Source: Frischella japonica
GTDB taxonomy: Bacteria > Pseudomonadota > Gammaproteobacteria > Enterobacterales > Orbaceae
Length of the DNA stretch: 64,000 nt
Direction of reading: 5' to 3'
NCBI RefSeq assembly: GCF_014489845.1
Contig: NZ_JABURY010000006.1
Coordinates: 248,001-312,000 of the forward strand
Of this stretch, positions 1 through 64,000 are shown in pieces. The notes below the pieces were generated by a model. It saw only the letters and a list, made by a program, of their open reading frames with translations, was not told the DNA's origin and made no database searches. The stretch's first letter is position 1. Every line of letters starts with the position of its first letter. Position numbers and translations under genes: made by a program.

Positions 1-2495
<2,495 letters not shown>

Positions 2496-2529
2496 AATTG
2501 TACTTCCATTATTTTTTACCTCACTTTTT

Positions 2530-2561
2530 GAGCACTGAAGCATATTTAGTGCTCTTTTTTT
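2530..2561 (+). terminator. Intrinsic terminator after bglA
   Basis: Seven-base-pair stem GAGCACT (2530-2536) with AGTGCTC (2548-2554), an 11-base loop and a T tract to 2561. It closes the beta-glucoside operon. Confidence 0.85.
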
Positions 2562-3435
2562 ATTGCTTGGTTTATAGCGGGCTGTTTATTGACAACAAAA
2601 GTCGTGGTTTGAAGATTAAAGTTTAACGTGCAATATGTAACACTTTATTAAAGCCTGATCTGGCAAATCTTTGCTGCCCATCATTGGCGTTGTGAGCTAA
2701 GTTGCCAATCGATGATTTATTTTTTTTCAAATAACCATGATTGTTTCGAACTTTGAAAATACTATTATTTATATTCAATATCTTGCTAACGTCCAAGTCG
2801 AGGGATTTTATGGAAAAATTGCTCTAATAATTTTTTTACCTGCAGAAAGTATCGGTCACTACCTGACTTTCTTTGTTCATCTATTTTTTACTGACAAAAC
2901 GCCAAATATCGTTATCCTATAAGCCACGATTTATCGGCACTATGCCTAATATTCTCTGCAAATGGATTCCTTCAGCAATAATTAAGCAAGAAAATAAATA
3001 CCATTATTTAAATAACTCTTATAATCACAAAGAAAATGAAGGTGTTTTCATAATAAAATCAGTTGGTTACAATATTTCCATGAAACTAAAACATATATTG
3101 AAACAATCATATATACCATTGTTGTCCTTGTTTTTTAGCTTTGCGCAGCGGAAGGTGAGAGCCCGAGGATTTTTGTTTAAATACATCGGATCACTTGAGC
3201 TTTGAATGTTTGATACTTGGTTAGTTGTCATAAAGACTAATCAGATAGTACGATAATTTAGATCGTAATTTGCTTAAAAAAGCCAAAAAATAACGACTAT
3301 GTTGGCATCAATGGGGAAAATATCCTATTTAAACTCTTAACTATCCCTGAGCTGTGTGCTAGCAATCTCTACGGCTTCCACCACATGCATCATAGACAAT
3401 TTAATATTATATAAAATAACATCTAAATTCACCGC
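2562..3435. other. Long non-coding stretch, possible gene decay
   Basis: No convincing gene is seen. The open frames here (2737-2922 and 2873-3205, plus strand) lack good ribosome-binding sites and recognisable motifs. Two stretches read like protein fragments: about 41 stop-free codons on the plus strand around 3290-3415, and a minus-strand frame around 3340-3400. Neither was recognised, so these may be remnants of lost genes or chance. Confidence 0.4.
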
Positions 3436-3474
3436 TAAATAAAAATTCACAATTAATGCATAAAAATTCATTTT
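3436..3474 (+). promoter_or_regulatory. Tandem ARG boxes (ArgR operator) upstream of argC
   Basis: Two 18-bp ARG boxes. The cores are TAAATAAAAATTCA (3438-3451) and TGCATAAAAATTCA (3459-3472), each one mismatch from the consensus core TGAATWWWWATTCA. They are offset by exactly 21 bases, that is 18-bp boxes separated by 3 bp, the standard geometry for an ArgR hexamer. They lie 70-108 bases before argC and imply arginine-dependent repression. Confidence 0.85.
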
Positions 3475-3543
3475 AATATTGAATTGCTGAATAAAATCGA
3501 TTATTCTATTGTTCAATAAAAGCTAAGAATAATAAGGATAATG

Positions 3544-4554
3544 ATGTTAAAGGCATTAATTGTAGGTGCGAGTGGGTATGCTGGAGCACAACTGGCATAT
3601 TATTTAAATAAACATCCTCAGGTAGAAATTGTTGGTTTGACAGTTTCCGAAAATAGCTTAGATGCTGGTAAACTTATTTCTGACTATGATTTACATCCAC
3701 AGCTTAAAGGGGTGGTAGATCTGCCTTTATGGGCTATTGCTGATTATTCTTCACTAATTGATAATGTTGATATTGTTTTCTTAGCTACTGAACATGCCGT
3801 TAGTCATGATATCGCCCCGTATTTTTTGGAGCATGGATGTGTGGTTTTTGATTTATCGGGTGCTTTTCGTGTGAATTCTGAGCAGTTTTATACCCAATAT
3901 TATGGTTTCACCCATCAACATCAACAGTGGTTAGAGCGTGCTGTGTATGGTTTAGCAGAGTGGAATGCTCACAAAATCAAAGATGCGCAATTAATTGCGG
4001 TTCCCGGTTGTTATCCTACAGCAGCACAATTGCCATTAAAACCTATTATTGAGGATGGATTATTAGATTCTACCCAATGGCCAGTAATCAACGCCGTTAG
4101 TGGGGTTAGTGGTGCAGGGCGTAAGGCATCATTAAAAAATCACTTTTGTGAAGTGAGTCTTCATGCATATGGGTTATTCACTCATCGCCATCAACCTGAA
4201 ATAGCGACACATTTAGCGCAACAAGTTATTTTTATTCCTCATTTAGGTAATTTTAAACGAGGTATTCACGCGACCATTACTGGTCGAGTAAAAGAGGGCG
4301 TTATGGCGGAAGATGTCTTAAACGCTTTGAATAAATATTATTCCCAGAAACCTTTGATTCGCATTTATCAGAAGGATTGGCCAGCATTAAAATCGGTAGT
4401 AGGTTTACCTTATTGTGATATTGGTTTTGTACTTAATGATCGTCATTTAATTATGATTTCAGTTGAAGATAATCTTTTAAAAGGTGCAGCCGCTCAAGCG
4501 GTACAATGTATGAATATTCGTTTTGGCTTTGATGAAACGATGTCGCTAATTTAA
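3544..4554 (+). CDS. argC: N-acetyl-gamma-glutamyl-phosphate reductase
   Basis: Third step of arginine synthesis: NADPH-dependent reduction of N-acetylglutamyl phosphate to the semialdehyde, in the cytoplasm. 336 residues. The N-terminal nucleotide-binding motif is VGASGYAG and the catalytic Cys is in VPGCYPTAA. It aligns with E. coli ArgC throughout, including the VSGAGRKA and HRHQPEI motifs. Two adjacent ATGs exist (3541, 3544); the second has better spacing from AAGG at 3534 and matches the family start MLKALIVG. First gene of the arg cluster, 13 bases before argB. No argE lies beside it, unlike E. coli. Confidence 0.97.
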
Positions 4555-4567
4555 CAGAAGGTATGTG

Positions 4568-5347
4568 ATGATGAATCCATTAGTCATTAAAGTCGGTGGG
4601 ATTATACTCGATAATAAACAGGCAGTTGCTAATTTATTTGCTGTCATTAGCCAGTTTAAAGCTCAACAGCAACGCTCTTTGATTATGGTTCATGGTGGTG
4701 GTTGTTTAGTCGATGATTTAATGAATCGCTTAGCTTTGCCTGTTGTGCGTCGTAATGGTTTACGGGTAACACCAGATGATCAAATTGATATTATTGTTGG
4801 AACATTAGCGGGTAGTGCGAATAAAGTACTATTAGCTGAGGCGTATAAACATCATTTATTGGCGATAGGTTTGTCTTTAGCTGATGGCAATAGTGTTAAT
4901 GTCACCCAATTATCACCTGAATTAGGTTGCGTCGGCGTGCCGACAACTGGCGATCCAACATTACTCAATCTATTGCTCACTCAACATTATCTACCGATTA
5001 TTAGTTCAATTGGTATCACGCCGGACGGAGAATTAATGAATGTTAATGCTGATCATGCCGCGGTGGCGATAGCAAAAAATCTTAATGCCGATTTGGTGTT
5101 ACTATCAGATGTATCAGGCGTATTAGATCAGAATAAACAGTGCATTCCTATGTTAACTATGGAGCACGCAGAGCAGTTAATTGCTCAAGGAGTGATTCGA
5201 GATGGTATGGTTGTCAAAGTGAGATCAGCTTTTGATGCTGCTAAGATGTTAGCAAAACCGGTTCATATTGCCAGTTGGCAAGAGAATGAAAATTTAATTG
5301 ATTTATTTAATGGTAAAGCAGTTGGAACGACATTGCTAGCTCAATGA
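4568..5347 (+). CDS. argB: Acetylglutamate kinase
   Basis: Second step of arginine synthesis, phosphorylating N-acetylglutamate. 259 residues, amino-acid kinase fold: KVGG near the N terminus, MVHGGG substrate loop, NVNADHAA and LLSDVSG nucleotide-binding motifs. Length matches the short, arginine-insensitive E. coli type. A GTG at 4565 is in frame, but the ATG at 4568 has AAGG six bases upstream and gives the family start MMNPLVIK. Probably co-transcribed with argC. Confidence 0.97.
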
Positions 5348-5573
5348 TCTACAAAAACTTTTTGATAAAATTTATGTTGAATATTTATCCGTTAAAATAA
5401 TTTAATTACGAAAAAATAATTAAATGGTTAAGCTAGTGGTTTACTTTGACTCCTGCGGTTAATTGGTAGAATTTGGGAAATTTATTACGGTGTAGTCATC
5501 AATAAGTTGCTTGATATTACATCAAAATCAATAACAGTTTAACGCGGTTTTACATAAGACAATAAGATCGCCA
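5348..5573. other. argB-argG intergenic region with AT-rich palindrome
   Basis: No gene. A perfect 8-bp inverted repeat (TTTAATTA at 5401-5408, TAATTAAA at 5417-5424) encloses an 8-base spacer. TGAATATTTATCC at 5378-5390 resembles an ARG half-box. The argG promoter is presumably here, but no clear -35/-10 pair was found. Confidence 0.4.
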
Positions 5574-5591
5574 TGTGCATATAAATTCATA
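5574..5591 (+). promoter_or_regulatory. ARG box overlapping the argG leader
   Basis: Core TGCATATAAATTCA (5576-5589) is one mismatch from the ARG-box consensus. It ends at the AAAGGG ribosome-binding site (5591-5596) of argG. A good partner box 21 bases upstream is not evident, so this may be one strong box with a degenerate neighbour. Confidence 0.7.
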
Positions 5592-5602
5592 AAGGGTATA
5601 AC

Positions 5603-6820
5603 ATGAAACAAAGTGGAATAAAAAAAGTTGTTTTAGCTTATTCAGGTGGTTTAGATACATCAGCAATCATTCCTTGGCTAAAAGAAAACTACGCAGGTTG
5701 TGAGGTATATGCTTTTGTTGCAAACGTAGGTCAGGACCCTAAAGAACTTATTGATGTTGAGAAAAAAGCTAAAGCATCTGGTGCGGTGGCTTGTCGGGTG
5801 GTAGATTTACGAGAAGAGTTTGTCAAAGATTATGTTTATCCAGTTCTTAAAACCGGTGCACTTTATGAAGGAACCTATTATTTAGGTACCTCAATGGCTC
5901 GTCCGATTATTGCTAAAGCTCAAGTTGAGTATGCTTTAGAAGTTGGTGCTGACGCCTTATGTCATGGGGCAACAGGTAAAGGTAATGATCAGGTGCGTTT
6001 TGAAACCACTTATACGGCTTTAGCGCCACAATTAAAAGTGATTGCACCTTGGCGTGAATGGAATTTACGTTCTCGTGAAGCGTTGATTGATTATTTAAAA
6101 CAACGCAATATTCCTACTACAGCAACGATCGAAAAAATTTATAGTCGTGATGAAAATGCATGGCATATTTCTACTGAAGGTGGTGTTTTAGAAAGTACCT
6201 GGAATCAAGCGAATGCCGATTGTTGGGCTTGGACAGTTGCCCCGGAAGATGCGCCTGATCAAGCAGAACTTGTCACCATAGGAATTGAACAGGGTGAGGT
6301 TGTTTCTGTTAATGGTCAAAAATTAACACCATATCATTGTGTTGCTGAACTTAATAAAATTGGTGCTAAACATGGTGTTGGGCGAGTCGATATTATCGAA
6401 AACCGTTTAGTTGGCATTAAATCACGTGGTTGCTATGAAACACCTGGTGGCACAATTATGATGACAGCATTACGAGGACTAGAACAATTAGTATTAGATC
6501 GCGATAGTTTTAAATGGCGTGAGCAACTTGGCTTAGAAATGGCTTATGTGGTATATGATGGTCGTTGGTTTGCGCCTTATCGTCGTTCATTACAAGCAGC
6601 AGCTGAAGTATTGGCTGAAGATATGACCGGTGAAGTGATTGTAAAACTCTATAAAGGAAATGCAACTGCAATTCAGAAGAAATCACCAAATAGTTTATAT
6701 AATGAAGAGTTTGCTACGTTCGGTGAAGATGAAGTTTATGATCACAGTCATGCCGGTGGATTCATTCGCTTATTTTCCCTTTCTTCGCGTATTCGCGCCT
6801 TGAACGAGAAGAAAAAATAA
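5603..6820 (+). CDS. argG: Argininosuccinate synthase
   Basis: Joins citrulline and aspartate with ATP hydrolysis to AMP and PPi, the penultimate step of arginine synthesis. 405 residues. The N-terminal PP-loop is AYSGGLDTS and the citrulline/aspartate-binding region contains [14 protein letters not shown]. The length is that of the short (about 400-residue) class found in Vibrio and Bacillus, not the about 447-residue E. coli class, so it is not a simple counterpart of E. coli ArgG. RBS AAAGGG at 5591-5596. Confidence 0.97.
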
Positions 6821-6826
6821 CAATTT

Positions 6827-6897
6827 AAGATTATTAATCAATAATCTTACTATGAAGTATTATTCAATTTCAAAAGGCGATGTTTAACATCGCCTTT
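6827..6897 (+). terminator. Two hairpins after argG
   Basis: First hairpin: a perfect 9-bp stem, AAGATTATT (6827-6835) with AATAATCTT (6840-6848), loop of 4, no T tract. Second hairpin: a perfect 10-bp stem, AAAGGCGATG (6873-6882) with CATCGCCTTT (6888-6897), loop of 5, ending in TTTAA. The second is probably the argG terminator; the first may protect the 3' end. argH would then need its own promoter. Confidence 0.7.
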
Positions 6898-7042
6898 AAT
6901 GTTAATGAGTCATTTAAAATAATTTTTATGATTTTGTTACATTATATGATTAATGTGATATAGACAGAGATGACAGGTCAAACAGCAAACAATTGTTTGA
7001 ATAATTAATAATAATCAGCCAGTCGGCTTAAATGAGGTAAAT

Positions 7043-8419
7043 ATGGCATTATGGGGTGGGCGTTTTAGTCAGGCTGCAGATAATCGTTTTAAACACTTTA
7101 ATGATTCATTATGTGTTGATTATCGTTTAGCTAAACACGATATTATCGGCTCAATTGCTTGGTCAAAAGCATTATTAACAGTTAATGTACTAACTGTAGT
7201 TGAACAGCAAAAAATTGAGAATGGATTACAAGAATTATTGAGTACGGTTGAAGCTGATCCAGAGCAAATTCTTAATAGTGATGCAGAAGATATACATAGT
7301 TGGGTAGAACAGCATTTGATCGAAAAAGTGGGTGATTTAGGTAAAAAATTGCATACGGGTCGTAGCCGTAATGATCAAGTTGCTACTGATTTAAAGCTTT
7401 GGTGCGTTGATGAAGTTCATTTATTAATACACAATATTAACCAATTACGTCAACAATTGATTATTACAGCAGAAAAATATCAAACCGCGGTAATGCCTGG
7501 TTATACGCATTTACAACGTGCCCAACCAATTACGTTTGCTCACTGGTGTATGGCTTATTTTGAGATGTTAACACGAGATATAAGTCGTTTAAATGATACG
7601 TTAAAACGTATGGATAGTAGTCCATTAGGCTCTGGAGCATTAGCCGGTACCGCTTATCCTATCGATCGGGATATGTTAGCTAATAACTTAGGATTTGCTA
7701 TTGCAACGAATAACAGTTTGGATTCTGTTTCTGATCGTGATCACGTTATGGAATTATTAACCAATGCTACAATAGGAATGAATCATTTATCTCGGTTTGC
7801 CGAAGATCTGATTATTTTCAATAGTGGTGAAGCAAATTTTGTCGAATTATCAGATCGTGTTACATCGGGTTCTTCATTAATGCCACAAAAGAAAAATCCT
7901 GATGCATTGGAATTGATTCGTGGCAAATCTGGGCGAGTATTTGGTGCTTTAACTGGTGTGATGATGACATTTAAAGGGCTTCCTTTAGCATATAATAAAG
8001 ATATGCAGGAAGATAAAGCACAATTATTTGACGCGCTAGATACTTGGCAAGAATGTTTAAGTATGGCTAAATTAGTTTTAGAAGATATCAAAATCAATGA
8101 AAAAACTTGTTTAGCTGCTGCGAAACAAGGTTATGCTAATGCCACCGAACTTGCCGATTATTTGGTTGCCAAAGGAGTGCCATTTAGAGAGGCACACCAT
8201 ATTGTGGGAGAAGCTGTCGTTGGTGCAATTGCCAAGCAGAAAGCACTTGAGGAATTGACTTTGACAGAGTTGCAACAATATAGTTCGGTAATTGCTGAAG
8301 ATGTATATCAAATTTTATCAATCGAGTCATGTCTAGAAAAACGCTGTGCAAAAGGTGGTGTTTCGCCAGCTCAAGTTGCTTTGGCGATTAAAAGGGCAAA
8401 AAATAGCTTTATGGATTGA
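7043..8419 (+). CDS. argH: Argininosuccinate lyase
   Basis: Final arginine step, splitting argininosuccinate into arginine and fumarate. 458 residues, fumarase/aspartase superfamily: [10 protein letters not shown] near residue 110 and the family signature [12 protein letters not shown] holding the catalytic Ser. RBS AGGT just before the ATG. The 222-base gap from argG holds terminator-like hairpins. A weak ARG half-box (TGAAT at 6998) is the only hint of ArgR control. Confidence 0.97.
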
Positions 8420-8593
8420 ATGGATTAATAATAGAGAATAATATAAATTCAATAAAATCAATAAGTAATGCTTAATTTTTTATGCGAAATCAGTTAATAT
8501 TATAACAATTATAATGATGAAGTTATAAAAAAACGCTATACTTTATAACTTGTTTTGTCTATTTATTTTACCAACCTATCATTGGGAGTATTC

Positions 8594-9520
8594 ATGAATA
8601 TTCGTGATTTAGAATATTTTGTGGCATTAGCTGAGTTTCGCCATTTCCGTAAAGCCGCGGACGCATGTAACGTAAGCCAACCGACTTTAAGTGGTCAAAT
8701 TAGAAAACTCGAAGATGAGCTTGGTGTGATGTTGCTTGAGCGAACAAGTCGAAAAGTATTGTTTACACAAACGGGGTTAATGTTAGTCGATCAAGCGCGA
8801 GAAGTGTTACGGAATGTCCAAATATTTAAGGAAATGGCAAGTAAACAGGGAGAAGAAATGTCAGGACCAATGCATATAGGCTTAATTCCGACATTGGCTC
8901 CTTATCTACTACCCCATATCATTACTTTATTACATGATTCATATCCATCTTTAGAGTTATATCTTCATGAAGCACAAACCCATGTACTGGTTTCTCAGCT
9001 TGAACAAGGTAAGCTCGATTGTGCAATTTTAGCACAAGTAAAAGAGACATCCCCTTTTATTGAATTACCATTATTTGATGAACCGATGTTGTTAGCCGTA
9101 CCTTCTGATAATCCATTGACTAAACAAAAAGAAATTAAACTATCATCGCTACGTGGTGAAAAATTCTTAATGTTAGAAGATGGTCACTGTCTACGTGAAC
9201 ATACGATGGGATATTGTTTTCAAGCTGGAATTGATGAAGACAAACGTTTTAAAGCAACAAGCTTAGAAACATTACGTAGTATGATTTCAGCTGGACGCGG
9301 AATCACGTTATTCCCAGAATTAGCGGCGCCAAATGAAAGGGTTCGCGATAATATTTGTTACATTCCATGTATTGATCCTGTTCCTTCTCGTGCAATTGAA
9401 TTGATTTATCGACCAGGTTCTCCATTACGTAGTCGTTATGAACAAATTGCTAAAAAGATTCGTACACATATGCCAGAAGTATTAAAGGCAAAAGAAGAAT
9501 TGTTGAATCTTAGTGTTTAA
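8594..9520 (+). CDS. oxyR: Hydrogen peroxide-sensing LysR-type regulator OxyR
   Basis: 308-residue LysR-family activator of peroxide defence. The N-terminal winged helix-turn-helix (about 1-65) includes AADACNVSQPTLSGQIRKLE. The redox cysteines fall at residues 199 (LEDGHC) and 208 (MGYC), the same numbers as in E. coli, supporting a working disulfide switch. An upstream in-frame codon at 8555 exists, but GGGAG at 8584-8588 and the family start MNIRDLEYF fix 8594. fabR follows after 12 bases, the order also seen in E. coli. Confidence 0.97.
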   Translation: MNIRDLEYFVALAEFRHFRKAADACNVSQPTLSGQIRKLEDELGVMLLERTSRKVLFTQTGLMLVDQAREVLRNVQIFKEMASKQGEEMSGPMHIGLIPTLAPYLLPHIITLLHDSYPSLELYLHEAQTHVLVSQLEQGKLDCAILAQVKETSPFIELPLFDEPMLLAVPSDNPLTKQKEIKLSSLRGEKFLMLEDGHCLREHTMGYCFQAGIDEDKRFKATSLETLRSMISAGRGITLFPELAAPNERVRDNICYIPCIDPVPSRAIELIYRPGSPLRSRYEQIAKKIRTHMPEVLKAKEELLNLSV

Positions 9521-9532
9521 GTCCACAATTTT

Positions 9533-10180
9533 ATGAAAAATAATAAAAATATTGCTTGTTCAGGAGTGCGAGCACAGCAAAAAGAACGTACTCGTCGCTC
9601 TTTAATTGATGCAGCATTTAATCAATTAAATGCTGAGCAAGGTTTTGCGAGTCTGAGTTTGCGTGAAGTAGCAAGAGAAGCAGGTATTGCCCCAACCTCT
9701 TTCTACCGCCATTTCCGTGATATGGATGAATTAGGTTTAGCGATGGTTGATGAAAGTGGTGTTACGCTACGTCAGCTAATGCGTCAGGCTCGTAAACGTA
9801 TCGAAAAAGGGGGGAGCGTGCTACAAACCTCGGTCACTACGTTCATCGAATTTATTGATGATAATCCAAAAGTATTTTTATTGTTATTGCGTGAGCGAGC
9901 AGGTACTTCAGCCGCTTTCCGCTCGGCGATAGCACGAGAAATTCAACATTTCATCATAGAGTTAACCGATTATTTAAATAACGCCAATACGATGCCTCAT
10001 CGCTTTAATGAAGCACAAGCACGGGCGATGGTAACTATCGTATTTAATTCAGGTGCTGATGCAATTGATTTTGAACCTGAACAGAAACAGCAATTGATTA
10101 ATAGTTTAATTTTTCAGTTGCGGATGGTTTCACGAGGTGCCTATTATTTATACCATCGTGAAGAATTGAAAAATCTATAA
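9533..10180 (+). CDS. fabR: TetR-family repressor of unsaturated fatty acid synthesis
   Basis: 215 residues. N-terminal TetR helix-turn-helix with [14 protein letters not shown], nearly identical to E. coli FabR, which represses fabA/fabB in response to unsaturated acyl-ACP/CoA. Starts 12 bases after the oxyR stop without a clear RBS, so translation may depend on oxyR. A GTG about 24 residues downstream (GVRAQQK) would match the E. coli start more exactly, so the N terminus is uncertain. Confidence 0.95.
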
Positions 10181-10234
10181 TTATCGTTGTGTAAAGGATA
10201 GCAGATTTTATATGCATGATCCTAAAAGATGTTA

Positions 10235-10270
10235 AGAATAAGAGCGATGATATTTGCTCTTATTCTTTTG
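10235..10270 (+). terminator. Terminator between fabR and bamD
   Basis: Perfect 11-bp stem AGAATAAGAGC (10235-10245) with GCTCTTATTCT (10256-10266), a 10-base loop and a short T run. Between convergent genes, it probably serves both. Confidence 0.75.
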
Positions 10271-10280
10271 GGCTATGTCA

Positions 10281-11057
10281 TTAGAAGATCCATAAAAAAT
10301 CTTTATCTTCATTGACTAATGGTGTTTCGCTAATATTAGCTTGCAACAATTGCTCTGCTTTGCTGGCTTCTTCAAATAAACCAAGCTGTAAGTAAGCATT
10401 TTTCATCAAATCAAGACCATGTCTGGTGGCATTGGTATCGGGATAATTTTCTAACATTCTAGCTACACGGTTAACAACCGCAACATACGCCCCACGTTCA
10501 GTGTAATATTGAGCAATTTTTAATTGATAATTAGCCAAACGGTTTTTTAAAAAAACTAAACGTTTTTCTGCATCATAACTATAAGGGCTATTTGGATAAC
10601 TGGCAATCAAATAATTGAAGTCTTTAAAAGCCGCTGTGGCATATGCATAATCGCGGTCGGAACGATTAACGTTAAACCAACCTTGAATTTGATTATCATC
10701 TTGTGCCATATTTGATAAACCACGTAAATATAAAACCCAATCAATATTAGAGTTGGTTGGATTAAGTTTGATAAAACGGTCGATCGATGCGATGGCAAGT
10801 GGATAATCATTAGATTTATAATATGCATAAATTAAATTAAGTTGCACTTGTTGTGAATAAGGTCCAAAGGGATAAGATTTATCCATTTCTTCCAGAATAG
10901 CAATGCTTGAGCGAAGATTACCTTTCTGTAGTTCTTGATCCGCTTTAGTGAATAACTCCTTTTCTGGAACATTTTCAAAATTAGGTTTAGATGATGTACA
11001 ACTAAACAACAGACCAGTGATCGAAACAGCTAAAAGATATTTAAGGTATAATTTCAT
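10281..11057 (-). CDS. bamD: Outer-membrane assembly lipoprotein BamD
   Basis: 258 residues. Lipoprotein signal peptide with lipobox LLFSC, lipidated Cys20, then five TPR-like repeats starting around residue 30 (LFTKADQELQKGNLRSSI). Essential BAM-complex partner of BamA in inserting beta-barrel proteins, anchored on the periplasmic face of the outer membrane. It lies divergently to rluD, the conserved bamD/rluD arrangement of gammaproteobacteria. Confidence 0.97.
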   Translation of the reverse strand: MKLYLKYLLAVSITGLLFSCTSSKPNFENVPEKELFTKADQELQKGNLRSSIAILEEMDKSYPFGPYSQQVQLNLIYAYYKSNDYPLAIASIDRFIKLNPTNSNIDWVLYLRGLSNMAQDDNQIQGWFNVNRSDRDYAYATAAFKDFNYLIASYPNSPYSYDAEKRLVFLKNRLANYQLKIAQYYTERGAYVAVVNRVARMLENYPDTNATRHGLDLMKNAYLQLGLFEEASKAEQLLQANISETPLVNEDKDFLWIF

Positions 11058-11217
11058 TCAATATTTAATCCGTTTTATCCATTTATTCGTTTTTATGCTA
11101 TGAAAAGCAAAATAAACATTAACCCATTTAAGTCTATATGATACTCTAATTTATCTTAGCTTTAAACACCTCGTTAAGAGGAAACTCTGATTTAGAGAGA
11201 TTATAGTATATAAAATT

Positions 11218-12207
11218 ATGTTAGAAAACTCATTAAAAAAACTTGTATTAGTGGAAGAAATCAAATCGCATCAATTAGGTATGCGATTAGATCAAGCCTT
11301 AGCGGAGATTTTTCCTCAATACTCACGATCTCGCATTAAAGACTGGATTTTAAATGGTCATGTTCAAGTCAATGGTTTGGTATTAACTAAGCCCAAAGAG
11401 CGAGTTTTAGGTGGTGAACAAATTAAAATTGATACTATTCTTGAAGAAGAAACTCATCATCAGGCAGAAAATATTCCGTTAAATATTGTGTATGAAGATG
11501 ACGCAATTTTAATTATTAATAAACCACGTGATTTGGTTGTACATCCAGGGGCTGGCAATCCTGATGGCACGATTTTAAATGCTTTACTTTATCATTACCC
11601 TGATATTGTTAATGTACCCAGAGCAGGAATCGTTCACCGATTAGATAAAGATACAACGGGATTAATGGTGGTGGCGAAAACGATTGAAGCTCAGACACGT
11701 TTAGTTGAATCATTGCAATTGCGAGAAATCACCCGTGAATATGAAGCAGTTGTGATGGGAATTATCACTGCGGGTGGAACAGTAGATGAACCTATAACAC
11801 GTCACCCAACGAAACGAACACATATGGCTGTATTTCCAACGGGTAAACCAGCTATTACTCACTACCGTGTTATGGAAAAGTATCGTTTGCATACACGGTT
11901 AAGATTACGTTTAGAAACAGGGCGGACCCATCAAATTCGGGTTCATATGGCACATCTCGCTCATCCTTTAATTGGTGATCCATTGTATGGTGGTCGTCCT
12001 CGCCCACCGAAAGGTGCAAATCAGGAATTTATGGACACTTTGCGTCATTTTGATCGACAAGCCTTACATGCCACAATGCTGCGTCTTTTTCATCCGACCA
12101 CGGGTGAGCAAATGCAATGGCATGCACCAATTCCAGAGGATATGCAACAATTAATTAAAGTATTGCAAGATGATACAAAACAGCATCAAGATGAATTAGA
12201 TTGGTGA
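11218..12207 (+). CDS. rluD: 23S rRNA pseudouridine(1911/1915/1917) synthase
   Basis: 329 residues. N-terminal S4 RNA-binding domain (about 15-75), then RluA-type catalytic domain with HRLDKDTTG carrying the catalytic Asp. Modifies helix 69 of 23S rRNA, important for 50S assembly. Overall alignment with E. coli RluD is close, including GGRPRPPKGA. Four bases separate it from pgeF, so they are co-transcribed. Confidence 0.97.
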   Translation: MLENSLKKLVLVEEIKSHQLGMRLDQALAEIFPQYSRSRIKDWILNGHVQVNGLVLTKPKERVLGGEQIKIDTILEEETHHQAENIPLNIVYEDDAILIINKPRDLVVHPGAGNPDGTILNALLYHYPDIVNVPRAGIVHRLDKDTTGLMVVAKTIEAQTRLVESLQLREITREYEAVVMGIITAGGTVDEPITRHPTKRTHMAVFPTGKPAITHYRVMEKYRLHTRLRLRLETGRTHQIRVHMAHLAHPLIGDPLYGGRPRPPKGANQEFMDTLRHFDRQALHATMLRLFHPTTGEQMQWHAPIPEDMQQLIKVLQDDTKQHQDELDW

Positions 12208-12211
12208 GTTC

Positions 12212-12955
12212 ATGGAAAATATCTATCCTTATTGGCCTGCACCTAAAAATATTCGTGCTTTAACTACTATTCGCCAGGGTGGGGTGAGTCTACAACCTTA
12301 CCAATCAATGAATCTGGCAAATCATGTTGGTGATGATGAGCTTGCTGTTATAACCAATCGGCAACAAATTATTTTACAGGAAAAGGTACCATCCTCCTTA
12401 GCATGGTTGATCCAAACACATAGTACTGAGGTGATAGATATTTCTTCTCTAACAGCTTTTAACACGCCATTACATGCGGATGCCAGTTATAGCTGTTCGG
12501 CAAATATTGTTAGTGTAGTATTAACGGCAGATTGTTTACCGGTTTTGTTCTGTTCATCTTCGGGTGATCAAGTAGCGGCTGCCCATGCAGGCTGGCGTGG
12601 TCTTTGTGGAGGTATTTTAGAAAATACTGTTAAACATTTTGATTGTCCGACATCGAAAATCATGGCTTGGCTAGGGCCAGCAATTGGTCCCCAAGCGTTT
12701 GAAGTGGGTATTGAGGTTAAACAAGCTTTTACCCAACATGATGCCAAAGCTAATGTTGCATTTCAATTAAGTAAGCCAATTGAACAAAAATATTTAGCGA
12801 ATCTTTATTTATTAGCTAAGCAACGTTTATTGCAATTAGGAATTACTCAAATTTATGGAGGTGAATATTGTACTTATCGGCAAAGTGAACGCTTTTTCTC
12901 TTATCGACGTGACAAACAGACTGGTAGGATGGCTTCAATGATTTGGTTTACCTAA
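12212..12955 (+). CDS. pgeF: Peptidoglycan editing factor PgeF (YfiH, multicopper/DUF152 family)
   Basis: 247 residues. Conserved zinc-site motifs of the DUF152 family: TADCLPVLFC, AAHAGWRGL and GPAIGP. In E. coli this enzyme prevents misincorporation of serine into muropeptides by acting on UDP-MurNAc-L-Ser. Members have also been assigned purine nucleoside phosphorylase or laccase activities. Immediately downstream of rluD, as in E. coli. Confidence 0.92.
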   Translation: MENIYPYWPAPKNIRALTTIRQGGVSLQPYQSMNLANHVGDDELAVITNRQQIILQEKVPSSLAWLIQTHSTEVIDISSLTAFNTPLHADASYSCSANIVSVVLTADCLPVLFCSSSGDQVAAAHAGWRGLCGGILENTVKHFDCPTSKIMAWLGPAIGPQAFEVGIEVKQAFTQHDAKANVAFQLSKPIEQKYLANLYLLAKQRLLQLGITQIYGGEYCTYRQSERFFSYRRDKQTGRMASMIWFT

Positions 12956-13022
12956 TAACGTTGAGTTTATATTTTAGATGTAATAAAATTCAACGTCATT
13001 GTGCTGACCATTTTATAGACAC

Positions 13023-13448
13023 TTATTTCATTAATATGGTGTTACTGATAATTGTACAAATGAAAGTAGCAGCGATATTAAATAATATCACGATAAACGA
13101 TATCGTTAAGATAGCTGAACTGGAGAAAATTGGATCTAACCAACACAGGATGAATAAATAGATTGAATATAGTGCACATCCTATACATGGAATTTGCCAC
13201 AGTAATGTTCGCTTGTGACATTTTAAATGTCTTATAGCATACAGTAATCCAGTTAAAGCCGATGGAACAGCTAGCATTAAATATGCGAAATAGATCACTG
13301 TAGTTAAATTACCAAATGTAAATTGCCGCATATCATCATAATCAATAATCATAAACAGGTAAAAAAATATTCCATTTAACAATGGTTCTATAATGATAAA
13401 AATTAAAAAAGACAAAAAAAATAGAGTGGATTTATGCAAAATAAACAC
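13023..13448 (-). CDS. Uncharacterised four-helix membrane protein
   Basis: 141 residues, not recognised. Hydrophobicity suggests four membrane segments (about 7-27, 48-70, 84-104 and 114-137) with little soluble sequence. The start is a GTG with AGG directly beside it; no better start is visible. It stands alone between pgeF and hemW. The uninterrupted frame and sensible topology favour a real gene, but AT-rich DNA readily yields hydrophobic frames. Confidence 0.5.
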   Translation of the reverse strand: MFILHKSTLFFLSFLIFIIIEPLLNGIFFYLFMIIDYDDMRQFTFGNLTTVIYFAYLMLAVPSALTGLLYAIRHLKCHKRTLLWQIPCIGCALYSIYLFILCWLDPIFSSSAILTISFIVILFNIAATFICTIISNTILMK

Positions 13449-13572
13449 CTGATCGAATATTGATAACTGAATATATATTAAACTATTTTTTATTAATTTG
13501 TTGAATTATTTAATTAAATTGCATATTTTTGTTAGGTTAATACCACTGTCAGGCTATTAAGATATTATTTTA

Positions 13573-14700
13573 TTATAAAAATAATTCAAGTAATGAATTG
13601 AGAAAGAGCTTCCCTTTGTTGGTTAAAAACCAATATTGTGTATCCTCTGTTAAATAGCCATTTTTTATTGCAAGCTTAATTGGTTTGTCAATTTCAAGCA
13701 GAGATAAATTCGTCCGTTTGATAAATAATAACTTTTTAGCTGGTTCCAGCAAGCGGAATTGATTCATAAAGAACTCAAAAGGTAATTCTTCTTTTGGCAC
13801 TGTATAAGATTTATCTAAATAGCGTCCTTGCATATAACCTCTGGGATGGCGCGTTTTGATGGTGCGAATGATGCGGCCATCAGCTTGCGTTAATTTACCA
13901 TGTGCGCCACAACCGATTCCTAAATAATCACCAAAATGCCAATAATTCAAATTATGTTGACATTGATAACCTGGTTTAGCATAGGCCGATGTTTCATATT
14001 GTTGATAACCGTTAGCAATTAAACAAGCATGTCCCTGCTGATAAATATCCCATAGACAATCTTCATTTGGTAAAATGGGGGGTTTAGAATCAAATAACGT
14101 ATTTGGCTCAATTGTCAGTTGATACCATGATAAATGGGGAGGATCAAGGCTAATCGCTTGATTGAGATCATACATCGCATCTTGCAACGATTGATTTGGT
14201 AATCCATGCATTAAATCCAAATTATAACTTCTCAAATTCAATGTTTTTGCTAATTGGGCTGCTTTGATAGCCTCATGAGGATTATGTACTCGCCCTAATT
14301 GTGACAGTTTATCAGTTTGAAAGCTTTGAACACCAATTGAGATACGATTGATGCCAGCCTGGGTATAACCTACAAAATGTTTAGCATCTACTGAGTTAGG
14401 ATTTGCTTCTATCGTAATCTCAATATTTGGCTCAAAAGCGATTACTTTTCGTATCTCGGTTAGTAAATTGTGAATTAAATCAGCAGAAAATAAACTTGGT
14501 GTACCACCACCAATAAAGATTGAATGGATTGATCGCTGATGGGTAAGTGGTAAATCTTGTTTCAGATCAGCCAATAAATGTTGTATGTATTGCTGATAAT
14601 CAGATGTCTGCTTAATATTGTGAGAGTTGAAATCACAATACGGACATTTTTGTACGCACCAAGGAGTATGGATATAGAGGCTTAAAGGAATAACCGACAT
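13573..14700 (-). CDS. hemW: Radical SAM heme chaperone HemW
   Basis: 375 residues. Radical SAM [4Fe-4S] motif C15-x3-C19-x2-C22 in PWCVQKCPYC, SAM-binding GGGTPS, and the C-terminal HemN-like domain. HemW lacks the extra Cys of true coproporphyrinogen oxidase (CDF here, CGC in HemN) and delivers heme to respiratory enzymes. Close match to E. coli HemW (YggW) over the full length. Confidence 0.95.
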   Translation of the reverse strand: MSVIPLSLYIHTPWCVQKCPYCDFNSHNIKQTSDYQQYIQHLLADLKQDLPLTHQRSIHSIFIGGGTPSLFSADLIHNLLTEIRKVIAFEPNIEITIEANPNSVDAKHFVGYTQAGINRISIGVQSFQTDKLSQLGRVHNPHEAIKAAQLAKTLNLRSYNLDLMHGLPNQSLQDAMYDLNQAISLDPPHLSWYQLTIEPNTLFDSKPPILPNEDCLWDIYQQGHACLIANGYQQYETSAYAKPGYQCQHNLNYWHFGDYLGIGCGAHGKLTQADGRIIRTIKTRHPRGYMQGRYLDKSYTVPKEELPFEFFMNQFRLLEPAKKLLFIKRTNLSLLEIDKPIKLAIKNGYLTEDTQYWFLTNKGKLFLNSLLELFL

Positions 14701-15344
14701 TGATTAATATAATAAATCCGATGACTAAAATAAGTTTATTAGCATAACAAATAATGACTTTTTTTTATAGAGATTGCTATCGTATATTGATATCAAATTT
14801 TTATAGCAAAATGTGATCTAAACCAAGATTTACGTTGCCTGTGAGCGTTATTGAGGCTATCAATACTTTGAAGCGAAACGAAAGCATTTAAACCAGCCAT
14901 AGTACGACTCCAATAATAATTAACAGTATAATTTTCATTGTTTAAAAAAAACAATGCTATGTTTCGGCTAACTGGGTTACTACTAAAATAGCCTTAAGTT
15001 AACTGATACTTAACCGATTAATTTACCTTCAGCATATCATCATTAAGTTTTGAATTTGCTTAGTGGTGATATTACATTTCAATAACACATATTATCGGTA
15101 ATTTGGCGATTATAGAGAAAATTAAGATAAGTCTTAGAAAAATATCTAGAAGAATTAGAATACATTTTCTTAAATTGAATTTGATTTTTAAACCATTAAG
15201 AAATAATTAACATCAATATTTGATCCACTCTTTAAATGATTGTAAAGTAAATGGTACTTTATACAATTACTGTCATCTTGTTATTAACAAAAAAACTCTT
15301 AATTTCATTCATAAAAATCAATATAAATATAAGGAATTCGAATT
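14701..15344. other. Intergenic region, no gene seen
   Basis: AT-rich, stops in all frames, no recognisable RNA or repeat. The last 20 bases carry AAGGAA, the ribosome-binding site of the decayed gene that follows. Confidence 0.4.
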
Positions 15345-16120
15345 ATGATAATCTCGCTAAAAACAAATCGACCTAGTTTAATAAAAATAATGGATGTACC
15401 AATTATAGGCGGTTTTATTATGTTAATTTTTTCGTTAATTCCAATGTTTATTCTAATGATAACAGATGGATTTTTAGAATACAGTTATGAAGGTATTCAA
15501 ACAGGAATAATACAGATTATATGCGGTATTTATAACTTCATTTTATCTTTCTTTTTTAACATCAAAATATCGATTTTTTTTATACCTTGTTGGATCTTTT
15601 TTACCCTTATCGGTATATTAATTGTTGGTTCAACTTTTGTACTCAGCTATTTACTTATATGTTAATTATTGGCATGCCGATTTTAGTTTTAGAATGGCTA
15701 ATCGATCGTCGAGGGCAAAAACAACCAATCCATACTATGGAAGATGTTGCAGTTTCTGAAGGTTACTTAAAATCTTGGTGTTATCGGTTTTTTTTAATCT
15801 TAATATTCTACAGTGTTATTGGTGGATGACTGACTGAATTATCTTAGTGGTAAAAGATGTTTTTGAAGAATTTATGGTAATATTATTGCCCAACTATTTT
15901 GCGACTTTCTAGTTAATGTAAGCAGCCTTTTAACTTGGCATAAGGTGTTTATGTTTGCTACTGACTTAATCGTCGCCTTTGGTGTGGATTTAGGGCGAGA
16001 TGATGCCTAACTAGGGTAGGTTATTTGCTATTAGTGCTCGTTTGTTATGCCGTTTATGCCATTAGTCCTTCTTTCTTTAAAGCTAATAAATTTCTTTTTT
16101 ACCTAACTGGTCGGCTTTAA
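15345..16120 (+). pseudogene. Decayed multi-spanning membrane protein gene
   Basis: A start with a good RBS (AAGGAA) opens 106 codons of strongly hydrophobic sequence ending at 15665. The coding pattern then continues in another frame to 15829 with helix-like sequence (GMPILVLEWLIDRRG). Further protein-like pieces follow at 15951-16010 (MFATDLIVAFGVDLGRDDA, stop) and 16016-16120 (34 codons with LVCYAVYAISPSFFKANK, stop). At least two frameshifts or stops separate the pieces, so this is most simply one broken membrane-protein gene. The family was not recognised. Confidence 0.5.
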
Positions 16121-16249
16121 ACGGCATGGTTATTTAGTAGCTCCAAGACATGTATTTTATGCTTATTTCCTGTGATAACAGGATAAAATGGCTTTAGAGA
16201 TTGACAATTTTTATTTACAATAGCGGTTTTGTAATTAAAGATACCTATT

Positions 16250-16951
16250 ATGCGATTAGATAAATTTTTAGCTCATCATTTAGGGATCAGTCGTAATTTG
16301 GTTACTAAAGTGCTACGAGCTGGTCAGGTCACGATTAATGATGAACTGATAAAGTCAGGTGCGACAAAAATCAATGTGACTGATGTTGTTAAATATCAAG
16401 ATACTGTGTTGGAACATATAACCAGTAAACGTTATTTTATGTTACATAAGCCACAAGGTTATGTTTGTTCGACCGAAGATCCCGATCATCCAACTATTCT
16501 TTATTTTATTGATGAACCGATGCCAGAAAGACTGCATTCGGCTGGGCGTTTAGATCTCGATACGACAGGTTTAGTGTTGTTAACTGATGATGGACAATGG
16601 TCACACCGTATTACATCCCCCAAACATCATTGCCAGAAAGTGTATTTAGTTGAAGTTGCGCGTCCGTTAACTGAAGATTTGATAGCTACTTTTAATCAGG
16701 GTATTAAACTTAATAACGAAAAAGCGTTGACTAAATCTGCAAAATTAGAAATTTTAGATAAATTTCATGCACGTTTAACCATTAATGAAGGAAAATATCA
16801 TCAAGTAAAACGTATGTTTGCTGCGGTAAATAATCATGTTATCGCTTTACATCGTGAACAGATTGGTAATTTAAAATTAGATGTATTAGAAGGTGAATAT
16901 CGTCCTTTAACAGCAGAAGAAGTCAATTCGATCGGATCAGCGATTAAATAA
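16250..16951 (+). CDS. rsuA: 16S rRNA pseudouridine(516) synthase
   Basis: 233 residues. S4 domain (about 1-60) followed by the RsuA catalytic domain. The catalytic Asp is in AGRLDLDTTG and KPQGYVCSTEDPDHPT is the RsuA-specific signature. Length and sequence follow E. coli RsuA (231). Monocistronic as far as can be seen. Confidence 0.95.
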   Translation: MRLDKFLAHHLGISRNLVTKVLRAGQVTINDELIKSGATKINVTDVVKYQDTVLEHITSKRYFMLHKPQGYVCSTEDPDHPTILYFIDEPMPERLHSAGRLDLDTTGLVLLTDDGQWSHRITSPKHHCQKVYLVEVARPLTEDLIATFNQGIKLNNEKALTKSAKLEILDKFHARLTINEGKYHQVKRMFAAVNNHVIALHREQIGNLKLDVLEGEYRPLTAEEVNSIGSAIK

Positions 16952-17132
16952 TTTAATGACCATACGGTTGGCAGAATATACCAGCTGTATGCTATTGGTT
17001 ATGTCTATTATTGTTATTATAATTAATAACTTATCTACTAATTTACCCTTGTCAACCATTGATATCCCAGCCTCTTATAAATGTGAATCAGCGAAAGTAA
17101 AAAGTAAAATAACTATCATTTTTTGTTTTTTT

Positions 17133-17157
17133 GTGGTAAAAAGTGGGAAAAAGTGGC
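17133..17157 (+). promoter_or_regulatory. MraZ operator: three GTGG direct repeats
   Basis: GTGGT, GTGGG and GTGGC begin at 17133, 17143 and 17153, exactly 10 bases apart and separated by A-runs. Direct TGGN repeats at 10-bp spacing upstream of mraZ are the known binding site of the MraZ repressor. They lie 71-95 bases before mraZ and indicate autoregulation of the dcw cluster. Confidence 0.85.
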
Positions 17158-17227
17158 ATAAAATAACAAAATATTAACTGTTTGATTTTATTAAGATAAA
17201 ATTTATTCTTTTTGGTAAAGAGAGATG

Positions 17228-17674
17228 ATGTTTAGTGGAGCAATCACCGTCAGCTTAGATAGTAAAGGTCGTTTAGCGATTCCTACACGCTATCGAGAAG
17301 TTATGCTAGAGGGCATGGTTTGTACTATTGGTTTGCATGATCCTTGTCTTATGCTTTACCCAATTGAAGAATGGCTTTTGATAGAGCAAAAACTTGCTAA
17401 ATTATCGACCATGAATGAAATTGAACGACGTATTGTCAGATTGTTATTAGGACATGCATCGGAATGCTCAATGGATAATGCTGGAAGAATTTTAATCTCA
17501 AATACATTACGACAATATGCCCAATTAGATAAAAATATTATGTTTGTGGGACAGTCGAATAAATTTGAAATTTGGGATGAAGCAAAATGGCATCAGCAAA
17601 TTAATCAAGATATCTCTATGATTGCACAAGATTTCGCTAATTTATCTGAAAATCTTAAACACTTAACGCTTTAG
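17228..17674 (+). CDS. mraZ: Transcriptional regulator MraZ
   Basis: 148 residues, two tandem SpoVT-AbrB-like DNA-binding folds ([14 protein letters not shown] near residue 10; [10 protein letters not shown] near 85). Represses its own dcw operon through the repeat operator just upstream. Start set at the second of two adjacent ATGs (17225, 17228) because the family begins MF-x-G and AAAGAGAG lies at 17217-17224. Confidence 0.96.
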
Positions 17675-17682
17675 TAGGTACA

Positions 17683-18630
17683 ATGAATATTGAGCTGCAA
17701 AATTATCATCATACAACAGTGCTATTAAATGAATCGATTGAGGCATTAGCGATCAAGCCTGACGGAATCTATGTTGATGGTACATTTGGACGCGGGGGGC
17801 ACTCACGACTTATTCTAGAAAAATTAGGAGCTAATGGGCGGTTAATTGCGATCGATCGTGATCAACAGGCAATTATAGAATCACGTCATATTTGTGATCC
17901 ACGGTTTAGCATTATTCATGGCGAATTTTCTAAAGTAGGGCATTATATTGACGAATTGGGTTTAATGGGCAAAGTTGACGGTTTTTTAATGGATTTAGGT
18001 GTCTCTTCACCACAATTAGATGATCCTGACCGCGGATTTTCATTTATGCGTGATGGTCCATTAGATATGCGAATGGATATAACTAAAGGCATTTCTGCCA
18101 GTGAATGGTTAATGCAATCTAATGCAGAAGATATAGCCTGGGTATTAAGGACATTTGGTGAAGAACGCTTTGCTAAACGGATTGCACAAGCTATCGTGAT
18201 GCGAAATAAGCAAGCTCCGTTATCCCGTACTAAAGAATTGGCCACATTAATTGAACAAGTTAGTCCGATAAAGGAACGTCATAAACATCCTGCAACACGC
18301 AGTTTTCAGGCGATCCGTATCTTTATAAATAGTGAACTTGAAGAGGTAGAGATTGCTTTAAATAGTAGTCTGGAAATATTGGCTAAACATGGGCGCTTGG
18401 CTGTGATTAGTTTTCATTCTTTGGAAGATAGAATTGTTAAACAGTTTATTGCTAAGCAAAATAAAGGTCCAGATTTACCGCAAGGTTTACCGCTAACAGA
18501 AGAACAAATTAAGCAATATGGTAGTCGTTCATTAAAATCACTAGGTAAAATAAAACCCACACAGGAAGAGATTAATCACAATAATCGATCCCGAAGTGCG
18601 ATATTGCGAGTTGCTGAGCGACTAAGATGA
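17683..18630 (+). CDS. rsmH: 16S rRNA m4C1402 methyltransferase
   Basis: 315 residues, SAM-dependent methyltransferase (formerly MraW). Motifs: [11 protein letters not shown] (SAM site), [11 protein letters not shown], and [11 protein letters not shown] near residue 245. Second gene of the dcw operon; its TGA overlaps the ftsL ATG (ATGA at 18627), implying translational coupling. Confidence 0.97.
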
Positions 18631-18959
18631 TTAATACCACAGTTAAAAATCGTTTTAGTTTAGTTAAATTAATTATTGATGACATTGCCGAGTATCAAAA
18701 AATACCTCTGTTACTCTTAGTACTAGTAGTAGTATCAGCATTTACGGTATTGTTAACCACTCAGCAAAATAGGAAGCAATTATTTCAACAAGAGCAGTTA
18801 ATGTTAGAACGCGATGTGTTAGAAAGTGAATGGCGGAATTTAATTATTGAAGAAAATGTGTTAGCTGATCCTAAGCGAATAGAATCTAAAGCTTATCAAT
18901 TAGGAATGCAATATGTCGTACCAAGAAATGAAACGGTTATTGTGATTAAGAAAGAATAA
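18627..18959 (+). CDS. ftsL: Cell division protein FtsL
   Basis: 110 residues, bitopic inner-membrane protein: short cytoplasmic N terminus, one membrane segment (about 25-46), periplasmic coiled-coil heptads (about 47-90). Forms the FtsQLB complex. Divergent in sequence, but position between rsmH and ftsI plus topology identify it. Start overlaps the rsmH stop, and the stop overlaps the ftsI start by one base. Confidence 0.95.
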
Positions 18960-20683
18960 TGAAAGTTTTCAGATTAAAATCTGTTGCTAACAAGCCTTTT
19001 GAGAAATGGCGTTTTTACGTTGTATATGGCGTAATATTTTTAGCTTTGTTGGCGTTGATAATACAGTTAGCTTGGTTGCAATTAGTTGATGCAGATAAAT
19101 TGATTGCTGAAGGTAATAAACGTTCTTTAAGATACCAAAACGTTTATGTACCCAGAGCTATGATACTTGATCGTAACGAACGGGCATTAGCTGTGAGTGT
19201 GCCAATGTATGATGTATGGGCTGATCCCAAAATTGTAAAACAATCCGGGGGAGTGGATCCAACCAACATTAAGTGGCAAGAATTAGCGAAAAGTGTCATA
19301 GTTCCTATATCGGAATTACAACAAAAATTAGACCAAGAAAAAGTGCGTTTTGTGCCATTAATTAAACAGATTACACCAACACAAGCTGATTATTTAAAAC
19401 AACTTAAATTGAAAGGAATTAATTTTAATAAAACGTCAAAACGATTCTATCCTTTGGGTAGCAGTATCGCGCAATTAATTGGTTTAACGAATGTCGAAAA
19501 TGGTATTGAAAGTGGCGCCGAAGGTATTGAAAAAAGTTACAACGATTTACTAATTGGTGAAACGGGACAGCGCGTTATTCGTCGCGATCGTTTTGGTCGA
19601 GTAATTGAAAAACTACAACATATTGATGGTGAAGTTGCTAACGATTTAGTCTTGAGTATTGATGAACGTTTACAATCACTGGTTTTTAGTGAATTAGAAA
19701 ATGCAGTTAAGTTTAATAAAGCGGATAGTGGGACGGCAGTATTAATTGATATTAATACTGGTGAAGTGTTGGCAATGGCAACAAATCCTTCCTATAACCC
19801 AAATAATCGTTCACAGATTAATGCCAGTTTACTAAGAAATCGTGCTGTGACCGATGCGTTCGAACCAGGATCAACGGTTAAACCATTAATTGTAATGGCA
19901 GCATTAGAAAAAAAAATAGTTGATTTAAATACAATTATTGATACGCGACCTTTTTATGTTAATCGCTTTGAAGTAAAAGATGTATCTTATCAAAGATCGT
20001 TGAATTTGGCGGGAATTTTAGAAAAATCGAGTAATGTTGGGGTGAGTAAATTGGCATTGAAAATGAACCCGCATGAAGTGGTAGGTTTTTATTCCCGTTT
20101 TGGGTTAGGTCAACCAACTGGATTGGGTATTGGTGGTGAAACAAATGGTATGATAGCGGCAAATCGGGCAAAATGGTCTGATATTGAAAGAGCTACCTAT
20201 GCATTTGGCTATGGATTAATGGTAACCCCATTACAATTAGCCAGAGCTTATGCAACGATTGGTAGTTATGGTGTCTATAAACCCGTATCCATTTTAAAAG
20301 TCACTGAACCGGTTGAAGGACAAAGAGTCGTATCCGAATCAATAGCGAAAACAGTTGTTAAATTGATGGAATCGGTAGCGATTACGGGAGGTGGTGTTAG
20401 AGCGGCAGTTCCTGATTATAGCGTGGCGGTAAAAACCGGAACAGCTAAAAAATTAGGTTCATCGGGTAAATATGTGAATGAATATATTGCCTATACTGCA
20501 GGCATTGCACCCGCATCTAAACCAAGGTATTCATTAGTTGTTATTATTGATAATCCCAAAGCGGGACAATACTATGGTGGTACAGTTTCGGCTCCAGTAT
20601 TTAGCCGTATTATGAGTGGGGTTTTAAGAACGATGAATGTTGCCCCCGATCGTAAACAAGATAATAAAAACATTCGGTACTAA
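18959..20683 (+). CDS. ftsI: Septal peptidoglycan transpeptidase FtsI (PBP3)
   Basis: 574 residues. One N-terminal membrane anchor (about 20-42), PBP dimer domain, then transpeptidase with nucleophile S305 in GSTVK, SSN motif, and K492TGT. Cross-links septal peptidoglycan together with FtsW. Starts at the A of the ftsL stop (TAATG). About the same length as E. coli FtsI (588). Confidence 0.97.
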   Translation: MKVFRLKSVANKPFEKWRFYVVYGVIFLALLALIIQLAWLQLVDADKLIAEGNKRSLRYQNVYVPRAMILDRNERALAVSVPMYDVWADPKIVKQSGGVDPTNIKWQELAKSVIVPISELQQKLDQEKVRFVPLIKQITPTQADYLKQLKLKGINFNKTSKRFYPLGSSIAQLIGLTNVENGIESGAEGIEKSYNDLLIGETGQRVIRRDRFGRVIEKLQHIDGEVANDLVLSIDERLQSLVFSELENAVKFNKADSGTAVLIDINTGEVLAMATNPSYNPNNRSQINASLLRNRAVTDAFEPGSTVKPLIVMAALEKKIVDLNTIIDTRPFYVNRFEVKDVSYQRSLNLAGILEKSSNVGVSKLALKMNPHEVVGFYSRFGLGQPTGLGIGGETNGMIAANRAKWSDIERATYAFGYGLMVTPLQLARAYATIGSYGVYKPVSILKVTEPVEGQRVVSESIAKTVVKLMESVAITGGGVRAAVPDYSVAVKTGTAKKLGSSGKYVNEYIAYTAGIAPASKPRYSLVVIIDNPKAGQYYGGTVSAPVFSRIMSGVLRTMNVAPDRKQDNKNIRY

Positions 20684-20938
20684 TTTTTGATTAGATATAC
20701 TAAAGTTTTTGTCATAATTTACTAACTAGATTAAATTTGGCGGAGTGGTAAATATTATTTCTGTAATTAATGACACCTTAAGGTATATTAAGTTAGTTAA
20801 GTTACTAATGTAAACGATAGCTAATTTTGAGGTATTTAACCGTTTGATTGATGTATTAACGATATAATATGAGAATTTGGTTAACTTTAAACCAAACATA
20901 GCGTGATTTATCATTTAAAGAAAATATTTAATTTAACA
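20684..20938. other. ftsI-murE gap
   Basis: In most enterobacterial dcw clusters ftsI and murE nearly touch, but here about 250 bases separate them. No gene or clear terminator is seen. It may hold an internal promoter for murE onward. The murE start is uncertain, so the gap could be 219-273 bases. Confidence 0.4.
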
Positions 20939-22513
20939 ATGGATGATGGCTTAAGTATGGCGCATTATGATTTACAAAGATTAATTCATTATTTCAATAT
21001 TGAACTACCGGTTGAGCAGGTAGGCATGATGTCATTTTATATGGCAGAGAAAATTAATCAACTTAAAATGGATAGTCGCCTGATTAAACCTAACGATATC
21101 TTCATTGCTTTACCAGGTTACACGGTTGATGGTAAGGAATTTATACCACAAGCGATAGCTGCTGGCGCCATTGCCGTACTCATTGAAACAGATGATAAAC
21201 AGCAGGATAAAAAAATCGGTTTTTATACTCAACAAAATAAATACACACCATTGATTTATATTTATCAATTATCAAAATATTTGTCAGCGCTTGCCGATGA
21301 TTTTTATGATCATCCTTCGGAGAAATTACGAGTTGTTGGTGTTACCGGCACAAATGGTAAAACTACTATTAGCCAATTAATAGCACAATGGGTTGAGTTA
21401 TTAGGTGAAAAAACAGCTGTTTTAGGAACCCTAGGTAATGGTGTATATAATCATTTAACCCCATCAGCAAATACAACTCCATCTCCAGTGGAGATACAAG
21501 CATATTTGGCTGATTTTTATCAAAATGATGTGAAATTGGTTGCGATGGAAATTTCATCACATGGTTTAGTGCTTGATCGCGTAAAAGCGATCACTTTTGC
21601 TGCTACGGTGTTTACTAATATAAGTCGTGATCATCTCGATTTTCATCAAACCATGAAAAATTATCAACAAGCGAAGTGGTCACTTTTTTCTCCGAATGCA
21701 GAAGAAAGTGCTGTAAAAAGCCCCGGTAAACGAATTATTAATTATGATGATGTGGTTGGACAACAATGGATTTCTGTTTTAAATGATGTTGTGGTGGTTT
21801 CATCTAAACCGGAAAACTTATCGATTATTAAAACATTCGGCAAAGCTTATATTGGTGTTTCGAAAGTATCTTATCATGATAAAGGTATCACTATTGAACT
21901 TGAATCAAGTTATGGTAAAGCTCAATTATCTAGTGCATTGTTTGGAGCGTTTAATGTTTCTAATTTATTGTTGGCGTTTGCTACATTGTTAACACTTAAC
22001 TATCCATTTGTAGAATTAGTCGATACTGCAGCACGTTTAGTTCCAGTTAGTGGGCGTATGGAAATTTTTACTGCCGTACATAAACCAACCGTTATTGTTG
22101 ATTACGCTCATACACCCGACGCATTAGATAAAGCACTATCAGCAACCAAAGAACATTGTCATGGTAAACTATGGGTGATTTTTGGTTGTGGTGGTGATCG
22201 CGATAAAGGTAAACGTGCTTTGATGGCTCAAGTTGCTGAGCAGTATACTAATAATATTATTGTCACTAACGATAACCCACGCACTGAAGATCAAGATGAG
22301 ATTGTAGCGGATATTCTAAAAGGATTTACAAAATTAATGACATGGCAAATTATTAAAGACCGAACACAAGCTATTGCTTATGCAATTACACAATCACAAG
22401 AAAAAGATATTATTTTGGTTGCAGGAAAAGGTCATGAAGATTATCAAATCATTGGTAAGCAAAAGTATCATTACTCTGACAGAGAAACTGTATGTCGGCT
22501 TTTGGGAATATGA
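20939..22513 (+). CDS. murE: UDP-MurNAc-tripeptide synthetase (meso-DAP adding)
   Basis: Adds meso-diaminopimelate to UDP-MurNAc-L-Ala-D-Glu. Mur ligase with the ATP motif GVTGTNGKTT and the DNPR motif (NDNPRTE) specific to the DAP-adding enzyme. The N terminus is uncertain: in-frame GTG at 20903, ATG at 20939 and ATG at 20957, none with a strong RBS; E. coli MurE aligns from about the 20957 start. Stop at 22511-22513, immediately before murF. Confidence 0.94.
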   Translation: MDDGLSMAHYDLQRLIHYFNIELPVEQVGMMSFYMAEKINQLKMDSRLIKPNDIFIALPGYTVDGKEFIPQAIAAGAIAVLIETDDKQQDKKIGFYTQQNKYTPLIYIYQLSKYLSALADDFYDHPSEKLRVVGVTGTNGKTTISQLIAQWVELLGEKTAVLGTLGNGVYNHLTPSANTTPSPVEIQAYLADFYQNDVKLVAMEISSHGLVLDRVKAITFAATVFTNISRDHLDFHQTMKNYQQAKWSLFSPNAEESAVKSPGKRIINYDDVVGQQWISVLNDVVVVSSKPENLSIIKTFGKAYIGVSKVSYHDKGITIELESSYGKAQLSSALFGAFNVSNLLLAFATLLTLNYPFVELVDTAARLVPVSGRMEIFTAVHKPTVIVDYAHTPDALDKALSATKEHCHGKLWVIFGCGGDRDKGKRALMAQVAEQYTNNIIVTNDNPRTEDQDEIVADILKGFTKLMTWQIIKDRTQAIAYAITQSQEKDIILVAGKGHEDYQIIGKQKYHYSDRETVCRLLGI

Positions 22514-22515
22514 CT

Positions 22516-23874
22516 ATGATGAAATTAACGGTAACCCAATTGCAACAAGTCGTTAATGGACAATCCATTGCCATTAGCAATGATCAAGCGTTCATCAATT
22601 CAATAACCATTGATTCGCGAAAAATATCATCTGGTGCTTTGTTCATTGCGCTAAAAGGTGAAAAATTTGATGGTCATCATTTTGTAAAACAGAGTATAGC
22701 TGCAGGAGCCTTATTAGCGCTGACTGAATATGTCATCGATGAAAACATACCACAAATCGTAGTTGAAAATACCCATCAGGCACTTGGACAAGTTGCCGCT
22801 TGGATAAGATTACAATCAAAAGCAAAAGTGATTGCATTAACAGGGTCATCTGGTAAAACGTCTGTAAAGGAGATGACAGCGACTATTTTAGCGCAATGTG
22901 GTCAGACCTTATTTACACAAGGAAATCTTAATAACGACATCGGAGTACCGTTAACCTTATGTCGTTTAACCGAAAATGATAAATTTGCCGTAATTGAACT
23001 GGGCGCAAATCATATCGGTGAAATTGCTTATACTACCCAAATCGTTAAACCTCAAGCTGCCTTAATTAATAATATTGCAGCAGCACACTTAGAAGGATTT
23101 GGTTCAATAGAAGGGGTAGCGCAAGCTAAAGGGGAAATTTTTAAAGGATTAACCGAGGATGGTACGGCCATAATAAATTTAGATAGTTATTCACCAAAAT
23201 GGCTTGATGCTGTAAGAAATTATGTCATCTATACTTTTTCATTGCAGAATGAAAATGCTGATTTTTATGCTAAATCAATAGTTCAGCTAGATGGTTCTAC
23301 ATTTGTACTTCATACGCCAAATGGCGAGATGACAATCCGTTTACCGTTAATAGGTTTGCATAATGTTTCTAATGCTGTCGCTGCTGCTGCATTGGCGATG
23401 TCTGTTGGTGCTAATTTAACACAAATTAAAGCAGGTTTAGAGCAAGTAACCGCCGTTAAAGGGCGACTTTATCCTATCGCTTTAAATGCTAAACAACTTA
23501 TCCTTGATGATTCATATAATGCTAATGTGGGTTCGATGACCGCTGCTATCCATGTTTTAGCTCAACAATCGGGTTATCGTGTATTGGTCGTCGGTGATAT
23601 GGCTGAATTAGGTAAAGATGCTGAAAAATGTCATCAACAGGTAGGCGAAGAAGCTAAACATGCGCAAATAGATTGTGTGGTAAGTGTCGGTAGCAATAGT
23701 GAACTTATTAGTCGGTTTAGCGGTGTTGGTCATCATTTTAAAAGTAAATCCGAAGTATGTTCATTTTTATTGAAATTATTAAAGGAAAAGCAATATGTGA
23801 CTTTATTAGTTAAAGGTTCACGTAGTGCCAAAATGGAAGAAATCATAGAAATTATTGTGAATAATCAGGAATAG
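22516..23874 (+). CDS. murF: UDP-MurNAc-tripeptide:D-Ala-D-Ala ligase
   Basis: 452 residues. Adds D-Ala-D-Ala to complete the pentapeptide. ATP motif TGSSGKTS, central-domain GNLNNDIGVP, and DDSYNANVGSM. TTGGGA at 22502-22507 positions the ATG at 22516, just past the murE TGA; an ATG at 22510 overlaps that stop and would add two residues. Confidence 0.97.
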   Translation: MMKLTVTQLQQVVNGQSIAISNDQAFINSITIDSRKISSGALFIALKGEKFDGHHFVKQSIAAGALLALTEYVIDENIPQIVVENTHQALGQVAAWIRLQSKAKVIALTGSSGKTSVKEMTATILAQCGQTLFTQGNLNNDIGVPLTLCRLTENDKFAVIELGANHIGEIAYTTQIVKPQAALINNIAAAHLEGFGSIEGVAQAKGEIFKGLTEDGTAIINLDSYSPKWLDAVRNYVIYTFSLQNENADFYAKSIVQLDGSTFVLHTPNGEMTIRLPLIGLHNVSNAVAAAALAMSVGANLTQIKAGLEQVTAVKGRLYPIALNAKQLILDDSYNANVGSMTAAIHVLAQQSGYRVLVVGDMAELGKDAEKCHQQVGEEAKHAQIDCVVSVGSNSELISRFSGVGHHFKSKSEVCSFLLKLLKEKQYVTLLVKGSRSAKMEEIIEIIVNNQE

Positions 23875-23877
23875 ATT

Positions 23878-24960
23878 ATGTTAACGTGGGTATTTAATTA
23901 TTTAGTCAAATATATCTCCTTTTTTCATGTATTCTCTTATTTAACGGTAAGAGCAATCTTTGCATTATTAACCGCTTTGATCATATCATTGTTGATGGGA
24001 CAGAGAGTGATTGATTGGTTACAAAAATTACAAATTGGGCAAGTTGTGCGCAATGATGGACCAGAAAGTCATCTAAGCAAAAAAGGTACACCGACAATGG
24101 GTGGAACATTAATTGTCTCATCAATCACTATTTCGGTTTTATTATGGTCAGAATTGTCTAACCCTTACGTTTGGGTTACGTTATTTGTCTTAATTGGTTT
24201 TGCATTAGTTGGATTTGCCGATGATTATCTAAAAGTGGTACGTAAAGATCCTCGCGGATTGATAGCTCGTTGGAAATATTTCTGGCAATCTGTCATAGCG
24301 TTACTCGTCGCTTTTGGTATGTATGTATATGGTAAAGATACTGCGGTTACAGCCTTAGTTCTACCATTTTTCAAAGATGTGATGCCACAATTAGGAATGT
24401 TTTATATAGTATTTACCTATTTTGTAATTGTTGGCGCGGGTAATGCTGTCAATCTAACCGATGGTCTGGATGGTCTTGCCATTATGCCAACTGTATTTGT
24501 TGCTGGTGGTTTTGCATTAGTTTCATGGACGACCGGTAATGTAAATTTTGCTGAATATTTGCATATTCCCTATATCCGTCATAGTGGTGAGTTAATGATT
24601 GTTTGCATGGCAATTGTTGGTGCTGGATTAGGATTTCTGTGGTTCAATACGTATCCTGCTATGGTTTTCATGGGCGATGTTGGCTCGCTTGCGCTAGGCG
24701 GGGTATTAGGTATTATCGCAGTCTTATTAAGACAAGAATTTTTATTAGTTATTATGGGCGGTATTTTTGTCATTGAAACCTTATCCGTCATTTTACAAGT
24801 AGGTTCTTTTAAATTGCGAGGGAAGCGCATTTTTCGCATGGCACCAATCCACCATCATTATGAATTGAAAGGTTGGCCAGAACCACGTGTTATTGTACGG
24901 TTTTGGATAATATCATTAATGTTAGTTTTAATTGGATTAGTCACTTTAAAATTGCGGTAA
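23878..24960 (+). CDS. mraY: Phospho-MurNAc-pentapeptide transferase MraY
   Basis: 360 residues, the same length as E. coli MraY. About ten membrane helices; active-site loops include [29 protein letters not shown] and HHHYELKGW. Makes lipid I from UDP-MurNAc-pentapeptide and undecaprenyl phosphate at the inner membrane. Three bases after murF. Confidence 0.98.
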
Positions 24961-25061
24961 TGAGTAAAATAAATCCAGTTAGGTATAAAAAGTAACACGA
25001 TAGTCACAATTAGTTATTGAAAAAAATAAAAATATAACGATAACGAAGTAAAGGCAATAAA

Positions 25062-26387
25062 ATGAGTAAATATCACGGTAAAAATGTAGTAATAATTGGA
25101 CTCGGTGTCACCGGTTTGTCTTGTGTTAATTATTTTATTGCTCAAAATGTGATACCAAAAGTTATAGATACCCGGCAAAACCCAAATGGTTTAGCTGAGC
25201 TTGATCCTCGAGTTGAATATCATTTAGGTAGTTTGAATTCCAATTGGTTACTTAACGCTAATTTAATTGTTGTAAGCCCAGGAATTGCATTATCAACTCC
25301 GGAATTAGTACGAGCGCAAGCTAAAGGCATTGAAATCGTTGGTGATATTGAATTGTTTTGCCGTGAAGTTAATCAACTAAAAAATAGAAAAATTGCTGCA
25401 ATAACCGGTGCAAATGGTAAAACAACGGTAACTAGTTTGGTCGGAGCAATTGTTGAAGCAGCCGGTATAAATGTTGGTGTTGGTGGGAATATTGGTCAAC
25501 CAGCTTTATCATTATTGAATGAGAATTATGCTGTTTTTGTTCTAGAATTATCAAGCTTTCAGTTAGAAACAACCTCCAGCTTACAAGCCACTGTAGCAAC
25601 GATTTTAAATATTTCTGAAGACCATATGGATCGCTATCCAGAAGGAATCATGCAATATACCGCAGCTAAACAACGCATCTATCGGCTTGCGGACAATTGT
25701 ATAGTTAATCATGACGATAAATTAACTTACCCAACTAATGAGCCAAAGGATGCGAACTGTATTGAATTTGGTTTGCATAATGGTAGATATCATTTAGATC
25801 CTACATTGCGGTATTTAATGGTTGATAATCAAAAAGTACTTGATACGATGAATATGCAATTAATTGGTGTTCATAATTACCTTAATGCATTAGCCGCACT
25901 TGCCATCGCTGATTGTTTGGATATCGATAGAGCAAATAGTCTACCTGCGATTGCTAACTTTAAAGGTCTGGCGCATCGTTTTGAATTGGTATTTAAAAAC
26001 CGCGGTGTAATATGGATAAATGATTCAAAAGCGACCAATGTTGGTAGTACAGTAGCAGCATTAACGAGTGTGGTATGTAGCGGTACATTATATTTGTTAC
26101 TGGGTGGTGATGGTAAAGCAGCAGATTTTACCCCACTTTTACCCCATTTAATTAGACCCCAAATCAGGATTTTTTGCTTTGGTCGTGATAAAGTTTTATT
26201 GGCAAAATTGAGACCTGAAGTGACAACCGTTGTAGATACGATGGCTGACGCAATCATTGAGATAGCAAAGCTTGTTAAAGCTAATGATGTAGTGCTACTT
26301 TCGCCAGCTTGTGCTAGTTTGGATCAATTTAAGAATTATATTGAGCGTGGTCAAGTATTTACTAGTTTAGCCCAGGAGCATGGTTAA
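25062..26387 (+). CDS. murD: UDP-MurNAc-L-Ala:D-Glu ligase
   Basis: 441 residues. N-terminal Rossmann-type domain ([11 protein letters not shown]), ATP motif TGANGKTT, then [10 protein letters not shown] and NDSKATN. Adds D-glutamate to UDP-MurNAc-L-Ala. The 101-base gap after mraY has no terminator. The ftsW ATG follows the stop without a gap. Confidence 0.97.
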
Positions 26388-27542
26388 ATGCGATTATTTC
26401 ATGTTCGGCAATATGTTGATGCACAAAATATTCTTTATGATCGTTCATTGTTATGGACAATCATCGGTTTAATCATATTTGGTGTCATTATGGTAACGTC
26501 AGCTTCAATGTCAATCAGTGAGGCAAACCCGTTATTTTATACGCAGCGTGAGTTTATTCAGTTGGGTATTGCATTAAGTATTATGCTCTTAGTGCTATAT
26601 ATTCCTATTTTACGCTGGCAACAAGCAAGTATTGCGCTACTATTAATTACTATTGGAATGTTAGTTGTTGTTCTGTTTGTTGGGTCTTCAATAAAAGGTG
26701 CGTCGCGATGGATACCATTAGGTATATTTAATTTTCAACCTGCTGAACTGTCTAAATTAGCATTATTTTGTTATTTGGCTAGCTATCTGTCACGCAAAAC
26801 CAGTGAAGTTCAAAGTAGTTTTTGGGGATTTTTTAAACCGATGACCGTCATGTCAGTTTTGTCGGTTCTTTTATTAAAACAACCAGATTTGGGGACGGTA
26901 ATCGTATTGTTTTTTGTTACATTAGGTATTTTATTTATCGCTGGAGCTCGAGTTTGGCAGTTTATTGCTATACTGGCTAATGGAATTTTTTCAATGATAT
27001 TATTGATTCTATTTGAGCCATATCGAATGAAACGTTTTACTACCTTTCTTGATCCATGGAAAGATTCATCAGGTTCAGGTTATCAATTAACTAATTCCTT
27101 AATGTCAATGGGGTATGGTGGATTTTGGGGCAAGGGCTTAGGTAATTCGGTACAGAAATTGGGTTATTTACCTGAAGCTCATACTGATTTCATTTTTGCA
27201 ATTTTAGCCGAAGAGTTAGGTTTTATTGGTGTGGTGTGTATTTTAGCTTTGTTATTTTTCTTAACCTTTAAATCACTCTCTATAGGTTATCGGGCTTTAA
27301 GCGTTAATTCACTTTTTTCTGGTTATTTAGCATGCCAAATTGGCATTTGGTTTGGTTTTCAAACTTTTGTGAATGTTGGGGTTACTTCAGGGATGTTGCC
27401 AACCAAAGGTTTAACATTACCGTTTATTAGTTACGGTGGTTCGAGTTTAATTATTATGTGTTTGGCAGTAGCAATATTATTACGCATTGATTTTGAGTTT
27501 CGTCAAGAAGGCATCCAAGCACGAGTTAGGGCGGTAAAATGA
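26388..27542 (+). CDS. ftsW: Septal peptidoglycan glycosyltransferase FtsW
   Basis: 384 residues, SEDS family with about ten membrane helices. Conserved motifs [30 protein letters not shown] and [13 protein letters not shown]. Polymerises septal peptidoglycan with FtsI. Starts immediately after murD, and its TGA overlaps the murG ATG (ATGA at 27539). Confidence 0.97.
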
Positions 27543-28594
27543 CAAAAAAATTATTAGTAATGGCTGGTGGAACAGGGGGCCATGTATTTCCTGGATTAGC
27601 TGTCGCACAACAACTCATTAAAGAGGGTTGGCAAGTAAGATGGTTAGGCACAGCTGATCGCATGGAAGCACAGTTAGTACCACAATATGGTATCGAAATT
27701 GATTTTATTAAAATAACAGGTATTCGAGGTAAAGGAATTTTAGCAAAATTATTGGCACCAGTCCGGATATTGAAAGCTGTAATGCAAGCACGACGAATTA
27801 TTAAATCTTATCAACCTGACGTCGTGTTAGGTATGGGAGGGTATGTATCAGGTCCCGGTGGATTAGCCGCTAAGATATGTGGTGTTCCCATTGTATTGCA
27901 TGAACAAAATGGTGTTGCTGGTTTAACAAACAAATGGTTAGCAAAGTTTGCTACTACGGTTTTGCAAGCTTTCCCTTCAGCGTTCAAAGATGCCAAAGTA
28001 GTAGGGAATCCAGTGCGTGAAGATGTGTTAGCATTAGCTGAACCAAATCTACGTTTAGCTGAACATACCGGACCGATTAGAATATTGGTTATGGGGGGAA
28101 GTCAAGGGGCAAAAATATTAAATGATATCGTGCCAAAAGCATTTAAACAGCTAGCAAAAAATTATATTATTTGCCATCAAACTGGAAAAGGAGCTAAAGA
28201 TGCAGTGTTATCTGCTTATGATGGTATAAACTTGACAGAAAATCGTGTTATTGAATTCATCAATGATGTTGCTGAAGCTTATAATTGGGCTGATATTGTT
28301 ATTTGTCGCAGTGGGGCTTTAACAGTAAGCGAAATCGAAGCAGTTGGTTTGGGAGCGATCTTTGTGCCATTTATGCATAAAGATCGTCAGCAGTATTGGA
28401 ATGCAAAACCATTACAAGATGTCGGCGCAGCAGTGATAATTGAACAAAGGGATTTTTCCGTTGAAAATTTGCTTGAAGTATTAACAACACTTGATCATAA
28501 AAAATTATTGGAAATGGCAACAAAAGCACGTTCTTTAGCAATAACTGATTCTTCAGAACAAGTGGCTCAAGCAATTAAAGCGTGTGTTGCGTAA
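27539..28594 (+). CDS. murG: Lipid II synthase (GlcNAc transferase) MurG
   Basis: 351 residues, GT28 glycosyltransferase with two Rossmann domains. [14 protein letters not shown] lipid-binding loop at the N terminus, GMGGYVSGP, and [11 protein letters not shown]. Converts lipid I to lipid II on the cytoplasmic face of the inner membrane. Overlaps ftsW by four bases. Confidence 0.97.
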
Positions 28595-28649
28595 AGCAAA
28601 TTACGTAACATATAGGGAAATGATATTACATTATTGATAACTTTATTAA

Positions 28650-30134
28650 ATGAACGAATTAAACATGAATATTAATGCAACACAATTAGCTCAATTGAGA
28701 ATGATGATCCCTGAAATGAAACGTGTCAAACATATTCATTTTGTTGGTATTGGTGGGGCCGGTATGGGGGGAATTGCTGAAGTATTAGCTAATGAAGGTT
28801 ATTACATCAGCGGTTCAGATATCGCAGAAAATCAAGTGACACAACATTTAGCCAGCTTAGGCGCGCAAATTATTATTGGTCATGATGCGAAAAATATTTT
28901 GGGAGCCAGCGTGGTGGTGATCTCTTCAGCTATTTCTTCGGATAATGTTGAAGTTATTGCTGCGATTGAAGCAAGAATTCCTGTTATTCAACGCGCACAA
29001 ATGTTAGCGGAATTGATGCGTTTCCGTTATGGTATTGCAATTGCCGGAACTCATGGCAAAACTACAACTACTGCGATGGTAACAGCAATATATGCAGAAG
29101 CAAAATTGGATCCAACTTTCGTTAATGGTGGCTTAGTTAAAGCGGCAGGTACTCATGCACGCTTAGGTAATAGTCGCTATTTTATTGCTGAAGCAGATGA
29201 AAGTGATGCGTCTTTTTTACATTTACAACCTATGGTCTCGATTGTTACTAATATTGAAGCGGATCATATGGATACTTATAAAGGAAATATCGATAATTTA
29301 AAAAATACATTTATTTCTTTTTTACGTAATTTGCCCTTTTATGGTTTAGCGATTATGTGTTATGACGATCCAATCAATCGTGAACTGTTACCGATTGTTG
29401 GTCGAAAAATTATTACTTATGGCTTTGATAATAATGCAGATGTTGTTATTAAAGATTATCGACAAGAATTAAATCGTAGTTTTTTTACGGTATGTCGTCG
29501 AGGATTACCAGAATTAATTGTAGATCTTAATGCGCCAGGAAAACATAATGCGCTTAATGCAACAGCTGCAATTATTGCTGCTACTGAGGATAGCATTGAT
29601 GATCAGGCAATATTAACGGCATTAGCGAATTTTGGTGGTACAAACCGTCGTTTTGATTTCTTGGGTAACTTTGCGCATCCAGCTGGTGGAGAAGTGATGA
29701 TGGTGGATGATTATGGTCATCATCCAAGTGAAGTTAATGCCACCATTCAGGCTGCAAGAAATGGTTGGAGTGATAAACGATTAGTGATGCTATTTCAACC
29801 GCACCGCTATACACGAACTCGTGATCTCTTCGATGATTTCGCCAATGTTTTATCACAAGTGGATATATTGATTATGTTGGATGTCTATCCAGCCGGTGAA
29901 AAACCGATAGCGGGTGCAGATAGTCGGGCGCTATGTCGAACGATTCGTAATCGAGGTAAAATTGATCCAATTTATGTTTCCGATTTACAAATGTTACCAG
30001 AAGTAATGGCATCGATTTTAAAAGGTGGCGATCTATTATTAACTCAAGGTGCAGGAAGTGTTGGTAAAATTGCACGCAATTTATCAGCTACTGGTTTATT
30101 TTCAGAACAATCTTATTTAGAGGGTAACAAATAA
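28650..30134 (+). CDS. murC: UDP-MurNAc:L-Ala ligase
   Basis: 494 residues. First Mur ligase of the stem peptide. Motifs [32 protein letters not shown] and [12 protein letters not shown] second ATG at 28665 is close to the E. coli start (MNTQQLAKLR); neither has a strong RBS. The stop overlaps the ddlB start (TAATG at 30132-30136). Confidence 0.97.
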
Positions 30135-31042
30135 TGGCGGAGAAAGTCGCAGTATTATTTGGTGGAACTTCTGCTGAACGTGAAGTTTCTTTAAAATCTG
30201 GCCAAGCTGTTTTAAAAGCGCTATTAGCAAAAGGTGTTAATGCTTATGGTATTGACACTCAAGATTATTCAATTATGCAATTAAAGGACGATGGTTTTAC
30301 CAAAGCTTTTATTGCGCTACATGGACGTGGTGGAGAAGATGGTATAACACAGGCTATTTTGACATATCAAAATATTCCTTATACAGGTAGTGATGTTTTA
30401 TCTTCTGCTTTAACGATGGATAAGTTAAAAACTAAACAGGTATGGCAATCATCAAATCTTCCTATAGCTGATTATGTGATGATTGAGAAAGATCAACCTT
30501 ATGATGTTCAAAAAATTGTTGATCAATTAGGTTTACCATTATTTGTAAAGCCAAGTCATGAAGGCTCAAGCGTGGGCATGAGCCGAGTGAATGCCCCACA
30601 AGAATTGAAGCAAGCACTAAACCAAGCCTTTCAATATGATAATGCAGTGATGGTAGAATCATTTTTATCCGGTGCTGAATATACTGTTGCTATTGTTGGT
30701 GAGGAAGTTCTGCCATCAATCCGAATCAAACCAAGCGCAACATTTTATGACTATAATGCAAAATATTTATCGGATGAAACACAGTATTTTTGCCCAAGTG
30801 GGCTTGATTTTGAACAGGAACAAGCGCTACGGTCATTAGCTTTGCGAGCCTATCAAGCGGTTGGATGTCGCGGTTGGGGACGTGTTGATGTGATGTTTAA
30901 TGACGAAGGTAAACCACATTTACTTGAAGTGAATACGGCACCAGGTATGACTAATCATAGTTTAGTGCCGATGGCAGCTAAACAATATGGTTGGTCATTT
31001 GATGATTTAGTTTATCAAATTTTATTATTAGCAAAAATTTAA
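30134..31042 (+). CDS. ddlB: D-alanine:D-alanine ligase
   Basis: 302 residues, ATP-grasp enzyme of the DdlB size class. VLFGGTSAEREVSL at the N terminus, HGRGGEDG, KPSHEGSSVGMS and EVNTAPGMT. Supplies the dipeptide used by MurF. Starts on the murC stop codon. Confidence 0.97.
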   Translation: MAEKVAVLFGGTSAEREVSLKSGQAVLKALLAKGVNAYGIDTQDYSIMQLKDDGFTKAFIALHGRGGEDGITQAILTYQNIPYTGSDVLSSALTMDKLKTKQVWQSSNLPIADYVMIEKDQPYDVQKIVDQLGLPLFVKPSHEGSSVGMSRVNAPQELKQALNQAFQYDNAVMVESFLSGAEYTVAIVGEEVLPSIRIKPSATFYDYNAKYLSDETQYFCPSGLDFEQEQALRSLALRAYQAVGCRGWGRVDVMFNDEGKPHLLEVNTAPGMTNHSLVPMAAKQYGWSFDDLVYQILLLAKI

Positions 31043-31265
31043 CTCAATTTTTTTGCTTAAACTTTTTTAAAATACATATTCAAGATATTATAAGTATATA
31101 AAAATATTGAATTTTTTATGAATTATCGTCATATTAAGACGATGACTGTAATGACTTAGTGATGAATACGATTTTGACAGATTTGTTAGTTATAAATGGC
31201 ATTATTTTTGTTATTACAAACATACTAAAGAACCTTTGATACATTACATATAAAGATATTTTGAT
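31043..31265. other. ddlB-ftsQ gap
   Basis: 223 bases, very AT-rich, no gene. In E. coli ddlB and ftsQ are adjacent with promoters inside ddlB. The spacer here may carry promoters for ftsQAZ, but no confident -35/-10 pair was identified. A weak stem (TCGTC 31126-31130 with GACGA 31138-31142) is present. Confidence 0.35.
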
Positions 31266-32093
31266 ATGAAGAAACCACAGCAAGCAGCACAAAGAAAAGA
31301 TATCAGGAAAAAAAAGGTGTTTATGTTTGCTGATTTTGAGCAATTTTTAGGTTTTATTTTCTTTGTTATAGTGATCGTAACTTGTAGTTGGAGTGTAATA
31401 ACTGTCAAGAGTTGGATTGATGATCCTGAACGAGTTATTTTATCTCAGTTGATCTTAACGGGTGATAAACGATTTACTACGGAACAAGATGTACGTAAGG
31501 CTATCATGGATTTAGGATTACCTAATACCTATATTGGTCAAGATGTTGATAGTATCCAACAAGAAATTTTACGTTTACCATGGATAAAACAAGTAAGTGT
31601 TCGTAAGCAGTGGCCAGATCGTTTAATTGTGAATATTGTTGAGTTTAAACCTAAATTCTATTGGAACGAGGTCTTTTTATTAGATGATGATGGCAATTTA
31701 TTTAATGTACCTGACGAACAAATACAAGAAAATTTACCGAGATTGTTTGGACCGATCGGTAAAGAAAAGATAATTTTAGATAATTATAGACAATTAGAAG
31801 CAATCGCTAATCAATTATCTAAAAGAGATTATCAAATTTATATTGATATAGCTTTAGCAGATGAGCGTAATGCATGGCAATTATTGTTAAAACCATGTTT
31901 TAAGGGTGTTTGTGCAAATAATAAAGATATTAAAGTAACATTAGGAAGAGAGTATATTGGGGATAGATTTAAACGATTTGTCCGTTTTTTCAAAAATATT
32001 CAAGCTGATCTTCCTAGAAATGAACGAATCAGTGAAGTCGATTTACGCTATGACAATGGCATTGCTGTTAAAAGACAGAAAATTGAATCATAA
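31266..32093 (+). CDS. ftsQ: Cell division protein FtsQ
   Basis: 275 residues. Lys/Arg-rich cytoplasmic tail, one membrane segment (about 27-46), then POTRA domain (ILTGDKRFTTEQDVR) and beta domain (LPWIKQVSVRKQWPDRL). Scaffold of the divisome with FtsL and FtsB. Seven bases before the nearest possible ftsA start. Confidence 0.96.
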   Translation: MKKPQQAAQRKDIRKKKVFMFADFEQFLGFIFFVIVIVTCSWSVITVKSWIDDPERVILSQLILTGDKRFTTEQDVRKAIMDLGLPNTYIGQDVDSIQQEILRLPWIKQVSVRKQWPDRLIVNIVEFKPKFYWNEVFLLDDDGNLFNVPDEQIQENLPRLFGPIGKEKIILDNYRQLEAIANQLSKRDYQIYIDIALADERNAWQLLLKPCFKGVCANNKDIKVTLGREYIGDRFKRFVRFFKNIQADLPRNERISEVDLRYDNGIAVKRQKIES

Positions 32094-32109
32094 TTAGGAT
32101 ATGCTAAGT

Positions 32110-33363
32110 ATGAAAGCAACAGATAAAAAGTTAGTAGTTGGACTGGAAGTTGGGACATCGAAAGTGCTTGCCCTTGTTGGTGAAGTCTTACCGGATGGTA
32201 TTGTTAATATTATCGGCGTAGGTCATTGTCCTTCAAAAGGGGTAGACAAAGGTGGCGTTAATGATCTTGAATCAGTTGTCAAATCAATACAAAGAGCGGT
32301 TGATCAAGCAGAACTAATGGCTGATTGTCAAATTTCTTCCGTTTATCTTGCATTATCAGGTAAGCATATCCGTTGTCAAAATGAAATTGGCATGGTGCCA
32401 ATAGCTGAAGGTGAAGTCAGTAGCGATGACGTGGAAAATGTGGTTCATACGGCAAAGTCAGTACGCATTTTAGATGAGCATCGAATTTTGCATGTGATTG
32501 CACAGGAATATTCTATTGATTTACAAGAAGGTATTAAAAATCCGATCGGTTTATCTGGGGTAAGAATCAAATCTAAAGTTCATTTAATTACTTGTCATAA
32601 TGACATGGCAAAGAACATTGTTAAAGCAGTTGAACGCTGTGGACTGAAAGTAGATCAGTTGATTTTTTCTGGTTTAGCTTCGAGTGATGCGGTTTTAACA
32701 GATGATGAAAAAGAGTTAGGGGCATGTGTGATTGATATGGGAAGTGGTACCATGGACATTACCGTATATACTGGTGGAGCATTAAGACATTCGGTTGTAA
32801 TACCGTATGCCGGTAATGTGGTAACCAGCGATATTGCTTACGCATTTGGTACACCACCAATGGATGCAGAAAATATTAAAATTAAATATGGTTGTGCAAT
32901 AGGTGCATTAGTCGGTAAAGATGAGGTCATTGATGTGCCAAGTGTAGGTGGTAGACCTTCCCGAACATTACAGCGTAAAACCTTAGCAGATGTTATCGAA
33001 CCCCGTTATATCGAATTATTATCATTAGTGCAAAAAGAGTTAACAGTATTACAAGAAAATTTAAAACAACAAAATGTTAAACATCAGTTAGCCGCAGGTA
33101 TAATATTAACCGGTGGGGCTGCACAAATTAAAGGAATTGTTGAATGTGCAGAGAAAGTATTTCAAAACCAAGTGAGAATTGGGTATCCGTTAAATATTTC
33201 TGGTTTAACGGATTATGTGCAAAAACCTTATTGTTCAACGACTGTTGGGCTTTTACACTATGGAAAACAAAGTTTATTAAATGATGATAGCGATATTAGA
33301 AATCGGTCATCACTTAAAGTACTAGCTAAACGTTTAACGGGTTGGTTTAAGAAGGAATTTTAG
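32110..33363 (+). CDS. ftsA: Cell division protein FtsA
   Basis: Actin-like ATPase that anchors FtsZ to the membrane. Phosphate/ATP motifs LEVGTSKV and DMGSGTMDI, 1C domain in between, and a C-terminal amphipathic helix (LTGWFKKEF). An ATG at 32101 is only one base past AGGA (32096-32099); the ATG at 32110 has workable spacing and matches the family start MKATDKK, giving 417 residues. Confidence 0.96.
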   Translation: MKATDKKLVVGLEVGTSKVLALVGEVLPDGIVNIIGVGHCPSKGVDKGGVNDLESVVKSIQRAVDQAELMADCQISSVYLALSGKHIRCQNEIGMVPIAEGEVSSDDVENVVHTAKSVRILDEHRILHVIAQEYSIDLQEGIKNPIGLSGVRIKSKVHLITCHNDMAKNIVKAVERCGLKVDQLIFSGLASSDAVLTDDEKELGACVIDMGSGTMDITVYTGGALRHSVVIPYAGNVVTSDIAYAFGTPPMDAENIKIKYGCAIGALVGKDEVIDVPSVGGRPSRTLQRKTLADVIEPRYIELLSLVQKELTVLQENLKQQNVKHQLAAGIILTGGAAQIKGIVECAEKVFQNQVRIGYPLNISGLTDYVQKPYCSTTVGLLHYGKQSLLNDDSDIRNRSSLKVLAKRLTGWFKKEF

Positions 33364-33480
33364 CTAGGTTTTTTTTTATCATATTAATTCATTCTTTGCG
33401 TGACTTTACTTACGCTTAACTGTAATATATCCGCAGAGCGATTTTTATACGCGCAGAGTACGTAAATTTGGAGAGTAATT

Positions 33481-34620
33481 ATGTTTGAACCTATGGTTGC
33501 ATCAAATGAGCCAGTTATTAAAGTTATCGGTGTTGGCGGTGGCGGTGGTAATGCCGTTGAACACATGGTTACGGAACATATTGAAGGTGTAGAGTTTTTT
33601 GCAGCTAACACGGACGCACAAGCTTTGAGAAGAATCAAAGTGGGTCAAACAATTCAAATTGGTAGCAATATCACTAAAGGTTTGGGCGCAGGTGCAAATC
33701 CCGAAGTTGGCAGAACTTCAGCTGAAGAAGATCGCGATGTCATCCGCAGTGCATTAGAAGGTGCAGATATGGTTTTTATCGCTGCAGGTATGGGTGGCGG
33801 AACAGGAACAGGGGCAGCACCTGTAGTGGCTGAAATCGCTAAAGAATTAGGTATTTTGACGGTTGCTGTTGTAACAAAACCATTCGGTTTTGAAGGTAAA
33901 AAACGTATGGCTTTTGCTGAGCAAGGTATTGCTGAGCTTGCTAAACATGTTGACTCTCTAATTACAATTCCTAATGATAAATTATTAAAAGTGTTAGGTC
34001 GTGGTGTTACACTTTTAAATGCGTTTTCTGCGGCTAATGGTGTATTAATGGGGGCAGTGCAAGGCATTGCTGAGTTAATCACTAAACCAGGTATTATTAA
34101 TGTTGACTTTGCTGATGTTAGAACGGTTATGTCAGAGATGGGCTATGCCATGATGGGGTCGGGTAAAGCATCGGGTGACAATCGCGCTGAAGAAGCAGCG
34201 GAAATGGCCATATCTAGCCCATTATTAGAAGATATTGATTTATCAGGTGCCCGAGGCGTATTAGTCAATGTTACCGCCGGTTTTGATTTAAGTTTGGAAG
34301 AGTTTGATACGGTAGGACGTACTGTTCAAGCATTTGCTTCAGATAATGCTACCGTTGTAGTCGGTTCAACAATTGACCCTGAAATGAGTGAAGAAATTCG
34401 TGTTACAGTGGTTGCGACTGGTATCGGTATGGACAAACGTCCAGAAGTCAAAATAGTGCAGACAATTCCACAAAGACCGATTTATCATCAGGCTGCGCCG
34501 GCGACTCCGCTTCCACAAGAAGCAAAACAAGCACAAGTTGTAAATGATCAAACTAATGCCGCGGTAAGTAAAGAAGATTATCTAGATATTCCGGCATTTT
34601 TGCGTAAGCAAGCGGATTAA
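33481..34620 (+). CDS. ftsZ: Cell division GTPase FtsZ
   Basis: 379 residues. Tubulin signature GMGGGTGTG at about 103-111, T7 loop with NVDFADVR, variable linker rich in Pro/Gln, and the conserved C-terminal peptide [12 protein letters not shown] that binds FtsA and ZipA. Strong RBS GGAGAG before the ATG. Confidence 0.98.
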
Positions 34621-34689
34621 TGGGAACTTTTGAATAAAGTTATTGTCGAATAGTTAAGAGCGTTATTATAGCGAAACAATAGGTGCAAA

Positions 34690-35604
34690 GTGAAACAAAG
34701 AACATTAAAAAGCAAAATTCAAACGACCGGTGTTGGCTTACATACAGGTAAGAAAGTGACACTGACGTTACGCCCTGCGCCGGATAATACAGGAATTATT
34801 TATCGTCGAACTGATTTAAATCCAGCCGTTGATTTTCCGGTAGATGCCAAATCAGTGCGTGATACAATGTTGTGTACATGTCTCGTTAATGAAAATAATG
34901 TTCGTATTTCGACTGTAGAGCACATTAATGCTGCTTTAGCTGGTCTTGGTATTGATAATTTAATTATAGAAGTTGATGCACCCGAGATTCCAATTATGGA
35001 TGGCAGTGCTAGCCCATTTATCTACTTATTATTGGATGCTGGTATTGAAGAGCAATCTGCGCCTAAGAAGTTTTTACGTGTTAAAGAGATGGTTCGTGTT
35101 GAAAATGGTGATAAATGGGCAGAAATTAGACCATATAGTGGTTTTAAATTAGATTTCACTATTGATTTTAATCATCCGGCAATTGATAGTAGTTCTCAGC
35201 GTTATCAGATTGATTTTTCTTCAGAATCATTTATCCGCCAGATTAGTCGTGCCAGAACATTTGGTTTTATGCGTGACATTGAGATGTTACAATCGAAAGG
35301 TCTTTGCTTGGGCGGTAGCCTTGATTGTGCGATAGTGGTAGACGATTATCGCGTACTAAATGAAGATGGTTTACGATTTGAAGATGAATTTGTAAGACAT
35401 AAAATGCTTGATACCATTGGTGATTTATATATGTGTGGTCATAATATGTTGGCTCAAGTGATATGTTATAAATCGGGTCATGCATTAAATAATCAGTTAT
35501 TACAAGCTTTATTAGCTAAGCAAGAAGCATGGGAAATGGTGACATTTGATGATGTTCAATCTGTACCAGTTGCATTAACAACACAATCGTTAGTGTTAGC
35601 TTAA
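34690..35604 (+). CDS. lpxC: UDP-3-O-acyl-GlcNAc deacetylase
   Basis: 304 residues. Zinc amidase that commits UDP-acyl-GlcNAc to lipid A synthesis. Zinc ligands fall at H78 (VEHINA), H237 and D241 (RHKMLD), one less than in E. coli because the second residue is missing. GTG start at 34690. Last gene of the dcw run, followed by a strong terminator. Confidence 0.97.
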
Positions 35605-35624
35605 TTTTGCTTCTTTTTTCTGAT

Positions 35625-35663
35625 AAAACGCTTTCATGTAATAAAATGGAAGCGTTTTTTTAT
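35625..35663 (+). terminator. Terminator after lpxC
   Basis: Stem AAAACGCTTTCAT (35625-35637) with ATGGAAGCGTTTT (35646-35658), 13 pairs with one T-G wobble, 8-base loop, then more T residues. It marks the end of the dcw transcription unit. Confidence 0.9.
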
Positions 35664-35685
35664 TTATTAAATAAAAGTGAAAACC

Positions 35686-36282
35686 ATGACAGTAAATCAA
35701 AGCCACTTTTTTGCACATCTTTCGCGATTAAAACTGATTAATCGTTGGCCATTAATGCGGAACGTTCGAACAGAAAACGTATCTGAACATAGTCTACAAG
35801 TCGCATTTGTTGCACACGCACTAGCAATTATTAAAAATCGTAAATTTAACGGTAACGTCAATCCAGAACGTATTGCATTAATAGCAATGTATCATGATAG
35901 TTCAGAAGTATTGACTGGCGATATGCCTACACCTACTAAGTATTATAATCCACAAATAACGGTTGAATATAAAAAGATTGAAAAAATTGCTCAAAATAAA
36001 TTAATTGCTATGTTACCTGAAGAATTACAAGATGATTTTCGCCCATTAATTAATGATGATTATTATTCAGAGCAAGAAAAGCATATCGTTAAACAAGCTG
36101 ATGCATTGTGCGCTTATCTAAAAACAATAGAAGAATTAAGTGCTGGCAATAATGAATTCAAATTAGCGGAACAACGGTTAAAGAAGACATTATCTGAGCG
36201 AAGTAGTCCCGAAATGGAATATTTTATGCAAATATTTGTCCCAAGTTTCAATTTATCACTTGATGAAATTACCTCAGAGTAA
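35686..36282 (+). CDS. yfbR: 5'-deoxynucleotidase YfbR
   Basis: 198 residues, HD-domain phosphohydrolase (EHSLQ and MYHDSSEVL carry the metal ligands) acting on dNMPs. Nearly collinear with E. coli YfbR. An in-frame GTG at 35677 would add three residues; the ATG at 35686 is preferred by family alignment. Confidence 0.95.
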
Positions 36283-36354
36283 TCAATTTCGATGATTTAG
36301 TTTTATGATAAAATTGATTTTTAATTAAAAAAATTAAAATATATCAAATAGTTG

Positions 36355-36383
36355 TTGAATTTTTGCTTTCTTAGATGTATAAA
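36355..36383 (+). promoter_or_regulatory. Sigma70-type promoter of the small Lys/Ala/Pro gene
   Basis: TTGAAT (36355-36360), a 17-base spacer, then TATAAA (36378-36383). Predicted transcription start near 36390, about 50 bases before the ORF at 36443. Confidence 0.6.
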
Positions 36384-36442
36384 GTTAATGAATATTAAAT
36401 AATATTCAACCACTTAATTAAATCTTAACTAAGGATTTTAAA

Positions 36443-36523
36443 ATGGCTAAAACTCCAGCAACTAAAGATGCAGCAAAAGCACCAGCAAAAGCTCCAGCAA
36501 AAGCACCAGCTAAAAAGAAATAA
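36443..36523 (+). CDS. 26-residue Lys/Ala/Pro-rich protein
   Basis: Not a known family to me. Starts MAKTPATKDA, continues as AKAP repeats and ends in KKK; composed almost only of Ala, Lys, Pro and Thr, resembling a histone-H1 tail. Strong support for expression: good RBS (AAGGA 36431-36435, 7 bases before ATG), promoter at 36355-36383 and terminator at 36545-36568, so it is a complete monocistronic unit. The charge suggests nucleic-acid or membrane binding (inference). Too short for most gene callers. Confidence 0.7.
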   Translation: MAKTPATKDAAKAPAKAPAKAPAKKK

Positions 36524-36544
36524 TTTTTAGTATGATTAATAATT

Positions 36545-36568
36545 AAAAGGGCAGTATGCCCTTTTTTT
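36545..36568 (+). terminator. Terminator of the small Lys/Ala/Pro gene
   Basis: Stem AAAAGGGCA with TGCCCTTTT, three-base loop, T7. Located 22 bases past the stop codon. Confidence 0.9.
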
Positions 36569-36666
36569 ATATTTTTAATATTTATTGAAGATTTTTTGTT
36601 GTCGGTAATCACGAGCTAAAAATACTAAGCATAACCAAGTAAATCAAAATCGCAATCAAATTTTCG

Positions 36667-36690
36667 AAAAAGGGCATGCGCTCTTTTTTT
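36667..36690 (-). terminator. Terminator-like hairpin downstream of map
   Basis: AAAAAGGGC (36667-36675), loop ATGC, GCTCTTTTT (36680-36688) with one G-T pair. A/T runs on both sides let it work on either strand; for map (minus strand) the downstream T run is present. It resembles the hairpin at 36545-36568 and may be a duplicate of it. The DNA from 36691 to 36818 holds no gene. Confidence 0.6.
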
Positions 36691-36818
36691 CATTTTATGT
36701 TTAAGAAATTGCCAACTTTACTAATCTAACAACTCATATAAACCTAATAATTAATTTGAGATCTAAACTGAAATATTTTAAATCGCAGAGCATTATCATA
36801 TATAAATATCAAACTGAA

Positions 36819-37610
36819 TTATTTATGGGTTATGATTCTGGGAAATTGTTCGTTTGAACGCAAAGTTAAGATTTCAGCACCATCATCGGTAACCAGAATG
36901 GTATGTTCATATTGTGCTGATAATCCATGATCTTTAGTTTTGACAGTCCAACCATCTTTCATCGTTCGTGTACGCCAGTCGCCAGTATTTACCATTGGCT
37001 CAATGGTGAATGTCATCCCTGATTGTAAAATTACACCTCCATCGTCAGCATTGTAATGAAGTACTTGCGGTTCATCATGATAAATTTCTCCAATACCGTG
37101 ACCACAGTATTCACGTACACTTGAAAAACCAAAAGATTCAACATATTGTTGAATGGTTTTACCAATTTCACGTAATCGAACCCCTGGTCTTATAATTTTG
37201 ATCGCTTCATAAAGACTATTTTGTGTCACTTCACACAATTTCTTCCCCGTTATGGTAGGTTTCCCTGCAATATACATTCTTGATGTATCACCATGGTAAC
37301 CATCTTTAATAACAGTAACATCAATATTTAAGATATCGCCGTCTTTGATTTTTTTTTCAAAGCTCGGAATTCCATGACATACAACATCATTAATTGAAAT
37401 ACAGCTGGTATGTTGATAACCACTGTAACCAATATTTGCTGGAATTGCTTTTTGCACGTTAACGATATGTTCATAACATATTTGATCGAGTTCACCAGTT
37501 GAAATACCGGGTTTGACATAGGGTTCAATCATTTCGAGAACTTCGGCAGCTAATTTACCGGCAACTCGCATTTTCTCGATTTCTTCAGGAGTTTTTAATC
37601 TAATAGCCAT
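36819..37610 (-). CDS. map: Methionine aminopeptidase type I
   Basis: 263 residues. Removes initiator Met. All metal ligands are present at E. coli positions: D97, D108, H171, E204, E235, with catalytic H79. AAGGAT RBS lies before the ATG on the minus strand. Confidence 0.97.
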   Translation of the reverse strand: MAIRLKTPEEIEKMRVAGKLAAEVLEMIEPYVKPGISTGELDQICYEHIVNVQKAIPANIGYSGYQHTSCISINDVVCHGIPSFEKKIKDGDILNIDVTVIKDGYHGDTSRMYIAGKPTITGKKLCEVTQNSLYEAIKIIRPGVRLREIGKTIQQYVESFGFSSVREYCGHGIGEIYHDEPQVLHYNADDGGVILQSGMTFTIEPMVNTGDWRTRTMKDGWTVKTKDHGLSAQYEHTILVTDDGAEILTLRSNEQFPRIITHK

Positions 37611-37780
37611 AAGAATATCCTTATTTATAAATTGCCTACTATAGTAGCATAATTATTTCTCATCTTATAATAAACCGATTAAGCATCGTTTTCTTAAAAG
37701 TATAAGTCATTTTTTATCGGTATTATCGAGATAATAACCAATTTATCAAATTAATAGCATTATCTTCATCAAATCAATGA

Positions 37781-38566
37781 CTAAGACAAAGCTTGAGCTT
37801 GTTGTTGACTGCGTCGAAATATCCATCGGTTTTCATCGGATAATTGTTTAACAAATTGATAACCACCAAGATTAAATGATTGTATATCCTGAATTTGCGA
37901 TAGTTGATGCTTTATAATATAACGACTCATTAATCCACGAGCTTTTTTAGCATAAAAACTGATGATTTTATAATTTCCTTTACTTTCATCGAGAAAAATA
38001 GGTTCAATAATACGACAATGTAACTGCTTTGATTTAATTACTTTGAAATATTCATTGGAAGCAAGATTGATCATGCATTCAGTTGCCTCTAATTGTTGAT
38101 TGAGAAGATCTGTAATGACATTATTCCAAAATTGATAAAGATTCTCATTGTGACCATTTTTCAGTTTAATTCCCATTTCTAAGCGATAAGCTTGAATTAA
38201 ATCTAATGGTTTTAATAATCCATATAAACCAGATAATATTCGTAAATGTTTTTGGGCAAATGTCAAATCGTATGACGAAAAATCCTCTACGTTTAACCCT
38301 TCGTAAACATCCCCCTTAAAAGCTAATATTGCCTGCCTTGCATTTTTGAGTGTGGAATTAGCTTGCCAATTTTGAAAGCGCTGATAATTAAGTTCAGCTA
38401 ATTTGGGGCTAATCTTCATCAATTTCGCTATTTCGCTTATAGTCAATTGTTGACAATATGCGATTAATTGTTGGGTATAATGCAATAATTCTGGTTGCGT
38501 ATATTTTGACGTGATTAAGGGCGAATCATAATCAAGGGTTTTCGATGGTGAAAGTAAAATTAGCAT
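37781..38566 (-). CDS. yaaA: Peroxide stress protein YaaA
   Basis: 261 residues, DUF328/UPF0246 family. Starts MLILLSPSKTLDY and contains FYAKKARGLMSRY, both diagnostic. In E. coli it is part of the OxyR regulon and lowers free iron during peroxide stress. A TTG three codons upstream is in frame; the ATG at 38566 matches the family. Confidence 0.95.
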   Translation of the reverse strand: MLILLSPSKTLDYDSPLITSKYTQPELLHYTQQLIAYCQQLTISEIAKLMKISPKLAELNYQRFQNWQANSTLKNARQAILAFKGDVYEGLNVEDFSSYDLTFAQKHLRILSGLYGLLKPLDLIQAYRLEMGIKLKNGHNENLYQFWNNVITDLLNQQLEATECMINLASNEYFKVIKSKQLHCRIIEPIFLDESKGNYKIISFYAKKARGLMSRYIIKHQLSQIQDIQSFNLGGYQFVKQLSDENRWIFRRSQQQAQALS

Positions 38567-38717
38567 AATTCTCAAATCGGTTGAATAAATTTATCAATAT
38601 TATGCTATGTAATCACCAAAAATTTAACTAATTTTAGGAATAGATATTTTTTTATTCGTAATGCATAAAATTTGATAGTATTATGGATAAAAGTTAATAT
38701 TTTTAAGGAGATGAATT

Positions 38718-38945
38718 ATGAATCCGCGTAAAAAAGAAGCACATGAAATTAAATCTTGGGCAACAACACGTCAAACATCTATTGAAATAGCTGAAGCAAT
38801 TTTTGAATTGGCCAACTATGATGAAACACTAGCTGAAAAAATTTGGGAAGAAGGTAGTGATGAAGTATTACCGCTGGCTTTTTCAAAAACAGATCAAGAT
38901 CAATTGTTTTGGGGAGAACAAACCATTGAACGGAAAAATATTTAG
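38718..38945 (+). CDS. yccJ: YccJ-family small protein
   Basis: 75 residues, the same length as E. coli YccJ and alike over its length: the shared core is [10 protein letters not shown] and [11 protein letters not shown], ending [11 protein letters not shown]. Function unknown; E. coli yccJ sits beside wrbA. Ideal RBS AAGGAG. Its TAG stop overlaps the GTG start of rbn, so the two are translationally coupled here. Confidence 0.9.
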
Positions 38946-39865
38946 TGATATTGACATTTCTCGGCACTAGTGCCGGTACAATAACAACAGAAAGGAATGT
39001 TTCAGCCTCACTATTGCAGCTTACTGCTCGATCAAATCGTTTATGGTTATTTGATTGTGGTGAAGGCACTCAGCATCAAATGCTGAAAGCTAAAATCAGT
39101 TTATCCAAGCTGGAGAAGATTTTCATAACCCATTTACATGGTGATCATATATTCGGTTTGCCCGGTTTATTGGCCAGCCGTTCTTTGAATCAGCATGCAA
39201 TGCCTTTAACTATTTATGGTCCAAAAGGAATAAGACAATTTATTGAGATGACGCTTAATATTTCTTGTTCGATGATGACCTATCCCTTGCAAATTGTAGA
39301 GATTGAGCAAGCTACAACACTCTATAAAGATGAACAGGTAACGATTTATTGTGATGAATTAGCGCATCGAGTTCAGTGTTTTGGTTATCGTATTGAGGAA
39401 GCTGAACGGGCTCCCAAATTAGATATTGTTAAATTACAAACCGAAAATATACCAGTCGGATCTTTGTATGGTGAGCTAAAGAAAGGGAAAATCATCACTA
39501 TGCCAGATGGTAAAATACTTGATGGTAAAAATTATTGGTTGGGGAAAAAACCTGGTTTTAAAATTGCTATTTTGGGCGATACGACGCCTTGTGATGCATC
39601 AATAAGATTAGCCAGTGAAGTTGATTTATTAGTGCATGAAGCAACTTTTAAGCACGAGTTACAAGAAAGGGCCCAATTAGTCGGTCATTCAACGACGGTT
39701 GATGCTGCTAATATTGCGAAAATATGTCAAGTGAAAAGACTGATCATTACGCATATTAGTACAAGGTATGGATTATCGGATAATGAGTCACTATTAGCCG
39801 AATGTCGACAAATCTTTCCTCATACGGATATAGCGTATGATTTATTTCAAGTGAATCTAGCTTGA
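38945..39865 (+). CDS. rbn: Ribonuclease BN/Z
   Basis: 306 residues, metallo-beta-lactamase fold with zinc motif THLHGDH near residue 60 and downstream GDT and HEAT ligands. E. coli RNase BN (ElaC) matures tRNA 3' ends and can be an exonuclease. GTG start overlaps the yccJ stop; no separate RBS. Confidence 0.95.
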   Translation: MILTFLGTSAGTITTERNVSASLLQLTARSNRLWLFDCGEGTQHQMLKAKISLSKLEKIFITHLHGDHIFGLPGLLASRSLNQHAMPLTIYGPKGIRQFIEMTLNISCSMMTYPLQIVEIEQATTLYKDEQVTIYCDELAHRVQCFGYRIEEAERAPKLDIVKLQTENIPVGSLYGELKKGKIITMPDGKILDGKNYWLGKKPGFKIAILGDTTPCDASIRLASEVDLLVHEATFKHELQERAQLVGHSTTVDAANIAKICQVKRLIITHISTRYGLSDNESLLAECRQIFPHTDIAYDLFQVNLA

Positions 39866-39944
39866 AATTTAAAGATTACCCGTTGTTAGATTTTGGGTAA
39901 ATTGTTATAAAAGAAGATAATTAAACAAAATTGCTAAAAAAAAG

Positions 39945-39972
39945 TTGCACTTTTATGAAAAGCGAGTATTTT
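39945..39972 (+). promoter_or_regulatory. Candidate promoter of the ilv operon
   Basis: TTGCAC (39945-39950), 16-base spacer, TATTTT (39967-39972). It would give a leader of about 90 bases before the leader peptide. The -10 is poor. The remaining DNA from 39866 to 40068 shows no gene. Confidence 0.35.
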
Positions 39973-40068
39973 TAAATAGGTACTTATTTTAGTTATCAAT
40001 AGTGTTGTATTAATAAATTAAACAATATATAAAAACATAAATAACCAGTTAACAGACATCAAATTTTC

Positions 40069-40146
40069 ATGAATTTATTTAGCTTTCTTATCGTCCTCAT
40101 TAGCATTATTAGCGTGGTCATTGTACCGACGCGGGGGCGCTATTAA
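40069..40146 (+). CDS. ilvL: ilv operon leader peptide
   Basis: 25-residue ORF in which 12 residues are Leu (3), Ile (5) or Val (4), with the dense run IVLISIISVVIV at residues 8-19. It lies just before an attenuator and ilvG, as in E. coli ilvGMEDA, though the sequence differs from E. coli IlvL. Ribosome stalling at these codons senses charged branched-chain tRNAs. Confidence 0.9.
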   Translation: MNLFSFLIVLISIISVVIVPTRGRY

Positions 40147-40203
40147 GTTAAAATGTCAGAACGACAATTTAAAACCCCCGCAAAGTTGCAGGGGTTTTTT
40201 TTA
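40131..40203 (+). promoter_or_regulatory. Transcription attenuator of ilvGMEDA
   Basis: Terminator: ACCCC-GCAA (40174-40183) with TTGC-GGGGT, one internal mismatch, then T8. Antiterminator: GCGGGGG (40131-40137), inside the last leader codons, is a perfect complement of CCCCCGC (40175-40181), the 5' arm of the terminator. A ribosome stalled on the Ile/Val codons would leave GCGGGGG free to disrupt the terminator. Confidence 0.85.
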
Positions 40204-40238
40204 TTAAGCAGATAATAAAAAAGGGGATTGGAATAATG

Positions 40239-41954
40239 ATGACAGGCGCACAATGGATCGTTCGATCATTAAAACAGCATAGTGTTAAAACCGTTTTTGG
40301 CTATCCTGGTGGTCAAATAATGCCTTTATATGATGCACTATATGATGGTGGTTTGGAGCATGTCTTATGTCGTCATGAGCAAGGAGCTGCATTTGCCGCC
40401 ATTGGTTATGCAAGAGCAACTGGTGAAACTGGGATCTGTATTGCAACATCGGGGCCGGGTGCAACAAATTTATTAACAGGGTTAGCCGATGCATTAGTTG
40501 ATTCTGTACCAATAGTGGCGATTACCGGACAAGTTCCGTGTGCATTGATTGGTACGGATGCATTTCAAGAGGTCGATATGCTAGGTATGTCAATGGGCTG
40601 TACTAAGTATAGTTTCCTAGTTAATGATCCAACATCCTTACCCGATATCATTGAGCAAGCTTTTATTATCGCAAATTCGGGGCGTCCCGGTCCGGTACTG
40701 ATTGATATACCTAAAGATATTCAATTAGCCAAGCATGATTATCAACATTATTGTCACAAGTCAATTTATCACCAACCTGTAACGCCAGCACAATCGATAT
40801 CTAAATCCTCTTCACTTTCCTCTTCTGTATTACAAGCCATTCAAACTGCAAATCAAATGATTGCTCAAGCTAAAAAACCGATGCTTTATATTGGTGGTGG
40901 TATTATTATGGCAAATGCAGTTGCTGAATTACGGCACTGGATAAAAGTTACAGCGTTACCGGCAGTATCTACCTTAAAGGGATTAGGGAGTCTTGATATA
41001 AATGAACCATGTTATTTAGGTATGGTTGGCATGCATGGTTTTAAATCGGCGAATCTTGCAGTACAAGAAAGTGATTTACTGATAGCGATAGGTGTGCGAT
41101 TTGATGATCGCGTTACCGGTAATTTGAATCATTTTGCCAGCCAAGCCAAAGTGATTCATATCGATATTGACCCTGCTGAACTTGGTAAATTAAAGCAAGC
41201 TCACGTTGCCATTGCGGCTGATGCTAAAACGGTTTTACCGTTATTAAATTGTTCAATCGATATCACTGCTTGGCGAGAACGTATATTACAACTTAAATCG
41301 CTTTATCCAGCCCGATACGATCATCCAGGAAAAGGGATTTATGCACCATTATTGCTAAAACAGCTATCAGAAAAAATACTAGCACGTCATGCTGTGAAAA
41401 CAATTGTTACCACTGATGTCGGTCAACATCAAATGTGGACGGCGCAACATATGTTATTTAAACAACCAAATTCGTTTATTAGTTCTTGTGGATTAGGCAC
41501 AATGGGGTTTGGTTTACCTGCTGCCATTGGTGCGCAAATGGCTCAACCGGATAGCTGTGTGATCTGCATTTCTGGTGATGGTTCTTTTATGATGAATGTT
41601 CAGGAGTTAACCACCATTAAACGTAAACATTTACCGGTCAAAATTGTGCTTATTGATAATTCACGCTTGGGAATGGTTCGTCAGTGGCAGCAACTCTTTT
41701 TTAATGAACGATACAGTGAAACGGATTTATCAGATAATCCCGATTTCATCACTTTAGCGCGTGCATTTGATATCCCTGGTATCACCATTTCTGAAAAAGA
41801 ACAGGTTTTACCAGCTATCGATCAGCTATTATCTAGTAAAGGCGCATTTTTACTGCATGTAAAAATTGATGCAATGGAAAATGTCTGGCCATTAGTTCCA
41901 CCCGGAGCTGCTAATCACGATATGTTAGACTCATTAAATAAGGAAGACGCTTAA
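40239..41954 (+). CDS. ilvG: Acetolactate synthase II large subunit
   Basis: 571 residues. ThDP/FAD enzyme making acetolactate and acetohydroxybutyrate. Catalytic E47 in [10 protein letters not shown] region [10 protein letters not shown], ThDP motif GDGSFMMN. The frame is intact, unlike the K-12 allele. ATGs at 40236 and 40239; the second matches the family start M-x-GAQW. First structural gene after the attenuator. Confidence 0.96.
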
Positions 41955-41955
41955 G

Positions 41956-42177
41956 ATGGAAAATTATGAATTAATCGTTAAAGCTTATGATAGACCAGGG
42001 ACATTAGAGCGAATATTACGTGTTATTCGCCATCGAGGCGGAAATATTCAATCAATGAATATGAACGTTGCTTCATCGCAACAGCTTTTAATCACATTTA
42101 AATTCATTAATAGTAAAAACAAAACGCAAATAATCAATCAGCTACTTAAATTGGCTGATATTGTGGCAATTGATTAA
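41956..42177 (+). CDS. ilvM: Acetolactate synthase II small subunit
   Basis: 73 residues, a single ACT domain (TLERILRVIRHRGGNIQSMNM). Stabilises or activates IlvG. Shorter than E. coli IlvM (87), mainly at the C terminus. One base after the ilvG stop. Confidence 0.93.
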   Translation: MENYELIVKAYDRPGTLERILRVIRHRGGNIQSMNMNVASSQQLLITFKFINSKNKTQIINQLLKLADIVAID

Positions 42178-42236
42178 TCATAATCAATATAAAAATTAAA
42201 CGATATATTTAAGTGACAAATTAGAGGGATAATAAA

Positions 42237-43166
42237 ATGGCAACAACTGTAAAAGCGGATTATATTTGGTTTAATGGTGAAATGGTAAAATGGGGCGAAG
42301 CTAAAGTTCATGTTATGTCACATGCATTACATTACGGCACTTCTGTTTTTGAAGGAGTACGTTGTTATGACACCCATAATGGTCCAGCTGTTTTTCGTCA
42401 TCGTGAACATATGCAACGCTTACATGACTCAGCAAAAATCTATCGCATGCCAATGAGTTATTCAGTTGACGAATTAATGGCAGCAACACGTGAAACCTTA
42501 ATTAAAAATCATTTAAATAGTGCATATATTCGACCATTAGTTTTTATTGGTGATGTGGGAATGGGGGTGAATCCGCCAGATGGATATAAAACAGATGTAA
42601 TTATTGCCGCTTTTCCATGGGGGGCGTATTTAGGCGCTGAAGCATTAGAACAAGGGATTGATGCGATGGTATCTTCTTGGAATCGTTCAGCACCAAATAC
42701 TATCCCGACCGCCGCAAAAGCTGGGGGCAACTATTTATCCTCTTTATTAGTTGGTAGTGAAGCGCGTCGTCATGGTTATCAAGAAGGGATAGCGCTTGAT
42801 GTACATGGTTATGTTTCAGAGGGGGCAGGGGAAAATATCTTTATCGTGAAAAATAATATTCTTTTCACTCCAACCTTAACATCAGCTGCGTTACCGGGCA
42901 TTACGCGTGATGCTATTCTAACTCTGGCGAAAGATCTTGGTATTGAAATCCGTGAACAAACACTCTCTCGTGAATCACTTTATCTGGCGGATGAAGTCTT
43001 CATGACTGGAACTGCAGCAGAAATCACACCAGTACGAAGTATTGATGGTATTCAAGTTGGAATTGGGCGCTGTGGACCGATCACCAAACAAATTCAACAA
43101 GCCTTCTTCGGATTATTCAATGGTACAACTGCTGATAAATACCACTGGCTTGATGCAGTAAAATAA
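42237..43166 (+). CDS. ilvE: Branched-chain amino acid aminotransferase
   Basis: 309 residues, PLP fold type IV. PLP Lys in AKAGGNYLSS at about residue 161. Last step of Ile, Val and Leu synthesis. RBS GAGGG before the ATG. Confidence 0.97.
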   Translation: MATTVKADYIWFNGEMVKWGEAKVHVMSHALHYGTSVFEGVRCYDTHNGPAVFRHREHMQRLHDSAKIYRMPMSYSVDELMAATRETLIKNHLNSAYIRPLVFIGDVGMGVNPPDGYKTDVIIAAFPWGAYLGAEALEQGIDAMVSSWNRSAPNTIPTAAKAGGNYLSSLLVGSEARRHGYQEGIALDVHGYVSEGAGENIFIVKNNILFTPTLTSAALPGITRDAILTLAKDLGIEIREQTLSRESLYLADEVFMTGTAAEITPVRSIDGIQVGIGRCGPITKQIQQAFFGLFNGTTADKYHWLDAVK

Positions 43167-43181
43167 AATCGATAGATAATA

Positions 43182-43205
43182 AATGCAGAATAAACATTCT
43201 GCATT
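43182..43205 (+). other. Perfect hairpin between ilvE and ilvD
   Basis: Ten-pair stem AATGCAGAAT with ATTCTGCATT and a 4-base loop (AAAC). No T tract, so not a classical terminator; it may affect message stability or be a processing site inside the operon. Confidence 0.55.
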
Positions 43206-43264
43206 AACTTATTAATTAAATAATTAGTAGCAAATCATATTAAAAAAGGAATTGGGAGCATTTT

Positions 43265-45115
43265 ATGCCGAAGTATCGTTCTGCAACATCAGTAGAAGGT
43301 CGTAATATGGCTGGGGCACGCGCATTATGGCGTGCTACAGGCGTTAAAAATGAAGATTTTGGTAAACCGATTATAGCTGTTGTTAATTCATTCACTCAAT
43401 TTGTACCCGGTCATGTACATTTGAAAGATATCGGCCAATTAGTTGTTCAACAAATAGAAGCTGCAGGCGGCATCGCCAAAGAGTTTAATACGATCGCGGT
43501 AGATGATGGAATTGCCATGGGGCATGGCGGAATGCTCTATTCATTACCTTCACGTGAGCTGATTGCCGATTCTGTCGAATATATGGTTAATGCACACTGT
43601 GCTGATGCCATGGTATGTATTTCCAACTGCGATAAAATTACTCCTGGTATGTTAATGGCTGCACTGCGTATTAATATTCCCGCTATATTTGTTTCCGGCG
43701 GACCGATGGAAGCAGGGAAAACCAAATTATCTGATCAAATCATCAAACTTGATTTAATCGATGCGATGATTCAAAGTGCTGATCCTACTGTAACGGATAG
43801 TGTCAGCCAACAAATCGAGGAAACGGCTTGCCCAACGTGTGGTTCCTGTTCAGGAATGTTTACGGCTAACTCAATGAACTGTTTAACGGAAGCCTTAGGC
43901 TTATCATTACCCGGTAATGGTTCATTAGTCGCAACCCACAAGCAACGTGAAGGGTTATTTAAAAAAGCTGCAGCGCATATTGTTGCGATAACTAAACGTT
44001 ATTATGAACACGATGATGAATCAGTTTTACCACGATCTATCGCAACCAAAGCTGCATATGAAAATGCCATGTCATTAGATATTGCGATGGGAGGCTCTAC
44101 CAATACCGTATTGCATCTATTAGCTACCGCGCAAGAAGGCGAAATCGATTTTACCATGTCCGATATTGATCGCTTATCACGACGAGTACCCCATTTATGT
44201 AAAGTTGCGCCGAGCACGCAAAAATATCATATGGAGGATGTACATCGTGCTGGCGGTGTGGTTGGGATCATGGCAGAACTTGATCGCGCAGGGTTGCTAA
44301 ATCGTAATGTCAGAAATGTGTTAGGCTTAACACTGCAACAAACGTTTGCACAATATGACATCATGCAAACGCAAGATGAAGAAGTAAAAAAGATGTATCG
44401 TAGTGGTCCAGCTGGTATTCGAACGACTAAAGCTTTTTCGCAAGATTGTTATTGGGATAGTTTAGATAATGATCGACAAAATGGCTGTATTCGCGATAAA
44501 GCACATGCTTATAGTCAAGATGGTGGTTTAGCGACGTTGTATGGCAATGTAGCGATCGATGGGGCTATTGTTAAAACAGCTGGTGTTGCTGCTGAAAACT
44601 TAGTATTTAGAGGGCCAGCTAAAGTGTTTGAAAGCCAAGAAGATGCGGTCAGTGCGATTTTAGGTGGTCATATTGTTGAAGGTGATGTTGTCGTTATTAT
44701 TTATGAAGGACCTAAAGGTGGTCCGGGTATGCAGGAAATGCTTTATCCAACCAGTTATCTAAAATCTATGGGATTAGGTAAAAAATGTGCCTTGATTACC
44801 GATGGACGTTTTTCGGGAGGCTCATCCGGCTTATCTATCGGCCATATATCTCCGGAAGCAGCAAATGGTGGGGTTATTGGGCTAGTTAAAGACGGCGATA
44901 TTATTGATATTGATATTCCTAATCGTAAATTAATTCTTGATGTTCCTGAAACGGAATTGGAAATGCGTCGTGTTGCTGAACTAGCCAGAGGCGATAAAGC
45001 ATGGACGCCACACAACCGCGCTCGTAAAGTATCTTATGCTTTAAAAGCTTATGCTAGCTTAGCGACCAGTGCGGATAAAGGCGCGGTTAGAGATAAAAGT
45101 AAACTAGCTGGTTAA
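43265..45115 (+). CDS. ilvD: Dihydroxy-acid dehydratase
   Basis: 616 residues, same length as E. coli IlvD. Fe-S cluster cysteines in [10 protein letters not shown] and [11 protein letters not shown]. Dehydrates dihydroxy acids to keto acids for Ile and Val. A 98-base spacer with a hairpin separates it from ilvE; RBS-like GGAATTGGGAG before the ATG. Confidence 0.97.
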
Positions 45116-45128
45116 GGCAGGTAATATA

Positions 45129-46655
45129 ATGAAACGACAGATGACAGGTGCACAGTACTTGCAGGCAACGCTCTGTTCTGCAGTTTATGATGTTGCAACC
45201 GTGACGCCATTAGAGGAAATGGAAAAGATCTCGCAACGAGTTGGTAATCGTGTGTTTGTAAAACGTGAAGATCGTCAGGTAGTACATAGTTTTAAAATTC
45301 GTGGCGCTCAAGCGATGATTGCGAGTCTCAATGATCAACAGAAAAAGTGTGGTGTCATTGCGGCTTCCGCCGGAAATCATGCTCAAGGTGTCGCTTTATC
45401 AGCAACTAAATTGGGTATCAATTCTTTAATCGTTATGCCAATGACAACCCCTGATATTAAAGTGGAGGCAGTTAAAGGATTTGGTGGAGAAGTGTTGCTC
45501 TATGGTGCTAATTTTGACGAAGCAAAAAATAAAGCTATTGAGCTTGCCGCCGAGCAGAATCGGACTTTTATTCCTCCCTTTGATCATCCCTTGGTGATTG
45601 CTGGTCAAGGTAGTATCGCAATGGAGTTACTGCAACAAAATGCCAAACTCGATCGTATCTTTGTGCCGGTTGGTGGTGGTGGATTGGCTGCGGGTATCGC
45701 AGTGCTGATTAAACAAATATTACCATCCATCAAAGTGATTGCTGTTGAAGCGAAAGATTCAGCCTGTTTAAAAGCAGCGTTAGATGCCGGACATCCGGTC
45801 GATTTGAATCGAGTTGGTTTATTTGCCGAAGGGGTAGCCGTAAAACGCATAGGCGATGAAACATTTCGTCTATGTCAGCAATATATTGATGATATTGTAT
45901 TAGTGGATAGTGATGAAATTTGCGCGGCAGTTAAAGATTTGTTTGATGATATCAGAGCGGTTGCTGAACCTTCTGGTGCTTTAGCATTAGCCGGTATGAA
46001 AAAGTATATTGAACAGCACAATATTCGTGGTGAGAATCTTGCACATATTTTATCTGGTGCAAATCTTAATTTCCATACCTTACGTTATGTTTCTGAACGG
46101 TGTGAATTAGGTGAAAAGAAAGAGGCGTTGTTTGCTGTGACCATTCCCGAAGAAAAAGGGAGCTTCTTAAAATTCTGTCAATTGTTAGGTGGTCGTTCTG
46201 TAACTGAGTTCAACTATCGTTATCATGATGATAAAAATGCCTGTATTTTTGTTGGGGTACGTATTACTAATGGCGATATTGAAAAAGAAGAGCTGATTCA
46301 AGAATTGACTGCCGGTGGTTATCAGATTTTTGATTTGTCTGATGATGAAATGGCTAAGTTACATGTGCGTTATATGATAGGTGGTAAACCGTGTAAAACT
46401 TTAAAAGAACAGGTTTATAGCTTTGAATTCCCAGAATCAACTGGGGCATTGTTAAAATTCTTGCAAACATTGGGTACAAATTGGAATATTTCTTTATTCC
46501 ATTATCGTAGTCATGGTACGGATTATGGTCGCGTGCTTGCCGCTTTTGAAATCGAGGCTCATAATCAGGCCTTTGAAACTCATTTAGCTGAACTTAATTA
46601 TGACTATCATAATGAAAGTGAAAATCCGTCATTAAAATATTTTTTAACGGATTAG
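45129..46655 (+). CDS. ilvA: Biosynthetic threonine deaminase
   Basis: 508 residues. PLP fold type II catalytic domain with Lys56 in HSFKIRGA, PLP phosphate loop GGGGLAAG, then two ACT-like regulatory domains (about 330-500) for Ile inhibition. Commits Thr to isoleucine. Thirteen bases after ilvD. Confidence 0.97.
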   Translation: MKRQMTGAQYLQATLCSAVYDVATVTPLEEMEKISQRVGNRVFVKREDRQVVHSFKIRGAQAMIASLNDQQKKCGVIAASAGNHAQGVALSATKLGINSLIVMPMTTPDIKVEAVKGFGGEVLLYGANFDEAKNKAIELAAEQNRTFIPPFDHPLVIAGQGSIAMELLQQNAKLDRIFVPVGGGGLAAGIAVLIKQILPSIKVIAVEAKDSACLKAALDAGHPVDLNRVGLFAEGVAVKRIGDETFRLCQQYIDDIVLVDSDEICAAVKDLFDDIRAVAEPSGALALAGMKKYIEQHNIRGENLAHILSGANLNFHTLRYVSERCELGEKKEALFAVTIPEEKGSFLKFCQLLGGRSVTEFNYRYHDDKNACIFVGVRITNGDIEKEELIQELTAGGYQIFDLSDDEMAKLHVRYMIGGKPCKTLKEQVYSFEFPESTGALLKFLQTLGTNWNISLFHYRSHGTDYGRVLAAFEIEAHNQAFETHLAELNYDYHNESENPSLKYFLTD

Positions 46656-46695
46656 TTGGCTATGATGGCTTAAAAATATTGAAAGTTCTGGCAGA

Positions 46696-46724
46696 GAGGG
46701 ATTACCTAAGTTATCCCTCATTTA
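46696..46724 (+). terminator. Putative terminator after ilvA
   Basis: Stem GAGGGAT (46696-46702) with ATCCCTC (46713-46719), 10-base loop, only a short T run. It would end the ilv operon. No gene is visible in the remaining DNA up to 46990. Confidence 0.55.
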
Positions 46725-47025
46725 ACATATGAGTTGTCTTCATATATTTTCCTCACACTTTATTATAGTAAAAATGCAATGCTCCAGATGCATAACTATA
46801 AAATAATCATGTAAAATGATAAGGTTATTTTGATTCATTAAGGTTTTTATTGTTTCTGATAAACTGATCTATCTGAATTTAACAAGATTTAATTAAAAAT
46901 ACTTCACGCCCTTAATTTAATAGATAATGTCCCTTTAATGAGCATTTAACAATCCGTTACAGATATAGTAACAATATTTCATCATAATTTTTATTTACAA
47001 AACTAGCGATTTTATTTTATTTCTG

Positions 47026-47040
47026 TATAATAAGCGCACC
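47026..47040 (+). promoter_or_regulatory. rplM promoter -10 and GC-rich discriminator
   Basis: TATAAT (47026-47031) preceded by TG and followed by AAGCGCACC, a GC-rich discriminator typical of stringently controlled ribosomal promoters. No good -35 at normal spacing. The leader of about 170 bases before rplM is long enough for autogenous control by L13, as known in E. coli, but no binding structure could be assigned. Confidence 0.55.
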
Positions 47041-47209
47041 CACGTTACGGCGATGTTTTCCCAACATTGTCTTTTAGTTTAACTTCACTGCATTCATGAC
47101 TCGAAGGGGTTGATGGTAAAGTGAATAAAACATAAGTGTAAATAAATTGATTGTATTAACAATGATTTATTGACGTGAGATTAATTTAAAAATATTGGGT
47201 AAATTACTA

Positions 47210-47638
47210 ATGAGTACTTTTTCAGCTAAACCAGAAACAGTAAAACGCGACTGGTATGTTGTTGATGCGGCTGGTAAAACACTAGGTCGTCTTGCAACTG
47301 AAATCGCTAGCCGTCTTCGCGGTAAGCACAAAGCAGAATATACACCACATGTTGATACAGGTGATTACATTATCGTTATTAATGCGGAAAAAGTTGCTGT
47401 AACTGGCAAAAAACGCACTGATAAAATGTATTATCGTCATACTGGTTATATCGGTGGTATCAAGGATGCAACTTTCAAAGAAATGATTGAACGTCATCCT
47501 GAACAAGTTATCGAGATTGCTGTTAAAGGCATGTTACCGAAAGGTCCTCTTGGTCGTGCAATGTACCGTAAACTAAAAGTTTATGCAGGTAATGAGCACA
47601 ATCATGCGGCACAACAACCGCAAGTATTAGATATTTAA
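47210..47638 (+). CDS. rplM: Ribosomal protein L13
   Basis: 142 residues, same length as E. coli L13. Motifs [16 protein letters not shown] and [12 protein letters not shown]. An in-frame upstream codon at 47195 would extend it, but the family begins at M-x-TFSAKPET (47210). Eleven bases from rpsI, the universal L13-S9 pair. Confidence 0.98.
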
Positions 47639-47649
47639 GGGGATAAAAG

Positions 47650-48042
47650 ATGGCTGATAATCAATATTACGGTACAGGTCGCCGCAAAAGTTCTTCTGCT
47701 CGTGTTTTCATTAGACCAGGCAGCGGTAACATTATAATTAATAAACGTTCTTTAGAGCAATACTTTGGTCGTGATACTGCACGTATGGTTGTAATGCAAC
47801 CATTAGAGTTAGTAGAAATGACAGACAAGTTTGACCTTTACATCACCGTAAAAGGTGGTGGTATTTCTGGTCAAGCAGGTGCTATTCGTCACGGTATTAC
47901 TCGTGCATTGATGGAATATGATGAGACTTTACGTTCTCCACTACGTCAAGCCGGCTTTGTAACGCGTGATGCGCGTGAAGTTGAACGTAAGAAAGTTGGT
48001 CTACGCAAAGCGCGTCGTCGTCCACAATTCTCTAAACGTTAA
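47650..48042 (+). CDS. rpsI: Ribosomal protein S9
   Basis: 130 residues. [13 protein letters not shown] at the N terminus, [11 protein letters not shown], and the basic C-terminal tail ending QFSKR that reaches the ribosomal P site. RBS AGGGGA before the ATG. Confidence 0.98.
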
Positions 48043-48110
48043 AGTGCGACAAGTTGCACTTGTATTCTTGTTTTTTATGGATTTTTTCTGTATTTTACAA
48101 GATACTAAAG

Positions 48111-48143
48111 AAAGAGGTTGTCCTACGGGGCAGCCTCTTTTTT
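48111..48143 (+). terminator. Terminator after rpsI
   Basis: Ten-pair stem AAAGAGGTTG (48111-48120) with CAGCCTCTTT (48131-48140), one T-G wobble, 10-base loop and T tract. Confidence 0.9.
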
Positions 48144-48209
48144 ATATTTAGAATAATAATCATTAAAAATCAACTAGAGCTATCAAATATATAAATTATG
48201 TTATATTCG

Positions 48210-48736
48210 TTAGTTTACGAGTTGATGATACCCACCTTCATGAGGCAGTTCTTCTTCAAAGTGACATGATGCGACTATTTGATATTGTTCTGTCTACAAG
48301 TAAGTTAATAATTGTTCAATGAATGCCTTACATTGCAATTCTTTTGCTTCATCAACAAGATCTATCTCTATAAAATAGTGATAAAAAATCCATCAGGAAA
48401 ATCTTGAGCATTGGTTTCATTAAATTCTTTATTGTATTGTTTATCAATAGTAAAAATATCATTGCTTATATGATTTAATTTACTCTTCAATAAATTGCTG
48501 AGCTCTGTAATAGGTACCAGTCCAGACCAGGCAATCACATCTTCTCCGAGTGTGGTGACTTCTTTATCGGTTAACATCCGACTGATGCCAGCTGCAATAT
48601 TATCACTACCAATAAATCCTAGGGCAATGGCAACAGCAGTACCCGTGCCGAACGATGCGCCTTCAATGGTGCCTGCAACGGCTAACGTTAATATGCCTCC
48701 CGCAACTTGCATACCACCTAATTGATTTATGTTTGG
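48210..48736 (-). pseudogene. Orphan toxin module joined to a decayed immunity-like gene
   Basis: Read on the minus strand, it begins without a start codon as a near-exact copy of residues about 546-615 of the large toxin (MQVAGGILTLAVAG to WSGLVP). It then switches to unrelated sequence (ITELSNLLKSKLNH, NETNAQDFPDGFF). A run of six A at 48383-48388 (T on the coding strand) marks a frameshift: with one more T the frame continues as YHYFIEIDLVDEAKE through an in-frame TAG (48294-48296) to HFEEELPHEGGYHQLVN and a stop at 48210. The tail is probably an old immunity gene; its family was not recognised. Confidence 0.65.
48511..48721 (-). repeat. 211-bp direct repeat, copy 1 (displaced toxin module)
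   Basis: Matches 49530-49740 at offset 1019 with two differences seen (48515 T/C, 48701 C/T), about 99% identity. Encodes the glycine-rich hydrophobic pre-toxin segment. Such near-identity indicates recent duplication or gene conversion. Confidence 0.9.
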
Positions 48737-48744
48737 AGTTAAAA

Positions 48745-48969
48745 TTAATAAAAATCTTCCCGTTTAAATTGTTTGCCTGTTGGTTTTATATCTTGTGCTT
48801 CAAAAAAATCTAATTCCTCTCTTCCATGAATTAAAACACCATATCCATATAAAACTCCATCTTCCTCACTGATGCCTATAATTACACCTTTCTTCTTAAC
48901 AAACTGTTTTTGTGGTGCTGTTGGCAGAATTTCTACCTCGGAAAAAAAATTTAATTTGCTATTCATCAT
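48745..48969 (-). CDS. Putative immunity protein (Imm31-like)
   Basis: 74 residues, immediately downstream of the toxin gene (12-base gap) with GGGATAT before its start, so expected to neutralise that toxin. Hydrophilic and acidic. The pattern, F-x-x-V-E-I-L near the N terminus, GVIIG in the middle, YGYGV, and the ending TG-x-x-FKREDFY, recalls the Imm31 family from memory; this needs an HMM check. It sits between the toxin and the orphan module, the usual immunity position. Confidence 0.7.
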   Translation of the reverse strand: MMNSKLNFFSEVEILPTAPQKQFVKKKGVIIGISEEDGVLYGYGVLIHGREELDFFEAQDIKPTGKQFKREDFY

Positions 48970-48981
48970 TATATCCCATTT

Positions 48982-51375
48982 TTATTTATGCGTTATTTTG
49001 CCATCTAAAGATACATTTAAGTGTTTACCATCTCTTGAAGCCCAGCCTAATTGTTTTTTCCCTATTTTTGATAACTGTACATCCCACTCAAATTCCTGTC
49101 CAGCAGTTCTTGATGGCCCTTTAACCCACTCATTAAAAAATTTATCTATATATCCATGATTATTACCTTTAAGTATAGGAGGGTTAGGGTAATTAGAATT
49201 TTGAGGAATAAATCTTATCTTACCTGTAGTTGGTAATTGAGCATATTTCAATCGTTGAGCAATAGTCCATGGTTTAGCCGCTCCCATAGAGCCAAAAGGA
49301 TTAAAAGTCGGTTCTTTTAGTTCAACTACATGCCGTTGTTTTCTACTATTTTTAGATAGTTTCTCAACATAGACTCTGATATCTCGAATAAATGAGGGCT
49401 TTTTCCCTACCTGAGTGACGTATTTAATTGATACAATATTGTGCGCGGCTGAGGGGACCTTACTCAGCAGCATCGTTTTACTACCTAGCGCTAAATCAAC
49501 CAGTCCATAAGTAATGCCTTCATAGCCTTTAGGCACCAGTCCAGACCAGGCAATCACATCTTCTCCGAGTGTGGTGACTTCTTTATCGGTTAACATCCGA
49601 CTGATGCCAGCTGCAATATTATCACTACCAATAAATCCTAGGGCAATGGCAACAGCAGTACCCGTGCCGAACGATGCGCCTTCAATGGTGCCTGCAACGG
49701 CTAACGTTAATATGCCTCCTGCAACTTGCATACCACCTAAAATCTGATTTTCATATTTTATACAAGTCGATTTAATTTCATCGCCGTAAAGATAACCCGA
49801 TATGCCACCAATTAGCATACCATTTGCTCCAAAAAAGCTACCTGTAGCAACACCTTGACCTGCATTATTGATGTTATGTACGTCAATATTACTAAAGTAT
49901 TCATCAATAAATGATACCTCTACGGCGCTGGTTTCCAGCCGCCAATCATCAATGTGCGCCCACTTTTGCGGAATTTTGATATCAGTCAGTCCGTCTGGAT
50001 TAAACCGACCTACAAAGCGATAACCTTGGTTCACGGAAGTAATCGCATATTTATGGTCTTTGTGGAACTCAAGATAAAAACCTTCTGCTTGCTGCAACTC
50101 AATGTATTGATAGTTAAGTTTTGTTGCCTTTAATCGATATTCACGTCGGGTCTGTACATGCTTAATCAGTCCGGGTTCACGTAAATGTTTTAACAGTTTG
50201 ATGGCATTGAAATAAAGGCTCTGAATATCCGTCAGTTCATCAGCTTGTAGATCGTGGCTAATTTGCTGTTTGAGTTTTGTTTCATAGTCGTTATCATCCC
50301 CAGTGCCGTCAAGCACTAAAGGTCTACTTAAAAATTCACCGGCAATTTTAGCAAGTTTGTCACTGTGGTAAGCGAAATCGCTTTTATCATAACCGTCACT
50401 GTGACGAATGTTATGTAGTGCTTTGATGGCTTGTTTGAGTAATCCGGGGTCAGTAATCGCACCTTCACTCTCGTTATACCCTAGATCACCGATACGCTCG
50501 GTGGCGGTAATAAAGTGGGTTTGGTTTAGTACTAACACCACTTGATAAAATAGGGCGCCAATGCGTTCATCGGGTCGAAATAGGCTTTTATTATCAAGTT
50601 TTTTAATCGATGAGTAATGCTGCGGTGAAAAGCCATAGTTTATCGTGCTGGCTAATGCCTCATCTTGCTCAACGGTAAACGGCGAATTACCTGAGCGTAG
50701 CAAAGAACTCAATTCATCTAACCATTGCTGTGCTAGCTTTTTAACTCGTAGTGGTTTTTCACCGCGTAGTGTTAAATCGGTTTCACCTTGGTTACCACCA
50801 ATTAACAAATGCACTTTCGGTAGTACTTCACTAACCGAAAAGGTATCGCCATGCCTTAAAAAGATGTTGTTAGGACTAGTCTGCACTTTGGTAATCGTTT
50901 GCTGGCTATCCCCACCATCACGAATATCCATCAGTTCAGGCTGATGATTAACCAAATTAACCACTAACCAACTGTTATCTGGTTCATAATAGGGCTCTTT
51001 TTTGATAACAGGAAGAGGAACGTTAGAGAGCTGACTAGTGGATGATTCAACATAATGGCTACTTTGTGGCGGCAGTTCAATCAGTATCGCGGTTTCTGTA
51101 AACAAGGCTGTTTTTAATACTTCGGATACTTTATTGGGAATTTTATGATAGTAACTTTGATAAGGTAATCCTAGTTGTTGTAATACCGCATAGAAGTCTT
51201 TGCAAATCTCTGACTCTGCGACTAGTCGTTTAACAATGTCATCATAGCCCGTATCATAAAAGTGCTTAATGCGTTTGGGTTTAGGTAAATATCCTTGACC
51301 TGCCTCTCGGGCTAATTGATAGGCTTCTTGTTGCTGTTGCCATGATTTGACTGACAGTAATTGATAAACATACAT
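48982..51375 (-). CDS. Large polymorphic toxin with C-terminal Ntox17-like domain
   Basis: 797 residues, no signal peptide. The N-terminal about 540 residues are unrecognised and mainly soluble (Gln/Lys-rich start, QQQQEAYQLAREAGQGYLPKP). Residues about 525-640 form a Gly/Ala-rich hydrophobic segment with the pre-toxin pattern GTGTAVAIALGFIGSDNIAAGI. The last about 55 residues (WVKGPSRTAGQEFEWDVQL ... HLNVSLDGKITHK) look like a polymorphic toxin type 17 nuclease domain, assigned from memory. The immunity-like gene follows directly. A vgrG-like fragment nearby and the missing signal peptide point to type VI secretion (inference). Start ATG follows an in-frame TAG; RBS weak. Confidence 0.8.
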   Translation of the reverse strand: MYVYQLLSVKSWQQQQEAYQLAREAGQGYLPKPKRIKHFYDTGYDDIVKRLVAESEICKDFYAVLQQLGLPYQSYYHKIPNKVSEVLKTALFTETAILIELPPQSSHYVESSTSQLSNVPLPVIKKEPYYEPDNSWLVVNLVNHQPELMDIRDGGDSQQTITKVQTSPNNIFLRHGDTFSVSEVLPKVHLLIGGNQGETDLTLRGEKPLRVKKLAQQWLDELSSLLRSGNSPFTVEQDEALASTINYGFSPQHYSSIKKLDNKSLFRPDERIGALFYQVVLVLNQTHFITATERIGDLGYNESEGAITDPGLLKQAIKALHNIRHSDGYDKSDFAYHSDKLAKIAGEFLSRPLVLDGTGDDNDYETKLKQQISHDLQADELTDIQSLYFNAIKLLKHLREPGLIKHVQTRREYRLKATKLNYQYIELQQAEGFYLEFHKDHKYAITSVNQGYRFVGRFNPDGLTDIKIPQKWAHIDDWRLETSAVEVSFIDEYFSNIDVHNINNAGQGVATGSFFGANGMLIGGISGYLYGDEIKSTCIKYENQILGGMQVAGGILTLAVAGTIEGASFGTGTAVAIALGFIGSDNIAAGISRMLTDKEVTTLGEDVIAWSGLVPKGYEGITYGLVDLALGSKTMLLSKVPSAAHNIVSIKYVTQVGKKPSFIRDIRVYVEKLSKNSRKQRHVVELKEPTFNPFGSMGAAKPWTIAQRLKYAQLPTTGKIRFIPQNSNYPNPPILKGNNHGYIDKFFNEWVKGPSRTAGQEFEWDVQLSKIGKKQLGWASRDGKHLNVSLDGKITHK
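49530..49740 (-). repeat. 211-bp direct repeat, copy 2 (inside the toxin gene)
   Basis: Partner of 48511-48721 in the same orientation; encodes toxin residues about 546-615. The repeat ends exactly where the toxin and orphan module diverge in C-terminal sequence. Confidence 0.9.
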
Positions 51376-51691
51376 GTTTCGCTATTCCATTGGCTGATTC
51401 GTTTTTATTGTTATTGCTTTTTTAATGATGCTTTAGGTAATCGTTTTATTATTTTATGCAAAACAGCATAAGCATAGCATGCTCCGGCGCTACGGCAAAT
51501 GGAAATGCTGAGTATAGGATTTGATAATCGCATCTGATTATGATTTATCCTTTGTTGTTTATTGATATCATCAATTAAATAGTCATTAATCTGAGATTAA
51601 TCTCAATTGATTCTTACGTTTTGTGCTAGTCTATCCATAGTTTGATTAATAGCGTATTTATTCCCACTGTATTTTGACAAAGAGTAGCAAG
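51376..51691. other. Divergent intergenic region
   Basis: Between the toxin gene (minus) and the vgrG-like fragment (plus). No ORF was recognised and no clear promoter could be called. Confidence 0.4.
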
Positions 51692-52199
51692 ATGTTTTCA
51701 CCAGCTAACGAAACCGCTTTTCACTTCAGCATAGAAGGACTGGAAAATGATGTGCCATCATTTTAACGGACAGTTTATTTTCAAATTGAACAGGTGATAA
51801 ATAATTAAAATGCGAATGTTTTCTTATCTGGTTATAGTAAGCTTTGATATATTACAATATCATCGATTTGTTTGATACCTCAAATATATGAAATAATCGT
51901 TGTTTCGGTAAACCATGTTGATTTCTAATATATGCGTAATTTGCTATTTCAGGCTTGCGAAGTACCGTACGGTTTTTTTTAGAATTTCAATCTTTTTTCA
52001 AGTAAATCAAGCGCTTTTTTCATTGCTTTATTTTTGCCGCTTTCAGTGTGGGTATATTTTTTCATTTGATACATCTAATTACAAAAGGTTTTGTAATTTA
52101 TACCTAAATCATCAGAGACGCCTTTCTGATATTAAACAGTCTCCGCTAAAATGGAGGCAGATCAATTTGCACGTATATTTCTTTAAGGAAGCACAATAA
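51692..52199 (+). pseudogene. vgrG-like 5' fragment split by an insertion sequence
   Basis: ATG at 51692 opens 19 codons (FSPANETAFHFSIEGLEN), interrupted at 51749 by the IS remnant. Removing the insertion and one copy of the AAT duplication continues the frame as LHVYFFKEAQ to a TAA at 52197-52199, 29 residues in all. The pattern F-x-IEGLEN-L-x-V-x-x-F-K resembles the N terminus of T6SS spike protein VgrG; this is a short match from memory. The rest of any vgrG gene is absent. Confidence 0.5.
51749..52163 (-). mobile_element. 415-bp IS3-family deletion derivative
   Basis: Imperfect terminal inverted repeats: GATGTGCCATCATTTTAACG at 51749 and its counterpart read inward from 52163, 18 of 22 positions alike. 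Flanked by AAT duplications (51746-51748, 52164-52166), the 3-bp target size usual for IS3. Minus-strand coding relics: an OrfA-like start (MKKYTHTESGKNKAMKKAL, near 52070) and an OrfB end (YYNQIRKHSHFNYLSPVQFE, near 51820) typical of IS3 transposases. Most of the transposase is deleted, so it cannot move on its own. Confidence 0.8.
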
Positions 52200-52240
52200 T
52201 AATGTTGTGTTCTTATCTGATTTGTCATCGTACAGAATCA

Positions 52241-52266
52241 AAAACCCGATTTATATCGGGTTTTTT
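52241..52266 (+). terminator. Intrinsic terminator
   Basis: Perfect ten-pair stem AAAACCCGAT (52241-52250) with ATCGGGTTTT (52255-52264), loop TTAT, T tract. Possibly the old terminator of the vgrG-like unit; it can also work toward hemN on the other strand. Confidence 0.85.
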
Positions 52267-52386
52267 ATATCTAGTTACTGATGCCAATGAAGTTTTTGCT
52301 AAACTAATATCAATATAGCGGAGATTTTAATTATGTGAAATTATCAGGCAAATTATTCCAAGAACAAAACAGTTTTACTGGATAAA

Positions 52387-53787
52387 TTAAATTACCCGTG
52401 AAAATTGCTGTTGGCGAGCAATATTACGCATATAGATATCAAAACACATGCAGATATTACGTATTAATAGTTGTCCTTTCGCTAACACGTTTATCATATT
52501 AGGTTGATTGATTAGTAATCCATCGTGAATAAGTGGCGAAAGTAGCTGTAAATCTTCAGCAAAATATTTATCAAAGCTAATTTGATATTTATCTTCAATC
52601 TGCGTTTTATCTAAATAAAAGTGGCAAATTAATTGTTTAATCACATCACGACGAATTTTATCATCTAAACTTAAAGTAAAACCTTTCCATAGTGCATTAC
52701 CTGATTGATGCACATTAGTTATATAACTATTTAAATCTTTTTGATTTTGTGCATAACTATCGCCTAACATGCTAATTGCTGACACGCCTAATCCTAATAA
52801 ATCAGCATCGCCTTGGGTAGTATAGCCTTGGAAGTTACGATGAAGTTTGCCTTCCTTTTGGGCAATGGCGAGTTCATCGCTTGGTTTAGCAAAGTGATCC
52901 ATACCAATAAAGGTATACCCAGATTGTGTTAGCTGGGTAATACTGCTGTGTAGGATTTTTAATTTCTCAATAGGATTTGGTAAATCGGTATCTTTAATTT
53001 TACGTTGAGCTGCAAAACGAGTTGGTAAATGGGCATAATTAAATATACTTAATCGATCAGGAGACAATCCAATAACTTTATTCAATGTATGCTCAAAACT
53101 TGCTACCGTTTGTTTGGGTAAACCATAAATTAGATCCAAACTAATTGATGTAAAATGGTTTTTTCTGGCTTGGTAAATGAGATCGGCAATTAACTTTTCA
53201 TCTTGTTGACGATTAATTAACGTTTGGATTTCATGATTAAAGTCTTGAATTCCCATACTTAACCGATTGAAGCCAACCGCAGCTAAATGATCGATGGTCG
53301 CAATCGTAATCTCTCTAGGATCGATTTCGATTGACTGCTCTACCGTTGCTGCAAACTGAAAATTTTCTTTTAATAATTTGATTAACCAGCTAATTTCATC
53401 ATTATTAAGATAGGTCGGTGTCCCGCCACCCCAATGGATTTGGCTAACAATCCTATGCTTAAATAAAGGTGCGCGGTGATAAATCTCTCGTTCTAATGCC
53501 TCAAGATATTTCGCCACTTTATGATGTTGGCGAGTAACCATTTTATTACAACCACAAAAATAACAAAGCTTATGACAAAACGGGATATGGACATAAATAG
53601 ATAAAGGCTTATCGGGATATAATGTTGCAGAGTCAAGAAAATCTTGTTGACTAAACTGTTCATTAAATTCTAATGCAGTTGGATAAGAAGTATATCTTGG
53701 TCCTGAATAATTATATTTTTCGATTAAACTTTGATCCCAAATATTTGAGACCTTATTTATTTGTTTTGCCATTGTGTTTAAAATCAT
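52387..53787 (-). CDS. hemN: Oxygen-independent coproporphyrinogen III oxidase
   Basis: 466 residues. Radical SAM motif with the extra Cys typical of true HemN (PFCHKLCYFCGC), GGGTPTYLN for SAM, and the C-terminal domain ending MQQFSRVI-like (RQQQFSRVI). Decarboxylates coproporphyrinogen III without oxygen, fitting a microaerobic or anaerobic niche. A second ATG at 53772 is possible. yihI lies upstream on the same strand, the E. coli neighbourhood. Confidence 0.97.
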   Translation of the reverse strand: MILNTMAKQINKVSNIWDQSLIEKYNYSGPRYTSYPTALEFNEQFSQQDFLDSATLYPDKPLSIYVHIPFCHKLCYFCGCNKMVTRQHHKVAKYLEALEREIYHRAPLFKHRIVSQIHWGGGTPTYLNNDEISWLIKLLKENFQFAATVEQSIEIDPREITIATIDHLAAVGFNRLSMGIQDFNHEIQTLINRQQDEKLIADLIYQARKNHFTSISLDLIYGLPKQTVASFEHTLNKVIGLSPDRLSIFNYAHLPTRFAAQRKIKDTDLPNPIEKLKILHSSITQLTQSGYTFIGMDHFAKPSDELAIAQKEGKLHRNFQGYTTQGDADLLGLGVSAISMLGDSYAQNQKDLNSYITNVHQSGNALWKGFTLSLDDKIRRDVIKQLICHFYLDKTQIEDKYQISFDKYFAEDLQLLSPLIHDGLLINQPNMINVLAKGQLLIRNICMCFDIYMRNIARQQQFSRVI

Positions 53788-53915
53788 TGTGATTAGTAGA
53801 GAATCTCGATTTTTTGGTTAATATCTTATTGATTTTGCTTGTTTTTATTAGGTAGAATAATAAACAACAGGCTAAACCAAAATAGAGACTAAGCATTATT
53901 AACATTAACATATTT

Positions 53916-54398
53916 TTAACGTCTTTTTAATAAACTCATAATATCTTCTTGCATCTCAGTCTCTTCAATGAGTTCATCATCAACGTAACCGAGTTGTTGC
54001 ATTAATTCATCGATACGATCTAACATGGTATTTAAATCTTGTTGTTGTTGAATGGATAATTGCAAATCATCTTCAACCATATCTAATAATTGTTCCAGAT
54101 ATGGATTATTTTCCAGTTCTTGTAGCTCTTTTTCTGGCGATAATTTTTTTACGTCAATTGTTTTAGCGTTGCTATGCGTTTTAGTTATTGATGACGTTGT
54201 TTCAGTTACGATTAAGGGAATTGGTTTTTTGCTGCCAATTCGGCTATCGCTGACCGTTTGTGTAGTTTTAGTTGTAGATTGATTTGTTTGATTTATTCGT
54301 GAACCACTCGGTAACCCTTTGTGTTTCTTTTTACGTTTTAACAAGCGAGATTGTTCATTAATTTCGGCACGACTTAATTTGGTTTTTTTCTTAATCAT
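53916..54398 (-). CDS. yihI: Der GTPase-activating protein YihI
   Basis: 160 residues, highly charged. Lys/Arg-rich N terminus (KLSRAEINEQSRLLKRKKK), conserved RIGSKKPIPL, and an acidic C terminus with MLDRIDELMQQLGY. In E. coli it stimulates the GTPase of the ribosome-assembly factor Der. A TTG six codons upstream is in frame; the ATG at 54398 fits the family. Confidence 0.92.
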   Translation of the reverse strand: MIKKKTKLSRAEINEQSRLLKRKKKHKGLPSGSRINQTNQSTTKTTQTVSDSRIGSKKPIPLIVTETTSSITKTHSNAKTIDVKKLSPEKELQELENNPYLEQLLDMVEDDLQLSIQQQQDLNTMLDRIDELMQQLGYVDDELIEETEMQEDIMSLLKRR

Positions 54399-54639
54399 AA
54401 TAATATATTGGATCAAATAATAATAAAAAAGGTTAACTTAATCTGATGATCAGACATTTTTATAAATTATACACTCAAGTCTATTTAATTGGCAGTAAAT
54501 CTGTGATTTTAATTACTCTTAACTAGGGTTTATTACTGATATTGCTTATTGCATGTTGCATTATTCAGCTTGATGAGTAAAAATGACGATAATATTAGTA
54601 TTTAAATTATGAAATTATCGATTCTTAACTAAATATCTT

Positions 54640-55578
54640 ATGGATAACAATCATTTAAGCCCTTATATGACGTTTGATCGTAAAGCGTGGGCGGCTTTAC
54701 GTAATGCGGTACCCATGACGCTTACCCAATCAGAGCTAACGTCTTTACAAGGTATCAATGAAGATTTATCGTTGCAAGAGGTCAGTGAAATTTATTTACC
54801 CCTTTCTAGACTGCTTAATTATTACATAAGTAATCATTTTACACGTCACATGATATTGTCTCGTTTTTTAGGACAAAATCATAAGATTCCTTATGTTATA
54901 GGTATTGCAGGTAGTGTTGCTGTAGGTAAAAGTACAACTGCTAGGGTATTACAGGCACTATTAACGCGCTGGCCTGAGCACCGTAAAGTGGCTTTGGTTA
55001 CCACAGACGGTTTTCTTTATCCTAATCGCGTTTTACAAGAACGAAATATAATGGATAAAAAGGGGTTCCCCCAATCCTATGATGTAAAAAAATTATTAAA
55101 ATTTGTTGCCGATATCAAATCTGGAGTTGATAAAGTCTCAGCACCAGTCTATTCACATATGGTATATGATATTGTTGATAATCAAACTATCGAGATTGAA
55201 AATCCAGATATATTGATTTTGGAAGGATTAAACGTTTTACAAAATCAAGCTAATGGTGCTGCAAAAAGTAATCGGGTTTTTGTATCGGATTATGTCGATT
55301 TTTCGATTTATGTTGATGCGGAAATACCTTTATTACATGATTGGTATATAAATCGCTTTTTAAAATTCCGTGCTGGTGCATTTAGTGATCCTAATTCTTA
55401 CTTTCACCATTATTCACAAATATCTGAATCAGAAGCATTAGCTAGAGCTGAAAAAATTTGGAAAACAATTAACGAATTAAATTTGATCGAAAATATTTTA
55501 CCGACCAAAGAACGCGCCAGTTTAATTTTGACTAAAGGTTATGATCATCGAGTCGCTCATGTTCAATTAAGAAAATAA
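54640..55578 (+). CDS. coaA: Pantothenate kinase type I
   Basis: 312 residues. Walker [10 protein letters not shown] near residue 94, TTDGFLYPN. First step of coenzyme A synthesis. Close in sequence to E. coli CoaA (316). The 240-base upstream gap to yihI shows no gene. Confidence 0.97.
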
Positions 55579-55638
55579 TTTTTGGGTATTGGTATAGTGT
55601 AATAATTTTACTGAGAATGAATAGGGGATTATGGTGTT

Positions 55639-56064
55639 ATGAAAAATAAAACAATGATTAACGTGATTGTATCCGTTTTGCTTTTGTCATTTAATGTGAT
55701 GGTGAATGCTAAAGATGTTAATGGTTTGACCTGTTTAGGTAAACAAAATTCATTAAATAAGCAGATAGAATATGCCAAGAAGATAAAAAATCAAGCTCAA
55801 CTCAAAGGATTAGAAAAGGCATTAGATGAGGTTACTGCATTTTGTAATAATGACAACCTAAAAGAGAAGTATCAAGAAAAAGTGAAAGCTAAGTTGGAAA
55901 ATTTACATGAGAAACAAGAGAGTTTACATCAAGCTAGATTAAAATCTGATGCCGAAAAAATCGCGCAACAAGAAAAAAAAGTCACTAAAGCTGAAAAAGA
56001 ATTAAAACAAGCACAACAACAGTTGAATTCTTTTTACCAAGCTCTTGAATCAGAACGTCGATGA
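55639..56064 (+). CDS. yqjC: Periplasmic DUF1090 protein (YqjC-like)
   Basis: 141 residues. Signal peptide with cleavage after about VNA (residue 24), then an almost wholly helical, Lys/Glu-rich coiled coil (about 60-140) with the DUF1090 pattern LKGLEKALDEVTAFC and IAQQEKKVTKAEKEL. Two Cys could form a disulfide in the periplasm. Function unknown. Stands alone between coaA and nupG. Confidence 0.85.
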   Translation: MKNKTMINVIVSVLLLSFNVMVNAKDVNGLTCLGKQNSLNKQIEYAKKIKNQAQLKGLEKALDEVTAFCNNDNLKEKYQEKVKAKLENLHEKQESLHQARLKSDAEKIAQQEKKVTKAEKELKQAQQQLNSFYQALESERR

Positions 56065-56339
56065 GAAATAAAGTTAATTTTTTTTAAGTAAAATCGCAAA
56101 TTAACATTATTTTGTAATTAATGGTCATTCTAATTGATAAATCATAGAGATAAATCAGGTAGATGCTTGCAAAATAAAGTCATTTCTTTATCATTGTAGC
56201 CATAGTTGAGCACGATTTATTTTACATTGGTATAATTTAATCATGCTGTTAGCAATTGATTGGTTTTTAGGCTATTTTAAAGTCGCTATGTAAAATAATC
56301 GCAATCCAAATTTAATAGATAAAAAATTTAGGAGCTTTT

Positions 56340-56519
56340 ATGTTGACACCCCATATTAATACTAATTCTGATGTCTTAGTTGAATTAGTACTTATGTCTG
56401 GTGAAGCTTTACATATGCAATTAATAACCAAAACTTTTTTAAATTATTCTTGTGATCAAATCGATGTTCGTAATGAATTTATGTATACGGCGGGTATCAC
56501 GTTATTCGAATGTCGGTGA
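56340..56519 (+). CDS. Small ORF with strong RBS, unknown
   Basis: 59 residues, TTAGGAGC just before the ATG. Starts MLTPHINTNSDVLVELVLMSG. A faint resemblance to the N-terminal part of YecH (DUF2492) in D-V-L-x(6)-SGEAL could make it a truncated or diverged copy, but the YecH cysteines are missing. The frame after the stop shows more protein-like codons in another frame, so it may be a pseudogene. Confidence 0.4.
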   Translation: MLTPHINTNSDVLVELVLMSGEALHMQLITKTFLNYSCDQIDVRNEFMYTAGITLFECR

Positions 56520-56835
56520 TTTAACATGGTTTCAAAATGCCTATATATGCAGTTTAGGCCATCAATATAATTTAAAGTAATGATAAATAGCGCTTAATTA
56601 GTTTAAAATTATAAGTCGAAAACGAGTATGTTTATCCATATACGTTATGCTAACACCTCAATTGTTTGTAGGGTTTATAATCATATTGATCAAAAAGAAT
56701 GCTCGCTGTTAAATATAAAATTCTGTTATCGAAATGATTATTGCTGTGCTTAAGTCGGTGTTATTTGCTCAAAGTATAAAATATGTTAATTAAGATCAGT
56801 TAATCCAAGTATGTCATTGTGACGAGACAATATTT

Positions 56836-58062
56836 ATGAATATTATAAATCGATTAAAAACATTATCCTTTTTACAATTTTTCATCTGGGGATGTTGGTT
56901 AATAACCCTCGGTTCTTATATGATTAATACCCTCAAATTTTCGGGATCAGATGTTGGATGGGTATATAGTACATTGGGAATTGCATCAGTTTTAATGCCG
57001 GCGCCGATTGGCATATTAGCTGATAAATATATTTCTGCTAATCGTTTATATGCATTTTGCCATATTATCTGTGGTATTTCGCTTTACTTTGCAGCCAGTG
57101 CAACAACGGTAAATGAAATGTTTTGGATAATGTTAATTAATTCATTAGCATTTATGCCCACGTTATCATTATCTAATTCGGTTTCGTATTATTGTTTAGA
57201 TAAGTATAAATTGGACACTGTTGCAAATTTCCCGTTAATCCGTGCTTGTGGTACCATGGGCTTTATTTTAGCTATGTGGATTATTAGTATATTACATTTA
57301 GAACTGAGTAATTACCAACTCTATATTGCTGCGATAAGTTCTTTGGTATTAGCGATTTATGCATTGACTTTACCAACCGTAGAAACGGTTAATGTTACAA
57401 CTGAAACCTCGTTAATTACCAAATTGGGCTTTGATGCATTTGAATTATTTAACTCCTATAAAATGGCAATTTTCTTCTTATTTGCGATGCTATTAGGGGC
57501 TGTATTACAAATCACGAATACTTTTGGTAATCCATTTTTACATGATTTCGCTCTTAATCCAGATTATAAAGATAGTTTAGTTGTCGAATATCCGGCAATC
57601 TTATTGTCATTATCTCAAATTTCTGAATTTGCATTTATTTTAACGATTCCGTTTTTCTTAAAGCGTTTAGGTATTCGTATAATCATGTTAATGTCGATGT
57701 TAGCTTGGACATTACGCTTTGGTTTCTTCGCTTACGGTGATCCCTCACCAATAGGATGCATTTTTCTAATGTTATCTATGATTATTTATGGATGTGCATT
57801 TGATTTCTTTAATATTTCTGGTTCCGTCTTTATCGAAAAAGAAGTTGATCCAAAAATTCGAGCGAGTGCTCAAGGATTGTTTATGACCATGGTTAATGGC
57901 TTCGGACTTTATTTTGGTATGCTATTTAGTGGTAAAATTGTTGATTATTTTACTGTAGATAATATTAAAGATTGGCATTCAATTTGGCTAGTCTTTGCTG
58001 GTTATTCTTTAGCATTAGCCGTATTATTTTATTTTATGTATCCAGATAAAAGAAAAATATAA
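56836..58062 (+). CDS. nupG: Nucleoside:proton symporter (NupG/XapB family)
   Basis: 408 residues, major facilitator fold with about 12 helices. Very like E. coli NupG: SFLQFFIWGCWLITLGSYM at the N terminus and YGCAFDFFNISGSVFIEKEV near residue 320. Takes up nucleosides across the inner membrane. Followed by a strong terminator; an upstream TGTGA half-site is too weak to call CRP. Confidence 0.95.
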   Translation: MNIINRLKTLSFLQFFIWGCWLITLGSYMINTLKFSGSDVGWVYSTLGIASVLMPAPIGILADKYISANRLYAFCHIICGISLYFAASATTVNEMFWIMLINSLAFMPTLSLSNSVSYYCLDKYKLDTVANFPLIRACGTMGFILAMWIISILHLELSNYQLYIAAISSLVLAIYALTLPTVETVNVTTETSLITKLGFDAFELFNSYKMAIFFLFAMLLGAVLQITNTFGNPFLHDFALNPDYKDSLVVEYPAILLSLSQISEFAFILTIPFFLKRLGIRIIMLMSMLAWTLRFGFFAYGDPSPIGCIFLMLSMIIYGCAFDFFNISGSVFIEKEVDPKIRASAQGLFMTMVNGFGLYFGMLFSGKIVDYFTVDNIKDWHSIWLVFAGYSLALAVLFYFMYPDKRKI

Positions 58063-58100
58063 AGTAATCATAATGTCTATCATCTTATGATTGCATTCAT

Positions 58101-58126
58101 AACCGATGATTTATCATCGGTTTTTT
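58101..58126 (+). terminator. Terminator after nupG
   Basis: AACCGATGAT with ATCATCGGTT (58101-58120) around a small loop, then T6. Confidence 0.9.
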
Positions 58127-58790
58127 GTATTTTACATGCAGTGTTTTTTACTTTTGAGCAAAAGATTCAGGTTTTTACCTGCTATGTAAAAGTAATTTAT
58201 CACTTAATAACAAATAATTTATTCATTGAAGTGAGTATTTATATTCAAATACATTTTTGACAATGTTTATCAGGCATCTAGCCAACTTTTAGGATTATGT
58301 TCCGAAGGCAAGATAATAAATGTTACAAATTATCAAAAGAAAAATTTTAGTTTTAAATCATTGTCAATTTATTAATGGACATCGTATCTAGTTGTGTAAT
58401 GGTTATTTACTCACTACCACGGCATTATATATTATTAAGTCAATCTCCACTTTTATATAAAATTTCTTAACCAAAATTCGAATTTGTTAGTTTAATAATT
58501 CTGAACGGTAAAGTTAGATGCTGTTTTTACTATTTCAGCTGCTTGGGTTGCTATGAAGAATTTAATACTACTATGTCAATAACCTAATATTAGGTGCAGT
58601 ATTAAATCACCCGACATTATCGTTAAGTTAAGTGAAAAAACTAACGGCTCGTTCAATTTAATTCATTTAATAGAAAAAATGGTTGATTTTCACAATTAAT
58701 AATCACAGCAGATTAAAGCGTTGCTGATAAATCATTAATAAGAAAAGCAGCATCCTAGCTGGATTAGATAGTTGTATTTGTTTAGTAGGT
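58127..58790. other. Non-coding stretch downstream of nupG
   Basis: About 660 bases, AT-rich, stops in every frame, no recognised RNA or repeat. Confidence 0.4.
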
Positions 58791-58827
58791 GATAATGCCG
58801 ACAGAGTAAAGTCGGCATTATCTTTTT
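58791..58827 (+). terminator. Strong hairpin with T tract between nupG and the PTS operon
   Basis: Perfect 12-pair stem GATAATGCCGAC (58791-58802) with GTCGGCATTATC (58811-58822), 8-base loop, then T5 on the plus strand. The last gene of the minus-strand operon ends at 58837, but the T tract points the plus way; no plus-strand gene precedes it. Confidence 0.75.
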
Positions 58828-58836
58828 GTTTTAACC

Positions 58837-59448
58837 CTATTGGTGAATGATGTTTTTCAATTGGTATAACAAGCCTGTATAATCAACTTTAGCATAATCA
58901 GTAACATCTACTTCGATTAAATGACCTAAAGCAAATTGATCGTATTTTCTGGTGTGACAAATTTGATAAAACTGTTCTTTAGTTACTAAATCATCGGCTA
59001 AATTGCGATCAGCAAGCTTATCGCCATAATGATAATGCTGCATTATATGACTTAAATGGCGTTCTGATGAACGATCGCGCTGGTAGCGACGTTGCCATAA
59101 CACATCAAAGTCAGCTACCAAACGAATGGTGATCACTTGATAATGATATTGCTGCGCAAATTGGCTTAGTTGCTTTTTCTGCTTATTACTAAAAGGGTAT
59201 TCAGAAATTATGATCTTTTTACCCGCATCCATGTACAATGCTAGGATTCCATAATAAAAATGCCAAACTTTGTGTTCTAATGCCACCTTTTCCGCCTTAG
59301 AATTAAAGCCAATCGATTCGGCATACAAAACTTTAGCTTCATCGGGTGTTATTACCAAACTATCATTAAATTGTTGTTGCAATTTAGTGATCAGATAGGT
59401 TTTTCCAGTACATGGGCAGCCCGCCAATAAAATGAGATATTTCTGCAT
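58837..59448 (-). CDS. Uncharacterised P-loop sugar/nucleoside kinase-like protein
   Basis: 203 residues. Walker A GCPCTGKT at 10-17, adenylate/shikimate-kinase-like fold, and a basic lid-like stretch RYQRDRSSERH near 125. Last gene of the PTS operon, 11 bases after the aldolase. Its position suggests it phosphorylates the PTS product to a bisphosphate for the aldolase (inference). A TTG at 59463 is in frame; GAGGA eight bases before the ATG at 59448 supports this start. Confidence 0.8.
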   Translation of the reverse strand: MQKYLILLAGCPCTGKTYLITKLQQQFNDSLVITPDEAKVLYAESIGFNSKAEKVALEHKVWHFYYGILALYMDAGKKIIISEYPFSNKQKKQLSQFAQQYHYQVITIRLVADFDVLWQRRYQRDRSSERHLSHIMQHYHYGDKLADRNLADDLVTKEQFYQICHTRKYDQFALGHLIEVDVTDYAKVDYTGLLYQLKNIIHQ

Positions 59449-59459
59449 ACCCACGTTCC

Positions 59460-60317
59460 TCAATTAATGCGACTATTCAAATTAAGAAATAAACGCATTT
59501 TATGTTTCACAATCTCTTTTACTGCTTGATTTGCAGGAATAATATTGTGCCTTAATGACTGATTTACTTCAGTTTGTGCAAACTTGTCTTTGGCAGTTTG
59601 TGTCCAGTTAACTAACAACTCAGTACCAACATTAAATTTGCGAATGCCATTATTGATAAGTTCTGGGTAATCTTCTTCTTTAACACCTGTACCACCATGA
59701 ATCACGAGTGGAATATCAACCATAGCATGGATCTCTTTCAATAACGGAATATTGACTTCCGTTTTTGATTTAAATTGACCATGATTCGTGCCAATGGCTA
59801 TGGCTAAAGCATCAATGCCAGTTGCTTTGACAAATTCTAATGCATCTTTAGGTTTAGTGTAGACTTTATCATTAGGATTGACGTGAATGCCTTCTTCTGT
59901 GCCACCTATGGTACCTAATTCACCTTCAACCGATACACCATGCGCATGAGCATATTCAACTACGGCACGCGTTTTTAAAATATTTTCTTTAAAAGGGAGT
60001 GATGAACCATCAAACATGACCGAAGTGAAGCCACTATTGATTGCCTCTTTGATATCATCAAAACTTTTAGCGTGATCTAAATGTAATACAGCATCAACAA
60101 TCTCTTCATCTGCGATGGCTTTTACGGCATTAACTAATACTTTAAAACCAATATAACGTGCTGTATCCACACTAGTTTGGATAATAATTGGTGCGCCGAC
60201 TTCTTTGGCAGCTCGAAGCATATCGGGCAACATTTCTAAATTGTGCGTATTAAATGCGCCAACGGTAAAATTAAGTTTTTGGGCTAACGAAGTCACATCT
60301 TTTAGGGTAGTATACAT
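59460..60317 (-). CDS. Class II ketose-bisphosphate aldolase
   Basis: 285 residues, zinc-dependent fructose/tagatose-bisphosphate aldolase family (GatY/KbaY/FbaA). Catalytic D81 and zinc H82 (HLDHA), H179 (GTNHG), H207 (IHGGTG), and EGELGTIGG. Cleaves a ketose 1,6-bisphosphate to dihydroxyacetone phosphate and an aldehyde phosphate. Substrate specificity is not readable; context implies the sugar imported by the adjacent PTS. Confidence 0.92.
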   Translation of the reverse strand: MYTTLKDVTSLAQKLNFTVGAFNTHNLEMLPDMLRAAKEVGAPIIIQTSVDTARYIGFKVLVNAVKAIADEEIVDAVLHLDHAKSFDDIKEAINSGFTSVMFDGSSLPFKENILKTRAVVEYAHAHGVSVEGELGTIGGTEEGIHVNPNDKVYTKPKDALEFVKATGIDALAIAIGTNHGQFKSKTEVNIPLLKEIHAMVDIPLVIHGGTGVKEEDYPELINNGIRKFNVGTELLVNWTQTAKDKFAQTEVNQSLRHNIIPANQAVKEIVKHKMRLFLNLNSRIN

Positions 60318-60329
60318 AATAAATTTCCT

Positions 60330-60734
60330 TTAATCTCGTTGAATCGTTACTTGTTTGGCGATATTGCGCATAGCATCCATCTTATTCATCCAAAAATCGA
60401 TATCGGCCAGCGAACCATTTTTTGCTGCATCAGCGCGTTTTTGATTGTATAAACTCATTAACATTTTATAACCCTCGCCAATGGTTTTTTTATGTTGTAG
60501 GCTGATTTCTAAGTTCTCGATAGCCAAATCAATATGATCTAATTGCTGATAAAATATGCCGGTTTTTTCATATAACGCCGCTAAGGTAGATGCATCATCT
60601 GTATCAGCGATTTGCTGTTGTATTTGAGTTATCGATTGCTCAATTTGTGCGATCTGTTCTGATGTTAAACAACTTTTTATTTCACTCTTTGGCGCTTCGC
60701 TGTGTGGTTTATTCCTTTTGAAGAAGCTAAACAT
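60330..60734 (-). CDS. Small TPR-like protein in the PTS operon
   Basis: 134 residues, cytoplasmic, nearly all helical: basic N terminus (MFSFFKRNKP), then two or three TPR-like helical pairs (LAALYEKTGIFYQQLDHIDL, AIENLEISLQHKKTIGEGYK). No enzyme motif. It lies between EIIC and aldolase genes with tight spacing, so it is part of the operon; role unknown, perhaps an adaptor or assembly factor. Confidence 0.75.
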   Translation of the reverse strand: MFSFFKRNKPHSEAPKSEIKSCLTSEQIAQIEQSITQIQQQIADTDDASTLAALYEKTGIFYQQLDHIDLAIENLEISLQHKKTIGEGYKMLMSLYNQKRADAAKNGSLADIDFWMNKMDAMRNIAKQVTIQRD

Positions 60735-60749
60735 ATTACGGCTCCTTAA

Positions 60750-62039
60750 TTAAAAGTGTTTCAGGATTGGACCTAAAATCCATGCATAGAGTAATGCGAC
60801 CGTCACTGTATCAACATCGGTTGCTGTCGCATTGACAAAGCCCATTTGAGTGAAGATAGTGACTAACAATGCCGGTAATAAGGTAATAAAGAAGCCATGG
60901 GCTATGCCACCAATTAAAGCTCCCCGTCGTCCGCCTACTGCGTTGCCAAAGATACCGGCGGTACCACCAGCAAAGAAGTTAGTTAACATACCCGGTAAAA
61001 TCATCGCTAAACCAAAGATGGGTAAGGTTAACATCGCAATAACAGTACCAATTGAAGTAGTGATAAATCCTAAAATAACGGCATTCGGGCTATATGGGAA
61101 GAACACCGGACAATCAAGCGCTGGTATTGCGTTAGGTACAATTTTCATTGCAATACCTCTAAAGGCCGGGACTATTTCACCTAATAATAAGCGTACACCT
61201 GCTAATAATACATAGATACCTACCACAAAGATAATTGATTGTGTAAAAGCATAGATCACATAGTTTTGTCCACCAGATAAGGTTGAGGCATAGTTTTCAC
61301 CAGCAAATAGTGCGGTAATAATATATAGAGGCACCATCACGACCATAACTGATAGGTAAGTATCTTGTAGAAATTCGAATGACTTCGGTAATTTCATATC
61401 TTCAATTGAACGTTTATTTTCACCTTTTTCACCCACTGCGTAAGCAACACCGGCTTCAAATAGATACCCGATAGTACAAAAATGACCAAGAGCGATATCA
61501 TTCGAACCAGTGACTTTACGAATAATAGGTTGTGCAATGGCAGGCATTAACACCGCAAAAATAGCACCAATTAAACCACCTACCAGAATTAAGGTGACAC
61601 CAGTCAGACCCGCCACACTACCAAATACTGTAGTCATGGTTGCCATCCATAATATAGCCTGACCGGTTAAGAAGATATATTTCCAACGGGTAAAGCGCGC
61701 AATAAGAATATTAAAGATGAAAATCATTAAAAAAGTAAGGGCAATATCACGTCCTAATCCAAGCTGATTCATGGCTTGTCCATTAATTGCTTCAATAGAA
61801 GGAATGATTCCCTGCATGGCAAATCCAGCAGTGAAAATCTGACCAAAATAGGTTAAACTGCCAACAATAATACTTGAGCCAGCATTAAGTACCTGAAAAC
61901 CTAATAAGGTTTTCAGGGTCCCTGATAGTATTTGTCCAATTGATTTTTTTTGCAGAATAAGCCCAAGCATCGCTATTAAACTAATGGTGATAGAGGCCTG
62001 AGTTAAAATGTTATCAATAATGAAATTAATTACGTTCAT
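60750..62039 (-). CDS. PTS ascorbate-type transporter EIIC (UlaA/SgaT family)
   Basis: 429 residues, about ten to eleven membrane helices. Family motifs LLGFQVLNAGSSIIVGSL and FFPYSPNAVILGF. The family imports L-ascorbate or other sugars; this paralogue sits with an aldolase and kinase rather than ula lactonase/decarboxylase genes, so its substrate is probably not ascorbate. Confidence 0.92.
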   Translation of the reverse strand: MNVINFIIDNILTQASITISLIAMLGLILQKKSIGQILSGTLKTLLGFQVLNAGSSIIVGSLTYFGQIFTAGFAMQGIIPSIEAINGQAMNQLGLGRDIALTFLMIFIFNILIARFTRWKYIFLTGQAILWMATMTTVFGSVAGLTGVTLILVGGLIGAIFAVLMPAIAQPIIRKVTGSNDIALGHFCTIGYLFEAGVAYAVGEKGENKRSIEDMKLPKSFEFLQDTYLSVMVVMVPLYIITALFAGENYASTLSGGQNYVIYAFTQSIIFVVGIYVLLAGVRLLLGEIVPAFRGIAMKIVPNAIPALDCPVFFPYSPNAVILGFITTSIGTVIAMLTLPIFGLAMILPGMLTNFFAGGTAGIFGNAVGGRRGALIGGIAHGFFITLLPALLVTIFTQMGFVNATATDVDTVTVALLYAWILGPILKHF

Positions 62040-62059
62040 AGTATCCTCCTATTTACCCT

Positions 62060-62362
62060 CTAGATCAGTCCTTTTTGTTGTAAAACGGGACTTAGCTTTT
62101 CCTCAATTTCGACTTTGGAAACAATATTTTTGAGAAACACAATGGTGGTTTTTTCACTAATATTGAACTTAGCAAATTGCGGACGGAAGTTTTCTGCGGT
62201 TATGATAATATCGGCATTCATAGCGGCAGCAGAAGAAATATCAGTATGATCTAATTTAGCATTTACGCCTTTAGCTTTTAGTACATCTTCGGTTGCCATT
62301 TGTGCAGCAAAACTACTTCCTAGTCCTGCACCACAAACAAATAAAATGGTTAAATTTTGCAT
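62060..62362 (-). CDS. PTS EIIB, lactose/ascorbate type
   Basis: 100 residues. Phospho-acceptor Cys10 in the P-loop VCGAGLGSS. Donates phosphate to the sugar carried by the EIIC encoded next. No free-standing EIIA is in the operon; the EIIA-like domain of the upstream regulator may supply one. Confidence 0.92.
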   Translation of the reverse strand: MQNLTILFVCGAGLGSSFAAQMATEDVLKAKGVNAKLDHTDISSAAAMNADIIITAENFRPQFAKFNISEKTTIVFLKNIVSKVEIEEKLSPVLQQKGLI

Positions 62363-62388
62363 TTACTCTTCTCCTACGTGTTAAAAGT

Positions 62389-64000
62389 TCAAACTTTATT
62401 TAGTTCATTAAATAATATTGCTTTAAATTGTTGTATCGAATGACACATTATGAGTTGGTCTAGTTTCTGTTCATCATTGATGAGTTCAATCAAACTACGC
62501 ATAATATTAAGGTGTGAAAATGAATCGATGGCTGCCAAACAAAAGATAATCTTTACCGGTCCCATATCTGGATTACAAAAATCAACCGGTTCACGCATAG
62601 TGACCACACTGACCCCTAATTGCTTAACACCATCTTCAGGGCGAGCATGCGCTAATGCTAAATGCTTACCTATCACAATATACGGACCATACTGCTCGAC
62701 CGAGTTAATCATAGCTTCGATATAGGAAGGTAAAATAAAGTGTTTTGTTAATAATGGCTCAGCAGCAAGGGTGATAGCTTGGCGCCAATCACGACAATGT
62801 TGCTGTAAGATAATGTCTTCATCTGTCAGAATATCTTTCAACATAGGCTGAATTTTCCTTTTATTAATTTTAAGATTGTTAAGCGCTAGACACTGTTCGA
62901 GTCGGTTATAAATGGGGGCAGATACAATACCGCCACTATCTTGAATTAAATCGACGAGTGAATAGAAAAGATCAGTTGCATCAGCTAAATGATTGACAAT
63001 GCGTTGATTAGCTCGATGTTTAGCTAAAAAATCGGTGATAATAGGATGATTTTTTTCTTTTAAAATGGGTTCTAATACTAAAACAGGATGCGCAGTATGC
63101 TGTAATGGAAATGTTGAAAAGATGAGGTCAAAATCAAGCTGTTCCAATAAGTCTAAATCATTACGTCCCAAAATTGCCAGGATATCAATATTAAAAAATT
63201 CTTTGAGTGTTTCAGCTAACAAATTGGAGGTAGCAATACCATGATCACATAGCACCACTGCTTTAAAATAGTAACTACGATCTTGATTTATCGCACTGGC
63301 AAACGTTGAAAAATGAATGGTTAAAAAAGCGATCTCATCATCTGAAACTTTATGACTTAATGTTGTTTCTAGCCCTTGTACAAAGTTTTTTATCGCTAAG
63401 TAAATTTCACCATAATTTTGTTTGATGCTATCAAGTAGTGGATTAATAATATGAATATTATTGCTCACTCGTGCAATCAATCCGGCTAGATGTTTGCAAA
63501 GATTTTCGTAAAGTTGTTCTTGTTTAGTTGAGAAAGGGATTTGTGTTTTTTCTTCGACATAGTTAACTAACTTGATGGCTAATAACTGTGCATTTAACCA
63601 CTCGACATAATTATTAATATCCTTAGTATTAAAGGCCTCTAGCATGTAAATGATATATTGCTGCTCTTGCCGATTAGCTTGCAAAGACATCCGTCGACAA
63701 ACTAAATCAATAAATTTGGTGATTTGGTCGGATTCAGTATGATTAAAATCGCTTCTGATCATTGTCAAATGATGTTGATGTATATTACGAATCAACCAAA
63801 TCGCGGTGAAAATAACAATTTGTTGTACATAAATTTCATCATGAATCTGGCTAATCGTTTGATGAGCAAGTTTTAATAAATTTTGAATAAGTTTATGTGG
63901 AATAAAGTTAAATAAAAGTTGTTGTATTGAACTTAATTCATGCAAAGGTTTATCAAGTTCAAGATTGCCATAAAATTGATTAATTGCTTCGTACATCATT
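62389..64000 (-). CDS. PRD-containing PTS regulator with EIIB- and EIIA-like domains, C-terminal part
   Basis: Partial: the gene continues past base 64000, and the N-terminal helix-turn-helix region is not visible. The shown 536 residues hold PRD-like helical repeats, an EIIB-like GAT domain (VVLCDHGIATSNLLAETL, near 250) and a C-terminal EIIA type-2 domain with the His of KHLALAHARP. This layout is that of MtlR/LicR-type activators controlled by PTS phosphorylation. It ends 26 bases before the EIIB gene and probably activates this operon. Confidence 0.88.
   Translation of the reverse strand, partial: MMYEAINQFYGNLELDKPLHELSSIQQLLFNFIPHKLIQNLLKLAHQTISQIHDEIYVQQIVIFTAIWLIRNIHQHHLTMIRSDFNHTESDQITKFIDLVCRRMSLQANRQEQQYIIYMLEAFNTKDINNYVEWLNAQLLAIKLVNYVEEKTQIPFSTKQEQLYENLCKHLAGLIARVSNNIHIINPLLDSIKQNYGEIYLAIKNFVQGLETTLSHKVSDDEIAFLTIHFSTFASAINQDRSYYFKAVVLCDHGIATSNLLAETLKEFFNIDILAILGRNDLDLLEQLDFDLIFSTFPLQHTAHPVLVLEPILKEKNHPIITDFLAKHRANQRIVNHLADATDLFYSLVDLIQDSGGIVSAPIYNRLEQCLALNNLKINKRKIQPMLKDILTDEDIILQQHCRDWRQAITLAAEPLLTKHFILPSYIEAMINSVEQYGPYIVIGKHLALAHARPEDGVKQLGVSVVTMREPVDFCNPDMGPVKIIFCLAAIDSFSHLNIMRSLIELINDEQKLDQLIMCHSIQQFKAILFNELNKV

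Follow-up and report, generated by a model that had tools for sequence, protein, structure and literature searches.

A probable gene for a 24-29-residue peptide of lysine, alanine and proline repeats in Frischella japonica and four other Orbaceae

Background

Can a tail rich in lysine, alanine and proline (K/A/P), otherwise seen in bacteria as an appendage of larger proteins, be a gene product by itself? The question is raised by a small unit on the plus strand, lying between yfbR and map (positions 36355-36570) in a 64-kb stretch of Frischella japonica DNA, which was analysed as a whole and is called here the window. A conserved gene encoding nothing but a tail would make it possible to test whether a K/A/P tail functions on its own, and the test object would be minimal, easily synthesised, and accompanied by genomes that differ naturally in having or lacking the gene.

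Results

The features of the locus are listed in Table 1. The original prediction had described a complete small K/A/P-rich gene, provided with a TTGAAT-17-TATAAA promoter-like site, an AAGGA ribosome-binding site at good spacing, a 26-codon frame ending in KKK, and a terminator. Each component has been located: the two promoter hexamers are 17 nt apart, 7 nt separate AAGGA from the ATG at 36443, and the terminator stem is followed by a run of T. The predicted transcript measures about 180 nt. An inverted repeat at its expected start (36390-36407) comes in addition to what had been predicted.

Table 1. Positions of the small gene, its signals and neighbours, and of two further loci
Feature	Position	Strand	Remark
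yfbR ORF	35677-36282	+	5'-deoxynucleotidase; NF003009 match
-35 element TTGAAT	36355-36360	+	4/6 consensus positions
Conserved core TTAGATGTATAAAGT	36371-36385	+	holds the -10 TATAAA (36378-36383); invariance across genomes
Inverted repeat/hairpin GAATATTAAATAATATTC, GAATAT-N6-ATATTC	36390-36407	+	at the predicted transcript start; arms kept in 5/5
Leader TAACTAAGGA	36426-36435	+	holds Shine-Dalgarno AAGGA (36431-36435); invariant in 5 genomes
26-codon ORF MAKTPATKDAAKAPAKAPAKAPAKKK	36443-36523	+	TAA included; frame, selection, cross-genome comparison
Intrinsic terminator AAAAGGGC-AGTAT-GCCCTTTT and T run	36545-36570	+	stem 36545-36565; kept in relatives
Second terminator-like hairpin GAAAAAGGGCATGCGCTCTTTTTT	36666-36689		between the small gene and map
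map ORF	36819-37610	-	type I methionyl aminopeptidase; TIGR00500 match
F. perrara PEB0191 copy	1935759-1935957	-	whole-gene DNA model match
dps locus of F. japonica	G000:C14:190197-190796		L134

Taken alone, the promoter-like site is no better than chance: 8 such sites were found in 2.2 kb, against 11.5 expected from shuffles, by a scan which demands T at the sixth -10 base, and thus leaves the TATAAA site of the small gene unlisted. The core TTAGATGTATAAAGT has one exact match in the window; allowing up to 3 mismatches gives 12, a number not above the chance level. Terminator-like sites exceed chance (5 in 2.2 kb, counting both strands, and one stem twice, versus 0.9 expected). The ORF is exceptional in composition, the joint share of K, A and P being 0.85. 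The runner-up among 535 frames of the window (ATG-to-stop, 20-60 aa, nested starts counted) scores 0.45, and the top share reached in any of 60 simulated windows of 64 kb (order-3 Markov) is 0.50. The unit as a whole stands above chance because it is conserved in four other genomes.

Searching for the ORF in other Orbaceae yielded intact copies in F. perrara PEB0191, Orbus hercynius, Orbus mooreae BiB and Zophobihabitans entericus IPMB12. The unit is hence present in five of the 44 Orbaceae genomes, including both of the Frischella and two of the four Orbus. These five genomes, which fall under three genus codes, all preserve the frame, start, Shine-Dalgarno, KKK-stop, -10 region and terminator, and the notion of a complete gene is borne out to this extent. 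The copies of both Frischella and both Orbus carriers are located downstream of yfbR, flanked on the other side by map in the former and by other genes in the latter; the Zophobihabitans copy resides elsewhere, behind a gene which we take to be lolE-like. The small gene was not found in the remaining 39 genomes, five of which are <90% complete: all 35 of genus code g2, including Gilliamella apicola (strain wkB1 among them), two Orbus (O. sturtevantii and O. wheelerorum), and both g4 genomes; Utexia brackfieldae is also among the negatives. A scan for short K/A/P-rich ORFs, covering up to 1,400 bases after yfbR in the 43 of 44 genomes having this gene, gave the four Frischella and Orbus copies.

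Different searches of the 44 genomes converge on the same set. The C-terminal pattern A-P-A/S/T-K-K-K-stop, and a model of the leader region at E <= 0.1, both single out the five carriers, each with an intact ORF; a start pattern found four, missing F. perrara, in which the sixth residue is T. A DNA model of the whole gene matched the five genes at E 3.9e-38 or lower, the next place being the start of dps (E 4.8e-7). The models and the C-terminal pattern were built from the five carriers, and recovering these is by construction; the informative point is the absence of a sixth genome rising above the rest, in model searches whose stricter filters may lose weak matches. The leader model also served to look for a broken ORF with promoter and terminator kept, which would have spoken for an RNA rather than a protein, and none was found in the 44 genomes.

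In a tree of LpxC and YfbR covering 25 of the 43 genomes bearing yfbR, carriers fall on either side of the midpoint root, and presence of the gene needs at least 3 changes. Either an old gene with several losses, or transfer, fits the tree. Since its gene was not found in 39 of 44 genomes, the small K/A/P protein is not a general nucleoid protein.

The five predicted proteins, MAKTPATKDAAKAPAKAPAKAPAKKK of F. japonica, MAKTPTTKEAVKTPAKAPSKAPAKKK of F. perrara, MAKTPAKKEPAKAPAKAPAKAPAKKK of O. hercynius, MAKTPAPAKKEPAKAPAKAPSKKK of O. mooreae and MAKTPAKAPAKEPAKAPAKAPAKAPAKKK of Zophobihabitans, are encoded by ORFs of 24, 26, 26, 26 or 29 codons, and length shifts by whole codons between an invariant MAKTP start and an invariant KKK end. 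Their net charge is +7 or +8, lysine recurs about every four residues, and most copies carry no large hydrophobic residue except the start methionine.

Changes accumulate at silent sites. Over the 10 pairs of copies, differences at codon positions 1, 2 and 3 number 30, 17 and 86, and pN/pS ranges from 0.00 to 0.44 in every pair, a measure less clean here than in ordinary genes, given the degenerate K, A and P codons and possible homogenisation of repeats. A binomial test of synonymous changes was applied to four of the 10 pairs, O. mooreae being left out. The ratio of synonymous to non-synonymous changes is 11 to 0 between O. hercynius and Zophobihabitans (P 1.2e-7), 11.5 to 3.5 between F. japonica and O. 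hercynius (P 7.5e-5), 6 to 5 between F. japonica and F. perrara (P 0.03), and 6.5 to 6.5 between F. perrara and Zophobihabitans (P 0.067); owing to their common history, the pairs do not make up independent tests. Read in either of the other plus-strand frames, the sequences show at most 2 synonymous changes, and no comparable signal. Selection on the protein appears clear for Orbus and Zophobihabitans, weaker for F. perrara. Purifying selection and a frame kept in relatives, the marks of a protein-coding gene, were both found, and on these comparisons we set the probability that the small K/A/P ORF is a translated gene at about 0.93.

Signals around the ORF are shared as well. A TTGnnT hexamer was recognized by eye 16-17 nt upstream of the -10 in four of the five carriers, O. 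mooreae lacking it. Invariant in all five are AG-NN-GTATA-N-AG in the -10 region, GAATATT in the first arm of the inverted repeat, and TAACTAAGGA. The repeat begins in each case 6-7 nt past the -10, where transcription should start; the 6-nt arms GAATAT and ATATTC are separated by 6, 6, 6, 6 and 4 nt (by eye), the shortest spacer being that of Zophobihabitans. Spacer letters vary among genera, and each of the five hairpins folds, at -3.5 to -6.0 kcal/mol. No covariation was found in the inverted repeat across the five carriers, so that an RNA hairpin and a DNA operator are indistinguishable by sequence; the varying spacer mildly favours the hairpin. The idea of the palindrome as a shared operator was discarded: its second exact site in the window (24553) falls inside a coding sequence, presumably mraY, and the leader model matches no other place in the 44 genomes. 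The terminator stem is kept in relatives despite some substitutions in its two arms, reading GGGTC/GACCC in O. hercynius. The comparison shows the predicted -10 region, start hairpin, Shine-Dalgarno and terminator to be inherited together with the ORF.

The 10-mer TAACTAAGGA alone is not specific to the small gene. Followed by a start, it occurs at 12 places in 10 of the 44 genomes; five correspond to the small gene, and seven precede longer ORFs, among which dps and one which we assume to be gpmA-like. It is therefore in part an ordinary Shine-Dalgarno context.

At the level of the order (394 genomes), a profile search at E <= 0.001 matched family members only, namely F. japonica, F. perrara and O. 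hercynius, in a sample that may or may not have included O. mooreae and Zophobihabitans. At the class level (369 genomes), six matches besides F. japonica are weak and partial (E 0.006-0.08), each aligned over 13-20 of the 26 positions, and the frames concerned are 20-304 aa long. A start-plus-repeat pattern has 18 matches in genome contigs. Two are the small gene itself (Z. entericus and O. hercynius), the other 16 either longer proteins with basic tails or different frames, among them K/A/P-rich ones of 41 and 45 aa. Pattern matches were noted in two MAGs, from a planctomycete (a 77-aa basic protein) and from Flavobacteriaceae (one of 41 aa), as well as in alphaproteobacterial records, in proteins with K/A/P N-terminal tails which we presume to be HU-like and ATP-synthase-like (loci L087, L102, L088, L099 and L091 for these matches). 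A link to viruses was rejected, all seven viral matches of the pattern being longer proteins or short frames without the leader, including two 14-aa frames MAKTPAKAPAKKKC.

Nothing above cut-off was retrieved from Pfam, NCBIfam, PHROGs (2 of 5 proteins) or PDB (one protein); the sole family-library match, below cut-off, is PF04886 'PT repeat' with the Zophobihabitans protein (E 0.04). In the open-licence literature no paper was recognisable, by title or abstract opening, as concerning such a gene.

The whole-gene DNA model gives weak matches, of up to 33.3 bits, in all 44 genomes of the family at E <= 1, and matched 116 of 247 genomes of the order at E <= 0.01. Scanning 32 such loci for short K/A/P-rich frames revealed no homologous short gene in any; short frames at five of them (L069, L070, L078, L079, L081) are about half K/A/P, or slightly more, and lack a Shine-Dalgarno of this kind. 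Four further weak-match regions correspond to two dps starts and one adhE C-terminus, which are K/A-rich coding DNA, and to a region of O. sturtevantii with no such gene. These matches are read as noise of composition.

Discussion

The unit may be regarded as a stand-alone, independently transcribed gene whose product, 24-29 residues long, would be disordered, strongly basic and wholly made of K/A/P repeats. The 5' hairpin would protect the mRNA and, together with the good Shine-Dalgarno, would ensure steady, probably abundant expression; that the hairpin stabilises this mRNA is put forward tentatively, at somewhat less than even odds. Presumably lacking a fold of its own, the peptide would coat polyanions with no sequence preference, be they nucleoid DNA, RNA, or perhaps polyphosphate, and play, as a separate molecule, the part that K/A/P tails have within AlgP, PhaF, Hc2, H1 or Dps. 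By analogy with these proteins, binding of polyanions or nucleic acids as the role of the peptide comes close to an even chance. At 26 residues the peptide is far shorter than AlgP or Hc2, and would bind weakly if not present in very large amounts. The fuller scenario, of a family consisting of the tail only, whose abundant members bind the nucleoid as separate molecules and whose gene is ancient in Orbaceae, with several later losses, is speculative, and we consider it on the unlikely side. Ordinary proteomics would hardly detect the peptide, because trypsin is expected to cut it into pieces of few residues.

The C-terminal tail of eukaryotic histone H1 has a K/A/P composition. The likeness to histone-H1 tails advanced in the original prediction holds for composition, and for composition only; no homology is claimed.

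Bacterial proteins with comparable repeats are larger. According to PMC9239181, AlgP carries a tail whose composition is called similar to that of H1, and peptides containing its KPAA repeats bind DNA in vitro. The tails of AlgP (AlgR3) and PhaF of Pseudomonas, also gammaproteobacterial, resemble the small peptide in being disordered, strongly positive and made of four-residue K/A/P repeats (PMC9239181). Yet, AlgP (352 aa) has a 195-aa tail with 25 perfect KPAA repeats joined to an N-terminal domain predicted helical, whereas in Orbaceae the tail of 24-29 aa is the entire protein, the repeat is KAPA, and no N-terminal domain is attached. As described in PMC2848022, Hc2 of Chlamydia is a DNA-binding protein with an abundance of basic/alanine pentamers; Hc2 and BpH1 of Bordetella share with the small peptide basic, alanine-rich short repeats, evenly spaced charge, and length variation by whole repeats. 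Hc2 differs in size (165-237 aa against 24-29) and in having Arg and Lys pentamers instead of four-residue KAPA repeats, and a chain of 165-237 aa holding basic/alanine repeats is not what was found here. Homology to Hc2 and BpH1 is not claimed, and 26 residues could not show any. To judge from its predicted sequence, the small protein is outside the AlgP and Hc2 families, since their architecture is absent.

The composition may also point to ribosomes or mRNA, on which the peptide would act as a small basic factor rather than on the nucleoid. High charge and the lack of aromatic residues equally suit rRNA, and RNA binding is reported in PMC2848022 to be stronger for Hc2 than for Hc1. The neighbours as a whole do not indicate translation, and we rate this role as rather improbable. 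Still less probable is that polyphosphate is the partner, bound or spaced by the peptide as by AlgP in P. aeruginosa, where positioning of polyphosphate granules requires the K/P/A repeat domain (PMC9239181). Polyphosphate kinase (PF02503) is encoded in 42 of the 44 genomes, all five carriers included, but ppk is equally common in genomes without the small gene, and gives no co-occurrence signal.

A short, cationic, proline-rich chain, patchily distributed in a family of insect-gut bacteria, could also be a secreted or released peptide, antimicrobial or host-directed. The sequence, however, has no stretch resembling a signal peptide, no immunity or transporter gene was noticed in the flanking stretches read, and neighbours vary among genera; the chances of such a role are slim. 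Equally slim are those of a small RNA, or a dual-function RNA, in which the ORF is secondary. The predicted size of the transcript, the 5' hairpin and the strong terminator suit an RNA, and the whole transcript folds with a z of -2.25, 4 of 200 shuffles being as good. Against this, changes are gathered at third positions and spare the amino acid sequence, the 5' UTR between hairpin and leader is divergent and variable in length, the leader without ORF occurs in none of the 44 genomes, and the window has no Rfam match at gathering score. A gene on the opposite strand is very unlikely: the 64-aa ORF 36418-36612 (-), open in F. japonica from a GTG start, with a GA/F-rich stretch and a terminator hairpin which is symmetric, is not conserved in the four relatives, where the frame is open for 36-45 codons, of which the first start codon leaves 6-22, a second antisense frame gives ORFs of 47 aa in O. 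hercynius and 35 aa in O. mooreae and has no start in the other three, and each of the five genomes provides the plus frame with Shine-Dalgarno, -10 region and KKK-stop.

Within the same genomes, close counterparts of the predicted peptide are the N-terminal tails of Dps, which mostly begin with MAK(T/S/A) and are rich in K, A and T. In the 38 of 42 dps matches in which the tail was read (G004, G008 and G021 were left out, and G041 has no motif match), it measures 23-66 aa, counted to the PTDLG motif; 23 aa is the length in many genomes of the Gilliamella code (g2), and the longest tail, of 66 aa and charge +13, is that of Zophobihabitans. The length of the Dps tail does not follow the presence of the small gene, being 40 aa in the two Orbus without it and 43 aa in the two with it. 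The hypothesis that the small gene is a split-off Dps start found no support: dps has another promoter region, the GAATAT repeat was not seen there by eye, and no leader homology to dps was detected by the leader model in the 44 genomes. The dps genes of F. japonica, Zophobihabitans and genome G028 have ATGGCTAA and an AAGGA in common, to which that of G028 adds the whole TAACTAAGGA, but the -10 core and the repeat are absent in all three (by eye). Upstream of dps, about 70-110 bases from its start, a TGGACA(T/C) motif recurs in three genus codes (L130, L131, L115), and is perhaps a promoter or regulator site. In Zophobihabitans, an AdhE-type C-terminus (L132, G043:C1:755500-756200; NF010378 match of the fragment, E 1.2e-19) runs into a K/A/P-rich tail.
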